DNA of 64,000 nucleotides, taken from NCBI GenBank assembly GCA_003021085.1, contig PXRE01000001.1, forward strand, positions 62,001 to 126,000, written 5' to 3'. Source of the stretch: Halobacteriales archaeon QS_1_68_20. Lineage in GTDB: Archaea; Halobacteriota; Halobacteria; Halobacteriales; PXRE01. The first letter of the stretch is position 1; the number at the start of each line of letters is the position of its first letter. The notes beneath the pieces are model-generated. The model was not told the origin of the DNA, did no database searches, and saw only the letters and a program-made list of their open reading frames with translations. The translations under genes and the position numbers were made by a program. This document shows positions 1 through 64,000 of the stretch, piece by piece.

Positions 1-225
1 GTGCAGTGCGTTCGGCAGGGGGTTGTATACGGCGTCCAGGTCGTCGTCCTCGAGCAACGCCTCGTAGGACCCGTAGCTCCGCGGCACGTCGAACTCCTCG
101 GCCACCTCCTGCGCCCGATCGGCTTCGCGGGACGCGATGGCCAGCACATCGTGGTCCGTGTCCTGTATCGCCGGGATCACGGCGACCTGGCCGATGGTCG
201 CGGTGCTGAGGACGCCGAAGTTCAT
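1..225 (-). CDS. Gfo/Idh/MocA-family oxidoreductase, N-terminal part (runs off window start)
   Basis: Reverse-strand reading MNFGVLSTATIGQVAVIPAIQDTDHDVLAIASREADRAQEVAEEFDVPRSYGSYEALLEDDDLDAVYNPLPNALH; dinucleotide-binding fold and (Y)NPLPNALH motif. Confidence 0.85.
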   Translation of the reverse strand, partial: MNFGVLSTATIGQVAVIPAIQDTDHDVLAIASREADRAQEVAEEFDVPRSYGSYEALLEDDDLDAVYNPLPNALH

Positions 226-399
226 CGCACTCTCCCCTCTCGTCGGTCGGTGGGTCGCCGGGTCGGGCCGATCATGCCGGCCCTTCCCCCGGAGACGACA
301 AAAACGCTACCGGGACGGTGGACAGTCGGGCGTGTTTTCGGGCGGGACCCAGGTCGACCGCGTGACTCGATCACGTACAATAATTCAACGATTTGGTAG

Positions 400-2607
<2,208 letters not shown>

Positions 2608-2696
2608 TCTGAGCCCTAGAATCACCGTCTTCTTCGTGAATGTGTCGGGGTGGGCCGTCGAAAACTTACAAGCGATGACGCGGCCAACGTTCTGGC

Positions 2697-2974
2697 ATGA
2701 CGATAACCCGCGACGAGGACGTTCTCGGCGGCGAACCCCGTATCGACGGAACGAGGGTGTGGGGGTTCGGCACGTCACGGAGCGGATCATCGAGGGGGAC
2801 CAGTCCCCCGTGTACGTGGCCGACCAACTCGACGTTTCCCTCTCGGATGTTTACGAGGCACTCTCGTACTACTACGCGCACGTCGAGGAGATGCGAGAGA
2901 TCGAACGTGAGAACGACGAGGCGTTCGAGCGGGTTCGTGGATCGTCATTGAAACCGAAAGAGCAGATCCAGTGA
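2697..2974 (+). pseudogene. DUF433 family (antitoxin-like) protein, frameshifted near 2757-2765
   Basis: MTITRDEDVLGGEPRIDGTRV in one frame continues as GVRHVTERIIEGDQSPVYVADQLDVSLSDVYEALSYYYAHVEEMREIERENDEAFERVR in another. Confidence 0.8.
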
Positions 2975-3254
2975 TCACGATTTAGATCCTTGCTCGACGA
3001 ACGGAGTGTCGCCCGGAACACTAACGACCGGCGTCACTCCCGGCGGTGTGCCCTGGTCGGCCGGCTAACCCTCGTGCCGGGCGGGCGGCGTTCCGCCGCC
3101 AGTTGCGCGAGCGGCGTCAGCCGCGAGCGCGGCCCTGGGTACGTGCGGGCCACACGTTGTCGCGTGCCTGGGTTCTCCGCGCTGTCATCGCCACCCTGTC
3201 GGGTCCGCTCGGGCGGGGACTGGGGCACGCACCCGCACTTCGATCCGTGTCCCC

Positions 3255-3770
3255 TTAAGAATCGCGTACCGACCAGCCGGGGTCGGCGGGGCCGTGGGAC
3301 GCTGTCCGGTCCGTGAGAAACAGCACGAAGACGGCGACGAGGATAACCGCGCCATCTACGGGATCGGCCAGCAGGCCCAGCGAGACGATGAGCGTCGTCG
3401 CGGCGGCGGGCGCGTGATCGGTCCTCGTGCCGACCATGCCGGCGGCCGTCAGCGCCACCGACAGGGTGCCGCTGGCGGCCAGTCTGAGTGCGTCCGTCGA
3501 GTGGGCGGGCGGTAGGGAGGCCAGCGAGAGTCCCGGCGCGAGCAGGTGGTACGCGACCAGGCCGGCGACGACGCCGACGGCGTGGCCGCCGATCACCCGG
3601 CGGGCGCTCAACCGGCCCTCGCCGTCGGTGGCCAGCGCGTACGCCGACGGCCCCAGACTCGGGAAGACGAACGGCCGTCCGGTCGCCCAGGCGACCGTCG
3701 CCAGCAGTACGAGAAGCAGGCCGGCGTAGAGGCCGACCGCGAGCGCGCGAGTCGTGCGACCGCCGGTCAC
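3255..3770 (-). CDS. HPP family integral membrane protein (GTG start)
   Basis: TMs plus RPFVFPSLGPSAYALA and DHAPAAATTLIVSLG motifs; start overlaps upstream gene end. Confidence 0.8.
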   Translation of the reverse strand: MTGGRTTRALAVGLYAGLLLVLLATVAWATGRPFVFPSLGPSAYALATDGEGRLSARRVIGGHAVGVVAGLVAYHLLAPGLSLASLPPAHSTDALRLAASGTLSVALTAAGMVGTRTDHAPAAATTLIVSLGLLADPVDGAVILVAVFVLFLTDRTASHGPADPGWSVRDS

Positions 3771-5152
3771 GAGTAGACGTACTCGTCCTCGCGGAACTGG
3801 ACGTACTTGCCGTTGCGGTAGCGGCGCTTCTGCCAGCGGTAGGCGGCCGCGATCTTGAAGCCCTGGAAGCCCGCGGCCCGCGCCCACTTGAGGATCTGGT
3901 TGGGCGTCGGCGTGGCCGAGGCGTCGAGCGAGAGGACCCGGTTGACCGCGCGGAACGAGCGGTCCCAGTCGGCTGGGCCGAAGTCCTCGACCACCTCGGC
4001 CATGGCGATGTTCCGCAGAATCTCGGCGTCGATGGCGTCCGTCCAGGCGTCGTTGTACGCCTCCAGGCGGTCGGTGGCGGCCAGTTTCCCCGCGAGTTTG
4101 CCCGTCCGCATCGCCACGTGGTCCCCGCCCTCGTGGAACGCGGAGGTGGTACCCATCGCGCCGCCGGCGACGGCGATTCCTGCGCGGGTGGGCGAGTCGA
4201 TGGGCTTCGTCGAGGAGATGGGGTAGGTCTCGGTCCCGCCGGACTTGCCACGGCTCTCCACCAGCGGGAAGTCCTCGAGGTCGTACTCGGGGTAGGCCTC
4301 ATCCAGCAACCGCCGGATGTAGACGCCGCCCTGGGGGACCTCGTCGTCGTCCGGGCTGAGGAGTCGGTAGTCCTCGCGGCCGTCCACCTGGTCGATGTCC
4401 ATGCCGATGGGCATCGTCAGGCCGACGCGGGCGACGTTGCCGTCGTTGGGGAACACCCAGGGGTAGGCCGTCTCTCCCGGCATCCACCCCCACCAGAACT
4501 TGATGTTGCCCGGTTCGAACGCGTCCTCGGGGAACCGGCGGTACTCCTGGTAGGCGATGTGGTTGGCCTCGGGCGGACTCAGCACCTCCGAGACGCTCCG
4601 GCCCTCGGGGACGAACTGGTCCAGCGTGGGGATGGTCTGCTGGCGCTGGGGACCGTCCGCGAGCACGAGGTAGTCGGCTTCGACCTCCGTGCCGTCGTTG
4701 AGCGTGAGGTAGTGGGTGTGCCCGGCGGCCAGCTCGGTCTCGACGGTCCGGACGCCGGTGCCGACGCGGTAGTCGGCGCCGGCCTCCTCGGCGCGCTCCC
4801 GGAGCCAGTCGTCGAAGCGCGCACGGTGGAACGTGAACCCGAACTCGGGATAGGAGGACGGCAGGTTCGTGTCCCGCAAGACGACCCGCTCGGACGGCCC
4901 GATGAACTCCGCACACTCCAGTTCCTGCAGGATCACGTCGTCGGGAATCTCCGTGTAGTCGATGTCGGCGACCTCGACCCAGTAGTCCAGGAACCCGGCG
5001 GCGTCCGTCGAGTCCGGGCCGAGGTGCTCCCGGTCGGACCGCGGGACGCCCTTCTCGAAGACGACGGCGTCGGCCCCTTCGTTCGCGGCCGCCGCGGCCG
5101 CCGAGGACCCGGCGGGGCCACCGCCGACGATGGCGACGTCAACGTGCTCCAT
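3767..5152 (-). CDS. Geranylgeranyl reductase-family FAD-dependent oxidoreductase
   Basis: [29 protein letters not shown] motif; AGIAVAGGAMGTTSAFHEGGDHVAMRTGKLAG. Confidence 0.85.
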   Translation of the reverse strand: MEHVDVAIVGGGPAGSSAAAAAANEGADAVVFEKGVPRSDREHLGPDSTDAAGFLDYWVEVADIDYTEIPDDVILQELECAEFIGPSERVVLRDTNLPSSYPEFGFTFHRARFDDWLRERAEEAGADYRVGTGVRTVETELAAGHTHYLTLNDGTEVEADYLVLADGPQRQQTIPTLDQFVPEGRSVSEVLSPPEANHIAYQEYRRFPEDAFEPGNIKFWWGWMPGETAYPWVFPNDGNVARVGLTMPIGMDIDQVDGREDYRLLSPDDDEVPQGGVYIRRLLDEAYPEYDLEDFPLVESRGKSGGTETYPISSTKPIDSPTRAGIAVAGGAMGTTSAFHEGGDHVAMRTGKLAGKLAATDRLEAYNDAWTDAIDAEILRNIAMAEVVEDFGPADWDRSFRAVNRVLSLDASATPTPNQILKWARAAGFQGFKIAAAYRWQKRRYRNGKYVQFREDEYVYS

Positions 5153-5397
5153 ACCGGTCGGCAGACCCCGGGGGCTAATAAATGGCTCCGACTTCCGGGC
5201 GACCGGTCCCGCGCCTCCGAATCGCCGGAAATGGCCGTGCTTGCGGGCGTCGAGGCCCGTTCCGGCGCCGCATCTCGTCGCTCACTTATGTGCGTCCGGA
5301 GAGTATTTAAGAAATGCCGGCCAGCCACCCCAGGAGTCGAGCGACTCGTTCGGCCGAGGAAGGTAGCTTGAAGGTCCGCCCAGCCCCGGGTTCGACC

Positions 5398-6180
5398 ATG
5401 GACGAGACCATCGACGTCGAGTGCGCCGACGGCGTCGCCCGGGTGACGATGACCCGGCCGGACCACCACAACTCGCTGAACCGGGAGATGGCCGACGAAC
5501 TGGCGGAGGCCGTCCCCGAACTCGTCGAGGACGACGACGTCCGGGCAATCGTGCTGACCGGCACCGGGAACGTCTTCAACACGGGCGCGGACCTGACGAC
5601 CCTGGAGGGCGACCCCACCGACGCGCGGCGACTGCGGAAACTCGCCAGTCGCCTCCACCAGACCATCCGGCACCTGGCGTCGGCCTCCAACCCCGTCGTC
5701 ACCGGCGTCAACGGCGTCGCGGCCGGCGCGGGCTTCGGCCTGGCGCTGTCCGGCGACGCCGTCCTCGTCCACGAGGACGCGCGCTTCGAGTTCGCGTACC
5801 CGGCTATCGGCCTGTCCGGCGACGGCGGCGCGACGTTCTTCCTGCCCCGACTCGTCGGCCTCCGGCGGGCGATGGAGATCACCCTCCTGAACGAACCGAT
5901 CGCCGCGGAGCAGGCAGTCGAGGACGGCCTCGCCACCGAGGTCGTTCCCGGCGACGAGTTCGACGACCGCCTGGCGGAAGTCGCCGCGGACCTGGCCGAC
6001 GGGCCGACGAAGGCCTACGCAGCGATCAAGCGGTTGCTGACGAAGAGCTACGGCCGGGACCTGGGCGCGCAGTTGACCGCCGAGACGGACGCACTGGCGC
6101 GACTGGCGACGACCGACGACTACGTCTACGGCCACGAGGCCTTCTTCTCCGACAGCGAACCGACCTTCCGCGGGCAGTGA
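5398..6180 (+). CDS. Enoyl-CoA hydratase/isomerase family protein
   Basis: Crotonase motifs: VFNTGADL, NPVVTGVNGVAAGAGFGLALSGDAVL. Confidence 0.92.
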   Translation: MDETIDVECADGVARVTMTRPDHHNSLNREMADELAEAVPELVEDDDVRAIVLTGTGNVFNTGADLTTLEGDPTDARRLRKLASRLHQTIRHLASASNPVVTGVNGVAAGAGFGLALSGDAVLVHEDARFEFAYPAIGLSGDGGATFFLPRLVGLRRAMEITLLNEPIAAEQAVEDGLATEVVPGDEFDDRLAEVAADLADGPTKAYAAIKRLLTKSYGRDLGAQLTAETDALARLATTDDYVYGHEAFFSDSEPTFRGQ

Positions 6181-7458
6181 TCAGTCGTCGACGGCGACGG
6201 CGTCCGCCGGCGCGCCGCCGGGGCGACTCTCGACGAGTGCGGCGGCCACCAGCATCGCGGCTGCGAACGCCAGGAGACTCCCGACGAGGAACGCCGTGCC
6301 GATGGAGGAGCCGGTGGCGATGGCGCCCATGATCGGCGGGCCGACGACGCCGCCGACGCCCTTCGCCGTCGAGCGCAGGCCCATCAGTTCGGACTGCCGG
6401 TCGGCCGGCGCCACGTCGCCGATGAACGCCAGCGCGCCCGTCGTCATCGCGGAGAACGCCGCGCCGATGAGCACCCAGGCCGCGACGGCGACGAGAATCC
6501 GGGTCGTGCCGGCCGCGGGCAGGGCGGAGGCGCCGGCTACCACGGCGAACACGCCGCTCCCGGCCATCCCGCCGACGACCAGCGGCTTGCGGCCGACGTG
6601 GTCGGCCAATCTGCCGAACAGGAGCATGAACACGGACTGGCTGGCCGGGTTCAGCGCCAGCACGATGCCCATGACGAACTCCGTCACGCCAACCGAGTCA
6701 AGCAGGAACGGCGGCGCCAGCGACATCACGCCCATCACCGTCATGTTCCGGAGTGCGAGGCCGACGTACAGCCACCGCAACCCGTTCGTCCGGAGGTGGG
6801 CGCGTTCGTCTGCCGTCGGCAGCAGCCTGCGGCGAATCTCCGCGAGCAGTTCGTCCAGGGTCGGCTTCCGGTCGGGCGTCGGCGTGGGGTCGTGGACGAA
6901 GACGGCCGCGACCGTCGAGACGAGACTGGTCCCAGCGATGAACAGGTAGAGGTCCGCGGGAACGAGCAGGCCGAGCAGGACGCCGGCCACCACCTGCCCG
7001 CCGGTGAACCCGGCGGCGCGGGCGCTGTTGAAGAACCCGAGCGACCGGCCCCGGCCGGACTCGCCGCCGCGCGCACTGACGACGGTCAGCATCACGGGCA
7101 CGAAGCCGATGGCGAAGACGGCGTACAGGGCCCGGAGACCGATCTGGGCCCAGGGGCCGGAGACGACGGTCAGCGGCAGGACCGCGAGGGTCGCTATCGC
7201 CCCCGTCCCGACCATGACCGCGCGTCGCCGGCCCGTGACGTCCGCGATGGCACCCCAGACGGGTGCGAAGAACATGACGCCCACGTAGTAAGCCGTCAGG
7301 ACCATCGAGACGGCGAACTCGCTCCCGACCCGGCCGACGTAGACGGCCATGACCGTCCCCATCAGGATCCCGGTCATGAACCGGGCCGCGCCTGCCAGGG
7401 CGATGAGCGCCCGCTGACGGCGCGCTTGCCAGACGCTCTCTTCGTCGCTCCCGCTCAC
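6181..7458 (-). CDS. MFS transporter
   Basis: ~12 TMs, GAIADVTGRRRAVMVG and GRLADHVGRKPLVVGG loop motifs. Confidence 0.9.
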   Translation of the reverse strand: MSGSDEESVWQARRQRALIALAGAARFMTGILMGTVMAVYVGRVGSEFAVSMVLTAYYVGVMFFAPVWGAIADVTGRRRAVMVGTGAIATLAVLPLTVVSGPWAQIGLRALYAVFAIGFVPVMLTVVSARGGESGRGRSLGFFNSARAAGFTGGQVVAGVLLGLLVPADLYLFIAGTSLVSTVAAVFVHDPTPTPDRKPTLDELLAEIRRRLLPTADERAHLRTNGLRWLYVGLALRNMTVMGVMSLAPPFLLDSVGVTEFVMGIVLALNPASQSVFMLLFGRLADHVGRKPLVVGGMAGSGVFAVVAGASALPAAGTTRILVAVAAWVLIGAAFSAMTTGALAFIGDVAPADRQSELMGLRSTAKGVGGVVGPPIMGAIATGSSIGTAFLVGSLLAFAAAMLVAAALVESRPGGAPADAVAVDD

Positions 7459-7530
7459 TGTCGTCGGCTAGGCCGTCGGCCACTAAACGCCCTCCGCCCG
7501 CGGCCGAGGTTTCCGGTTTCCGCGTGACGG

Positions 7531-7693
7531 TCACACGTACCGTGACGCGAGCAGGAACAGGAGTCCGTAGAAGCCGAGGACGAAGGCGAGACCGCCCCGC
7601 ACCAGCGAGTCCCCGAATAGGGCCACCGCTCCGAGCAGGCCTGCGGCCACGGCGGAACAGACGATGGCGGGGACGGCTCCTTGTGTGCGTCAC
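7531..7693 (-). pseudogene. Small 2-TM membrane protein, probable -1 frameshift near 7678
   Basis: V-THTR then, in a shifted frame, GAVPAIVCSAVAAGLLGAVALFGDSLVRGGLAFVLGFYGLLFLLASRYV*; no start codon in the second frame. Confidence 0.5.
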
Positions 7694-7737
7694 TTGTTAG
7701 CACAGCGTTTATCCACCTGTTCCGCGTCTACATCGTA

Positions 7738-10700
7738 ATGGCCGGCGACGACACGACGAACGCGGACCCGGCGGTAGACGAGTACGCCCACGCCGACGCG
7801 GGGGACGACCACCTCCAGGAGTTCGGTCGTGGCCTCCCGGACGTCGCGGCGTACGCGTCTCTGGCTAGGGATCTCCGTGACGCCGTCAATGGAGCAGTCC
7901 GGTTCGACGAGTACGCACAGGTGCTGTACGCCACCGACGGGAGCATCTACCAGGCCCGACCTGCAGGCGTCGTCTTCCCGACTGACGTATCGGACGTGCA
8001 GGCAGCCGTCGAGGTCGCCGCCGACCACGGGACCCCGATTCTACCCAGGGGCGCCGGGTCGTCGCTCGCGGGCCAGGCAGTCGGCCCAGGGTGCGTCGTG
8101 CTGGACCTCTCCAGGCACATGGACGGAATTCTCGACGTCGACCCCGGTGGAAAGCGGGCGACCGTCCAGCCCGGAGTGGTGCAGGACGACCTCGACGACC
8201 ACCTCGCGCAGTGGGGACTGAAGTTCGCTCCAGACCCGGCCTCCTCGAACCGCGCGACGGTAGGCGGCGGCATCGGCAACAACTCGACCGGTGCCCACTC
8301 CGTCCGGTACGGCATCACCGACGCGTACGTCGAGGAACTCCGTGTCGTGCTGGCCGACGGGTCGCTGTTCCACGCCAGGGAGGTCGTCCTCGACTCCGAG
8401 GAGTGGGACCGGATCGTCGATAGAGACGACCGCGAGGCCGAGATTTACCGGACCGTCCGCCGGGTCGTCGAAGACAACGAGGCCGAGATAGCAGACCGCT
8501 ACCCCGACCTGAAACGGTGCGTCAGCGGCTACAACCTGGACAGGGTGATCGACGAGAACGACGACGGCGAGACGGTGCTCAACCCCGCGAAACTGGTCGT
8601 AGGCGCAGAGGGGACCCTCGGCGTCGTCGTGGAGGCGACCCTCTCGCTTGTGACCGTGCCCGAGGAGACGGCGCTGGCGCTGTACTGCTTCTCGGACCTG
8701 AACGCCGCGATGGAGGCCGTCCCGGAGGCGCTGTCGTTCGACGTGGGTGCGGTCGAGTTGATGGACGAGGAAGTGTTCAGACTCGCCCGGGAGTCCGACG
8801 GCTACGCCCGGTACGTCGAACCCATCCCCGAGGACGCCGCGGCGGCGCTGATGCTGGAGTTCGACTCCGAACTGAACGACGACCTCCGGGCGGCCATCGC
8901 GGAGACGACCTCCCACTTCCACGAGAACGGCGCGGCGTTCCACGTCGTCGAGGCCTCCGACGAGGACGACCAGTCCGGGCTCTGGAAACTCCGGAAAGCG
9001 GCCATCCCGCTATTGATGAGCCTGGACGGCGACCCCAAACCCTACCCCTTCATCGAGGACGCCACGGTGCCCCCGGCGGACCTCGCGGCGTACGTCGAGC
9101 GATTCCAGGACGTCCTGGCGGACCACGACACCTCGGCGGCCTTCTTCGCGCACGCGGGGAGCGGGACGTTGCACGTCCGGCCCATCCTGAACCTCAAGGA
9201 GGAAGACGGAGTCCAGCGGATGCACGACATTGCGGATGACGTGACGGATCTCGTGCTGGAGTACCACGGCGCGTTCTCCGGCGAACACGGCGACGGCCTC
9301 GCCCGCACCGAGTTCAACCCGAAGATGTACGGACCGGACCTCTGGGAAGCGTTCCAGACGGTGAAGTCGGCGTTCGACCCCGACCGGCTCTGCAATCCCG
9401 GGAAGGTAGTCTACCGCGACGACGACCCGACGGACATGCGCGAGCACCTCCGGTACGGGCCGGCTTACGAGTCCCTGGAACCCCAGACGGGACTGGACTT
9501 CTCCGACGATGGCGGCTTCGGCCACCTCGTCGAACTCTGCAACGGGTGTGGCAACTGCCGGCAGACGGGGAGCGAGACGATGTGCCCGACCTACCGGGCC
9601 TCGAAAGAGGAAATCCAGACCACGCGGGGACGGGCTAACCTCTTGCGAGCGGCCATCTCCGGAGAACTCACCGAGGAGGAACTGTACACCGAGCGGTTCC
9701 AGGCGGAGGTGCTGGACCTCTGTGTCGGGTGCAAGGGCTGTGCCTCCGACTGCCCCACCGGCGTCGACCTGGCGAAACTGAAAGCGGAGGTGCAACACCA
9801 GTACCACCGCGAAAAGGGTGCCGACCTCCGGGACCGACTGTTCGTGAACATCCATCGCCTGGTTGCGCTCGGCAGCAAACTCGCGCCGCTGGCGAACCGG
9901 GCGAAGGCCCTGCCGGGCGCGAGGGCGCTGGGCGAGCGGTTGTTCGGCGTCGCCAGCGAGCGAGAACTCCCGACGTTCCGGCGGCGGACGCTCCAGGAGT
10001 GGGCCACCGAGCGGGAATCCGGGATCTCTGCGAGCGATTCCACCGAGAACGTGCTACTGTTCCGGGACACGTACACCAATTATTGCTATACGAATCCAGG
10101 GGTGGACGCCGTGCGCGTCCTCGAAGCCGCGGGGTGCCACGTCCGGATTCCGGAGGACGTTGGGCCCAGCGGCCGGCCGGCGTACTCGAAGGGCTTCCTG
10201 GACCTCGCGCGCGAACGGGCGCGGCGGAACGTGGACGCCCTCGCTCCCGCCGTCGAGGACGGCTACGCGGTGGTCTTCGTCGAACCGTCGGACGCCGTGA
10301 TGTTCCAGGACGAGTACCTCGACTTGCTCCCCGACGACGACCGCGCCCGGACCGTTGCCGACAACGCCTACGGCGTCATGGAGTTCCTGGACCAACGCCG
10401 CCTGGACGCGGAACTGTCCTTCCGTCCGGTCGAGGAATCACTCGCCTACCACGGCCACTGCAACCAGAAGGCAGTGGGGACCGACCACCACGCCGTCGGC
10501 GTCCTCCGGCGGGCAGGCTACGACGTCGACCCCATCGACTCGACCTGCTGTGGGATGGCCGGGAGCTTCGGCTACGAGGCGGAACACTACGACCTCTCGA
10601 AAGCCATCGGGCGAATCCTCTTCGAGCAGGTCGAGGAGAGCGAAGGCGACGTCGTGACCGCGCCCGGGAACTCGTGCCGGACGCAACTCGGGGACCGGCC

Positions 10701-10770
10701 GGGCTACGAACGGCCACCCCATCCCGTCGAGATGCTGGCCGCGGTCGTCCACGAGGTCGACGGTAACTAG
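7738..10770 (+). CDS. FAD-binding oxidase / Fe-S (GlcD-GlcF-like) fused dehydrogenase, D-lactate/glycolate dehydrogenase type
   Basis: PCMH FAD domain (PILPRGAGSSLAGQAVG), two 4Fe-4S motifs (CNGCGNCRQTGSETMCP, CVGCKGCASDCP), C-terminal CCGMAGSFGYE; 1010 aa from the ATG at 7738. Confidence 0.92.
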   Translation: MAGDDTTNADPAVDEYAHADAGDDHLQEFGRGLPDVAAYASLARDLRDAVNGAVRFDEYAQVLYATDGSIYQARPAGVVFPTDVSDVQAAVEVAADHGTPILPRGAGSSLAGQAVGPGCVVLDLSRHMDGILDVDPGGKRATVQPGVVQDDLDDHLAQWGLKFAPDPASSNRATVGGGIGNNSTGAHSVRYGITDAYVEELRVVLADGSLFHAREVVLDSEEWDRIVDRDDREAEIYRTVRRVVEDNEAEIADRYPDLKRCVSGYNLDRVIDENDDGETVLNPAKLVVGAEGTLGVVVEATLSLVTVPEETALALYCFSDLNAAMEAVPEALSFDVGAVELMDEEVFRLARESDGYARYVEPIPEDAAAALMLEFDSELNDDLRAAIAETTSHFHENGAAFHVVEASDEDDQSGLWKLRKAAIPLLMSLDGDPKPYPFIEDATVPPADLAAYVERFQDVLADHDTSAAFFAHAGSGTLHVRPILNLKEEDGVQRMHDIADDVTDLVLEYHGAFSGEHGDGLARTEFNPKMYGPDLWEAFQTVKSAFDPDRLCNPGKVVYRDDDPTDMREHLRYGPAYESLEPQTGLDFSDDGGFGHLVELCNGCGNCRQTGSETMCPTYRASKEEIQTTRGRANLLRAAISGELTEEELYTERFQAEVLDLCVGCKGCASDCPTGVDLAKLKAEVQHQYHREKGADLRDRLFVNIHRLVALGSKLAPLANRAKALPGARALGERLFGVASERELPTFRRRTLQEWATERESGISASDSTENVLLFRDTYTNYCYTNPGVDAVRVLEAAGCHVRIPEDVGPSGRPAYSKGFLDLARERARRNVDALAPAVEDGYAVVFVEPSDAVMFQDEYLDLLPDDDRARTVADNAYGVMEFLDQRRLDAELSFRPVEESLAYHGHCNQKAVGTDHHAVGVLRRAGYDVDPIDSTCCGMAGSFGYEAEHYDLSKAIGRILFEQVEESEGDVVTAPGNSCRTQLGDRPGYERPPHPVEMLAAVVHEVDGN

Positions 10771-11807
10771 AGGTAGCCTTCTTCCAGCAGGAGTTCGCCG
10801 TTCAGGAGGCTGGCGCCGGCGGCCCCCCGGAGGGTGTTGTGAGCGAGGCAGTTGTACTGGAGACCGAACGTCGACGGCCGGAACCCGCCGGCCGAGACGG
10901 CCATGCCGCCCTCCCGGTTGCGGTCCAGACGTGGCTGGGGCCGGTCGGGGTCGTCGAAGACGTGGATGAGTCGGTCCGGCGAGTGCTGGAGGTCCAGCGA
11001 CGGGTACTCGCTCATGGCGTCTTTCGCTTCCTCGACGCCGAGTTCCTCGTCAGTCTCCACCCAGAGGTTCTCCAGGTGACCGTCGATAGTCGGGATGCGA
11101 TTGCAGGACGCGGCCACCCCGACGTCGTGGTGACGGACCTCGCCCCCGTCGAAGTCCCCAAGTAGCTTCCGGGACTCGGTCTCGAGTTTCTGCTCCTCGC
11201 CCCCGATGTGCGGGATGGCGTTGTCGATTATCTCCGTGGAGGCGACGCCCGTGTACCCAGCGCCGGTGACCGCCTGGAGGGTGGCGACGTGAACCCGCTG
11301 GAGGCCCCAGTCGGCGAGCGCTGCAAGCGTCGGGACGAAGGTGATCGTCGAGCAGTTGGGATTCTTCAGCAGGGCGCCGTCCCAGCCGCGTTCGTCGCGC
11401 TGGACCTCCAGCAGACTCAGGTGGTCGGCGTTGACCTCCGGGATCACGAGCGGTACGTCGTCGTCCATCCGGCCGTTCGAAGAGTTCGAGGAGACGACGT
11501 AACCCTCGCGGGCGAACGCCGGTTCGACCTCCGCGCCGACCGAGGAGGGGAGCGACGAGAAGACGAGCGAGACGTCGTCGGGGACGGCGTCAGGATCCGT
11601 CCGTCCGACCTCGATTCCGGCCACGTCGTCGGGCAAGGGGACGTCGAGTCGCCAGTCCGCCGCTTCGGCGTACGGTTTCCCGGCCGAGGAATCGCTCGCT
11701 GTCAGGGCGGCTATCTCGAAGTCGGAGTGGGGGGCGAGCAACTGGACGAGTCGCTGTCCGACGGCGCCGGTCGCGCCGAGGACGGCTACCTGTACGGTCA
11801 TCGCCAC
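10767..11807 (-). CDS. asd: Aspartate-semialdehyde dehydrogenase
   Basis: [37 protein letters not shown] catalytic Cys motif. Confidence 0.95.
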
Positions 11808-11913
11808 GTCGTAAGGCCGTTCCGCGGGAAAACCGTTTGGATTGCGCCAACCGTTGCCCCGACGAGGGACGCGTCGCTACGCGGCAATCGTCCGGCGTAA
11901 CCGAGGCGCAGAA

Positions 11914-12099
11914 TTACTCGCCCTGGCCCTGCTTGCGGGTGACGTACCCGGCGATGCGGTTGCGGACGCCCTTGGACTCGACGGTCGTGAGTTCCTTGAC
12001 CGACTCCTTGTTCTGGTCGAAGTCGTCGTTGAACGCTTCCGGGTACCGCTCCAGGAGGATTTCCCCCGTCTTCTTGACGTAGTCCGGCTTGATTGGCAT
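11914..12099 (-). CDS. rps17e: 30S ribosomal protein S17e
   Basis: MPIKPDYVKKTGEILLERYPEAFNDDFDQNKESVKELTTVESKGVRNRIAGYVTRKQ. Confidence 0.95.
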   Translation of the reverse strand: MPIKPDYVKKTGEILLERYPEAFNDDFDQNKESVKELTTVESKGVRNRIAGYVTRKQGQGE

Positions 12100-12266
12100 G
12101 TTCGACAGTTTGCCCTGACGGACTCTAAAAGGGTTCGCTTCGCGCCCAACCTCGCGTGCGAACGTTTATACACCAGGGCCGGACCACGGTCGCCGTGACG
12201 TAGCCACCGCCCCGGAACCGGACCGCAGTAGCACGGCACCCCGACCCGGGGAGCGGTCGCGTGCCG

Positions 12267-12860
12267 TCAGTCAGCCCCGTCCCACTCCGAGAGTTCGACG
12301 AGTCGGTCGAACGCCGCTCGCTCGCGCTCGCCGCCACACCGGTCGACGACGTCAGCGAAGTAGTCCAGTTGCGCCTCCAGTTCCGTGCGGTCGTAACTCG
12401 CCACGCCGAGTCGCGACGCCGCGACGGTCGCCTCGACGACCGCACCGAACCCTCGGTTGATCGACGGCACCCGTTCGCGGACGACGGCCGCGTCGACCGG
12501 GCGGAGCGCCCACTCCGCCCAGTCGGTACCGCCGGATTCGCCCGTCCGAATCCGGTCGGCGGTCACGTGGACCCAGGCGTCGGCCTCGTCCAGTACCGGT
12601 TCCTCTCGCTCCTCGATGCCCACTGCGGCCTCGACGAACAGGAGCGGATCGACCGTAAACTGCACGTAGCCTTCGCCCTGGCGGCTGAAGTTCCTGCGCG
12701 TCCGGGTGTTACCCCAGGTCCGGGCCGAAACCGGATCGCCCGCGTGGACGCCCAGAGCGGCCGCGTTCCACCGGCCGTTCGGACCGAGCGTCGTCGTGAC
12801 CGTCTCGGTGACCCCGCGGAGGTCGACCGGCCACTCGGCGGGTTCCGACTCGCCCGTCAC
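12267..12860 (-). CDS. DUF447 family protein
   Basis: VTETVTTTLGPNGRWNAAALGVH; ARTWGNTRTRRNF. Confidence 0.85.
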   Translation of the reverse strand: MTGESEPAEWPVDLRGVTETVTTTLGPNGRWNAAALGVHAGDPVSARTWGNTRTRRNFSRQGEGYVQFTVDPLLFVEAAVGIEEREEPVLDEADAWVHVTADRIRTGESGGTDWAEWALRPVDAAVVRERVPSINRGFGAVVEATVAASRLGVASYDRTELEAQLDYFADVVDRCGGERERAAFDRLVELSEWDGAD

Positions 12861-13702
12861 ACCGTGACACCCCGTTCGAGGGCGACGAACAGCCCCGCGG
12901 CGACGACGTCGGCCGTCGTTCCGGGATTGATCCCTTCCCCGACGAGCGCTTCGGCGAAGGCGTCGACGAGCGCCGGGTCGTTGCCGTCGCGTGCTTCCTG
13001 TGCCCGGACCATGACGTTGCGCGCGACTCCTCCGCCGTGCTGTTTGGCGACGTGAGTGTCGGGTTCGGCCGCTAGCTGGTCGAGGAACGCCCTCGCGGCC
13101 CTGTCGGACACGGGCCCGTCACCGGCGGCCACCGCCTCCGCGACCGAGAACGTCCGCTCGAACCCCCCGACCCACTCCCGCGCCACGCCATCGACCTCGG
13201 CGCTCTCCGCGAGCACGTCGAACAGCGTCAGGTCACGCTCCCGCAGGTCGGGCACTGCGTCGGCGCCGCGGCGGACGTCCGGCGCGTCGACGTCCGGTGC
13301 CGGTTCGTCGACCCGGACGTCGACGTGTTCGAACGCCCGGTAGAACGCCGCTGCGTCCGCGACCGTCGTCGCCTCGACGACAGCTCGCACGCCGTCCCGC
13401 GAGAGTTCGCCTTCGGCCCCGGCCCGCACCAGCGGAACGAGCAACAGCAGGGCGCCGAACTGCGTGTTACCGCCGGACTGATCGCTCATCCTGGCGACTG
13501 CCGTCTCGAATGCCTCCCCTACGGGGGCACCCGCCTCCGCGGCCCGGATGCCCTCGCCAGCCCCGACGGCACCTGCCAGGAAGTGCTCGAACCGCAGGTC
13601 CGGCAGGTCGCGTTCGCGGTCGACGTTGCCGGGCTTGGGCGTCCCGGCGACCTCCAGCAACAGCGCCAACTGGGCGTTCTCGGCGGGCGACCGCCCGGTC
13701 AC
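12857..13702 (-). CDS. Triphosphoribosyl-dephospho-CoA synthase-like (CitG/MdcB family) protein
   Basis: LLLEVAGTPKPGNVDRERD, SGGNTQFGALLLLVPL; GTG start overlapping the upstream stop (GTGA). Confidence 0.85.
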   Translation of the reverse strand: MTGRSPAENAQLALLLEVAGTPKPGNVDRERDLPDLRFEHFLAGAVGAGEGIRAAEAGAPVGEAFETAVARMSDQSGGNTQFGALLLLVPLVRAGAEGELSRDGVRAVVEATTVADAAAFYRAFEHVDVRVDEPAPDVDAPDVRRGADAVPDLRERDLTLFDVLAESAEVDGVAREWVGGFERTFSVAEAVAAGDGPVSDRAARAFLDQLAAEPDTHVAKQHGGGVARNVMVRAQEARDGNDPALVDAFAEALVGEGINPGTTADVVAAGLFVALERGVTV

Positions 13703-14466
13703 GGGTGGGCCTCCCGAGTGAACCATGACGTCGTCGCTTCCGCCACGCGTTCGAGTATCTCGGGGTCGTCGCTCGGCCGACCGACGCTGACGGCGTCGGC
13801 ACCGTACGCCAGGTACTCTCTGACCGTCTCGCGGTCACGAACGCCGTTGTTGGCGATCACCGTCGCGCCCTCCGCGTCGGCGACCCCACCGGCCACGTCG
13901 GCGACGACCGCTTCGGAATCCATTGCGTCCACGTGGACTGCGTCCGCGCCCGCGTCGACGACCCGGCGTGCCGTCTCCGGGAGGTCGACCCCGGTGACCT
14001 CGGTCCGTACCTTGACGCTCACCGGTACGCCAACTTCGGCGGCCACGCGGACGTACGTACACAGTCGTTCCGTGTCGGCCAGCAACGTCTCCCCGGCACC
14101 GACGGCGCACATCTCGTCCTGCCGACAGTGGGCGTTGACCTCCAGGACGGCATCGCGGCCCTCACAGACCGCCGCGACCGACCGGAGCGGGTCGACGCTC
14201 GTCGTCCGGACGTTGAAGCCCGCAACCAGTGGAACGTTCTCCAGGGTGGCGAGTTGACGGTCGACGAACGCCACCGGGTCGTCCGGGAGGAATTCCGTGC
14301 GTTCGCGCTCGACCATCTCGCGTGCGGCCTCTCTCGTCGGTTCGTCGATGGCGATTCCACCGAGAAACGCCGCACCGACGTACGGGGCGGCCGTTCGCGC
14401 CCAATCGGCGTCGGACTCGCCGCTGAGACTGGCCGCCGCGACCCGGGGTTCGAAACGGAGACTCAT
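13699..14466 (-). CDS. tRNA-dihydrouridine synthase-like TIM-barrel protein
   Basis: [57 protein letters not shown]. Confidence 0.75.
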
Positions 14467-15455
14467 CGGACCGCCTCCAGCGCCTCGTGGACGGCACGGG
14501 CGACGCGCGAAGCGTCCGCGCGGTCGTTCATCTCGGTGTCCGTCCGGACGACGGGCCGGTCCAGTTCGGTGTCGTCAGCCGAATCGAGGACGAACGCGTC
14601 GGCGAACGGGTAAGCCTCGGCCAATCCCGCCGTGCTCGGGTCGTAGCCCTCGGCGCGCATGAGGTCGTCCGCCGGACCGGAGAACACCTGGTCGCCGACG
14701 AACGGTGAGACGGCGACGACCGGGGTCTCCTCGAGCGCGTCCCGGACGCCGTCGAGCGCCAGGATCGGTCCGACGCTCGTGATGGGGTTCGAGGGCCCGA
14801 CCACGACCGGATCGTCAAGTGCAGTCAGGACGGCGTCGGTGGGTGCGGCGTCCTCGCCCCCACGGAACTCGACGGACTCGACGGCCGGAGCGCCTCGCTC
14901 GGCGACCCAGTACTCCTGGAAGTGCATCCCGCCGTCGGGGGTGTGGACGATGCTGGCGACGGGGTCGTCGCTCATCGGCAACAGGTCGACGCGGAGGTCG
15001 AAGGCGTCGGCGAGTCGGCGAGTAACTTCCGTGAGCGAGTACCCCTGGTCGAGTAGCGACGTCCGGACGCCGTGGATGGCCCGGTCCCGATCACCCAGCG
15101 TCATGAACGGCGGAACGGCGGCGAACCTTCGCCACCGGGCGATCCGCCTGCCATCCGTCTGGCGCCCGTCGGGGAGGTAGTGCGGTCCGTCGCTGGTGCC
15201 GAGTCGTTCGGCGAGGTCCGCCATCGCCTCGTGCGTGCGCTCGGTGTCCCCGGCGATGCCCCACCAGCGGTCCCTGTCGATTAGGTCCGCGCGCTCGAAC
15301 AGGACCGTGTCCACGTCGGGACAGACCAACAGGCCCCCGATTTCGACGTCGTCGCCGGTGTTGGCGACGACGGTGGTCTCCTCGCGGGGGAACACCGCGT
15401 CGGCCCCCCACAGGAGTTTGGGGGTTCCCGTGCCACCCGACAGGAACGTGACCAT
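14463..15455 (-). CDS. cofD: 2-phospho-L-lactate transferase (F420 biosynthesis)
   Basis: [43 protein letters not shown]. Confidence 0.95.
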
Positions 15456-15581
15456 GTTGGCGCGTACTGTCCGGAGAATGAAAAACGCCCCGACGACGGC
15501 AGCGACCGTCGGGGTGTGGTCTCGCGTCGACCGCCGACCGCAAGCAGGACCGATAAGGGCCGGGACCGCCACGGTGGGTGC

Positions 15582-16790
15582 ATGACCGCGATCAAGGACA
15601 GCGTCCACGACCACATCGAGGTCGAGGGGGTGGCGCTGGACCTGCTCGACACGCCCGAACTCCAGCGTCTACGGCACATCAAGCAGCTCTCGACGGTGCG
15701 ACTCGTCTATCCGTCCGCGAACCACACCCGGTTCGAACACAGCCTCGGGGTCTACCACCTCGCGAGTCGGGCGCTCGAGCACCTCGGCATCTCGGGTCGA
15801 CGGGCCGAGCGCGTCAGGGCCGCCGCGTTGCTACACGACGTCGGTCACGGGCCCTACGGCCACCAGACCGAGGACGTGATCCAGCGACACGCCGGCGTTC
15901 ACCACGACGAGGTCCACGGCCTGCTGGACCAGGGCACGGTAGCGCGGGGGCTCCGGGACCACGACCTCGACCCGTCACGGGTGGCGGACCTGGTCGCTGG
16001 CGACGGCGAGTTCGGCCAGCTCGTCTCGGGGGAACTGGACGTCGACCGGATGGACTACCTCGTCCGTGACGCCCACCACACCGGCGTCCCCTACGGGACC
16101 GTCGACCACCAGCGACTGGTCAGGTCCCTCCAGTTCGTCGACGGCGAACTCGTGCTCGCGGCGGGCAACGTACAGACCGCCGAGGGGTTGCTCGTGGCCC
16201 GCGCGCTGATGAACGCCGCCGTCTACCGCCACCACGTCTCCCGCATCGCAGGTGCGATGCTCGAACGCGCGAGCGAGCGGTTGCTCGACGCCGGCGTGGG
16301 AATCGAGCGGTTCCGCCGCATGGCCGATCACGACCTGCTTGCGGCGTTACGGGAGACGGAGGAGACGGCCGAACTCGGCGAACGGTTGCGTGACCGCGAC
16401 CTCTACAAGCGGGCGGTGTGGGCCGAACGTGACGCGGTGCCGGACGGTCTGCTCGACCTCGACTACGCGGCCTGCCGGGAGCGCGAGCGGGAAATCGCCG
16501 ACGTCGCGGGCGTCGACCCCGAAACGGTCTTCCTGGACGTCCCGGACAGCCCAGGGATGACCGAATCGTCCGTGCGGGTGATCGTCAACGGGACGATTCG
16601 GCGCCTCGACGAGCAGTCGCCGCTGGTCGAGGCGTTGCGTGCGGCCGGGCGAACGCGCTGGCGACTGGGCGTGTACGCGCCGCCCGGGGACGTCTCTGCG
16701 GTCGGGGACGTAGCCGCCAGAGTGCTGGGTCTGGACGACGACGCCCTCCTGACGGAGGCCGAGCGGCGCGAATCCTCGTTCGACGATTGA
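15582..16790 (+). CDS. HD-domain phosphohydrolase (dGTPase/SAMHD1-like), paralogue 1
   Basis: [46 protein letters not shown]. Confidence 0.9.
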
Positions 16791-16954
16791 TCGCCGCGTT
16801 GATCGATAGGGCGGTCGAAGAACACGTTTATTGGGCGCCGACCGGTTGTTCAAGGTATGGAAACAGTGGGGCGAATGCCGAACACACCGGTTGATGGCGG
16901 TCTCACCGTATTAGCCGACGACAGGTACTCGCCACGGATTCCGGGGGTAGACGA

Positions 16955-17398
16955 ATGAACGACGGTAATCCGGCGGACGTGTTGCTCGTAGAGGACAACC
17001 CCGGCGACGTCAGACTCACCAGGGAAGCGTTCGAAGAAGGCCAGATAGAGAACACGCTCCACGTCGTCAACGACGGCGTCAAGGCGCTGGACTTCATCCA
17101 CCAGCGGGGCGAGTACGAGGGCGCTCCGCAACCGGACATCGTCCTGCTGGATCTCAACCTCCCCCGGAAGAACGGCGAGGAAGTGCTGGAGGCGATGCGG
17201 GCCGACGACGAACTCGAACACATTCCGGTGATCGTGCTGACCAGTTCGGAGGCCGAGGAGGACGTACTCCGCTCGTACGAACTCTGCGCCAACGCGTACC
17301 TGACCAAACCCGTCGACCCCGACGAGTTCATCGAGGCCGTCTGGTCGTTCGAGCGGTTCTGGCTGTCCGTCGTCCGGTTACCCGGTACCGTCGAGTGA
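16955..17398 (+). CDS. Stand-alone response regulator receiver (REC) protein
   Basis: VLLVEDNPGDVRLTREAF, IVLLDLNLPRKNGEEVL, AYLTKPVD. Confidence 0.95.
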   Translation: MNDGNPADVLLVEDNPGDVRLTREAFEEGQIENTLHVVNDGVKALDFIHQRGEYEGAPQPDIVLLDLNLPRKNGEEVLEAMRADDELEHIPVIVLTSSEAEEDVLRSYELCANAYLTKPVDPDEFIEAVWSFERFWLSVVRLPGTVE

Positions 17399-17465
17399 GG
17401 GGCCGCCGTCGGACCCGCACGCAACGGCCGTCCCGCACTGCTGACGCGAGTTCTACCTGTGGTCG

Positions 17466-17981
17466 TCAGTACCGCTCGCGCTCGACGTCCCGGTAGACTT
17501 CGGTCTCCGAGACGCGTGAGTCCGACAGCAGTCGCTCGACCCGGCGCTCGAACTCCTCCTCGGTGAGTTCGCCCTCGGCGTACCGTTCCTTGAGGTCGGC
17601 CAGTTCGCGCCTGGCGCGCTCCTCCGGGTCGGGACGGACCATCTCCGTGAGGTCGAAGCGGCGGGCCAGGTCGCTCTCCCGTTCGGCGTAGCGTGCGGCC
17701 GTCTCGACGTACTCGTTCTGCAGGAGGCGGTTGTCGCCGGAGACGGCACCGGACGCGACCCGGTAGATGCCCCATGCGACGAATCCGAGGCCGGCCAGGC
17801 CGACGACGAGGAGACCGACGACGTAGGGGGCCGCAGCCGCAACCATCGCCGCGAGGGAGGGGTCCGGCCGCCCCAGCACGGCGAGTACGTCGACCAGACC
17901 GTAGAGGGCGATCGCCACGAACGACACGGCCGAGAGGACGAACCCGGCGAGCGGTCCTTTCAGATCACCGATCAGACCCAT
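17466..17981 (-). CDS. Two-TM protein with C-terminal SHOCT domain
   Basis: Two N-terminal TMs, then ELADLKERYAEGELTEEEFERRVERLL. Confidence 0.85.
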   Translation of the reverse strand: MGLIGDLKGPLAGFVLSAVSFVAIALYGLVDVLAVLGRPDPSLAAMVAAAAPYVVGLLVVGLAGLGFVAWGIYRVASGAVSGDNRLLQNEYVETAARYAERESDLARRFDLTEMVRPDPEERARRELADLKERYAEGELTEEEFERRVERLLSDSRVSETEVYRDVERERY

Positions 17982-18081
17982 CGAGCGGAGCTACGGCGTG
18001 GCGGTACTTCAACGCCGGGAAGCGCCGCCGGACGTGGCAGCTACACGACTCCTTTTGTACGAAGGCACTCAACACCGTCGT

Positions 18082-19311
18082 ATGAAGACGATCAAGGACA
18101 GCGTCCACGACCACATCAGGGTTGAGGGCGTCGCCGCGGACCTGCTGGACACCCCACCGGTCCAGCGACTCCGCCACGTCAAGCAACTGGGGACCGCATC
18201 GCTCGTCTACCCGTCCGCGAACCACACCCGGTTCGAACACAGTCTCGGGGTCTACTACCTCGCCTGCGAGGCGCTGGACCACCTCGGCATCGCCGGCCCG
18301 AAGGCCGAACGCGTCAAGGCGGCCGCGCTGTTGCACGACGTCGGCCACGCTCCGTTCAGCCACAACGTCGAGGACCTCATCTACCGCCGGACTGGCAAGT
18401 ACCACGACGACGTGGAGGACCTGCTCACCGGTGGACGCGTCGGCGAGGTCCTCCGGTCGCACGACCTGGACCCGGATCGCGTGGCCGACATCGTCGCCGG
18501 GGAGGGCGAACTCGGCCAGCTCGTCTCGGGGAAACTGGACGTCGACCGGATGGACTACCTCGTCCGTGACGCCCACCACACCGGCGTTCCCTACGGGACC
18601 ATCGACACGGAGCGCCTCGTCCGCGAACTGCGGTTGATGGACGGCGAACTCGTGCTGGACGAGGGCAACGTCCAGACGGCCGAGAGTCTGCTGGTCGCTC
18701 GCGCGCTGATGAACCCGACCGTCTACAGCCACCACGTCGCCCGGATCAGCAAGACGATGCTCCGGCGGGCCACCGAGCGGTTGCTCGGGGCGACGGACCT
18801 GGACGCCGGGACGCTCCGGCGGATGGACGACCACGAACTGATCGTCGCGCTCCGGGACTGCGAGGAGACGGCCGACGCCGCGCGGCGGTTGTTCAGCCGC
18901 GACCTGCTGAAGCGAGCCGTCTGGGCGGAGATGGAAGACGTCCCCGAGGACGTAGTCGACGCCGACCACGGCGCCGTCCGCGGGTTCGAGCGCGAAATCG
19001 CCGAGGAGGCCGGCGTCGAACGGGACGGCGTCCTGGTGGACGTGCCTGCCCGTCCGAGCATGACCGAGAGCACCTCGCGGGTGCTGGTTAACGGGGAGAT
19101 TCGACACCTGGGGCGCCAGTCGCCGCTGGTGCAGGCGCTCCGGACCGCCCAGCGCAACCAGTGGCGCCTGGGCGTGTACGCGCCCGAGGAGTTGACGGAC
19201 CAGGTCGGCCGCGCCGCCGCGGACGTGCTGGACGTCGACCCCGACGGCGGCCTGATCAGCGACACCCGGCCGGGCGTGGCCGCGACCCTGGACGAGTTCG
19301 CCGAGGACTGA
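18082..19311 (+). CDS. HD-domain phosphohydrolase, paralogue 2
   Basis: [51 protein letters not shown]; co-linear with 15582-16790. Confidence 0.92.
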   Translation: MKTIKDSVHDHIRVEGVAADLLDTPPVQRLRHVKQLGTASLVYPSANHTRFEHSLGVYYLACEALDHLGIAGPKAERVKAAALLHDVGHAPFSHNVEDLIYRRTGKYHDDVEDLLTGGRVGEVLRSHDLDPDRVADIVAGEGELGQLVSGKLDVDRMDYLVRDAHHTGVPYGTIDTERLVRELRLMDGELVLDEGNVQTAESLLVARALMNPTVYSHHVARISKTMLRRATERLLGATDLDAGTLRRMDDHELIVALRDCEETADAARRLFSRDLLKRAVWAEMEDVPEDVVDADHGAVRGFEREIAEEAGVERDGVLVDVPARPSMTESTSRVLVNGEIRHLGRQSPLVQALRTAQRNQWRLGVYAPEELTDQVGRAAADVLDVDPDGGLISDTRPGVAATLDEFAED

Positions 19312-19343
19312 TCGTTTCGATTCGTCTGGAGACGGCTCGTTCG

Positions 19344-19373
19344 TATATGAATATATGTGCATATATTCATATA
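19344..19373. repeat. 30-nt AT-rich palindrome (14-bp arms, 2-nt centre)
   Basis: tatatgaatatatg-tg-catatattcatata; arms are perfect reverse complements. Confidence 0.95.
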
Positions 19374-19465
19374 TGCCCTCACAGCCGGCGGTGGCGCGTG
19401 CTGGCGCGGCCTCCGTGCCGCGCCACAGGCGCGCGAGAAACGAGTAACGGAACGGAGCGAGTAAC

Positions 19466-19583
19466 GCAGTCGGTTTGGGGGAGTGGCCATCCCTAGGCCA
19501 AGTGGTCGCTAGCGTTCACGGTTCGGACGGAGTCGACGCTAGCGACCACTGGACCTGGGGGTCAACCTCACACCTCCCCAGCC
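19466..19583 (+). other. Structured intergenic element, copy 1 (candidate ncRNA or hairpin repeat)
   Basis: Perfect 15-bp stem agtggtcgctagcgt (19501-19515) / acgctagcgaccact (19536-19550), extended by ccctaggcc / ggacctgggg; homologous to 32370-32489. Confidence 0.7.
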
Positions 19584-19774
19584 TCCTCGTTCGGCCGGGG
19601 TTCGCGGCCTCGCGGTGCTCGGCACGCTCACCCGGACGCTCAACTCGTCCCTCGCGCGCGTTGCTCGCGCGCGCCACGAGGACTTTCGGTACGTGATACG
19701 CACTCCGGGACCACTGTCACCACGATCAACCGCAAATCGAACCACTAAACCGGCGACCCACGGAACACTCGACC

Positions 19775-20803
19775 ATGACCGTCGAGGTAGCGGGGACTAT
19801 CCTCCGGGGTCGGGAGTTCGATCCCGTGGAGGGCCGCGTCGTGGTGGAGGATGGTGAAATCACGGCAATCGAGGAGGAGTCAGTCGAGAGCGACCGGATC
19901 GTACTTCCGGCGTTCGTCAACGCCCACACCCACATCGGGGACTCCATCGCCAAGGAGGCCGGGGCCGGCCTGCGGCTGGAGGAACTGGTCGCGCCGCCGG
20001 ACGGCCTCAAGCACCGCCTCCTCCGGCAGGCCGACCGCGAGGACCTCGTCGCCGGGATGGCCCGCTCGCTGCGGTTCATGCGCGAGACGGGCACAGGTGC
20101 CTTCATCGAGTTCCGAGAGGGCGGCGTCGAGGGCGTCGAGATCATCGAGGACGCGCTGGAGGGCGTCGATATCGAGGGCGTGATCCTCGGCCGCGAGACA
20201 GTCGACGCCATGAAAATCGCGGACGGGTTCGGCGCCAGCGGCGCCAACGACGCCGACTTCGCCGCCGAGCGCGAGGCAACGAGGGATGCCGGAAAGCTGT
20301 TCGGCATCCACGCGGGCGAGGTGGACGACTCGGACGTCGAACCCGCGATGGACCTCGATCCTGACTTCCTCGTCCACATGGTCCACGCGACGGAGGGGCA
20401 CCTCGACCGCGTGGAGCGCGAGGAGGTCCCGGTCGTCGTCTGCCCGCGGTCGAACCTGGTCACGGACGTCGGGTTCCCGCCAATCGAGGAGTTGGCCGAG
20501 CGCACGACCGTCGCGCTGGGCACGGACAACGTGTTCCTGAACAGCCCGTCGATGTTCCGCGAACTGGAGTTCGCGGCGAAACTGACGGACTTGGGGGACC
20601 GCGAACTGCTCCGGATGGCCACGGTCGCGGGGGCCGACATCGCGGGGCTGAACTGCGGCGTGATCGAGCCCGGCCGCGACGGTCGGTTGCTCGTGCTGGA
20701 CGGCGATTCTCACAACCTGACCGGGACCCAGGACGTCGTGCGGTCGGTCGTGCAACGAGCTGGAGTCTCAGATGTGGTGGGGATGATAAGCTACAACGAT
20801 TGA
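19775..20803 (+). CDS. Amidohydrolase family metal-dependent hydrolase
   Basis: LPAFVNAHTHIGDSIAKE, FGIHAGE, VVVCPRSNLVTDVGFPPIEELAERTTVALGTDN. Confidence 0.9.
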   Translation: MTVEVAGTILRGREFDPVEGRVVVEDGEITAIEEESVESDRIVLPAFVNAHTHIGDSIAKEAGAGLRLEELVAPPDGLKHRLLRQADREDLVAGMARSLRFMRETGTGAFIEFREGGVEGVEIIEDALEGVDIEGVILGRETVDAMKIADGFGASGANDADFAAEREATRDAGKLFGIHAGEVDDSDVEPAMDLDPDFLVHMVHATEGHLDRVEREEVPVVVCPRSNLVTDVGFPPIEELAERTTVALGTDNVFLNSPSMFRELEFAAKLTDLGDRELLRMATVAGADIAGLNCGVIEPGRDGRLLVLDGDSHNLTGTQDVVRSVVQRAGVSDVVGMISYND

Positions 20804-21106
20804 ATTATTTTATCCGATTTCGTTTTGTATATTAACTTGATATTTCAGAGGGATCGTATAAAACAGCATTTAGCTCATTGAGAAGCTCTTCTCCAGTTGG
20901 GCCTGCGGACCTCCGGTTACTGCAACCGTTTTGAGGAACTTTCGACGTTGGAAGTTACCCTTTGTATTCCCTTCTTCCGCTGAGAGGTCTCGTCCCATTG
21001 CGAACATATTTTCTTTCATTTTGGTATTATATCTAATGTCCAATTTACAAATGGTCCGGGTATTGGAGGAGAAAGTATTTATGCCCCCTGGAGATGATTC
21101 GTTCCC

Positions 21107-22149
21107 ATGCGCCGTCGTGCGATCCTCGCAAGTCTCACTGCCCTCCTAGCCGGCTGTACCGGAAGTGAGGATGGTTCAATGAAGAAGCCATCTACTCCGC
21201 AAACACCGACAAGCACGCGGACGAAAACACCATCACCGACAAACTCATCGACACCCGACGAAACACCGACCCCTCCATGGGCTGAATACGAGCTCCTTGA
21301 ACTCGACCGTCCGTCTCTATCCGAGAGTAGTGTTTTGGGGCGGCTAGACACTCACAACTGTACAGAACTAGAAAACAGAGAAGTTGTCTGTCCTAGTGAT
21401 GAGGCCCGGCTGAGCGTTTCGATTAGCACAAGTACCATCTCACTTCCCAGCGGGGAAATCGAACTCTCCGTCCGAAACGACGCCGACGAACACTTCTTCT
21501 GGAACGTCGCGTCCTGGGAAGTGGCGAAGTACGACGGGAAATCCTGGCGAAAACTGGCGCCGATCCGATGGACGAAAAGCCTGGACAGACTCGAACCAGG
21601 AAGCTCGCACGACTACTCGATCAGCGTCGACGACACGACGTTCGAAGACGTGCCGCTGAGCGTCGACGAGGAGATGGCCACGTTCCACGGACTCGGACCC
21701 GGCGTCTACGGGTTCGTCAACGACTCGGGGACTTCGGCACCGACCAGGAGAACACGATTCCGTTCGGCGCGCTGTTCGGCGTGACCGGCCGCGCCCCGCC
21801 GCTTGAACCCACCGACGCCATCGAAGAAATCGAGCGGCAGGGTTCCGAACTCCACGTCGAGTCGGACCCGGGCCAGTTCGAGGAACGCGAACTCGTCATC
21901 ACGCGCGCCGATAAAGCCGAGGTGGGACTGCTCCCGGAACACGTGCGACTCGTGGAGGGCCTGCGGAACACGGTCCCGTTCCTGGCGAGCGACGGGATCG
22001 AAACGATTCGGTACCGGACGGCCGCTCCCAGGTACCACACGGCGCGGAACTACGTCGAGATGTTGGCCTCCGACGCAGGGTTACCACCACGAGAACCGAC
22101 CACCTTCGGAATCGCGGACGTAGCCTTCCAGGTCGACCTGACCGACTAG
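21107..22149 (+). pseudogene. Haloarchaeal lipoprotein with frameshift near 21730
   Basis: MRRRAILASLTALLAGCTG lipobox; ...GPGVYGFVNDSG in one frame then DFGTDQENTIPFGALFGVTGRAPPLEP... in another. Confidence 0.75.
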
Positions 22150-22249
22150 GCCGGTCGACGGTCGGAATTGAGGCGTATGGGACCAACGAGCGCCGACGCC
22201 GCCACCAACAGTTAAGACCGCACGCCGGCAACCGTGAGGGTAGGTAGCA

Positions 22250-22729
22250 ATGTACGGGCGGATCCTCGTGCCGACGGACGGATCGCCGGAGGTCGAGCGG
22301 GCCGTCGACCACGCCGTCGACCTCGCGGCGGCCCACGGGGCCACCGTCCACGCGGTCTACGTCGTCAACACGGCCAGTTACACGACCCTGCCGATGGAGT
22401 CCGCCTGGGAAGGCGTCGGCGAGATGCTCCGGGAGGACGGCGAGGCCGCCCTCCAGCGCGTCCGCGAGAAGGCCGCGACTGCCGGCGTCGACGCGGAGAC
22501 CCGCCTCGTCGAGGGGTCGCCCAGCCGCGAAATCGTCCGCTACGCCGAGAACGAGAACTGCGACCTCGTCGTCATGGGAACCCACGGAAGGGGCGGTATC
22601 GACCGCCTGCTCCTGGGGAGCGTCGCCGAGCGCGTCGTCCGGTCCTCGAAGGTCCCCGTGCTGACCGTCAGGGTCGGTGACGCGGGACTGGAGGCAGAGC
22701 GGGAGACGCCCGAGGCCGCACAGGAGTGA
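22250..22729 (+). CDS. Universal stress protein (UspA family)
   Basis: MYGRILVPTDGSPEVERAVDHAVDLA; VMGTHGRGGIDRLLLGSVAERVVRSSKVPVLTVR. Confidence 0.95.
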   Translation: MYGRILVPTDGSPEVERAVDHAVDLAAAHGATVHAVYVVNTASYTTLPMESAWEGVGEMLREDGEAALQRVREKAATAGVDAETRLVEGSPSREIVRYAENENCDLVVMGTHGRGGIDRLLLGSVAERVVRSSKVPVLTVRVGDAGLEAERETPEAAQE

Positions 22730-22751
22730 CGAGAACGCGACTTGATCGGTT

Positions 22752-23702
22752 TCAGGACTCCCCTATCTCTCCGTCTACCGGCCGCAAGTGCTCACAGTCC
22801 CCCGCATCGACGACGACCGCACCGTCCTCCGTCTCGACGACCAGACTCCCGGGATGCTCGATTCGAACTGCCTCTCCAATCACAGTCCCGGCCGGCGTCT
22901 CGACGCGAACCTCCCTTCCTAGAGTTCCGGCGTACTCCCGCCACGAGTCCAGAATAGCCTCTGGCCGACCCCGCAACTCGTCGAACTCCTCCAGCAGGCG
23001 CTGGACGAACACCCGCCGAGTAACGTCGCCGACCTGCTCGCGGATGCTGGTTCCGCCGTCCGGGAGGTCCGCCGGGTCGACGTTTGCGTTCACGCCGATG
23101 CCGACGACGACGCGCTGGTCGTCGCCGTCTCCCTCCAGTTCGGTGAGGATGCCGGCCAGTTTCAACTCTCCGCCCTCGGCTGGCACCAGCACGTCGTTGG
23201 GCCACTTGATCCGGGCGTTGACGCCCGCCTCGCGGGCGCCCCGGGTCGTCGCCACAGCGGCCGCCAGCGTCACCAGCGGCAACTCCGAGGCCGGCAGGTC
23301 GGGCCGGAGGACCAGCGAGAGCCACACCCCGCCCGGCGGCGAGGCCCACTCGCGGTCGAGGCGGCCGCGGCCGCCGGTCTGGCGGTCCGTGAGGACGGCG
23401 ACGTCCGCGCGGCCCTCGGCCGCCAGTTCGCGGGCGCGGTCGTTGGTGCTCGCAATCGACTCGTGGTACTCCACCTCGAATGGGGCGTCCAGGCCGAACT
23501 GGACGGCGAGGCCGCCGAACTCGGGGACAGAGACCAGGCGGTAGCCGTCGTCGCCGCTCTCGACCTCGAAACCGGCCTGCCGGAGCGCGTCGACGTGGTT
23601 CCACACCGCGGCCCGCGAGATTTCGAGTTCGTCGGCCAGCGCGGGCCCGGCGACCGGCCCGTCAGCGATGGCGACCAGTACGGCCCGCCGGGTGTCGTTC
23701 AT
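22752..23702 (-). CDS. birA: Biotin--[acetyl-CoA-carboxylase] ligase with N-terminal HTH
   Basis: LADELEISRAAVWNHVDALRQAGFEV; TDRQTGGRGRLDREWASPPGG; IKWPNDVLV. Confidence 0.95.
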   Translation of the reverse strand: MNDTRRAVLVAIADGPVAGPALADELEISRAAVWNHVDALRQAGFEVESGDDGYRLVSVPEFGGLAVQFGLDAPFEVEYHESIASTNDRARELAAEGRADVAVLTDRQTGGRGRLDREWASPPGGVWLSLVLRPDLPASELPLVTLAAAVATTRGAREAGVNARIKWPNDVLVPAEGGELKLAGILTELEGDGDDQRVVVGIGVNANVDPADLPDGGTSIREQVGDVTRRVFVQRLLEEFDELRGRPEAILDSWREYAGTLGREVRVETPAGTVIGEAVRIEHPGSLVVETEDGAVVVDAGDCEHLRPVDGEIGES

Positions 23703-23738
23703 ACGGCCCCGTTGGACCGTCGACCGCAATAAATACCC

Positions 23739-24530
23739 GTGGACGGCTCCGGGGGAAGGTCCGTGGACGGGTTCGGGGGAACGTTCACGTGGTCTGGCGG
23801 CCCGACCGACCACACCGACGACGTCCCGGAGACTGTCCAGACCGCAATCGTCGACGTACCGGTCGACGGAGCGACCTGCCTTGAGGCCGGTGCCGGAGCG
23901 GGCAACACGTCGCGTGCCCTCGCGGCGGCCGGAGCGGAGCGCGTTTACGCGATTACGAACGATCCCGACCACGCCGACACAACCCGAGAACGGGGAGACG
24001 AGTGCGTCGCGGTCCTGACCGGGGACCTCCGGGCGACGCCGCTTCCGGACGAAAGCGTGAACCTGATCAGCGCCCACGCGCTGTTCGGCGTCGTCTCGCC
24101 CGCCGAACTCGGGGGCATTCTCCGGGAGCTCTCCCGTGTAGCGAAACCCGACGCCCACCCCGTCGTCGACGACTACGATCCGCTCCCGGACGACGCCGCC
24201 CCCGTCGCGGACCTGTTCGCCGTCGAGAACGCGGCGTCCGAACTGGCCAGCGGCGAGCGGGCACTGGAGTTCTACCCCGAAGGGTTCGTTCGACGACTCC
24301 TCGACGGGTACGGCCGGACGCCGATCCGGTCAGAGACGTTACTGGACCCGGTTCCCTGGACCCCGAAGTTACTCGACGCCCACGCGGACCTCGCCAGGGA
24401 AGCGGCGGCCGACCTCCCGGAGGGACTGGACGAGGCGCTCACCGAACGACTGGACGACCTGGCGGAACAGACGCCGGAAGGAGGCGTCGACGCCGGTCGG
24501 ATGTACAGCGTCGCGTTCAGGCGAGAATAG
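23739..24530 (+). CDS. Class I SAM-dependent methyltransferase
   Basis: ATCLEAGAGAGNTSRALAAAGAERVYAITND Rossmann motif I. Confidence 0.8.
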   Translation: MDGSGGRSVDGFGGTFTWSGGPTDHTDDVPETVQTAIVDVPVDGATCLEAGAGAGNTSRALAAAGAERVYAITNDPDHADTTRERGDECVAVLTGDLRATPLPDESVNLISAHALFGVVSPAELGGILRELSRVAKPDAHPVVDDYDPLPDDAAPVADLFAVENAASELASGERALEFYPEGFVRRLLDGYGRTPIRSETLLDPVPWTPKLLDAHADLAREAAADLPEGLDEALTERLDDLAEQTPEGGVDAGRMYSVAFRRE

Positions 24531-24539
24531 CCCGGTCGG

Positions 24540-26411
24540 TCACTCCAGCACGATCAGCACGTCGCCCATGTCGACGCTGTCGCCCTCGCCGACGGCGACC
24601 TGGGTGACGGTACCGCCGCGGTCGACGGTCACGTCGTTCTCCATCTTCATCGCCTCCAGCACACAGACCACGTCGCCCGGGGAGACCTCGTCGCCCTCGT
24701 CGACGTTCACCTCGAGGATGGTGCCCTGCATCTCCGCGGTGACCTGCTCGCCGTCGGCGGACGCGGCGGCGCTGGATCCACCGCCGGAGCCACCGGAACT
24801 GCCGTCTGCGGACGCGCCGGACGCCCCGGCCGCGCCTGCGGCCCCCGCACCGCCGGCCTGGACGGCACCGTCGCCGCCGACCGGAATCGGGTGTGCGCCG
24901 CGCTCCTCCAGGTTGACATCGAAGCGCTTGCCGTTGACCTCGACGATGAACTCCCGCTCGGTGACCTCCGCGTCGTCCGCCTCGACGGTCTCGGTGCCCC
25001 ACTTCCCCTGGGCCTCCTCGATGCGTTCGTCCTCCAGTTGTTCGTCGAGGTACTTCGTGGTGTGTTTGCCCTCGAGGAACGTCTCGTCGGTGAGCATCAG
25101 GCGGTGGAAGGGGATGATCGTCACGACGCCCTCGAGGTCGTACTCCCGGAGCGCGCGCGCGGAGCGAGCGACGGCCTCCTCGCGGTCGGCGCCGTGGACG
25201 ATCAGTTTGGCGATCATCGAGTCGTAGTCGGTGACGAGTTCGTCTCCCTGCCGGAGCGCGTCGTCCATCCGGACGCCGATGCCGCCCGGCGGGTCGTAGG
25301 TCTGCAAGGACCCGCCCGTGGCGGGCGCGAAGTCGTTGGCCGCGTTCTCGGCGTTGATCCGGAACTCGAAGGCGTGACCCTCCAGTTCGACGTCGTCCTG
25401 CTCGAAGGTCAGTTCCTCGCCGGCCGCGACTCGGATCTGCCACTTGACGATGTCGATGTCGGTCAGTTCCTCGGTGACGGTGTGCTCGACCTGGATCCGG
25501 GTGTTGACCTCGAGGAAGTAGAAGTTCGTGTCGGGGCCGAGCAGGTCGTGGGGGTCGCGGTCGGGGTCCTCCTCGACGAGGAACTCGAAGGTGCCGGCGT
25601 TGTAGTACCCGGCCGCGTCCGCACCCTGGCGGGCGGCCTCGCCGATCTCCTCGCGGAGTTCGTCCGAGAGCGCCGGCGAGGGGCCCTCCTCGATCACCTT
25701 CTGGTGGCGGCGCTGGAGCGAGCAGTCCCGTTCGCCGAGGTGGCGGACGTTGCCGTGTTCGTCCGCGAGGATCTGGACCTCGACGTGGCGGGGGTTCTCC
25801 AGGTACCGTTCCAGGTAGACGTTGGCGTTGTCGAAGTACGCCTCCCCCTCGCGTTTGGCGCTCTCCAGTTCGTCCTCTGCCTCCTCGGGACCGCGGACGA
25901 TCTTCATGCCCTTGCCACCGCCGCCACCTTCGGCTTTGATAGCGACGGGGTAGCCGTGTTCGTCGCCGAACTCCTTGATCTCCTCGGTGGAGTCGACAGG
26001 GTCGGTCCCCCCGGGGACGATGGGGACGCCTGCCTCCCGCATCGTCTTGCGCGCGGAGGTCTTCTCCCCGAGCAGGCGCATCGAGTCCGAGGAGGGACCG
26101 ATCCACTTGATCCCCTCCGTGTTCTCGACCTTCTCGGCGAAGTCGGCGTTCTCCGCGAGGAAGCCGTACCCCGGGTGGATGGCGTCGGCGTCGGCCTTCT
26201 GTGCGGCCTCGATGATCGCCTCTTGGTCGAGATACGAGTCGGCCGCCCGCGCGGGGCCGACGTTGTACGCCTCGTCGGCGTACCGGACGTGGCCCGAGTT
26301 GCTGTCGGCCTCGCTGTACACGGCGACCGTCCGGACGCCCAGTTCTTCGCAGGCCCGCATCACGCGGACCGCGATCTCGCCACGGTTGGCGACGAGAACC
26401 TTTCTGAACAT
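24540..26411 (-). CDS. pccA: Acyl-CoA (acetyl/propionyl) carboxylase biotin carboxylase + BCCP fusion subunit
   Basis: [36 protein letters not shown]-terminal [12 protein letters not shown] biotinylation site. Confidence 0.94.
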
Positions 26412-26607
26412 TCTTGCTCGGACAAACTCTCAGAAGGTACCTTACTTTGTCGGTCTTTGTTGGCGCCGGGAGGGGTCGGCCCCCCGTAACCAGCGACCGA
26501 ACCGGGTGACCCTCGCCGATCCCGGCGCAGTATGATTTCACTGACCTATGATTTATTATCTCACATAATTACCATAACACGTATATCTGAAGTAGCGTTG
26601 CAATACG

Positions 26608-27485
26608 ATGGTAAACAGACGGACTCTACTCAGAGGGTTCGGTGCATCGCTTGCGCTCGGCGGTTTCGGGGCGGTGATCGGTGCCGCTTCGGGCGGTAAA
26701 CCACGGCCGGTCGGGACGGGCCCGCCAGACAACGAGGAGCGACTCCCGATCTACGCCACCGGCAGGATGCACTACCGCTACGAGCGCGTCGACGACGGGG
26801 CCTACCGGTACGAGGCCACGTTCCGGAGCGACGACCTGGCGGCGCGGTACGGCGACCCCCAGTTCGCCTTCGAGGCAGAAATCGTCCCCGAGGCGGCGGT
26901 CCCTGCTCGGGTGCGGGCGTCCGGCCGGTCGACCCTGGTTACCGACGCACGACGAATCGTCGGTACGGACGCCGAACACGCCACCGCGGAGGCGGCGATC
27001 ACCCAGCAGGACGACGTCGGGGCCGCGTCCGCGCTCCCCGACAACGTCCCGCTGTACCACTACGAAAGCGAGGACGACGCGAGGGAACTGAAAGACCGGA
27101 AGGCGCCCATCAACCTCGGGTGGGACGTCGGCATCGACACCGTCCAGGCGACCATGGAGTCGGGCGGCGACGGCGGTGACCCGTGGACCAACCCCGGCGT
27201 CCCTTCCACCGGCGAGCGCTACATCAACGACGACGGTGAGGTGGTCGCCAACGAAGCGGAGGTCCAGCGGGACGGCGACGAGGGCTGTGGGTGGTACCTC
27301 CCAGACAACTACAGCAGTACCACGTCCGGTTGTACGACTACACCAACGCCGAGGCGGGCGTGAACTGCATCGGCCAGGCCCACCGGGACCCCTGGGACCA
27401 CAACCAGACCGGGAGCGATCAGCCCTGCGTCACGGAACTCCGTCCGAGCCGCCGACGCCCGGCCCACCGACGACGCGCTCCATGA
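26608..27485 (+). pseudogene. Tat-type secreted protein of unknown function with frameshift near 27310
   Basis: MVNRRTLLRGFGASLALGGFGAVIG signal; ...GCGWYLPDNYS then in the next frame QYHVRLYDYTNAEAGVNCIGQAHRDPWDHNQTGSDQ. Confidence 0.65.
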
Positions 27486-27948
27486 CGTTCGCCTCCGCGC
27501 GCTGGAGGAGGTTCGACGCCGTGCTCGGCGCGCAGTCGAGTTCGTCCGCGACGTCTCCGAGACTCGCTTCCCGGGGCGTCCGGTACTACCCCGTCTCGAC
27601 GGCGACGCTGACGGCTTCCTGCTGGCGGTCCGTGAACGCCGCCCGGAACTCCCGGTCGGACGGCCGGGTCCGCCGGGAGACGTAGACGAAAAACGAGTCC
27701 TCGTCGACGCGGGTGAGGTCGTACCGCCTGACCGACTCCGCCGCGTCCATGGCCGCCCGGTAGGGTTCGAGGTCGGCGACGGCGTAGTACAGTTCGTACT
27801 CGACCGGTTCCTCGAGGAGCAGGTTCCAGGCCACCAGTTCCTCGTACTCGACGACGTCGCTCTCCCGGACGAACTCCTGCATCTCGTGGAGCATCCGATT
27901 GGGTTCCCGGAGGCGAACGTCCAGGTAGCGCGCGCCCGGTCGTTCCAC
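27430..27948 (-). pseudogene. Bacterio-opsin-activator (bat)-type HTH regulator remnant: in-frame TAG plus internal deletion
   Basis: ARYLDVRLREPNRMLHEMQEFVRES...FRAAFTDRQQEAVSVAVETG-TAG-YRTPREASLGDVADELDCAPSTASNLLQRAEANVMERVVGG; compare the intact paralogue at 28616-29284. ATG at 28017 is an alternative start. Confidence 0.75.
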
Positions 27949-28015
27949 CGCCGCACGTAAATGGCCTAGTATCAGCGACGGAAGGGGCTTGGAATCGGCG
28001 GCCCGTCGTTCGGAC

Positions 28016-28606
28016 ATGGAGGTACTCTGGTTGGCGTTCGGCCTCGGCGTCGCCGTCGGCATCGCGCACCTGACCGGCATCGTGGTGAGCATCGTCACGG
28101 AGTACCGCTACTGGCCGCCCGGCGCGCGCGACCGGCGGTTCTACGCGACCTGGACGTTCTCGAACGCGCTGAACGTCGCCATCCTCGCCGTCGTCGTCCT
28201 GGACTGGAACGGCCTCGGGTTCCCTCGGCCGGAGACGCTGGTTGTCGGCGGCGTCCTGTTCGTCGGCGGGTACGCCGTCGCCATCAAAGGTGGCCGGGAC
28301 CTGGGGTTCGAGCAGACGCTGGGTCTGGAGGGCGAGATGCAGGCAGACGGCCTGTACCGGTACTCGCGGCACCCCCAGTACACCGGGTACGTCGTGGCCA
28401 CCGTGGGAGCCTGGTTGCTCGTGGGGTCGGCCGACGCGACGGTCCTGCTGGGCATCTACCTCTCGTGGTGGCTGACGCTCCCGCTGGCGGAGGAACCCTG
28501 GCTCCGCGAGCAGTACGGCGAGGCCTACGAGCGGTACTGCGAGCGTGTCCCGCGGTTCGTCGACCTGCGGTCGCCGTCGCCACCGGCCGACGATGCTGGT
28601 TACTGA
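28016..28606 (+). CDS. Isoprenylcysteine carboxyl methyltransferase/PEMT-like membrane methyltransferase
   Basis: DGLYRYSRHPQYTGYVVATVGAWLL; EEPWLREQYGEAYERYCERVPRFV. Confidence 0.85.
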   Translation: MEVLWLAFGLGVAVGIAHLTGIVVSIVTEYRYWPPGARDRRFYATWTFSNALNVAILAVVVLDWNGLGFPRPETLVVGGVLFVGGYAVAIKGGRDLGFEQTLGLEGEMQADGLYRYSRHPQYTGYVVATVGAWLLVGSADATVLLGIYLSWWLTLPLAEEPWLREQYGEAYERYCERVPRFVDLRSPSPPADDAGY

Positions 28607-28615
28607 TCCACCCGG

Positions 28616-29284
28616 TCACCCGGACGCGCCGCTCACGACGCGGCGCATCACAGCCTCCTCGGCCTTCGAAAGCAGGTTCCACGCCGTGCTGGCCGCGCAG
28701 TCCAGTGCCCCGCCCACGTCTTCGAGGTCCGCGCGTGCAGGCGTGTCGTAATATCCCAATTCGACTGCTGTCTGGACGGCCTCGTACTGGCGCGCGGTGA
28801 GCGCACTCGCCGCGGTCCCGTGCCGGTGGTCGAACTCACCGAGCGTCCGGACCTCGGCGTCCACGTCGCTCGGCAACCCCTTGAGCAACTGCTGGAAACT
28901 GGACGCCTCGCCGACCAGGCTCAGGTGAACGTCACCACTCCCGTCGAAGGCGATGGGGTAGACGACGACGAGTTCCAGGTCCGCGAACGCCTCCCTGAAC
29001 GCCAGGTCCGCCTCCCGGGTTCGCTCGCAGACGAACGAGTAGAAGGTGCCGTCGTCCACGGGACTGGTCCGGACCCACCGGACCGCGTCGATGTCGTCGA
29101 GGGCCTGGCGGTACGGGCCCCGGTTGCCGACCACGTAGAACAGGACGAACTCCACGCCACGGTCCGGGGCCGCCGTCCAGGCCAGCAACTCGCCGTACTG
29201 CACGGCGTCGCCCTCGCGGACGAACTCCTGGACGGGGTGGCGCATCCACCCAGGCTGGCGGAGCGTGAGTTCGCAGTACCGCAT
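28616..29284 (-). CDS. Bacterio-opsin-activator-type HTH transcriptional regulator
   Basis: ALTARQYEAVQTAVELGYYDTPARADLEDVGGALDCAASTAWNLLSKAEEAVMRRVV (HTH_10 type). Confidence 0.88.
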   Translation of the reverse strand: MRYCELTLRQPGWMRHPVQEFVREGDAVQYGELLAWTAAPDRGVEFVLFYVVGNRGPYRQALDDIDAVRWVRTSPVDDGTFYSFVCERTREADLAFREAFADLELVVVYPIAFDGSGDVHLSLVGEASSFQQLLKGLPSDVDAEVRTLGEFDHRHGTAASALTARQYEAVQTAVELGYYDTPARADLEDVGGALDCAASTAWNLLSKAEEAVMRRVVSGASG

Positions 29285-29368
29285 ACCGGCCCGTCGCGTT
29301 GCCCAGTACTTAAAACGCCTAGACTCTTCGACGGAACTGCTACGGTGCGTCCGCGTGGACGTTCACGT

Positions 29369-30724
29369 ATGCGAGAAGCGAGTCCGCGGAACGAGCGCAC
29401 GGCGGACGGGGACCCCGCGGCGTTGCCGTTGCCGCCCGGCCCCGACGGCTGGCCAGTCGTCGGCAACGCCGTCCACGTCGTCCGGGACCCGTTCGGATTC
29501 TACGACGCGCTGGCGGAGTACGGCGACGTCGTGCGGTACCGTCTCGGCCGCAGTCGGTTCGTTACCGTCCTGCGGCCGGACCTCGTGGAGCAGGTGCTGC
29601 TGGAGGACTTCCGGACCTACGACAAGTGGACCAACGTGGACTTCGCCCCGGAGGGACTGGTGTTCACCGACGGCCAGCAGTGGCGTCGCCAGCGGACCGT
29701 CGTGCAGGAGGCGTTCACGGTCGACCGGGTCCGGAGTTACGGCGACGCGATGGCCAGGTTCGCGGACGAACGGGTCGACGACTGGGCAGACGGCGAGCGC
29801 GTCGCGCTGAACGAGGCGTTCTCGAATCTGACTCTGCGGGTGCTGGCGCACACGCTACTGGACGTCGACCTGGCGTCCGGCGGTGGCCTCGTGGCCGAGT
29901 TCGCCGACGTCATCACCGAGCGCGCCAACCTCCGGAGCCTCTCGGCGTTCTTGCCGTCGTGGGTGCCGACGCCCGCGAACCGCCGGTTCGAGCGGACCCG
30001 CTCGGCGTTCCGGGAGTACGTCGACGCGACGATCACGGACCGGGAACACGAGGGACGCGAGGACCTGCTGTCGTTGTTCCTGCACGCGACCGGCGAGGAG
30101 GGAGGGGGCCTGCGCGAAGAGGAAGTGCGCGACCAGGTGATCACCTTCCTCTTCGCCGGCCACGAGACGACGTCGCTTGCGCTGACGTATGCGGTCTTGC
30201 TTCTCGCCCGGCACCCCGAACAACGGCAGCGACTGGACGAAGAGTACGACGATGTGATGGCCGGCGCCCGCCCGACCGTAGCCGACGTGGCGGACCTGAC
30301 GGTCACCGAGCGCGTGATCCGTGAAGCACTCCGGTTGTACCCGCCGGTACCGGTGCTGTCCCGGGAAGCGGCCGAGGACGCCGTTCTGGACGGCTATCGC
30401 GTGCCGGAGGGGACCCGGCTCATCGCCCCGCAGTTCTACCTCCACACCGACGAGCGGTGGTGGTCGGATCCCGAGTCGTTCCGGCCCGACCGCTGGACCG
30501 AGGAGCGGGAGGCGGAACGCCCGGACTACGCCTACTTCCCGTTCGGCGGCGGCCCGCGGCACTGCATCGGGATGCGCTTCGCCATGCTGGAGATGCAACT
30601 CGTGCTGGCGACGATGCTCCAGCGGGTGGAGTTCGAATTGCTGTCGGATCCCGACCCGGACCTGCACGCAGGCGGCCTGTTACGCCCGCAGTCGGACGTA
30701 GAGGTCCGGGTGCGGAAACGCTGA
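29369..30724 (+). CDS. Cytochrome P450
   Basis: FLFAGHETTSLALT I-helix, EALR ExxR, FPFGGGPRHCIGMRFAMLE heme-Cys loop. Confidence 0.97.
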   Translation: MREASPRNERTADGDPAALPLPPGPDGWPVVGNAVHVVRDPFGFYDALAEYGDVVRYRLGRSRFVTVLRPDLVEQVLLEDFRTYDKWTNVDFAPEGLVFTDGQQWRRQRTVVQEAFTVDRVRSYGDAMARFADERVDDWADGERVALNEAFSNLTLRVLAHTLLDVDLASGGGLVAEFADVITERANLRSLSAFLPSWVPTPANRRFERTRSAFREYVDATITDREHEGREDLLSLFLHATGEEGGGLREEEVRDQVITFLFAGHETTSLALTYAVLLLARHPEQRQRLDEEYDDVMAGARPTVADVADLTVTERVIREALRLYPPVPVLSREAAEDAVLDGYRVPEGTRLIAPQFYLHTDERWWSDPESFRPDRWTEEREAERPDYAYFPFGGGPRHCIGMRFAMLEMQLVLATMLQRVEFELLSDPDPDLHAGGLLRPQSDVEVRVRKR

Positions 30725-30763
30725 ATCGCCGGTTCGGCCACTGTGTCGGGGGCGTGCTCGCGG

Positions 30764-31126
30764 CTACCGCTTCGACCGGCCGGGTGGGAGACTGTTGGCG
30801 GCGCGGTGGTCCAGCATCGCCTCCTGCTGGTGGGTCAGCACCCTGAGATCCGAGCGCGGTTTCGCCACGCACAGCAGGACCAGGTCGGCCCGTCGGTCGA
30901 CGTCGTAGTACCGTTTGGCGGCGGAGTGGTCGACCTCGCCCTCCAGCAGTTCGGCCGCGCAGGTGGTACACCACCCCTGCTGGCAGTCCGCTGGGAGCCA
31001 CACGTCCGCCGCACGGGCGGCCGCGAGGACGTACTCGTCTTCGTCGACTTCGATGGTCCTCGACTCTCCCGCGAGGTCGGCGTCCACCGTCTCGGGGACG
31101 GCCAGTTCCACCTCGTAGGTGATCAC
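30764..31126 (-). CDS. Plant-type [2Fe-2S] ferredoxin
   Basis: LPADCQQGWCTTCAAELLEG...LVLLCVAKPRSDL ligand pattern; GTG start. Confidence 0.93.
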   Translation of the reverse strand: MITYEVELAVPETVDADLAGESRTIEVDEDEYVLAAARAADVWLPADCQQGWCTTCAAELLEGEVDHSAAKRYYDVDRRADLVLLCVAKPRSDLRVLTHQQEAMLDHRAANSLPPGRSKR

Positions 31127-31199
31127 GGTGGCCGTTGGGGACGGACCCGAAAAAGACGCCCGGTGGGATGGGCGGGGCGGACGATTGCGGGTCGCCGGT

Positions 31200-31862
31200 T
31201 CAGGCACTGTCGTTGAACCGCCGGTTCGTGGAGTAGGGGGCGTCGCCGGGTTCGCCGCGGACGAAGTGGCCGGCGGGGTTGATCTCGCCGTCGCGCTCCA
31301 TCGAGAGGAGTTCGACGAACCAGGCCTCGTGTTCGATCTCCTCCTGGAGGATACGCTGGGCCATGTCGTAGGTCCGCGGGTCGACGTCGCGTGTCATGTC
31401 ACAGACTTCGCTCCAGGTCCGGATGGCACACCGCTCGGCCTCCAGGAGCACTTCGAGGACCTGCTCGGCGGTAAGGTCCTCGACCCGTAGTCGTCCGCCC
31501 TCGTCGTCGGACGGCACCGGCACCTCAGCGTCCGGGCAGGACGCCCGGTCAGCGAAGTCCCGGATGTCGTTGGGCAGGTGGCCGCCGAGTTCGTAGACCC
31601 GCGGCGCGACGAGTTCGAAGTGCGCACGGTCCTCCAGGCGCGCGTCCTCGGTGATCTCCTTGTAGTCCTCGTGGCCTGCCAGGTGCATCCGGAGGTTCGT
31701 GTAGTAATAGTACGTCGTGAACTCCGCGCCGATGGCGTCGATCAGTTTCTCGCGCAGTTCCTCGGGATCGAGACCGCGCTCCCGCAGGACCTCCATCCCG
31801 ACCCGCGTGCTGGTGTCTCCCGGTTCGACGCTTCCGCTGGCGTGGGGCTTGTCTTCGGACAT
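31200..31862 (-). CDS. Ferritin-like Dps-type protein
   Basis: [22 protein letters not shown]...[18 protein letters not shown]...EIEHEAWF ferritin-like helices. Confidence 0.85.
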
Positions 31863-31917
31863 CGTATCCCCTACGAACAATGATGAACAACAGCGACTTA
31901 TGGTTTTGTCTATGGAA

Positions 31918-31937
31918 AATATTCTTTCGTGAATATT
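31918..31937. promoter_or_regulatory. AATATTC-N6-GAATATT inverted repeat upstream of the Dps-like gene (candidate operator)
   Basis: Perfect 7-bp arms in an AT-rich patch about 56 nt upstream of the start at 31862. Confidence 0.45.
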
Positions 31938-31990
31938 AAACTACTCTAACAATTCCACAGCCCGGCGGACCTCCGGCGAGGCGCCGGGGG

Positions 31991-32188
31991 CTAGACCTGC
32001 TCGCCCGCGAGGTCGACCGGGACGAGCGCGAACGGTGCGTCCCCGAACTGCTCGCGGAGGAACGACTGGGTCGCGTCCTCGTCCCAGGCGACGGCGCCGA
32101 CCTCGGGGAGTCGGCGCATGGCCGTCGCGGCCGCCGAGCAGAAGGGGCAGTCGCCGTCGTAGACGAGGACCGCGTCGAACTCGGGCAT
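31991..32188 (-). CDS. Short DCC family (DUF393) thiol-disulfide oxidoreductase-like protein, 65 aa, possibly truncated
   Basis: MPEFDAVLVYDGDCPFCSAAATAMRRL with DxDCPFC motif. Confidence 0.7.
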   Translation of the reverse strand: MPEFDAVLVYDGDCPFCSAAATAMRRLPEVGAVAWDEDATQSFLREQFGDAPFALVPVDLAGEQV

Positions 32189-32369
32189 CTACAGTGGTAT
32201 TTCGTATGCGAGCGGCAAAAGCGGTGGGACGACGGAGTGAAACCGGTCTCGTGAACGCGTCTCGTTGGCCGGTGCATCTTTCCACCGGGGCGCGCGGGTG
32301 AGCGTGTCGCCGCAGGCGGCCACGAACCAAATGCGCGCGATGGACGAGGAGCGCAGCGAAGTGAGCACC

Positions 32370-32489
32370 GCAGTCGGCTGGGGAGGGCGTGGACATCCCT
32401 AGGTTAAGTGGTCGCTCGTGTTCACGGTCCGATCAAGATCAACGCTAGCTCCCACTGGACCTAGGGGTCAACCTCACACCTCCCCAACC
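32370..32489 (+). other. Structured intergenic element, copy 2
   Basis: Shares catccctagg...aagtggtcgct...ttcacggt...cactggacct.ggggtcaacctcacacctcccca with 19466-19583; ccctagg/cctaggg helix. Confidence 0.7.
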
Positions 32490-32831
32490 GGTGGGGGCGG
32501 ACCGGCGACCGACCGCCGGGATCGCCGGCCCAGCCCCTGGCCACCGGGAGAGCAAACGCTCCCGAGCTCCCGCTCACGTCCGTTCGCGGTCACCTCGCGC
32601 GCGCCGTGCTCGCGCGGGCTGGGAGCCTCGGTCAGGATCACAGCACGCTCATACTTCGTTCTCGCTGTCGCTTGACGAACCAGCCGAGAAGAACGCTCGA
32701 CCGCCCGACCATAACTCTAGTTTCCAAAGTATATTTTTTAGATTCCGAAGATAGTGGCGGCGCCGCTCGGCGGATACGGCGGCAACCTGTACGAAACAGA
32801 ACTCACAGAAAAATCGAAATAAGAACCACTC

Positions 32832-33137
32832 TCAGAACCGGTCCGTCCGCGCGGCGGCGGTCCAGCCGTCGGTCGGGACCTCGTTGGGAACGCGAACCCG
32901 CCGGCCCTGGATCGACTCGACCCGGCCGGCGTAAGCCCACTTCTTCCCTTCCCAGGTCTCCTCCTCGGCGGCGGCCGCGGCGGCTGCGGCGGCCGCGCCC
33001 GCGCGGTCACGGAGGTGGGCGCCGATGGCCGCCGCGATGGCGGCGGCCTCGTCGCTGTCGGCGTCCGGCGGCAGGTCGACGTCGACGCCCTCCGGGAGGA
33101 GTGCGGCCGCCTCGTCCGGGGAGTCCTCGCGTGCCAT
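32832..33137 (-). CDS. pccX: Small PccX-like accessory subunit of acyl-CoA carboxylase
   Basis: [18 protein letters not shown]...[44 protein letters not shown]; immediately after pccB. Confidence 0.8.
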
Positions 33138-33139
33138 GG

Positions 33140-34681
33140 TCACAGCGGGATGTTTCCGTGCTTGCGCTGGGGCTGGTCCTTGCGCTTCGAGCGCAGCATC
33201 TCCAGGTCCGCGGCGAGGCGCTCCCGGGTCGCTCCCGGCTCGATGACGTCGTCGACGTACCCGCGGTCGGCGACGGTGTAGGGGTTGGCGAACTCCTCGC
33301 GGTACTCGTCGATCAGTTCCTGGCGGAGTTCGTCCGGGTTCTCGGCCTCGTCGAGTTCGTCGCTGTAGAGGATGTTGACGGCGCCCCGGGGGCCCATCAC
33401 CGCGACCTCGGTGGTCGGCCAGGCGTAGTTGACGTCGGCACCGAGGTGTTTGCTACCCATCACGCAGTAGGCGCCACCGTAGGCCTTGCGCGTGATGACG
33501 GTCAGCAGCGGCACCGTCGCTTCCGAGTAGGCGAACAGGAGTTTGGCGCCGTGGCGGATGATGCCGCGGTGCTCCTGGTCGGTGCCGGGCATGTAGCCGG
33601 GCACGTCGACGAACGTGAGGATGGGGACGTTGAAGGCGTCACAGAACCTGATGAACCGCGAGGCCTTGTCGCTGGCGTCGACGGTGAGCGTGCCGGCGTT
33701 GACCCGCGGCTGGTTGGCCACGACGCCGACGGAGTGGCCGTTCAGGCGGCCGAACCCGACGACGATGTTCTTGGCCCAGTCGTCCGCGACCTCGAAGAAG
33801 GTTCCCTCGTCCAGCGTCGTCTCGATCACCCGGTTCATGTCGTAGGGCTTGCGCGGGGCGTCCGGCACGACGTCCGCGAGTTCGCTCACGTCGCGCTCGG
33901 GGTCGTCGCCGGTGTCGACCCGCGGCGGGTCCTCCAGATTGTTCTGCGGGAGATACGAGAGGAGCCGTTTGATGCCGTCCAGCGCCGCCTCGTCGTCGTC
34001 GTAGCGGAACTGGGCGACGCCGGTCTCGCTAGTGTGGGTGACGGCACCGCCGAGTTCCTCCTGGGTCACCTGCTCGCCGGTGACCGTCTCGATGACGCCC
34101 GGCCCGGTGATGTACATGTGGCTCGTGTCCTCCACCATGAAGATGAAGTCCGTGATGGCCGGCGAGTAGACGGCGCCGCCCGCGCACGGACCCATGATGG
34201 CCGATATCTGGGGGACGACGCCGCTGGCCTGCTGGTTGCGGTGGAAGATGTCCGCGTATCCCGCCAGGGCGTCGACGCCCTCCTGGATTCGCGCGCCCGC
34301 GGAGTCGTTCAGACCCACGATTGGCGCGCCAACCTCCATCGCCTTGTCCATGATCTTGACGACCTTCTCCGCGAACACTTCGCCCAGCGACCCACCGAAG
34401 ACGGTGAAGTCGTGCGCGAATGCGAACACCTTCCGGCCGTTCACCTCGCCCCACCCGGTCACGACGCCGTCGCCGGGAATCCGGCGTTCCTGCATCCCGA
34501 AGTTGTGCGAGCGGTGAGTGCGCAACTGGTCGAACTCCTGGAAGGTGCCGTCGTCGAAGAAGTACTCGATCCGTTCGCGGGCGGTGAGTTTGCCCTTCTC
34601 GTGCTGGCTCTCGATGCGCTCCTCGCCGCCGCCCAGCTCGGCCTGCTCGCGGAGTTCCTCCAGACGGTCGTCGTCAGCCAC
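33140..34681 (-). CDS. pccB: Acyl-CoA (propionyl/acetyl) carboxylase carboxyltransferase subunit
   Basis: [62 protein letters not shown]. Confidence 0.96.
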
Positions 34682-34831
34682 GCGACATCACTCCCGGTTC
34701 ACGAACGGTCATGTGCGTTACAACCCGGCGAATTGCCGAAAAGTTTTCCGTACGGACCGACCGCCGCCGTACTGCGGCTCCGCGGACCCACCGGACAGTG
34801 ATCAACTTCTGGTGTCCGACGGGGGGAACAG

Positions 34832-36175
34832 TCACCACCGTCCGTCGACTGCCGGTGCGGTTCCGTTCCCTGGGTCGGTCTCGTTCGAGACGTCCGAGAG
34901 CCAGTCCGGTTCGGTGATCTCGGTGGTCCGGAGGTCGGTGTACCGGAGCGTCACGGTGATCGTGATCGAAGGGTGTTCGGGCGGGCGGTACTGCGTCCGG
35001 AGGAGGTGGACGACGCCGCGCTCGTCGATCAACGCCTCGCCGCGGAACGCCGGCCAGTCGTCCCCGGCGAAGCGAACGCGGTAGAAGGTCCGGCCCCCGC
35101 GCTTGAACGTGGCGACCAGGGCCGTCTCGTCTGTCGCCAGGGTCCGCTGGACGAACCCCGCCGCGCGACTGTCGTGGACCGGGAACCGTCCGGCGTACAC
35201 CTGCCGGCGGTTGTACCGGACGCCGTCCTCGGATTCGAACCGTTCGTAGTGGACCTCGCCGTTGGCGAACGCCTCGCCGTCCCGGACGACGGCAGGATCT
35301 GTGACGACCTTCGGATCCGCGACGAACGTGCCCGTCCGGTTCACGTGCCGGGCGTAGCGTGTGTCACCGACGACCTGCGTGGTCTCGCGGATGGTCCCGG
35401 TGTGGTTCTCGCCGAGCGCGCGGTACTCGAACACCATCGTGTAGGTGTACCCGCTGAGGTTCGTGACGTGGGCCGCCGCCAGCGCGTCCGCGTTCTCGAC
35501 GCCCTGGGCCGAAATGCCCGGTGGGTACGAGGCCGATTCGGCCGCGGCGGTCCCCGGTCCGCCGACGGGTGCGGGGTCGTCTCCCGGCCGGAGGTCGAAC
35601 GGGCCGACGCCGAACCCCATCGAACCGGCCAGCAAACCCACCAGCACCAGGAGGGTGACCCCCATCGTGACGGCGGCACGTCTTGACCCGGCGGTCGGGA
35701 GCCAGGGCCCGATCACCTCGTCCGGTCGCTCCTCGTCTCGTTCGTCCCCGGACCGGACCACCCCGGGGCGGTCCGTCAGTTCGTCGAGGTCGACATCGAA
35801 GTGGTCGGCCAGGAGCGAGCGGCCAGTCTCCCGGTCGACCGCGTACAGGAGGAGTTCTCGGAGTTCCTCGCCGTCGACGATCCTGACGGCATCGTCTGTG
35901 GCCCAGGACGGCGGACGCGCGCCCCCGAGGACGACGGCGGTCGTCTCAGGCCGTCGCGGTTCCCGTGGCGGGAGCAGGCGGTCGCTCCCGCGCGCTGGAA
36001 CCGGATGGAGGACCGTCCGCTGGTCCGTCCCGGGGTCGGTGGCCACGACGAGGTCGCCGTCACGGTCCACGTCGTGCCCCCGGGCTGCCCAGAGGTCGGC
36101 GACGAGGGCCGCAAGCTCCTCGCGGGAGAGCCGACGGAGCAGTGATTCGAACCTCTCGGAGCCGACGACGACCAT
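34832..36175 (-). CDS. Membrane protein: N-terminal restriction-endonuclease-like region, one TM, extracellular outer-membrane-lipoprotein-sorting-like domain
   Basis: FESLLRRLSREELAALVADLWAARGHDVDRDGDLVVA (Mrr-like), TM VTMGVTLLVLVGLLAGSMGFGVG, C-terminal YTMVFEYRALGENHTGTIRETTQVVGDTRYARHV. Confidence 0.6.
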   Translation of the reverse strand: MVVVGSERFESLLRRLSREELAALVADLWAARGHDVDRDGDLVVATDPGTDQRTVLHPVPARGSDRLLPPREPRRPETTAVVLGGARPPSWATDDAVRIVDGEELRELLLYAVDRETGRSLLADHFDVDLDELTDRPGVVRSGDERDEERPDEVIGPWLPTAGSRRAAVTMGVTLLVLVGLLAGSMGFGVGPFDLRPGDDPAPVGGPGTAAAESASYPPGISAQGVENADALAAAHVTNLSGYTYTMVFEYRALGENHTGTIRETTQVVGDTRYARHVNRTGTFVADPKVVTDPAVVRDGEAFANGEVHYERFESEDGVRYNRRQVYAGRFPVHDSRAAGFVQRTLATDETALVATFKRGGRTFYRVRFAGDDWPAFRGEALIDERGVVHLLRTQYRPPEHPSITITVTLRYTDLRTTEITEPDWLSDVSNETDPGNGTAPAVDGRW

Positions 36176-36247
36176 CTACGGCTAGTTCGTGGGAACGAGT
36201 GTCAAACCTTTCGCCCGACGGCCGGAGACGCGGGGACAGAACGCACC

Positions 36248-36255
36248 ATTTATAG
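36248..36255 (+). promoter_or_regulatory. TATA-box-like element for the L21e operon
   Basis: cattttatag-type AT element (ccatttatagtcgtg) about 35 nt upstream of the L21e ATG. Confidence 0.5.
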
Positions 36256-36284
36256 TCGTGTCCGGACAACGAAACCTCAAGACC

Positions 36285-36578
36285 ATGCCTAACTCACGAG
36301 GCCCCCGGAAAGGGACCCGAGAAAAGCTCTCCAACGACCCGCGGGATCGGGGGACGTCCCCGCCCCAGCGCGCGGTCCAGGAGTTCGACGTCGGCCAGAA
36401 GGTCCACCTCCGGATCGATCCGAGCGTCTCCGAGGGCCGGTTTCACCCCCGGTTCAACGGCCAGACGGGCGAAATCGCCGGCGAACAGGGCCGTGCCTAC
36501 AAGGTGAAGGTCGACGACCGGGGCAAAGAGAAGACCCTGATCGCCCGGCCTGCGCACCTCCGTCCCCAGGAAGAATGA
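36285..36578 (+). CDS. rpl21e: 50S ribosomal protein L21e
   Basis: [48 protein letters not shown]...[14 protein letters not shown]. Confidence 0.97.
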
Positions 36579-36931
36579 CGATCTTCAAGGAGAAACTGGA
36601 GGAGGAGTACCTGACCGTCTCGGAGGCCAAGGAGCTGCTGGCGGACGTCGAGGCCGACCGCGCCGACGACGAGGAACGGGAGATGCGCTACGAACTGGCC
36701 CGCGCAGTCGAGCACGTCAACCGCTTCGCCGTGCTCGACCCGGAGGAGTCCCTGGACCTCGTCGAGGAACTGCAGTCCTTCGAGAAGGTCGACGAGAAGA
36801 CCGCCTACAAGATCACGGACCTGCTCCCCCAGAGCAGGGACGAGATGCGCGCCGTCTTCGCCCAGGAGCGGTACTCGCTGTCGACCGAGGAGGTCGACGA
36901 ACTGCTCGACGTCGTGGCGAAGTACGCCTGA
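36575..36931 (+). CDS. rpoF: RNA polymerase Rpb4 family subunit (RpoF)
   Basis: [45 protein letters not shown]. Confidence 0.92.
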
Positions 36932-37090
36932 ACGGCGGGACCGACCCTCTTCTCGCAGGTCACGCCCGAGCCGCTGGCTCGAAGGCCGGCGGCGTTTCGG
37001 TCCCGTCGGGCCGGCGTATTTCCGTCGGGGTGGCGGCTGGACCAAGGTCGGGGGACCGTTTTAAGTAACTCGTCGCCGTAGTTCTGGACC

Positions 37091-37672
37091 ATGAGCGAAG
37101 CCGACAGCGACGAGGCCGAGTCGGTGGCCGCCGTGGTCCTCGATTACCTGCCACACGGCCGCGCCGAAGACGACCGCCCGCAGTACCAGAAGTCCGCGCT
37201 CGCCTACGCTGTCGGGGCCTCGGACTTCCGACTGTACGAGTTCGAACTCGAAGCCGACGCCGGCCTCTCCATCGGCGACCGCGTGTCCGTCGACCCGCCG
37301 GGGGAGGGCGTCGCGTCCGCGCGCGAGGTCGGGTACGACGACCTCTCCAGCGGTGCCCAGTCCGAACTGGAGTACGTCGTGGAGGACGTCGTCCACGAGG
37401 AGGACGAGCGGTTCGTCGACTTCTACAACGAGGCCCAGCCGATCACCCTCCGGTTACACCAGTTGAACCTGCTCCCGGGCATCGGCAAGAAGTTGCGCAA
37501 CACCATCCTCGACGAGCGCAAGCGCAAGCCCTTCGAGGACTTCGAGGACCTGGAGGAGCGCGTCCCCGGCCTGCACGACCCCGACGGGGTGCTAGTGGAC
37601 CGGATCATGCAGGAGTTGCGCGAGGACGACCTGAAGTACCAGATTTTCGTGGGGCGGGAGGAGGGCAAGTAG
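37091..37672 (+). CDS. DUF655 domain protein
   Basis: AAVVLDYLPHGRAEDDRPQYQKSALAYAVG; LLPGIGKKLRNTILDERKRKPFEDFEDLEERV. Confidence 0.93.
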   Translation: MSEADSDEAESVAAVVLDYLPHGRAEDDRPQYQKSALAYAVGASDFRLYEFELEADAGLSIGDRVSVDPPGEGVASAREVGYDDLSSGAQSELEYVVEDVVHEEDERFVDFYNEAQPITLRLHQLNLLPGIGKKLRNTILDERKRKPFEDFEDLEERVPGLHDPDGVLVDRIMQELREDDLKYQIFVGREEGK

Positions 37673-37790
37673 TTAGGTATGGAATCGTCCCCAATCCCCG
37701 CTTCCCGATCCAGTGTACCGCCCGAAGTAACGGACCCAGTTTCATTCCCCTGGCGATTCGTGTAGCCGTGACTTAATTCCCTAGTTAGTT

Positions 37791-37852
37791 CGAAATCCGA
37801 ATCCAAAGTCGTCCCGAAACAAGCCGAATGGCTGGTCGACATTCGGATTTTC
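37791..37852. repeat. Inverted repeat cgaaatccgaat ... attcggattttc within the DUF655-ksgA gap
   Basis: Arms 37791-37802 and 37841-37852, one indel between arms. Confidence 0.6.
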
Positions 37853-37903
37853 CGACGACAAGGAGTAGACGACGTTTTCACTTTCGACCACCTTTGCCCC
37901 CGT

Positions 37904-38743
37904 ATGAGAGACCCCGACGCCCTCCGCCGCCGCGCGTCCACACCCGGCGACCCGGACCGCGACCAGCACTTCCTCGTGGACGACCGCGTCCTCGACCGCC
38001 TGCCTGGGTATCTCCCGGAGGACGCCGACAGAGATTACCTCCTCGAAATCGGCGCAGGCACGGGTGCCCTCACCGACCGCCTGCTGGACGCGGGCGACCA
38101 CGTCACGGCCGTCGAGCGCGACCCCGACCTCGCGGCGTTCCTGCGAGAGGAGTTCGCCGACGAGATTGCGGCCGACCGCCTCACGGTCGTCGAGGGTGAC
38201 GCCCTCGAAATTTCGCTCCCCGAGTTCTCGGCCTCCGTCTCGAACCTCCCCTACGGCGCCTCAAGCGAGGTCCTGTTCCGACTCCTGCCCGAGAAGCGGC
38301 CGCTGGTCCTCATGCTCCAGCAGGAGTTCGCCGAGCGGATGGCCGCGGAACCGGGCACCGCCGAGTACGGACGCCTGTCGGTCGCCGCCCAGCACTACGC
38401 CGACGTCGAGGTGGTCGAACCGGTCCCACCGGAGGCGTTCGACCCGCAACCGGCCGTCGACAGCGCCGTCGTCCGGACGACGTCCCGGAACCCGGACTAC
38501 GAGGTGGACGACGAGGATTTCTTCCTCCGGTTCGTCAAAGCGCTGTTCACCCAGCGGCGCAAGACCGTCCGGAACGGCATCAGGAACACCGCCCACATCT
38601 CCGGACTGGACCACCCCGACGCCGTCGTGGACTCCGCTCCCGAGGAACTGCTGAGCAAACGCCCGGACGCCGTCACGCCCGCCGAGTTCGCGGAACTGGC
38701 GGCGGTAGCGACCGACGCGGGATTCGACGACGGGGAGCGATGA
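37904..38743 (+). CDS. rsmA: 16S rRNA (adenine-N6,N6)-dimethyltransferase KsgA/Dim1
   Basis: DQHFLVDDRVLDRL; LLEIGAGTGALTDRLLDAG; NLPYGASSEVLFRLL. Confidence 0.97.
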   Translation: MRDPDALRRRASTPGDPDRDQHFLVDDRVLDRLPGYLPEDADRDYLLEIGAGTGALTDRLLDAGDHVTAVERDPDLAAFLREEFADEIAADRLTVVEGDALEISLPEFSASVSNLPYGASSEVLFRLLPEKRPLVLMLQQEFAERMAAEPGTAEYGRLSVAAQHYADVEVVEPVPPEAFDPQPAVDSAVVRTTSRNPDYEVDDEDFFLRFVKALFTQRRKTVRNGIRNTAHISGLDHPDAVVDSAPEELLSKRPDAVTPAEFAELAAVATDAGFDDGER

Positions 38744-39360
38744 CGGGCGACGCCGACGACGGTGGGACGGGCGAGGATTCCAGGGAGCGACTGGCCGACC
38801 GTCGTGGCGTCGAGCGCGCGGTGTACCCGCCGTCGGAGGACTCGGGACTGCTCGCGGGGGCCGCCGTCGACGCGGTCGAACCGGACTGGCGGGTTCTGGA
38901 AGTCGGCACCGGGTCCGGGTGGGTCGCGGAGAAAGTGCGCGAAACGACGGGCGCGGAGGTCCTCGGGTCGGACCTCAATCCCGTGGCCTGCGAGCAGGCG
39001 CGCGAACGGGGCGTCCCCGCGGTCCGGGCGAACCTGGTCGACCCGTTCGAGGCGAGTGTGTTCGACGCCGTCCTGTTCAACCCGCCGTACCTGCCCACCC
39101 CCGAGGGAGCCGAGTGGGACGACTGGATGGAACGGGCGCTCTCCGGCGGGGAGTCCGGCCGGGACGTGGTGGACCCGTTCCTGGCGAGGGTGGGGCGGGT
39201 CCTCGCACCGGACGGCGTCGTCCTCCTGCTGGTCTCCAGCCTGACGGACGTCGACGCAGTGCGGGAGCAGGCGACAGCGGAGGGCTTCACCGCCGAGGAG
39301 GTCGCCGAGGAATCGTATCCGGCCGAGCGACTGGTCGTCCTCCGACTCGCGGCCCACTGA
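38740..39360 (+). CDS. HemK2/MTQ2-type protein methyltransferase
   Basis: VLEVGTGSGWVAEKVRETTGAEVLGSDLNP; VLFNPPYLPTP NPPY motif. Confidence 0.92.
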   Translation: MTGDADDGGTGEDSRERLADRRGVERAVYPPSEDSGLLAGAAVDAVEPDWRVLEVGTGSGWVAEKVRETTGAEVLGSDLNPVACEQARERGVPAVRANLVDPFEASVFDAVLFNPPYLPTPEGAEWDDWMERALSGGESGRDVVDPFLARVGRVLAPDGVVLLLVSSLTDVDAVREQATAEGFTAEEVAEESYPAERLVVLRLAAH

Positions 39361-39451
39361 TCGTCCCCGGCATCGACAGGGCCGTATAATAACCAGTGGG
39401 TATTTTCGAAATCAGAAATATTAAGGACTCGAATCCCGAACGGTGGATCAC

Positions 39452-40477
39452 ATGACAGAACTTGTAGCCACGACGCCGGGTCTGTGTCCCCTGCCGGACT
39501 GGGCGAAGGCGGACCTGGCAGACCTGAAGGGCCACCAGAAACACGACCTCGTCAGCGGCGACGAGGGCGAGGAGATCACGGCCGTATACGACGACGTCCG
39601 GGAAGAACTGGTCGACCTGCAACAGTCTGCGGGGCTAGACCGCGTCGTCGAGGGGCAGGCCAGGTGGGACGACATGCTGGCACACCCCCTCGCGGTCCAC
39701 GACGAGGTCGAGACCCGTGGCATCGTGCGATACTACGACAACAACAACTTCTACCGCAACCCGGTGGTGAAGGGCGAACTGGACGCCGACGGCGACGTGG
39801 CCGCGGAACTGGAGGCCGCCGCTCCGCTGACCGACGACCGCCAGGCGGTGCTTCCCGGGCCGTACTCGCTGGCGGACCTGGCGACCGACGAGCACTACGG
39901 CGACGACGACGAGTTCCTGGGTGCCGTCGCGGACTTCCTCGCGGGTGAGGCCGGGGCGTTCCCCGACGTGGAGACGCTGTTCCTGCTGGAACCGTCGCTG
40001 GTCACGAGTCCCCCGGACGCGGACGCGGACGGCCTCCCGGGCGTCGGCCCCGAGCGCGCCAGCGAAGCGGTCGACGCCGTCGCGGGCGCCGTCGACGCCG
40101 ACGTCGTCATCCACGGCTACTGGGGCGTCTTCGAGGAGCGCACCCACGCGTTCCTGCTGGACACCGACGCCGACGCGCTAGGCTACGACCTCGTCTCGGA
40201 CCACGAGGGTGCGGCCTACCTCGTCCAGGAGTACGGCACTAACGACGACCTGGCGCTGGCGCTGGTCGACGGCCAGAACACGAAACTGGAGTCGGCCGAG
40301 ACCGTCGCCGAGCGCGTCGAGTGGTTCCAGGAGCAGACGCCCGTCTCCGGGTACGAGACCATCCACGCCACGCCGAACACGGAACTGTTCTACCTGCCGA
40401 CCAACCGCTTCGAGGAGAAGCTGTCCGTGCTCGCGGAGGGCGCTCGCCTGGCCGAGACCCAGGAGGTGAAAGCATGA
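39452..40477 (+). CDS. Cobalamin-independent methionine synthase-like protein, N-terminal-type half
   Basis: ATTPGLCPLPDWAKADLADLKGHQKHDL; LPGPYSLADLATDEHYGDDDEFLGAVADFL. Confidence 0.88.
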   Translation: MTELVATTPGLCPLPDWAKADLADLKGHQKHDLVSGDEGEEITAVYDDVREELVDLQQSAGLDRVVEGQARWDDMLAHPLAVHDEVETRGIVRYYDNNNFYRNPVVKGELDADGDVAAELEAAAPLTDDRQAVLPGPYSLADLATDEHYGDDDEFLGAVADFLAGEAGAFPDVETLFLLEPSLVTSPPDADADGLPGVGPERASEAVDAVAGAVDADVVIHGYWGVFEERTHAFLLDTDADALGYDLVSDHEGAAYLVQEYGTNDDLALALVDGQNTKLESAETVAERVEWFQEQTPVSGYETIHATPNTELFYLPTNRFEEKLSVLAEGARLAETQEVKA

Positions 40478-40563
40478 CTTCTCATAGACGTTCCGGTTCG
40501 CTTCGCTGCACGGGCTGCGACTATCAACGTCACGCTCACCTCCACGGGGGGTGGTTCGCGTGA
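40474..40563 (+). CDS. 29-aa Cys/His-rich micro-ORF between the metE halves
   Basis: MTSHRRSGSLRCTGCDYQRHAHLHGGWFA; ATGA overlap with upstream stop (40474-40477) and GTGA overlap with downstream start (40560-40563). Confidence 0.45.
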   Translation: MTSHRRSGSLRCTGCDYQRHAHLHGGWFA

Positions 40564-41672
40564 CCCGCGAACAGTTCCGACCCGAGGACCACCCCAACGA
40601 CCACTTCCTGCTGACGACCGTCGTCGGCAGTTACCCCAAGCCGAAGTGGCACGACCGCGCCCGCGAACTGCACGAGGTCGACGACACCGGGGAGACGTCG
40701 ACGGTCACGACCGTCCGGAACCCCCAGGACTGGCCTGACTTCGACGAGGACGCCTGGGAGGAGGCCAAAGACGACGCCGCCCGCATCATCACGAAGGAAC
40801 ACGAGCGGGCAGGACTGGACGCCGTCGTCGACGGCGAGATGCGGCGCAACGAGATGGTCGAGTACTTCGCCCACCGGATCGACGGCTACGAGTTCAACGG
40901 GCCAGTGAAGGTCTGGGGCCACAACTACTTCGACAAGCCCTCCGTCGTCGACGAGGTGGCCCGCACCGAGCAGTGGCTCGTCGAGGAGTACGAGTGCACC
41001 TCGTCGGTGGCTTCTCGCCCCGTCAAGGTCCCGATCACCGGCCCGTACACCCTGGCGCGGTGGAGTTTCAACGAGGTCTACGAGGACACCCGCGAACTGG
41101 CCGTCGAACTCGCGGACCTGGTCAACGAGGAGATCGAGCAACTGGTCGAAGCGGGTGCGCGGTACGTCCAGATCGACGAACCGGCGCTGGCCCAGAAACC
41201 CGACGACCACGCCATCGTCGGCGAGGCCCTGGAGCACATCGCCGCCGACGTGCCCGACGACGTCCGCATCGGCCTGCACGTCTGCTACGGCGACTACTCG
41301 CGCATCTACCCCGAGGTGCTGGAGTTCCCCATCGACGAACTCGACCTCGAACTCTGCAACGGCGACTACGAGCAACTCGACGTGTTCGAGGATCCGGAGT
41401 TCACGAAGGACCTCGCGCTCGGCGTGGTCGACGCCCACGTCGCCGAAGTCGAGTCCGTCGAGGAGATCGAGGAGAACATCAAGAGAGGCTTCGAGGTCGT
41501 GCCACCCGAGCAGTTGACCGTCTCCCCGGACTGCGGCCTGAAGTTGCTCCCCCGGACGGTCGCCTACCGGAAGATGGAGAACCTCGTGACCGCCGCCCGC
41601 GAGGTGGAGGCGAAACTCGACGCCGGCGAAATCGAGGTCCCGGCCGCCAAGGAGACCGTTAGCGCCGACTGA
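40560..41672 (+). CDS. metE: Cobalamin-independent methionine synthase-like protein, catalytic half (GTG start)
   Basis: LLTTVVGSYPKPKW; YVQIDEPALAQK; IGLHVCYGDYSRI; LTVSPDCGLKLLPRTVAYRKMENL. Confidence 0.92.
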   Translation: MTREQFRPEDHPNDHFLLTTVVGSYPKPKWHDRARELHEVDDTGETSTVTTVRNPQDWPDFDEDAWEEAKDDAARIITKEHERAGLDAVVDGEMRRNEMVEYFAHRIDGYEFNGPVKVWGHNYFDKPSVVDEVARTEQWLVEEYECTSSVASRPVKVPITGPYTLARWSFNEVYEDTRELAVELADLVNEEIEQLVEAGARYVQIDEPALAQKPDDHAIVGEALEHIAADVPDDVRIGLHVCYGDYSRIYPEVLEFPIDELDLELCNGDYEQLDVFEDPEFTKDLALGVVDAHVAEVESVEEIEENIKRGFEVVPPEQLTVSPDCGLKLLPRTVAYRKMENLVTAAREVEAKLDAGEIEVPAAKETVSAD

Positions 41673-41684
41673 TCGGGTGACCGG

Positions 41685-43355
41685 TCAGGCCGCCGTGCTC
41701 GCCGTCGCGTCGGCCGCCGGGAGGTGGAGTCGCACCACGCTGCCCCGGGGTTCGTTGTCTTCGATTTCGAGGCTCCCTCCAGCCACGCGAACGACCCACT
41801 GTGTGATCCACAGGCCCATCCCGCTACTGTGGGTCAACTGGGACTCGCTCTCGTCGGCGAGCACCGCCCGCTCCGTCGACGGGATGCCCGGGCCGTCGTC
41901 GGCGACTTCGACGGTGACGGTATCGCCGTCCCGCTGGACCGACAGTTCGACCCTGGGCGTCGGCCCGTCGTGGTGTTCGACGGCGTTCTCGACCAGTTCG
42001 TCCAGGACCTCCGTGATCGCGCCGGGACAGTTCGCTGGGGCGGACCGGGGACCGGCGAACCGTACGACGCCCTCGTCGACCGTCTCCACGACGCTCCGGG
42101 CCTCGGCCGCGAGGTCGACGACCTGGTCGACCGGGCCGTCGAGCAGGCGGTCGACGTTCCTGGCGCCTTCGCTGTAACCCGCGATCCGGTCGGCCGCTCG
42201 TTCGATCTCCGCGGCGGCGTCGGCGAGGTCCGCGTCCGCCTCCCGGACCTGCCGGGCGTAGCCCTTGATGATCGTCGTCTCGGTCCGGACGTTGTGCCGG
42301 AGCACCCGGTCCAGCACGTCGAGTCGCTGGCGACGGAGGACCTTCGCGGTCGTGTCGTGGAGCGAGACGAGGTGCCCGGCGGGCCGGTCCTCGTCGACCA
42401 GGGGCGTCACCTGGACGTCGAAGTAGCGCTCGCGTCCGTCGGTCTCGATCACGACCTGTTCGCCGCGTCGGTCGGCGGCGTCGTCGAGCAATCCGGCGAC
42501 CGACGGGAGGTGATCCGCGAGGGTGACGCCGCCCACGTCGTCGCCGTCGAACAGCGGCGTGGCGGCCTCGTTGTGGTCGACGACCACGCCGTCGCCGTCG
42601 ACGATCAGGACCGGGTCGGTGAGTTCCTCCACGAGCGTGTCCCTGGCCATCACCAGCGAGACCGGGATGCGGTCGAACAGTCGACCCCAGTAGACGGCCC
42701 ACGTGAGCAAGACGCCGGTGGCCGCGAGCGCGTACGGCGTCAGTTCGAGCCCCGGCACCGGCGTCATGCCGGCCAGGGCGAGGATGTCGGCGACGCCCGG
42801 GATCAGGGCAGCGAGCACGAGCGCGGCCGCGCGACTCCGCGAGAGCGTCGGGTTCGTCACCGCGAGGATGATCAGCAACACGCTCCCGAGCATGACCAGC
42901 AGGAACGCGTACCCGATGTGGATCAGTGTCGCCGGTAGCAGTTCCGGATTGACGATCGTCAACCCCGCGACTCGCTGGATCGGCGCTCGCAGCCACAGCA
43001 ATCCGTGGAGGTGGTTGGTCTCGACCAGCACCGAGAACGTCACGGGTTCGGCGAGCAGGAGACCGATCCAGCGGCGGTTGAGCACGGACTCGAACCCGCT
43101 GTACCGCAGGACGAATACGATCCACACGACGGGCACGAAGGCGCTGATGACGACCGAAGCTTCGGAGGCGGCACGAGTCAGGGCCGGACTCCTCAGCCAG
43201 ATGCTCGCGCCGTACGTCCAGCACCACAGCGTGATCTCCACTAGCAGTATCGACAGCTCGGTGGCGCCGGGCACCTCCCGGTTTCGCCAGGCGTAGACGC
43301 CCAGGGCGCCGTTGATCGCTCCGGTGACGAGTAGCGTGACCACGTACGGGTTCAT
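41685..43355 (-). CDS. Sensor histidine kinase (7-TM N-terminal region, PAS, HisKA-like, HATPase)
   Basis: Multi-TM N terminus; DRVLRHNVRTETTIIKGYA; ELVENAVEHH, VADDGPGIP, GMGLWITQWVVRVAGG. Confidence 0.93.
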   Translation of the reverse strand: MNPYVVTLLVTGAINGALGVYAWRNREVPGATELSILLVEITLWCWTYGASIWLRSPALTRAASEASVVISAFVPVVWIVFVLRYSGFESVLNRRWIGLLLAEPVTFSVLVETNHLHGLLWLRAPIQRVAGLTIVNPELLPATLIHIGYAFLLVMLGSVLLIILAVTNPTLSRSRAAALVLAALIPGVADILALAGMTPVPGLELTPYALAATGVLLTWAVYWGRLFDRIPVSLVMARDTLVEELTDPVLIVDGDGVVVDHNEAATPLFDGDDVGGVTLADHLPSVAGLLDDAADRRGEQVVIETDGRERYFDVQVTPLVDEDRPAGHLVSLHDTTAKVLRRQRLDVLDRVLRHNVRTETTIIKGYARQVREADADLADAAAEIERAADRIAGYSEGARNVDRLLDGPVDQVVDLAAEARSVVETVDEGVVRFAGPRSAPANCPGAITEVLDELVENAVEHHDGPTPRVELSVQRDGDTVTVEVADDGPGIPSTERAVLADESESQLTHSSGMGLWITQWVVRVAGGSLEIEDNEPRGSVVRLHLPAADATASTAA

Positions 43356-43517
43356 GTTCTCTCCCCTCGGAGTGCGGCCCCCCAGTGTGACGTGTCAACG
43401 GATGTCAGTTACTTCAAGTTTGTCCGTAGAAACGTTCCCGGTTCGTCGAAGGAAAACCGGCCGCGGCGACGCGAGGTCCCACGGACGCCCGGCCGCTCGC
43501 TCGGCGCGGGGAACCGC

Positions 43518-44341
43518 TCACTCCTTTCGCGCCCGGAGGGAGAAGGTCAGCGGCAGGTCGACCGGCACCTCGTCGGGGAGCCACCACCGTCCGTCCTCGT
43601 CCTCCTCCATGTCCGGGAACGTGCGGAAGCACGACCAGGGGTACTCGTGGCGGAACTCGATCCGCAAGTCCCGCGCTGTCAGGGCGCTCGTGGCCGCACG
43701 CAGCGAGTGCTGGTACTGGACGGACTTGGTGTGCTCGAAGTCGGCGTCGAGGCCGGCGTAGCTCCACTCGGCGTCGACCCGGATCGGCTCCTCCCGGAAG
43801 TACGAGTGGCTCCACTCGCCGAACGTCGCGCCGCCGGGACCGACGTCCTGGAAGCAGCCAGCGACCGGGTGAATCTCGGCAACGTAGAGGTGCCCGCCGG
43901 GACGCAGGTGGTCGGCGAGCACGCCGGCCAGGCGTCGAGGTCGTCGAGCCACCCGAGGACGCCGAACGAGGTGAAGACGACGTCGAACTCCCGGTCCATG
44001 TCGAGTTCGAGGACGTCGCACTCGACGAACTCCGCGTTCTCGATGCCGGCCTCCGCGGCCAGGCTCCGGGCCCGCTCGACCGCCACCTGCGAGAAGTCGA
44101 CGCCGACGACCTCGTCGCACTCGCGTGCCCACGAGAGCGTGTCCAGCCCGAAGTGGCACATCGGGTGCAACAGGTCCGTCCCGCCGTCGACGACGTCGGC
44201 CAGTTCTTCCCGTTCGAGGGGGTATAGCGACGACTCGCCGTCGAGGAACCCCTCGACGTCGTAGTAGTCGGTGTCGGGGTGGACCGCGGCGCGCTCGTCC
44301 CAGGTCTCGCGGTTGACCTCGCGGGGGTCGCGGTCGGTCAT
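43518..44341 (-). pseudogene. Class I SAM-dependent methyltransferase with apparent frameshift near 43925
   Basis: MTDRDPREVNRETWDERAAVH...VVFTSFGVLGWLDDLDAW continues in another frame as AGVLADHLRPGGHLYVAEIHPVAGCFQ...FSLRARKE. Confidence 0.85.
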
Positions 44342-44456
44342 ACGCAGAGCAGTCGACCCTCGCGCAAGTGCTTACCGGGAGCGTGGGACGCGGTCGCAGG
44401 GGCGAATAGGGACCGGCGACTGGCCCTTAAGTACGCCACAGGAGTATATAAGTGAC

Positions 44457-44831
44457 TCAGACGACGCCCCTGACGAGCGATCCGAGCGCCGGCAGAACGA
44501 GTGCCGACCCGACGGTCACGTACGCCGCCGGCGTCAGCGCGAGCAACTCCCCGGCGGACATCGCAGGCGCGGTGAGGACGAACGCCGTGAGAACGAAGAC
44601 GCCGAAGCCCCCCGCGCCGACGACGGCCCACCGCAGGCGGGCACTGACCAGGCCGACGAGCGCGCCACCGACGGCGAGACCGACCCAGTGGACGGAGGCG
44701 GCAAGCAGTCCGAGAACGGCGGCGGCCGCGAGCGCGATCCGTCGGCGGCCCGGGTCCGCGCGCACGTCTTCGAGGCTGTCCGAGACCCAGTGCCACGCCG
44801 ACGACTCGCCGCCCGTCTCGTCGCCGCTCAT
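44457..44831 (-). CDS. Hypothetical ~4-TM membrane protein
   Basis: 124-aa hydrophobic ORF, 4-nt overlap with the upstream acylase gene. Confidence 0.65.
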   Translation of the reverse strand: MSGDETGGESSAWHWVSDSLEDVRADPGRRRIALAAAAVLGLLAASVHWVGLAVGGALVGLVSARLRWAVVGAGGFGVFVLTAFVLTAPAMSAGELLALTPAAYVTVGSALVLPALGSLVRGVV

Positions 44832-47230
44832 CCGTCCTCACCCCGGAACCGGATCGTCTCGCCGTCGTCCGGAACCTCTCGGCGCATGGGCTTGTACTCG
44901 CCGTCGGCCCACATCCGCAACTGGTCGTCGTAGTGGTCGGAGAAGTACGACCCGTCCTGGCCGCCCGGGACGACCGACCGCGACTCGCCGTCGACCGGGG
45001 AAATCTGGCGCCAGCTGCTACCCGCCCCGGCGCCGTCGTGGACGTTGAACACGGTGAACCCGGTACCGTCGGTCGGGTACCGCGGGTAGTTCAGCGCGGA
45101 CACCTGCTCGCCGAACTGGTGGTCGACGGTCGTACGGTTGTAGTCACCGTAGGTCTCCCAGCCCTCCTCGTCGATCTCCGCGATGGCCTCTGCCATCGCC
45201 GTCGCCATCACGGCCGCGCGGTCGCCGTCGAAGAAGTCGTCGTCCGGCGGCAGGTTCACGAGTACCCACTCCTGGGGCCACCACGACGAATCGAGGCCCA
45301 TCTCATCGAAGTCGTCGCCCCAGGTCTCTTCGCGGAACTTCTCGTAGAAGCGGTGGAACGCCAGCGCGGCTTTCGAGTCGCGGTCCATCCGGTAGTCCCA
45401 GTCGGCCAGGGCGTCGAGCCACGGGTCGGCGGCCTCTGGCATCCGGTCGCGTGCGTCCAGTATCGCGGGAACGAGCATCCGGGCCCGGATGTCCAGCGAA
45501 TCCCCCTGGAGGTCGGCCATGAACGCCCGGTTCACGGGGTCGTCGTTCCCCACGCGCTCGTCCAGGCGTTCGTAGATGCGCATCCCCCTGAAGCCGGAGG
45601 CGTACTCCTGGCCGATGGGGTACGTCGGGTCGTCGGCCGGCCGCTGGTTGGCCGTGCCGAGGTAGTCGGGGTCGACGGCGCCGGGGTTGTCCTCGAAGGG
45701 GACGAACCCCTCCCAGGAGGACTGCCCGAACGGTTCGAAGCCCCGCCACTCGGCTTCGCCGGCGGTCCCGTCGAAGACCCGGTTGCCCCGGACTACCTCC
45801 CCGTCGACTTCCCGGACCGGGATCTTCCCGGTCATCTTGTAGAGGATGCCCTCGTCGTCGACGTACAGCGCGTTCTGCGTGGGCACGTCCATCTTCCGGA
45901 GGGCCTCGCGGTACTCCGAACGGTCGGTCGCATGACTGAACTCGTAGATCGCCGCCGACTCGCGAGTGCCGGACATGCCAGTCCACGAGACGCCGACGTG
46001 GCGAGTCTCGCCGTTCACCTCGCGGTCGAGGAAGATGCCGTGGACGGTCTTCTTTACCTCTACCTCGCGGTTTTCCCCGTCGGCTACCTCCACGGTCCTG
46101 GTTTCGGTCTCGAAGTCCCGCCACCCGTCGCGATAGCGGTACTGGTCGCCGTCGGTCTCGTAGGTGTAGAAATCGATCACGTCCGCGCCCGTGTTGGTGA
46201 ACCCCCAGGCGCCGTGGTCGTTCTCCCCGACGATGACGAACGGGATGCCGGGGAACGTGGCGCCCCGGACGTTCACGTCCCCGACCGAGAGGTGCTGTTC
46301 GTACCAGACGGGCGGTGCCATCAGCGTCAGGTGTGGGTCGTACGCGAGGATGGGGGACCCGCTCGCGGTGTGTTCGCCCGACACCGCCCAGTGGTTCGAC
46401 CCCCACAGCGGCGGTGGTTCGATCCCTGCCAGCCAGTCGACGAACCCGGAGTCGAGGCCCCGGAGCGCGCCGGACCCGGCACCCGTCCGGTTCGTCCCCT
46501 CCAGTTGCCCGCCGATGCCCTCGCGCAGGATTGGCGCACCGTGGTCGAACCGGCGACCGTACAGTCGCTGGTACGTCGCGTCGTCGAGTTCCTCCCGGAG
46601 GAGGCTCCGGCGGAGCGTGCTGAAACTCCCGGTCAGCCCCCAGGAGATCTGCTGGCCGACCAGCAGGGTGTCCACCACGGTCCACTCGTCGGGTTCGTAG
46701 CCCACGAGGCCGAACTCCAGGGGCGCTGGCCCCTCGTCGAGGTACGCGTTGACCCCGTCGACGTAGGCCTCGGTCAGGGTCTCCGTGCGTGTCCCCGCCA
46801 GCGCCTCGGCCGACGCCTCCGCGCCCCCGCGAAAGTCCATCTTCGCGTTGCGGACGTCCGTCTCGACGGCCACGTCGCCGACGGCTGCCGAGAGGCGGCC
46901 GTCCATCAACCGCCGGATCAGGTCCATCTGGAAGAGGCGGTCGGCCGCGTGGACGTACCCGACCGCGAAGTACGCCGCCGTCTCCTCGTCGGCCTCGACG
47001 TGGGGGACGTGGTAGTCGTCGTAGGTCACCGTCGCCGGGCCGTGGCGGCCGTCGACGTCCTCCGGAACCGGTTGCTGGGTCGACTCCCAGGCCCGCCCGC
47101 TGAGGGGTGCGAACCGCTCCAGGTACGCCCTGGCCGGGGACAGCGCCGCGCCGCCGACGCTGGCCGCCGCGATGGCCCCGAGCAGCGCCCGTCGCGTGGT
47201 GTTGGAAGGCACACCGGAGAAACTCCCCAC
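44828..47230 (-). CDS. Penicillin acylase family (Ntn-hydrolase) protein, exported
   Basis: TRRALLGAIAAASVGGAALSPARA signal; PPLWGSNHWAVSGEHTASGSPILAYDPHLTLMAPPVWYEQHL with catalytic Ser. Confidence 0.94.
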   Translation of the reverse strand: MGSFSGVPSNTTRRALLGAIAAASVGGAALSPARAYLERFAPLSGRAWESTQQPVPEDVDGRHGPATVTYDDYHVPHVEADEETAAYFAVGYVHAADRLFQMDLIRRLMDGRLSAAVGDVAVETDVRNAKMDFRGGAEASAEALAGTRTETLTEAYVDGVNAYLDEGPAPLEFGLVGYEPDEWTVVDTLLVGQQISWGLTGSFSTLRRSLLREELDDATYQRLYGRRFDHGAPILREGIGGQLEGTNRTGAGSGALRGLDSGFVDWLAGIEPPPLWGSNHWAVSGEHTASGSPILAYDPHLTLMAPPVWYEQHLSVGDVNVRGATFPGIPFVIVGENDHGAWGFTNTGADVIDFYTYETDGDQYRYRDGWRDFETETRTVEVADGENREVEVKKTVHGIFLDREVNGETRHVGVSWTGMSGTRESAAIYEFSHATDRSEYREALRKMDVPTQNALYVDDEGILYKMTGKIPVREVDGEVVRGNRVFDGTAGEAEWRGFEPFGQSSWEGFVPFEDNPGAVDPDYLGTANQRPADDPTYPIGQEYASGFRGMRIYERLDERVGNDDPVNRAFMADLQGDSLDIRARMLVPAILDARDRMPEAADPWLDALADWDYRMDRDSKAALAFHRFYEKFREETWGDDFDEMGLDSSWWPQEWVLVNLPPDDDFFDGDRAAVMATAMAEAIAEIDEEGWETYGDYNRTTVDHQFGEQVSALNYPRYPTDGTGFTVFNVHDGAGAGSSWRQISPVDGESRSVVPGGQDGSYFSDHYDDQLRMWADGEYKPMRREVPDDGETIRFRGEDG

Positions 47231-47366
47231 GGGATAATAATTTCTCGGGGTCCCGGTCCGACGGTGCCGAGTCGAGAATCCCGTCGGCGACGGGGGATTT
47301 CACCGAACGATGAAGAGACATATAAAAATACATTTAACATCTAGCGGGTACTACCGACTCGACGGT

Positions 47367-48611
47367 ATGCGAACGAATGACAGGACGACGGGAGGGTCGA
47401 ACAGTTCCCGACGACGGTTCCTCCGGGCAGTCGGCGCGGCCGGACTGGGCACTGCCGTCGCCGGGTGTCTCGGTGGCGGCGGTGGACCGTACGAGATCGG
47501 GATGGTCGACGCGCTGTCCGGGTCGCTGAGTCCGTACGGCGACCGGAACCAGCGGGGCGTCGACTTCGCGCTCGAGGACGTCAACGCGGTCGGCATCGGC
47601 GAGGACGAGCGCGAACTGGACATCACCGTCGAAGACTCCGAGAGTTCCGAGGGGCCGGGCGTCAGTTCCGCCCAGAAACTCGTCAACCAGGACGGCGCCC
47701 CCCTGCTGATCGGGGCCGTGAGCAGCGGGGTGTCGACGGCCATCTACGACAGCGTCACCGAGGCTGCCGACGTCCTCCAGATCAGCCAGAACAGCACCAG
47801 TCCCCGGTTGAGCGACCGGCCGGACCTGATGCGGATGAGTCCCAGCGGCCAGACGAAGGGGACGGCGCTGGCCAACCTGCTCTCGGACGACGGGCAGAAC
47901 AGCGTGGCCGTCACGTTCGTCAACAACGACTACGGCCAGGGGCTGTCGGAGGTCTTCGAGCAGGAGTTCGACGGTGAGGTGCCGTACAACCAGCCCCACG
48001 ACCAGGGCAAAGGCTCCTACAGCGGGGAAGTCTCGGAGATGCACGACGCCGGGGCCGACGCCTGGCTGTTCATCACCTACGCCGAGGAGTTCACCGTCAT
48101 GATCAACGAGGCCTACGAGCAGGGCCTCACCGAGCAGTACGACCTCTACGGGGCCGAGAGCACCATCGCCGACGAGATCCTGCAGAACACCCCCGAAGGG
48201 AGCCACGACGGCATGACGGGGATCACGGAGAGCGCGCCCGTCGACCAGCAGAACTACCAGGACTTCAAGAGCAGGTTCGAGGACGAACACGGCGAGGCCC
48301 CGACGGTGTGGTCGGCGTACGCCTACGACGCCGTCGTCGTCAGTGCCCTCAGCATCCACCTCGCCGACGAGTTCGAGGGACCGGCGCTGAAGGAGGTCGT
48401 CCGCGACCTCACCCGGCCCGAGGGCACGAAGGTCATGACGTTCGAGGAGGCAGTCAACGAGGTCGATCCCGGTGGCGACCCGTCGGCCATCAACTACGAG
48501 GGGGTCTCGGGACCTATCGACCTCGACGAGAACGGTGACCCGAAGGGGTTCTACCAGATCTACCACGTCGAGGATCACTCCTACGAGTTCGGTGACTTCA
48601 TCACCGGCTAA
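47367..48611 (+). CDS. Branched-chain amino-acid-type ABC substrate-binding lipoprotein (LivK-like)
   Basis: SSRRRFLRAVGAAGLGTAVAGCLGGGGG Tat lipobox; periplasmic-binding fold; next to LivHMGF. Confidence 0.93.
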   Translation: MRTNDRTTGGSNSSRRRFLRAVGAAGLGTAVAGCLGGGGGPYEIGMVDALSGSLSPYGDRNQRGVDFALEDVNAVGIGEDERELDITVEDSESSEGPGVSSAQKLVNQDGAPLLIGAVSSGVSTAIYDSVTEAADVLQISQNSTSPRLSDRPDLMRMSPSGQTKGTALANLLSDDGQNSVAVTFVNNDYGQGLSEVFEQEFDGEVPYNQPHDQGKGSYSGEVSEMHDAGADAWLFITYAEEFTVMINEAYEQGLTEQYDLYGAESTIADEILQNTPEGSHDGMTGITESAPVDQQNYQDFKSRFEDEHGEAPTVWSAYAYDAVVVSALSIHLADEFEGPALKEVVRDLTRPEGTKVMTFEEAVNEVDPGGDPSAINYEGVSGPIDLDENGDPKGFYQIYHVEDHSYEFGDFITG

Positions 48612-48676
48612 CAGGGGTCCAGACCGCACCGCACGACGAACGCCCCCTCGAACGATTCACCGAACGGAGGACAACC

Positions 48677-49561
48677 GTGGTCGACTTCGATCCGCAACTC
48701 GTGGCAGACGGGCTGGTATACAGTAGCATCATCGTCCTCGGGAGCATCGGGCTCTCGCTGGTCTACGACATCGCAGACTTCCCCAACTTCGCGCACGGCG
48801 ACCTGATGGCCGTCGGGGCGTTCGGCGCACTCGCGGTACACGGGAGCCTCGGCTTCCCGTTCCCGGTCGCGGTCGTCACAGGGATGGTGATCGGCGCCGT
48901 CGTGGCTGTCCTCACGAACCGCGTCGTGTTCGAACCCATGGACGCCGGGCCGCTGGAGTTGCTGATCGCCAGCATCGGCGTCGCGCTGATCTATCGCGCG
49001 GCGTTGATGCAGCGGTTCGGTACCGAGTCACAGAGCTACGACGTCGGTGGCCAGGCGCCGATCGATGCCGCACAGGAGACTCTCGGCATCGCCATCAACG
49101 TCCGCGCGGTGGCCATCATCGCCGTGACGCTCGTGCTGGTCGGCGCCCTGCACGCGATGCTCCAGTACACGTCGCTGGGCCGGCAGATGCGGGCCACCTC
49201 CGCGAATCCGTCGCTGGCGCGAGTCAGCGGCATCCGGACCGACCGGGTCGTCACCGCGATGTGGGTGATCGGCGGGGCGCTGGCCGCCGCCGGTGGCGTC
49301 TTCCTCGGCCTGCACACCCTGATCCGGCCGCGGATGGGGTTCGACATCCTGCTGGTGCTGTTCGCGGCGGTGATCCTCGGCGGCATCGGTAGCGTCTACG
49401 GCGCGATGGCCGGCGGCCTCGTCATCGGCATGGTCCACGAACTGACCCCGGCCATCCCGGTGGTGCCGACGCGGTACAACACGGCCATCGCGTTCGTCAT
49501 CATGATCCTGATCCTCCTGGTCCAGCCCAGCGGCATCGCGGGAGGGAAGACCTCAGCATGA
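48677..49561 (+). CDS. livH: LivH-type ABC permease (GTG start)
   Basis: LSLVYDIADFPNFAHGDLMAVGAF; AVILGGIGSVYGAMAGGLVIG. Confidence 0.93.
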   Translation: MVDFDPQLVADGLVYSSIIVLGSIGLSLVYDIADFPNFAHGDLMAVGAFGALAVHGSLGFPFPVAVVTGMVIGAVVAVLTNRVVFEPMDAGPLELLIASIGVALIYRAALMQRFGTESQSYDVGGQAPIDAAQETLGIAINVRAVAIIAVTLVLVGALHAMLQYTSLGRQMRATSANPSLARVSGIRTDRVVTAMWVIGGALAAAGGVFLGLHTLIRPRMGFDILLVLFAAVILGGIGSVYGAMAGGLVIGMVHELTPAIPVVPTRYNTAIAFVIMILILLVQPSGIAGGKTSA

Positions 49562-50655
49562 CCGACGGACAGTCGTTCCTGCAGTCACCGATCGGGGCCA
49601 CCCGGGGCTGGTGGGACGACCTCGAGACCGAGGAGCGCAACACCATCGTCGGCCTGGCCGTCTTCGGAGGCCTGTTGCTGGCGGCGACGGCGGTCGGGAT
49701 ACTGAACCCCACCTACCTGCTGTACCTGCTGACCCTGGCGGGGATGTTCACCCTGATGACGCTCGGACTGAACGTCCAGTGGGGATACACGGGGCTGGTC
49801 AACTTCAGCGTCATCGCGTTCTGGGGGATCGGCGCCTACAGCGCAGCGATGGTCACCGCGGAGCGCTCGCCACTGGGATGGGAACTGCATCCCGTCTGGG
49901 GCGTCGTCGTCGCAGTCGTCGCCTCGGCGCTTCTCGCAACGCTCATCGCCGTCCCCACGTTGCGGCTCCGGGCGGACTACCTCGCCATCGCCACGCTCGG
50001 GTTCGCGGAGATCGTCCGCATGGTCATCAACAACGAGCGGGCCTACACCAACGGTAGCGCCGGCATCCCGGGCATCCCCTCTGTGGCAGAGTGGGTAGAG
50101 TCCCCCGACCTCGTCAGTTTCCTGACCATCGCGTTGCTCGTCGCCGTCGTGTACCTGGTCCTGCGGCGGGCCCAACTGTCCCCGTGGGGACGGGTCCAGC
50201 GGACGATACGCGCCGACGAGGACCTCGCGCAGGCGCTGGGCAAGAACACCTTCCGGTTCAAACTCCAGTCGTTCGTGCTGGGGAGTGTGATCATGGCGCT
50301 GGCGGGGGTGGCGTACGTCCACCTGATCACCCCGCTGATCACGCCCACCGGGCTAGAACCCATCCGGACGTTCTACGTCTGGATCGGGATCATCCTCGGC
50401 GGGAGCGGTAGCAACCGCGGGGCCGTCGTCGGCGGCCTGACCATCGTCGCGATCAGGCAGGCGCCCAGTTTCATCAGGAACCAGCTATTGAACGTCCCCG
50501 CGATCGCTCCCTACGTCAGCGAGATCAACGTCGGGGCGCTCAGGCTGTTCCTGGTCGGGGTGCTGGTGATCCTGATCGTCCGGTACCGCTCGTCGGGACT
50601 GCTCCCGCCGAAACGCGAACACATCTGGTCGAAGACCCTGGAGGACCGGTCATGA
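49558..50655 (+). CDS. livM: LivM-type ABC permease
   Basis: LNVQWGYTGLVNFSVIAFWGIGAYSAAM; IILGGSGSNRGAVVGG. Confidence 0.93.
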   Translation: MTDGQSFLQSPIGATRGWWDDLETEERNTIVGLAVFGGLLLAATAVGILNPTYLLYLLTLAGMFTLMTLGLNVQWGYTGLVNFSVIAFWGIGAYSAAMVTAERSPLGWELHPVWGVVVAVVASALLATLIAVPTLRLRADYLAIATLGFAEIVRMVINNERAYTNGSAGIPGIPSVAEWVESPDLVSFLTIALLVAVVYLVLRRAQLSPWGRVQRTIRADEDLAQALGKNTFRFKLQSFVLGSVIMALAGVAYVHLITPLITPTGLEPIRTFYVWIGIILGGSGSNRGAVVGGLTIVAIRQAPSFIRNQLLNVPAIAPYVSEINVGALRLFLVGVLVILIVRYRSSGLLPPKREHIWSKTLEDRS

Positions 50656-51467
50656 ACGAGAGCGAACTCGACTACGAGGGCGGCGACCTACAGAAGGAAG
50701 ACCCACTCCTGCGCGTCGAGGACCTCCGGAAGACCTTCGGCGGCGTCGTCGCCGCGGACGACGCCACCTTCGCCGTCGAACGTGGCTCGATCACCGGACT
50801 GATCGGGCCCAACGGCGCCGGCAAGTCCACGCTGTTCAACCTGATCTCGGGCTTCTACGAACCCGACGGCGGCGCCGTCTACCTCGGCGACGAGGAGATC
50901 ACCGGCATGCGGCCCGACCAGATCGCCCAGAAAGGGTTGATCCGGACGTTCCAGACGCCCAGGAAACTGGAGGGGATGACCGTCCGGGAGAGCCTGCTGG
51001 TCGCCCCGGCGGGCCAGCGCGGCGAGTCGTTGCTCCCGCTGTGGACCTCGCCGTCGTCGGTCACCGCCCAGGAGGACGAACTCCTCGACCGGGCGGAGGA
51101 CCTGCTGTCGTTCTTCGAGATCGACCACCTCGCCACCGAACCCTCGCCGGAACTGTCCGGGGGCCAGCTGAAACTGGTCGAACTCGCGCGAGCGATGATG
51201 ACCGACCCGGACGTGCTGTTGCTGGACGAACCGGTCGCGGGCGTCAACCCGGTGCTGGAGGAGAAACTGGCCGAACACATCCGCCGCCTGAACGAGGAGC
51301 AGGGCGTCACCGTCCTGCTGATCGAACACGACATGGAGTTCATCATGGACCTGGCCGACCCCATCGTCGTCCTCGACCAGGGCCGCGTCCTCGTGGAGGG
51401 GACGCCCGAAGCAGTCCGGACGGACGACCGCGTCGTCGACGCCTACCTGGGAGGTGTCGCGGAATGA
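50652..51467 (+). CDS. livG: LivG-type ABC ATPase
   Basis: LIGPNGAGKSTLFNLISG, LSGGQLKLVELARAMMTDPDVLLLDEPVAG. Confidence 0.95.
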   Translation: MNESELDYEGGDLQKEDPLLRVEDLRKTFGGVVAADDATFAVERGSITGLIGPNGAGKSTLFNLISGFYEPDGGAVYLGDEEITGMRPDQIAQKGLIRTFQTPRKLEGMTVRESLLVAPAGQRGESLLPLWTSPSSVTAQEDELLDRAEDLLSFFEIDHLATEPSPELSGGQLKLVELARAMMTDPDVLLLDEPVAGVNPVLEEKLAEHIRRLNEEQGVTVLLIEHDMEFIMDLADPIVVLDQGRVLVEGTPEAVRTDDRVVDAYLGGVAE

Positions 51468-52165
51468 GCGTGCTGGAAGTCCGCGACGTCGACTCGGGGT
51501 ACGGCGACATGCAGGTACTCCACGGGATGTCCCTGGACCTCCACGAGGAGGAGATCGTCTGCATGGTCGGCCCGAACGGTGCCGGCAAGTCGACGGTGCT
51601 GAAGACGGTATTCGGCCTGCTCGAACCCTGGAGCGGGACGATCAGGCTGGACGGCGAGGACATCACCGGGATGGCCCCGGAGGACCTCGTCAGGCGGGGC
51701 ATGGCGTACGTCCCCCAGGTCGACAACGTCTTCCCGCCGTTGACCGTCGAGGAGAACCTCCGGATGGGCGGCGTCGCCCGCGAGGATCCGGGGCCGGTGA
51801 TCGAGGAACTGTACGAGCGGTTCCCCCTGCTCGACGAGAAACGGACCGCGAAGGCCGGGTCGCTGTCGGGCGGCCAGCAGCAACTGCTGGCGCTGGCCCG
51901 GGCGCTGGTCGTGGAACCGGAGGTGCTGTTGATCGACGAACCGTCTGCGGGACTCGCCCCCACCATCGTCGACGACGTGTTCGAGGACGTCAGGAAGGTC
52001 AACGAACTCGGGACGGCCATCCTCATGATCGAGCAGAACGCCCGGGCCGGCCTCCGGATCTCCGACCGGGGCTACGTGCTCGACCAGGGGTCCGTCGAGT
52101 TCGAAGGGAACGCCGACACGTTGCTTGAGGACCCGAAGGTTGCCGAACTCTATCTCGGCGGCTAG
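51464..52165 (+). CDS. livF: LivF-type ABC ATPase
   Basis: MVGPNGAGKSTVLKTVFGLL, LSGGQQQLLALARALVVEPEVLLIDEPSAGLAP. Confidence 0.95.
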   Translation: MSVLEVRDVDSGYGDMQVLHGMSLDLHEEEIVCMVGPNGAGKSTVLKTVFGLLEPWSGTIRLDGEDITGMAPEDLVRRGMAYVPQVDNVFPPLTVEENLRMGGVAREDPGPVIEELYERFPLLDEKRTAKAGSLSGGQQQLLALARALVVEPEVLLIDEPSAGLAPTIVDDVFEDVRKVNELGTAILMIEQNARAGLRISDRGYVLDQGSVEFEGNADTLLEDPKVAELYLGG

Positions 52166-52195
52166 GTCGACGCCGCCGACTTCCGGACCGGCCGC

Positions 52196-52636
52196 TCACT
52201 CGCCGTCCGTCTCCTCCATCGTCACCGGGACCGTCACCACCGGCACGCCGGCCGTCCGGACCACCTTCTCGGTCGTACTGCCGACGAGGTAGCGGTCGAG
52301 GCCGGTCCGGCCGTGGGTGCCCATCACGGTCACGTCGCCCGGGTCGGCCGTCTCGACGATGGTCTTCGCGGGCGTGCCCTCCGTGACGGTGGTGGTTACG
52401 TCGACGCCGGCCGCCTCTGCACGCTCGCGGACCGCCTCGACGACGCTCTCGCCGGAGGCCGTCAGCGCGTCCAGGGTCGGCCCGGAGTAGGCGTCGCTGG
52501 CGTGGGCGACGGTCACGTCCACGACGTACAGGACGTGCATCGGGGCGTCGAACCGTCTGGCGAGTTCCAGGGCGTGCCCGGTCGCGGCTTCGGCCCCGTC
52601 GCTGCCGTCGGTCGGGAACAGGACGCGTTCGTACAC
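52196..52636 (-). CDS. Universal stress protein (UspA family, GTG start)
   Basis: VYERVLFPTDGSDGAEAATGHALELARRF; VMGTHGRTGLDRYLVGSTTEKVVRTAGVPVVTV. Confidence 0.92.
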   Translation of the reverse strand: MYERVLFPTDGSDGAEAATGHALELARRFDAPMHVLYVVDVTVAHASDAYSGPTLDALTASGESVVEAVRERAEAAGVDVTTTVTEGTPAKTIVETADPGDVTVMGTHGRTGLDRYLVGSTTEKVVRTAGVPVVTVPVTMEETDGE

Positions 52637-52745
52637 GCCCGGTAGTTGGTCCTCGACGTGGAAAGCGGTGTTCACGACCACGACGCAAGCGATCCGCAGG
52701 TACCCGGTATCTACGTCTGATATGGTTCCAGACCCAAATCTCGAC

Positions 52746-53945
52746 ATGGCCAGTTTCCGCATCGGTTCGCTGTTCGGGATCCCGATCCGACTGGGCGTCT
52801 CGTTCCTGTTGATCCTGCCGCTGTTGGCGTATCTCATCGGGTCGCAGGTCGGCGCGACCGTCGAACTGCTCGACGCCGTGTTCGTGACGGACGTCGCCAC
52901 CGAACCCCTCACCGACGGCGCGGTGCCGTGGCTCCTGGGCGTGGCCGCCGCGCTGGGACTGTTCGTGAGCGTCCTGCTCCACGAACTGGGGCACTCGTTG
53001 GTCGCCCGCCGGTACGGCCTCGAAATCGAGGCCATCACCCTGTGGTTCCTGGGCGGTCTCGCGCAGTTCACGGAACTGCCGGACGACTGGCGCCAGGAGT
53101 TCACTATCGCGGTCGTCGGTCCAATCGTCAGCGTCGCGGTCGGCCTGGCCTGTTACGCCGGGGTCGTCCTCTTGCCGACCGGCCTGCCCGGCGTCAGATT
53201 CGTCCTCGGGTACCTGGCAGTGTTGAACGTCGTCCTGGCGGCGTTCAACATGCTCCCGGGGTTCCCGATGGACGGCGGCCGGGTGCTCCGGGCGGTGCTG
53301 TCTCGCAACCGCTCGCGACTGGCGGCGACCCGCATCGCCGCCGCTGTCGGCAAGGGGTTCGCGCTCCTGCTTGGCATCGCCGGCGTGCTGTTGCTGAACG
53401 TCTTCTGGGTCGTCATCGCCTTCTTCATCTTCATCGCGGCGACCAGCGAGACCAGACAGGTCGTCGTGGAGGCGGCCTTCGAGGGGTTGACCGTCGCGGA
53501 GATCATGACGCCCGCACCGGACCTCCGGACGGTCGACCCGGACACGTCGCTGGACGACCTGCTCGACCGGATGCTCACCGAACGGCACACCGGCTACCCC
53601 GTCGTCGAGGCCGGGGACCTCCTCGGTATCGTCACGCTGGAAGACGTCCAGCGTGGTGCGCCCGACCCCGGAACCAGCGCGACCGTCCGCGACGTGATGT
53701 CGACGGACCTCGTGACGGTCACCCCCGGGACGGAGGCGTCGCGAGCGCTCTCGACGCTCCAGCGGGGGGGCGTCGGCCGCATCCTGGTCACCGAACCCGA
53801 CGGTTCGCTGGCGGGCCTCGTCTCGCGGACGGACCTGATGACCGTCTTCCAGATCGCGCAGGCCGGCCAGTCGACCTCGTTGACCGCCGAACCCGTCGAG
53901 CGACAATCGCCGGGCGGGGGCCAGTCCCCGCCCGGCCGCGGGTGA
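52746..53945 (+). CDS. M50 site-2-protease-type membrane metalloprotease with CBS domains
   Basis: LLHELGHSLVARRYG (HExxH), NMLPGFPMDGGRVLRAVLSR, two CBS repeats. Confidence 0.93.
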   Translation: MASFRIGSLFGIPIRLGVSFLLILPLLAYLIGSQVGATVELLDAVFVTDVATEPLTDGAVPWLLGVAAALGLFVSVLLHELGHSLVARRYGLEIEAITLWFLGGLAQFTELPDDWRQEFTIAVVGPIVSVAVGLACYAGVVLLPTGLPGVRFVLGYLAVLNVVLAAFNMLPGFPMDGGRVLRAVLSRNRSRLAATRIAAAVGKGFALLLGIAGVLLLNVFWVVIAFFIFIAATSETRQVVVEAAFEGLTVAEIMTPAPDLRTVDPDTSLDDLLDRMLTERHTGYPVVEAGDLLGIVTLEDVQRGAPDPGTSATVRDVMSTDLVTVTPGTEASRALSTLQRGGVGRILVTEPDGSLAGLVSRTDLMTVFQIAQAGQSTSLTAEPVERQSPGGGQSPPGRG

Positions 53946-53964
53946 TGTCGGTGCGGCCGTCGCC

Positions 53965-55107
53965 TCAGGCCAGTTCCGCCAGGCGGTCCAGCGCGGACTG
54001 CCTGGCCTCGTCGTCCTCGACCGACCGGAGGTGCTGGCGCATGAACTCGATGGATCGGTCGTATCGCTCGCGGTCGACCGGTTGCGGCGTGCCGTCCTTG
54101 CCGCCGTGGGCGTAGGCGTGCTTGGCGGGGTCCGCGCGGGCACTCTCGGCGTCGTGGACGAGTTCAGCGATCAGCGCCAGCGCCCGCAGGGACTTCGGGC
54201 CGATGCCGTCCAGGGCGACCAGTTCCTCGAAGTCCTCTGGCTGGTACTCGTACGCTCGCTGTAACTGCTCGAGTGCGCGCTCGGAGAGGTCGGCGTCCCG
54301 GAGGACGTGCTGGTCGGGCATCCGCAGGTCCGGGACACTCCCGGCACTCGACGCGTCGCCCGCAGTACCGGTCATCCCCGACTCGCCACCGGCGAAGTCC
54401 GCGAGCGTCCGCTGGTTCGAGGGCTGGAGGTACCGCTTGAGGTGCGCGGGGTCGTCCTGCACGAGGTCGACCGATACCTCGCGTGCCTCCGCGGACGCGC
54501 CGGCCGTCAAGTCCAGCACGTCGTCGCGCCGCATCTGGGCGCAGATGGCCGACTGTGGCTCCTCCACGAAACTGTCTACCTCGTCGTCCAGCCAGTGGTA
54601 GCGCCGGGCCGTCTCCTCGCCCATCCCCTGCTGGACGACGCACCACGACCCCGAGTCTGTGACGACCATCGCGTGGTGGTACAGCGTGTAGCCGTCCTGC
54701 ACGCAGGCGTTGTCGACCTTCGCGCTGAGTCGACTCCGGCGGGCCAGCGACGACCCGCTGGCCCGCCGGAAGTTGTCGGCCCCCTCGGCCAGTTCGTCGG
54801 GCGTCTTCCGCGAGGTGGAACCCTTCCCGCCGGCGACGAACACGCCGTGTTCTTCCGGGTCCAGCGCCTCCTTGAGCGCGCCCATCGTCGTCGTGGTCAC
54901 GCCGGAGGAGTGCCAGTCGAACCCGAGGACACAACCCAGTGCCTGGAACCAGTAGGGGTCGGCCAGACGGCGGAGGAGTTCCTCCTGGCCGTACTCCTCG
55001 ACGACGGCCGCCGCGATGGCACCTCCGAGGTCGACCATCCGGTCGAACAGCCACCGCGGTGCCGAACCGCCGTGCAGGGGTAGCGTCGCCGTCCCGCGCC
55101 TGGTCAT
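53965..55107 (-). CDS. DUF763 domain protein
   Basis: TATLPLHGGSAPRWLFDRMVDLGGAI; helix-hairpin-helix-like LVALDGIGPKSLRALALIAEL. Confidence 0.88.
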   Translation of the reverse strand: MTRRGTATLPLHGGSAPRWLFDRMVDLGGAIAAAVVEEYGQEELLRRLADPYWFQALGCVLGFDWHSSGVTTTTMGALKEALDPEEHGVFVAGGKGSTSRKTPDELAEGADNFRRASGSSLARRSRLSAKVDNACVQDGYTLYHHAMVVTDSGSWCVVQQGMGEETARRYHWLDDEVDSFVEEPQSAICAQMRRDDVLDLTAGASAEAREVSVDLVQDDPAHLKRYLQPSNQRTLADFAGGESGMTGTAGDASSAGSVPDLRMPDQHVLRDADLSERALEQLQRAYEYQPEDFEELVALDGIGPKSLRALALIAELVHDAESARADPAKHAYAHGGKDGTPQPVDRERYDRSIEFMRQHLRSVEDDEARQSALDRLAELA

Positions 55108-55169
55108 GCGAGGCCGTACCCGCTACGCGGACAAGTGGTGTCGCCGTGGAGTGAAAGTGAAGCGGACAG

Positions 55170-55751
55170 TCAGGCGGCGGTTCCGCAGTCCAGCGCGTGC
55201 CGCAGCCGGCGGGTGAGCCCGGCGAGACCTGCGGTGACGGCGTACAGCCACAGCACCTGGGGGAGCAAACTGATCAACAGGATGACGAGCCCGAGCGACC
55301 AGCCACCCAGTCCGGCGACGCCGACCATCCCCCGGGTGAGCGCGACGACGAAGTTGCCGCCGAACAGCAACCCGACGGAAGGGAAGGACAGCACCCACCC
55401 AGCGAACAGCTGGACCGTGCGGGTGAGGCTGGTCGCCTCCGTCGCGTAGTACACCGAGAGCCGCGGGTCCGAGAGCGCCAGTAGCACCATCCCGGCCAGC
55501 AGCGCGCCGACCACTGCGATGGTCGCGGTCGACGGGGCGGTGAGCCGTATCTGCTGTTCACCAACACCCCGGCGCACGTACCACTGCGATGGTCGCCGTC
55601 GACGGGGCGGTGGGCCAGGGTCGTGCAGACCCATGCCGGACTGGTCACACGACCCGACCAGCATCGACCGCTGGATGGACAACAGCGGCAACGCGGCGAA
55701 CAGGACCGCTGGAAGCGTCCGGCCGACTCGCGTGGTGACGCTGGAACTCAC
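55170..55751 (-). CDS. Hypothetical multi-TM protein containing a duplicated 37-nt segment
   Basis: TMs at LPAVLFAALPLLSI, IAVVGALLAGMVLLAL, LSFPSVGLLFGGNFVVAL, LGLVILLISLLPQVLWLYAV. Confidence 0.6.
   Translation of the reverse strand: MSSSVTTRVGRTLPAVLFAALPLLSIQRSMLVGSCDQSGMGLHDPGPPPRRRRPSQWYVRRGVGEQQIRLTAPSTATIAVVGALLAGMVLLALSDPRLSVYYATEATSLTRTVQLFAGWVLSFPSVGLLFGGNFVVALTRGMVGVAGLGGWSLGLVILLISLLPQVLWLYAVTAGLAGLTRRLRHALDCGTAA
55510..55616. repeat. 37-nt direct repeat (55510-55546 and 55580-55616, two mismatches, 70-nt period)
   Basis: accactgcgatggtcgcSgtcgacggggcggtgRgcc twice. Confidence 0.9.
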
Positions 55752-55812
55752 GCGTGGCTGGTCGGTTCAGCGCCACGGCTAAAATTCCGTTCGGTTCGCC
55801 CGGCGAGCGGGG

Positions 55813-56277
55813 TTACTCGTACAGCCAGGTCTCGTCCTCGCGTTCCCAGTCGACGAGTTCGTCGTCGTCGAAGAACAGCGAGATCTCCCGCTCGTTGGCG
55901 CCGGGGTCCTCGTGGTCCGAGCCGTGGATGACGTTGCGACCCAGGTCGAGACCGTAGTCGCCGCGGATGGTCCCGGGCGCGGACTCGGCAGGGTCGGTCT
56001 CGCCCATCATCTTGCGGACCTGCCGGGTGGCGTCCTGGCCCTCCCAGACCATCGCCACCACGGGGTCGGAGGTGATGAAGTCCACGAGGCCCTCGAAGAA
56101 GGGCTTGCCCTCGTGTTCGCCGTAGTGCTCGTGAGCCAGGTCCTCGTCGATCTGCATGAACTTCGCACCGACGAGCTTCAGGCCGCGGTCCTCAAGTCGG
56201 GAGATGACCTCGCCGACCAGTCCCCGGTTGACGCCGTCGGGCTTGACCATCACGAAGGTGCGCTCGCGCTCGCTCAT
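55813..56277 (-). CDS. ndk: Nucleoside diphosphate kinase
   Basis: [53 protein letters not shown]. Confidence 0.97.
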
Positions 56278-56630
56278 GCCTCGTCCTCCTCGACCATCTC
56301 CTCGGCGGCTTCCTCGGCTTCGGCGGCGTCTTCAGCGGCCTCCTCGACCGCGTCGGACTCCTCGGCTTCGGCCTCCTCGGCCTCCGCCGTCTCTGATTCC
56401 TCGTCTTCGGCCTCGGCTTCGTCGGCGGCCTCCTCGCGGGCGCGGTCGGCTTCGCCGCCACCGCCTTCCTCGGTCCACTCGACGTCGCGGGGTTCGCGGC
56501 CGAGGTCGTCGTTGGCCTCGCACTTGCTGGAGCAGTAGTGGATGGTCGTGCCGTCGGTCCGGACGAACATCACGCCCGTTCCCGGCTCGATGTCGCTGCC
56601 GCAGTAGTCGCACTCGCGGGTCTGGGGCAT
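56274..56630 (-). CDS. rpl24e: 50S ribosomal protein L24e with long acidic C-terminal extension
   Basis: [37 protein letters not shown]; ~60-aa E/A-rich tail. Confidence 0.95.
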
Positions 56631-56855
56631 CTATTGACCTCCGATGGAGTCGGCTTCGCGGGCCGTCTCGCGCAACTGGAGCACGTCGCCCTCGCGGACC
56701 GGCCCCAGGACGTTGCGCGTGATGATCCGGCCCTTGTTCTCGCCCTCGCGGATGCGGCACTTCACCTGCATCGCCTCGCCGTGCATGCCGGTCTTGCCGA
56801 CGATCTCGATCACTTCGGCGGGCGTCGATCCGCCCTCGGATTCCTCTGCGCTCAT
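56631..56855 (-). CDS. rps28e: 30S ribosomal protein S28e
   Basis: [51 protein letters not shown]. Confidence 0.97.
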
Positions 56856-56859
56856 GGAC

Positions 56860-57222
56860 TTACCGGAGTTCCTCGACCTTGTCGGCGACGTCCTCGACGT
56901 CGCCTTCGGCCTCGCCGGCGTCGACGATCGCGGCCGCGGCGCTGCCCACTTCGAGGCCGGCGGCGTGGCCGACCTCGTCCTGGGACTCGACGAAGATGTA
57001 GGGAATGCCCTTCTCGTCGGCGATCTCGGGGAGGTGCATCACGATCTCCTCCGGCTGGACGTCCTCGGCGACGAAGATCAGGTCCGCGTTGCCGCGCTCG
57101 ACGGCTTTGGTCGTCTCGTTCGTTCCTTTCTTGACCGTTCCCGTGTCCCGGGCTACTTCGAGCGCCTCGAGGGCTCGCTCCTCGAGGTCGGCCGGGACGT
57201 CGAAGTCTACGTACACTGGCAT
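56860..57222 (-). CDS. rpl7ae: 50S ribosomal protein L7Ae
   Basis: [51 protein letters not shown]. Confidence 0.97.
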
Positions 57223-57414
57223 GGTTTGTTTCTCCTCCCGTGCGCGGGCTCGCGCTCCCCCGCCGTCGCGAGGTGTCACCCTCACTGGCCGGCTCACACC
57301 GGCCCGCCCGGATTGACCGGGGCCGCCACGTGGCGGCAGGAGATCCTGTGTGGCTAGGAGCCTCATCAACCCCGCACGGGTTGTACTCGTCTGTAGCGCA
57401 CCACCCATTAAAAG
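57223..57414 (-). promoter_or_regulatory. Promoter and long structured 5' leader of the L7Ae-S28e-L24e-Ndk operon
   Basis: cttttaat TATA-like element at ~57407-57414 (minus strand), then ~165 nt before the ATG with perfect hairpins at 57367-57383 and 57322-57337. Confidence 0.5.
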
Positions 57415-57555
57415 CGCTTTCAATGCGTCGGGGCCGTGTCAATGGAAATCAGGGGGCGACCCCCCTCACTCCGTCCGGCGACCGACGACAGAATCCACCC
57501 GTCCGCCGGAAGCCAAACCGCAACGCCGATAACGGCCGGCGTCGGACGCCGGTTC

Positions 57556-57903
57556 ATGACGGAAGACCGACATCCGGCGGCCGTCGTCGAACGCCAGGTA
57601 GACGCGTACAACGACGGTGACACCGGGGCGTTCGCGGACTGTTACGGTGAAGACGCCGTCGTCGCCAGCCTGGACGACGGCGAGCGACTGGCGGTCGGAC
57701 GCGAACAGATAGAACAGCGGTGGGGGGAGCTGTTCGACGCCCACGCCGACCTGCACTGCGAGGTGACAGACGAGATCGCCCTGGGGGAGTTCGTCGCCCA
57801 CCGCGAGCGGGTCACCGGCATGGGCGAACCTGCGGAGGCGCTGGCGGTCTATCGCGTCTCCGACGGCGCCATCCGGCAGGTCTGGCTCGGATACGACGAG
57901 TGA
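57556..57903 (+). CDS. SnoaL/NTF2-like protein
   Basis: VVERQVDAYNDGDTGAFADCYGEDAVV; GMGEPAEALAVYRVSDGAIRQVWLGYDE. Confidence 0.85.
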   Translation: MTEDRHPAAVVERQVDAYNDGDTGAFADCYGEDAVVASLDDGERLAVGREQIEQRWGELFDAHADLHCEVTDEIALGEFVAHRERVTGMGEPAEALAVYRVSDGAIRQVWLGYDE

Positions 57904-57946
57904 CCGAGAGGGAAACGCCGATTGTGGCCCGCCGACAACGGCCTCC

Positions 57947-60217
57947 ATGAACGTCCTCGCGCTCGGGCGCGACCTGCTGACGGAGGCCCGGCGGGCCGAC
58001 GGACGCCGGTTGCTCGTCCTCGCGGGTGAGCGGACCGCGGGCTACGATGCCCTCGCCGACCTGCTGGCGACCCTCGACGTTCCCTGCGAGGGGACGACGC
58101 TGGTCGAGCCACCGGACTCCGACGGGGTCCCGGTTGACCTCCCGTGCGAGCGCCTCACTCAGCACCACGCCGGGGAGTTGCTCGGCGCCACCCGGGACGC
58201 CGTCGTCGTCGACGTCCACGGCGGCCTCCGGCCGAACGCCCTCGGGCGGGTCGTCGGCGCCGTCGACGGCGGGGGCCTGCTGATCCTGTTGACGCCGACG
58301 CTGGACGAGTGGCCGGACCGCGACGGCGAGTTCGACCGGACCCTCGCGGTCCCGCCGTTCGAACTCGGGGACGTGACGAGTCACTTCCGGAGGCGCCTGG
58401 TCGAGACGCTACTGGCGCATCCGGGTATCGCGGTCGTCGACGTGGCCGCTGGGACCGTCGAACACGACGGCCTCACCAACCCGCCGCCGCGGGTGCGCGA
58501 GGCGCCGGCGGGACCACCGGACGGCCACGCCTTCCCCCTGGCGGCCTACGAGGCCTGTCTCACCGACGACCAGGTCGACGCGGTCCACGCGCTGGAGGCA
58601 CTCCGCGAGCGGGGCAACGCGGTCGTCGTGGAGGCCGACCGTGGCCGCGGGAAGTCCGCCGCCGCGGGCCTGGCCGCCGCCTCACTCGCCGCGGAGGGCC
58701 GGGACGTCCTCGTGACCGCGCCCGAGTTCCGTGGTGCCGCCGAGGTGTTCGTCCGCGCGGAGGCGTTGCTCGGGACCCGAGGCGCCCTGGCGGGCGGAGA
58801 TAGCCAGGGAGAGTCCGATCCACCGAAACGGATCAAAACCCGGGATGGCGGCCGGATCCGCTTCGAGCAGCCGGTCGACGCCCGCGAGTTGCCCGGCGAC
58901 CCGAACGTCGTCCTCGTCGACGAGGCGGCGGCCCTGCCCGTGCGGGTCCTGTCGTCGTTCCTCTCGGCACCCAGCGTCGCGTTCACGACGACCGTGCACG
59001 GCTACGAGGGCGCGGGTCGAGGCTTCTCCGTCCGCTTCCGGGACCGCCTGGCGAACCCGGACCTCGAACTGACGGAGGTCGGCATGGCCGAACCCATCCG
59101 GTACGCCGCAGGCGACCCCGTGGAGGTGTGGGCGTTCCGGGCGCTCTTGCTCGACGCTTCGCCCCCGGCCGATCAACTGGTCGTCGACGCCCGGCCGGAC
59201 GGAGTGGAGTACCGCGCGCTGGATCCGGAGGACCTGCTGGCCGACGAGCACCTGCTCCGGGAGGCGTTCGGCCTGCTGGTGCTGGCGCACTACCGGACGG
59301 AGCCGAACGACCTCGCGCGGTTGCTGGACGCGCCGAACCTCTCCGCGCGGGCCCTGCTGTACGAGGGTCACGTCGTCTCGGTCGCGTTGCTCGCCCGGGA
59401 GGGAGACCTTCCCCCGAACCTCCGAGCCGAGATGTACGACGGCGCGCGCGTCCCCGGGAACATGATTCCGGACGTGCTGACCAGCCAGTTGCGCGACGAG
59501 GCGGCGGGTGAACCCGCCGGACTGCGGGTCATGCGGATCGCGACCCACCCCGCCGTCCGCTCGCGCGGCATGGGGTCGCGGTTGCTGTCGGCCGTCCGCC
59601 GGGAGTTCGAGGACCTCGACTGGGTGGGGACCGGGTTCGGCGCGACGCCCGGCCTGGTCCGGTTCTGGGAGAACAACGGCTACGCGACGGTGCACCTGGC
59701 GACGACCCGCAACGAGGCCAGCGGCGAGTACTCCATCCTGATGCTGGACCCGCTGAGCGACGAGGGGACGGACCTCCACGACCGTCACGCGGCGTGGTTC
59801 CTCGACCGGGCGCGAGACGTGCTCTCGGATCCGCTCTCGGACGCCGATCCGGACGTGGTGCGTGCGGCACTGCGGGCGACCGACTGGCCCGTCGATCCGG
59901 ACCTCTCGCCGCGGGACTGGACTGTCGTCGCGGACACGGCCTACGGTCCGGGGCTGTACACGAGTGCCGTCGGCGCGTTCAGGCGTCTCGCGGTCGCGTA
60001 CCTCGCGGACTCGTCACACCGCGACCTGCTGGACGAGCGCCTGGAGCGGTTGCTCGTGCTGAAGGTGCTCCAGGGCCGCCCGTGGAGCGCGGTGGTCGAC
60101 GAACTGGGCTTTCACTCCTACGGGGAAGCGATGCGCGCGCTCGGGCGGGGGTACCAACCGCTCGTCGACGCCTACGGCGACGAAGCGGCCCGGCGCCAGC
60201 GCGAGCGATACGAGTAA
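57947..60217 (+). CDS. tmcA: tRNA(Met) cytidine acetyltransferase TmcA-type
   Basis: EADRGRGKSAAAGLAAASLA P-loop, VLVDEAAALPVRVL, GNAT part MRIATHPAVRSRGMGSRLLSAV. Confidence 0.95.
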   Translation: MNVLALGRDLLTEARRADGRRLLVLAGERTAGYDALADLLATLDVPCEGTTLVEPPDSDGVPVDLPCERLTQHHAGELLGATRDAVVVDVHGGLRPNALGRVVGAVDGGGLLILLTPTLDEWPDRDGEFDRTLAVPPFELGDVTSHFRRRLVETLLAHPGIAVVDVAAGTVEHDGLTNPPPRVREAPAGPPDGHAFPLAAYEACLTDDQVDAVHALEALRERGNAVVVEADRGRGKSAAAGLAAASLAAEGRDVLVTAPEFRGAAEVFVRAEALLGTRGALAGGDSQGESDPPKRIKTRDGGRIRFEQPVDARELPGDPNVVLVDEAAALPVRVLSSFLSAPSVAFTTTVHGYEGAGRGFSVRFRDRLANPDLELTEVGMAEPIRYAAGDPVEVWAFRALLLDASPPADQLVVDARPDGVEYRALDPEDLLADEHLLREAFGLLVLAHYRTEPNDLARLLDAPNLSARALLYEGHVVSVALLAREGDLPPNLRAEMYDGARVPGNMIPDVLTSQLRDEAAGEPAGLRVMRIATHPAVRSRGMGSRLLSAVRREFEDLDWVGTGFGATPGLVRFWENNGYATVHLATTRNEASGEYSILMLDPLSDEGTDLHDRHAAWFLDRARDVLSDPLSDADPDVVRAALRATDWPVDPDLSPRDWTVVADTAYGPGLYTSAVGAFRRLAVAYLADSSHRDLLDERLERLLVLKVLQGRPWSAVVDELGFHSYGEAMRALGRGYQPLVDAYGDEAARRQRERYE

Positions 60218-60365
60218 CCTGCCAGACGCCAGCCGTGATGGACAGTTCGACCTTGTATACTCGTGAGTCTACTTGAGGGAGCGCGCCTGGACCCGACGCC
60301 GGAATACCGGCAATCGTCCCCTCGGCCACGAACCGTTTACACGGGCGACACCTATTTGCGAGCAC

Positions 60366-61463
60366 GTGACCCTGGAACTGTTCACCGAACTCGAACTGCG
60401 AGAAACGTCGGTCCCGAACCGCGTGATGGTCTCGCCGATGTGCCAGTACTCCTGTGAGGACCGGGACGGCCTGGCGACCGACTGGCACCTCGTCCACCTG
60501 GGGAGCCGTGCGGTCGGCGGCGCCGGCATCGTGATGACGGAGGCGACGGCGGTCGAACCCCGCGGCCGCATCGCCCCGGAGGACCTGGGCATCTGGAGCG
60601 ACGAGCACGCCGAGGCGCTGGCCCCGGTCGCGGAGTTCGTTCGCGGCCAGGGTTCGGTTCCCGCCATCCAACTGGCCCACGCCGGCCGGAAGGGATCAAA
60701 GACCCGACCATGGGATGGGAGCCGCCCGCTCCAGCCGGACGAGGGCGGCTGGGAGACGGTCGCGCCGACCGACGAGCCGTACCCCTACGACGGGATGGCG
60801 CCCGACCAGCGCCGGATGGACCAGGACGACGTAGAGGACGTCATCGACTCGTTCGCCGCCGCGGCCGAGCGCGCACTCGCGGCGGGGTTCGAGGTTGCCG
60901 AGGTCCACGCCGCCCACGGCTACCTCCTGCACGAGTTCCTCTCGCCGGTCACCAACGACCGCGAGGACGACTACGGCGGGAGCTTCGAGAACCGGACTCG
61001 CATCGTCCGGGAAGTGACCCGCGCTGTCAGGGAGGTCTGGCCGGACGACGAGCCGGTGTTCGTCCGCATCTCCGCGACCGACTGGCTACCGGACCGGGAC
61101 TCCTGGACGGTCGAGCAGTCGATCAGGCTGGCGGACCTGCTGGCCGAAAACGGCGCGGACCTGATCGACGTCAGCGCGGGTGGCATCCATCCAGACCAGC
61201 AACTCCCGCGGACGGGGCCGAACTACCAGGTCCGGTACGCCGAGCACATCCGCGAGGAGACCGAGTCGGGCGTGGCCGTCGGCGCCGTCGGCGGCATTAC
61301 CACGCCGGAGCAGGCCGCGGCCGTCGTCGGCAACGGCCGCGCCGACCTGGCCATCGTCGGCCGCCAGCACCTCCGGGACCCCTACTTCGCGCTCCACGCC
61401 GCCGACGAACTGGACGAGGAGGAGGCCGCGAAGCCGCCGATCCAGTATCGGCGGGCGTTCTGA
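60366..61463 (+). CDS. NADH:flavin oxidoreductase (Old Yellow Enzyme / YqjM-like; GTG start)
   Basis: NRVMVSPMCQYSCEDG-type N terminus, AHAGRKGS, HAAHGYLLHEFLSPVTNDREDDYGGSFENRTR. Confidence 0.95.
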   Translation: MTLELFTELELRETSVPNRVMVSPMCQYSCEDRDGLATDWHLVHLGSRAVGGAGIVMTEATAVEPRGRIAPEDLGIWSDEHAEALAPVAEFVRGQGSVPAIQLAHAGRKGSKTRPWDGSRPLQPDEGGWETVAPTDEPYPYDGMAPDQRRMDQDDVEDVIDSFAAAAERALAAGFEVAEVHAAHGYLLHEFLSPVTNDREDDYGGSFENRTRIVREVTRAVREVWPDDEPVFVRISATDWLPDRDSWTVEQSIRLADLLAENGADLIDVSAGGIHPDQQLPRTGPNYQVRYAEHIREETESGVAVGAVGGITTPEQAAAVVGNGRADLAIVGRQHLRDPYFALHAADELDEEEAAKPPIQYRRAF

Positions 61464-61515
61464 CCGGGATCGGTTCGCAGAAAGTATTTGCCGGATGCCG
61501 GGGTACCGGGTGACG

Positions 61516-62058
61516 ATGCCGCCAGCCCTCCATCGCCGCGCACTGCTGGTCGCTGCCGCAGCTAGCGCCACGACGGCCGGGTGCCTGTCCGACTTCGGCC
61601 TGTCGGGGGACCCTGCCCACTGTGACGCAGTACACGTCGGGGACCCGAGCGTTAGCCCACGGCCGGTCGAGGAGGGCGACGTCACCCTGTACGAGGACTA
61701 CGTGACCGTGACCGTTACCGTCGAGACGGATGACCCGCCGACGTTGCACGGTCGGATCGAGGGCTGTGGCCGTACCGAGTCGGTCAGCAGGGAACTGTCG
61801 CCAGGTACCCAGACGCTGGAGTTCGGCCCGTACGGCCACCTCTGCGTCGGTGAACAGGAGTTCTGGGCCGAAGGCTGTCGCCGAATCGGTCCGGGTCAGG
61901 ACGATTCCTCGGGCAAGTACTCCGCCAGGGCCCGCCTGACCGCAGACGGGTTCTCGATCTCCTCGCGGTCGAACTTCAGCGGCCAGCGCCACCCCGGCCG
62001 CGCGAGCACAAGCGCCTCGTCTGTGAGGGCGAACGACCCGAGGTCCTCCCCGTCGTAG
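61516..62058 (+). CDS. Hypothetical lipoprotein (3' end overlaps the convergent gene; C terminus uncertain)
   Basis: MPPALHRRALLVAAAASATTAGCLSDFG lipobox. Confidence 0.6.
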   Translation: MPPALHRRALLVAAAASATTAGCLSDFGLSGDPAHCDAVHVGDPSVSPRPVEEGDVTLYEDYVTVTVTVETDDPPTLHGRIEGCGRTESVSRELSPGTQTLEFGPYGHLCVGEQEFWAEGCRRIGPGQDDSSGKYSARARLTADGFSISSRSNFSGQRHPGRASTSASSVRANDPRSSPS

Positions 62059-62231
62059 GTCGTCCCCGCGATCTTGACGCCGTGGTCGGTGACCGTCACC
62101 TCGCGCTCGGCAGAGCACGCGGCGGCGCCACCGGCGACCCTGCCGATCATCGGGAGGAAGTCGGCCACCGCGTCCGCGCCGCCGCCGGTCAGCAGGGCGA
62201 CGACTCCGGCGACAGCGAGCGCGCCGCTCAC
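61896..62231 (-). CDS. Hypothetical protein with N-terminal TM (GTG start)
   Basis: SGALAVAGVVALLTGGGADAVADFLPMIGRVAGG; GTGA overlap with the upstream membrane gene. Confidence 0.6.
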   Translation of the reverse strand: MSGALAVAGVVALLTGGGADAVADFLPMIGRVAGGAAACSAEREVTVTDHGVKIAGTTYDGEDLGSFALTDEALVLARPGWRWPLKFDREEIENPSAVRRALAEYLPEESS

Positions 62232-62672
62232 AGTGCGACGGCGGCCACGGCGACCGTCCGGCCACGTCTCGGCCGACCTGCCTCGAACGTGGTGAGCACC
62301 TCAGTCTCGGCGACCCACTCCCGGAGGACGAGCGAGTGCGCTAGCCCGAGGGCGAGGCCGCCGGGCAGGACTGCGACCGCCCTGCGGCCGCGGCCAGGTC
62401 GAGCACGCCACGGTCGTGCGCGAGGTAGCCGAACCACCCGGCCGCGGCCAGCGGCGGAGCGATCACCCGAGACCGGCTGGACGGTCCAGCAAAGCCGGCA
62501 ACGACGACGCTGACCGCGCGGCCGGGAACGTGACGAGGAACGCCGCGACGGCGGCGCCGGCGTTCAGGACCGGCACGTCGGCCAACGGCGGCACGAACGA
62601 GACGGCCGCCCCCGCCAGCAGCGCGACGTACGCCGCGAAAGAGAGGTCCAGTGCGAGTCGACGGGCGGACAT
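62228..62672 (-). pseudogene. ~4-TM membrane protein interrupted by two apparent frameshifts
   Basis: MSARRLALDLSFAAYVALLAGAAVSFVPP...FPAA / AVSVVVAGFAGPSSRSRVIAPPLAAAGWFGYLAHDRGVLDLAAAAG / AVAVLPGGLALGLAHSLVLREWVAETEVLTTF across three frames. Confidence 0.65.
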
Positions 62673-62781
62673 GGTCGAACGTACTCGTGATCTGTGAAAA
62701 ATTCCTGCGGATTCCGGGACCGACCAGGGGTGGCGAGTCCGGAGCGACCGGTTTTATCCTCCCGTCGCCCGGATTGCCGGT

Positions 62782-63753
62782 ATGGACCGCGGTTTCCTCG
62801 TTCCGGACACGCGGGCGGTCGACGGACCCGAAATCGCAGAGCGAGCGGACGACCTCGGGTACGACTCCGTCTGGATCCCCGAACTGTGGGGTGACGACGC
62901 CCTCGTCCGACTCACGGACTTCGCGCACCGCCTGGACTGCGACCTCGGCACGGCCATCGTGAACGTCTACTCGCGGTCACCGGCAGTGCTTGCGGCCGCG
63001 GCGTCGACGCTGGACGACGTCGCGCCCGGCCGGGTCACCCTGGGCCTGGGCGTCTCGACGCCGAAGGCCATCGAGGACCTCCACGGCATGGCGTTCGAGC
63101 GCCCGGCCAGGCGCGGCCACGAAACCATCGAACTGATCGAGCGGTTCACCGCCGGCGAAGGCCGCGTGGACTACGACGGCGAACTGTTCGACGTGCAGGA
63201 CTTCCCCGCCCGGTCGGCCGACGTGCCCATCTACTACGCGGCGCTCGGGCCGGCCAACCGCCGCGTCGTCGGCCGTCTGGCCGACGGCTGGATCCCCCAC
63301 AACGTCCCGTTCCGGCGACTCGACGTGGCCTTCGAGACGGTCGCGGAGGCGGCCGAGGAGGCGGGCCGGGACCCCGACGACATCACGGTCGCACCGTACG
63401 TCCCCTGCGCGGTGAGCGAGGATCCGGCGGCCGCCCGAGACGCCATCCGCGGGCACGTCGCCTACTACGTCGGGAGCGGCGAGGGCTACCGGAAGGCGGT
63501 GGCCGCGGCGTTCCCCGAGGCGGCCGACGCCGTGGCCGACGCCTGGCGGTCGGGCGACCGCGAGGCGGCCGCCGACGCGGTCACCGACGAGATGGTCGAC
63601 GCGCTGGGCGTCGCGGGAACGCCCGAACGGGCGCGCGAACGCCTCCGTGACCTCGTCGCGGAGACCGCAATCGACTATCCCATCCTCGTCGTCCCCGCCC
63701 AGGCCGCCGGAGAACTCGCGGAGCCGACCATGGAAGCGCTGGCGCCGGAGTGA
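62782..63753 (+). CDS. LLM-class flavin/F420-dependent oxidoreductase
   Basis: GYDSVWIPELWG, GRVTLGLGVSTPKAIEDLHGMAFERPARR, VPIYYAALGPANRRVVGRLADGWIPHN. Confidence 0.92.
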   Translation: MDRGFLVPDTRAVDGPEIAERADDLGYDSVWIPELWGDDALVRLTDFAHRLDCDLGTAIVNVYSRSPAVLAAAASTLDDVAPGRVTLGLGVSTPKAIEDLHGMAFERPARRGHETIELIERFTAGEGRVDYDGELFDVQDFPARSADVPIYYAALGPANRRVVGRLADGWIPHNVPFRRLDVAFETVAEAAEEAGRDPDDITVAPYVPCAVSEDPAAARDAIRGHVAYYVGSGEGYRKAVAAAFPEAADAVADAWRSGDREAAADAVTDEMVDALGVAGTPERARERLRDLVAETAIDYPILVVPAQAAGELAEPTMEALAPE

Positions 63754-63917
63754 TCGAATTGGCGACCTGCGCCGAAGAGGACTGCGACCGCGAGGGTGCC
63801 GTCAGACTCCACGTCGCCTGGGCCGACGACCGGACGGTTTGCACCGCACACGCGCGGGTGTGGGCCCAGAAGGACGGCGTCGTCGCGGAACCGCTGGAAG
63901 ACGCGGACTGGCCCTAG
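63750..63917 (+). CDS. 55-aa Cys/His mini-protein (GTG start, not in ORF track)
   Basis: (V)IELATCAEEDCDREGAVRLHVAWADDRTVCTAHARVWAQKDGVVAEPLEDADWP*; GTGA overlap with upstream stop. Confidence 0.7.
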   Translation: MIELATCAEEDCDREGAVRLHVAWADDRTVCTAHARVWAQKDGVVAEPLEDADWP

Positions 63918-64000
63918 AACAGCGAGACGCCGCTGGCGCCCTCGTGGAAGTAGACGACGCACTCGCTCCCGGGCCGTTTGCTGTCGGACTCGACGTCGAA
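63914..64000 (-). CDS. 3' end of an unidentified gene running off the window
   Basis: Open reverse frame ...FDVESDSKRPGSECVVYFHEGASGVSLF*. Confidence 0.5.
   Translation of the reverse strand, partial: FDVESDSKRPGSECVVYFHEGASGVSLF

Follow-up and report, generated by a model that had tools for sequence, protein, structure and literature searches.

An intergenic haloarchaeal hairpin and the dispersed family of modular palindromic repeats to which it very probably belongs

A long hairpin lies in a gap between two genes in the 64-kb window (the whole stretch of DNA analysed here, 64,000 nucleotides), and the question it raises is whether it is a structured noncoding RNA, a dispersed repeat or a miniature element, three options that the first-pass annotation had left side by side. 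We find that it is very probably one complete member of a palindromic repeat family that is GC-rich, modular and dispersed over haloarchaeal intergenic regions. The dispersed repeat is thus the option that stands, with about 40 copies of the core and at least 76 loci in the genome that carries the window (hereafter the host genome) and with relatives in other genera.

The hairpin and the compound element around it

The gap holding copy 1 measures 463 nt between its flanking genes (Table 1), in agreement with the ORF-free stretch of ~450 nt noted at first sight. The two 15-nt arms at 19501-19515 and 19536-19550 are perfectly complementary, and the 15-bp stem described there is present at exactly these coordinates. 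A second copy reported at 32370-32489 was likewise confirmed and its core is 82% identical to that of copy 1. None of 200 dinucleotide shuffles folded as well as either core (0/200 in both cases; z scores in Table 1), and the quality of the core fold is about equal on both strands.

The 118-nt core is the middle of a larger compound element of roughly 290 nt (about 19390-19675), in which GC-rich hairpins are nested and the outer ends are inverted. In the predicted fold, the whole of copy 1 forms one branched hairpin (z -5.31) in which the 5' outer arm is paired with the 3' end, and strong folds are predicted for elements on both strands. A full element starts with an arm such as GGCGCGCGCGAGCAACGCGCGCGAGG, followed by the 5' module, GCAGTCGG and the core; the core itself runs from GCAGTCGG through a GGYTGGGGAGG arm, the inner stem and a variable loop to the 3' arm. 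After the core come one or more GC-rich hairpins and then CCTCGCGCGCGTTGCTCGCGCGCGCC, the inverse of the start. The 5' outer arm (19390-19437 in copy 1) recurs upstream of most full copies, and the 3' outer hairpin CCTCGCGCGCGTTGCTCGCGCGCGCC has 61 matches in the host genome at up to three mismatches; as a control, the reversed sequence gave 0. In a blast of the genomic elements against the window, copies 1 and 2 are the only elements found, and the copy 2 region is covered from 32286 to 32636.

Table 1. Features of the two element copies and of the gap that holds copy 1
Feature	Position in window	Strand	Basis or remark
HD-domain gene	17998-19311		flanks gap of copy 1
28-bp AT-rich palindrome ATATGAATATATGTGCATATATTCATAT, frequent flank of the GC-rich element	19345-19372		motif scan
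5' outer arm and side hairpin, pairs with 3' outer arm	19390-19437	+	repeat and fold
5' module aaacgagtaacggaacggagcgagtaac	19438-19465	+	common to many full copies
Core hairpin, copy 1	19466-19583	+	about 40 genomic copies; fold z -5.73
Inner stem, 5' arm AGTGGTCGCTAGCGT	19501-19515	+	sequence
Inner stem, 3' arm, reverse complement of AGTGGTCGCTAGCGT	19536-19550	+	sequence
18-nt family signature CCTCACRCCTCCCCARCC, here CCTCACACCTCCCCAGCC	19566-19583	+	42 exact copies in host genome
Variable 3' hairpin module hp2	19584-19649	+	palindromic; sequence differs between copies
3' outer hairpin CCTCGCGCGCGTTGCTCGCGCGCGCC, inverse of 5' end of other copies	19650-19675	+	
Amidohydrolase gene	19775-20803		flanks gap of copy 1
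Copy 2, 5' outer arm and 5' modules	32286-32369	+	blast with genomic elements
Copy 2, core hairpin	32370-32489	+	82% identical to copy 1; fold z -5.23
Copy 2, 18-nt signature CCTCACACCTCCCCAACC	32472-32489	+	
Copy 2, 3' hairpin modules and outer arm	32490-32636	+	

The elements consist of nested hairpins strung together by short constant linkers, of which the 18-mer CCTCACRCCTCCCCARCC is the most constant. The first-pass annotation had pointed to conserved unpaired strings, and this holds for the 18-mer, which is the hallmark of the family. In Halorubrum, the elements begin with CCAAAGCCCCAGCCGCGAGG-hairpin-CCTCGCGGCTGCCCCTTTGAGTCCCRCCC, a spacer and the 18-mer CCTCACRCCTCCCCARCC, continue with TCG-hairpin-CGACTCCCTCGCGCG and close with a last hairpin ending in GGCRCGCGCC; they have no GGYTGGGGAGG partner arm. 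The 5' arm is also missing from half copies in the host genome (L018, L019, L022, L023, L033, L037, L039 and L041). Since the 5' partner arm is missing in both, the 18-mer is independent of pairing.

Some loci depart from this plan. In L014, L030 and L034 the 3' side resembles an inverted 5' half, which makes them nearly symmetrical palindromes, and the half copy in L022 may adjoin an apparent tRNA gene on the opposite strand. The 28-bp AT-rich palindrome next to copy 1 occurs once in the window at up to five mismatches. Palindromes of this kind (TATATGAANATATGTGCATATNTTCATATA, at 19345-19372 and in L001, L003, L018, L020, L024, L039, L067, L079 and L097) are found 46-361 nt from element motifs, sometimes joined to them by CCCTCACAGCC. 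Among host-genome loci, which had been pre-chosen around elements, 17 of the 19 AT-rich palindromes are no more than 365 nt away from such a motif. The palindrome is possibly another module or a regulator site.

Copy number, distribution and gene context

The annotation as a two-copy element was wrong. When the host genome (3.39 Mb in 40 contigs, 81.5% complete) was searched with blastn, about 40 core copies of 118-122 nt with a variable loop were found, 72-85% alike. Three merged searches place the compound element at at least 76 loci, a lower bound for which part of the candidates was scored, with copy counts that rest on searches. The 118-nt core had no blastn match in 39 relatives of the same order, a set that held no genome of the same family, and an exact 20-mer scan of genome contigs with the inner sequence from the host genome also gave no match. 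The outer ends are common to other genera, and in other genomes the family is detectable only through the outer hairpin and the 18-mer.

The 18-mer CCTCACRCCTCCCCARCC occurs 42 times in the host genome, 8-176 times per genome in 19 of 19 sampled genomes of genus g5 (inferred to be Halorubrum), in most genomes of genus g17 (inferred to be Halorussus) and occasionally elsewhere. Of 295 haloarchaeal genomes from 88 genera, 48 genomes in 12 genera contain it; as a negative control, the reversed 18-mer had zero matches in the same 295 genomes. The genus names were taken from named contigs with the 18-mer, which are mostly Halorubrum, the others being Halorussus, Halobellus, Haloparvum and Halosimplex. 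A phylum-wide sample contained no 18-mer outside the order, nor did the sampled non-haloarchaea. Off the chromosome the 18-mer is rare (two plasmid records and four viral contig records). The family is an occupant of many intergenic regions in Halorubrum and its relatives. On contig C1 of genome G032, the density of the 18-mer in the first 1.44 Mb is about twice that of the remainder, with no strand bias in that part (36 on the plus and 36 on the minus strand). Side-hairpin-like sequences were also seen in haloarchaea as short, regularly spaced tandem arrays (G100:C1:286069-286296 and G222:C12:78916-79067).

For the gene context, genes were predicted by a simple caller that trains itself. All 42 host-genome 18-mers fall outside the called genes, and in the named genomes 8 of 131 lie inside one, mostly near its predicted start. 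Relative to co-directional genes, 20 elements are sense and 26 antisense, a balanced orientation, and some elements sit between divergent genes. Convergent gaps hold 42 of the 102 classified elements in the named genomes, compared to 123 of 575 gene gaps overall; this excess is absent in the host genome.

Pairing, turnover and a constant 18-mer

A structured noncoding RNA or 3'-UTR element would keep its helices by compensatory changes. The first-pass annotation had seen such a change between copies 1 and 2, where a T-G pair in the outer helix becomes T-A, and had concluded that pairing is kept while sequence changes. The substitution is real, but it belongs to no covariation pattern. We aligned 26 full core copies and tested pairing on a structure written by hand: 89.1% of paired cells could pair compared to 89.0% after shuffling, 7 pairs had changed on both sides compared to 8.0, and the covariation score was 0.132 compared to 0.135. 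The RNAalifold covariation term was -0.03. At the Y-R pair 9/124, the counts of CG (10), UG (7), CA (6) and UA (3) fit the expectation for independent columns, and the two types of inner arm, GTGGTCGC and GCATGCCGC, are commonly found in mismatched combinations. The arms of the core therefore vary independently. The core copies pair as a legacy of a palindromic ancestor, with arms that have varied separately since.

Without covariation in the core arms, the case for a structured RNA loses its main support. At the gathering score, Rfam had 0 matches in the window and the related loci, and at a relaxed E-value it returned only chance microRNA-like hairpins in the gap. In addition, the elements occur in both orientations to the neighbouring genes, also between divergent ones, and both strands fold about equally well. 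The strength of the predicted folds on both strands and the hairpin adjoining the 18-mer, which keeps its pairing while its sequence differs between copies (see below), speak for an RNA; set against the independent arms of 26 copies and the lack of an Rfam match, they leave this explanation highly improbable. The case also carries a caution: when the copies are paralogous and few, two complementary arms can look like RNA covariation.

In the hairpin next to the 18-mer, arms from the same copy match at 8.03 of 10 positions in Halorubrum, compared to 6.82 between copies, and at 7.32 of 10 in the host genome, compared to 6.69; in each of the two sets, 0 of 2000 permutations reached the complementarity found within copies. 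At orthologous Halorubrum sites, the hairpins next to the 18-mer have been replaced by unrelated hairpins. Replacement with pairing retained is statistically clear.

Species have diverged while the elements themselves stayed in place. Of the five elements in a 20-kb region of G032, four have counterparts of like orientation in related genomes, and the fifth sits in 480 nt of inserted intergenic DNA, at a point where four relatives carry 17-46 nt. Upstream of a valS-like gene, several g5 genomes carry an element with differing hairpins after the 18-mer and others have none: G313 has a short spacer without the element, and G306 and G310 have gaps of 8-10 nt compared to about 295 nt in G032. The presence/absence pairs yielded no clean target-site duplication and no exact element boundary; no duplication can be defined because the spacer DNA differs between the members of these pairs as well. 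Among the 119 named loci, no clean empty site was found, and several candidate pairs were traced to gene gain or to turnover of intergenic DNA. An apparently exact empty site in L201, at a divergent-promoter site, was rejected, as the whole intergenic spacer is shorter there.

These results also bear on a classical MITE, that is, a deletion derivative of a haloarchaeal IS moved by the IS transposase with target duplication. Inverted outer ends, a high copy number and an intergenic, transposase-free make-up fit such an element. Between the paired outer ends listed in the host genome there are a few hundred nt, which leaves too little room for a transposase gene. Against a MITE, no target duplication was detected, no transposase gene flanked by element ends was seen, and the variable nested modules are unlike a uniform MITE. 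We regard a MITE origin as very unlikely.

While hairpins and flanks diverge, the 18-mer is retained. At three cleanly aligning orthologous sites it is 92.6-100% identical and the flanks are 37-76% identical, with most differences in the 18-mer at R positions; at site D the alignment was misregistered and the 18-mer identity was left out. G032 has 117 exact 18-mers and 11 with one mismatch, in element regions that are about 80-90% alike. Most of the covered orthologous sites with element remains contain the 18-mer, although the orthologous elements were found through the 18-mer, which favours intact ones; remnants without it occur at one site (L198, L208 and L218). The simplest reading of these alignments would be selection in place. 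Such retention suggests a selection that a purely selfish repeat does not need.

On this ground, the 18-mer might be a domesticated feature, namely a chromosomal address site for a putative sequence-specific DNA- or RNA-binding protein that would be conserved in Halorubrum, Halorussus and the lineage of the window. The protein would be a nucleoid, chromosome-organising or regulatory one, the 40-180 intergenic 18-mers per genome would be under selection, and the surrounding hairpins, continually replaced, would be accessory structure or marks of the spread of the 18-mer. The intact 18-mers amid diverging surroundings, the ratio of exact to one-mismatch copies in G032, the presence in every sampled g5 genome, the convergent-gene excess in the named genomes and the rarity on plasmids and viruses all argue for this. 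However, the 18-mer is patchy over the haloarchaea (12 of 88 genera), the element is missing or deleted at some orthologous sites, its strands are balanced in the first 1.44 Mb of G032, and the host genome has no convergent excess. We consider an address site doubtful.

Known repeat systems and a putative mode of spread

In 5.39 million open papers (subscription journals lie outside this coverage), none of six sequence strings of the family occurred, and topic searches of the open literature returned no description of this repeat element. Two papers on haloarchaeal structured RNAs (PMC7002113 and PMC2864571) contain no relevant motif. The family is not previously described in the literature searched, and its kind, palindromic intergenic repeats, is already known.

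Bacterial REP, REPIN and BIME sequences are chromosomal extragenic palindromes with tens to hundreds of copies and a constant short linker beside the hairpin; REPs occur in single and inverted double forms, carry a GTAG/GGAG tetranucleotide and are associated with RAYT, a Y1 HuH transposase. The present family shares the high copy number, the extragenic and chromosomal location, the constant linker beside a hairpin and the occurrence of single and inverted double forms. Its elements differ from REPs in being several times longer and in lacking a detected RAYT (Y1) gene in the host genome, where a search for the Y1 transposase (PF01797) in the 81.5% complete assembly gave no match. The GTAG/GGAG tetranucleotide was not seen at the hairpin base, and the constant linker is CCTCACRCCTCCCCARCC.

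The SMRs of Haloquadratum walsbyi are about 110 bp long, have tens of copies and no coding capacity, and show strong inverted ends not recognised as transposon ends, with no target duplication seen; they are nearly uniform, often >95% identical, and insert into PATE/IS605 palindromes (PMC3119063). Compared by description, the present family is like them in its inverted ends, its tens of non-coding copies and its insertion into other palindromes. It differs in that its copies are 72-85% alike and modular, and in that the 18-mer is common to several genera. PATEs, also haloarchaeal, are transposase-free palindromes with heterogeneous copies, without inverted ends and tied to IS605-type transposons (PMC3119063). 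The present family resembles them in all but the last two points: its full copies have inverted outer ends and its genome has no detected Y1 transposase. Together with mitochondrial GC clusters, SMRs and REP/REPINs are the closest systems, and none is matched in all defining features.

Overall, the family is probably best explained as REP/SMR-like non-autonomous palindromic repeats with the 18-mer as a candidate recognition site of a protein. About its mechanism of spread we are evenly divided. Like the REPs of bacteria, the SMRs of Haloquadratum or the GC clusters of mitochondria, the family would be non-autonomous palindromic DNA that spreads by way of an intermediate (a hairpin or a single strand) or by recombination at its constant linkers. 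Against the repeat explanation stand the lack of a clean target-site duplication and of an exact boundary, in presence/absence pairs that differ in neighbouring intergenic DNA too, the absence of a Y1 match in the incomplete host genome and of any transposase among the elements seen, and the retention of the 18-mer at orthologous sites. A sequence-specific protein might bind the 18-mer, and we propose that the 18-mer alone resists decay because this putative protein recognises it, which makes the 18-mer a concrete target for finding the protein behind the family. The evolution of the family is unusual in that a single short sequence stays fixed while the hairpins next to it are exchanged between orthologous sites, and in that palindromes insert into other palindromes.

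In yeast mitochondria, the intergenic DNA contains GC clusters and double-hairpin elements, GC-rich palindromes that become inserted within each other. The double-hairpin modules around CTGNCAG, separate units found inside the present elements in 15 cases, are formally alike; the organisms are unrelated and the likeness would be one of analogy only. One module insertion is visible at site A, where L346 can be compared with L340 and L344. A double-hairpin module, CGAGG..CCTC-TGGCAG-CCGGC..GCCGG-CG, recurs inside Halorubrum elements (L339, L343, L345, L236, L254, L268 and others) and appears to be a separate family of nested palindromic insertions.
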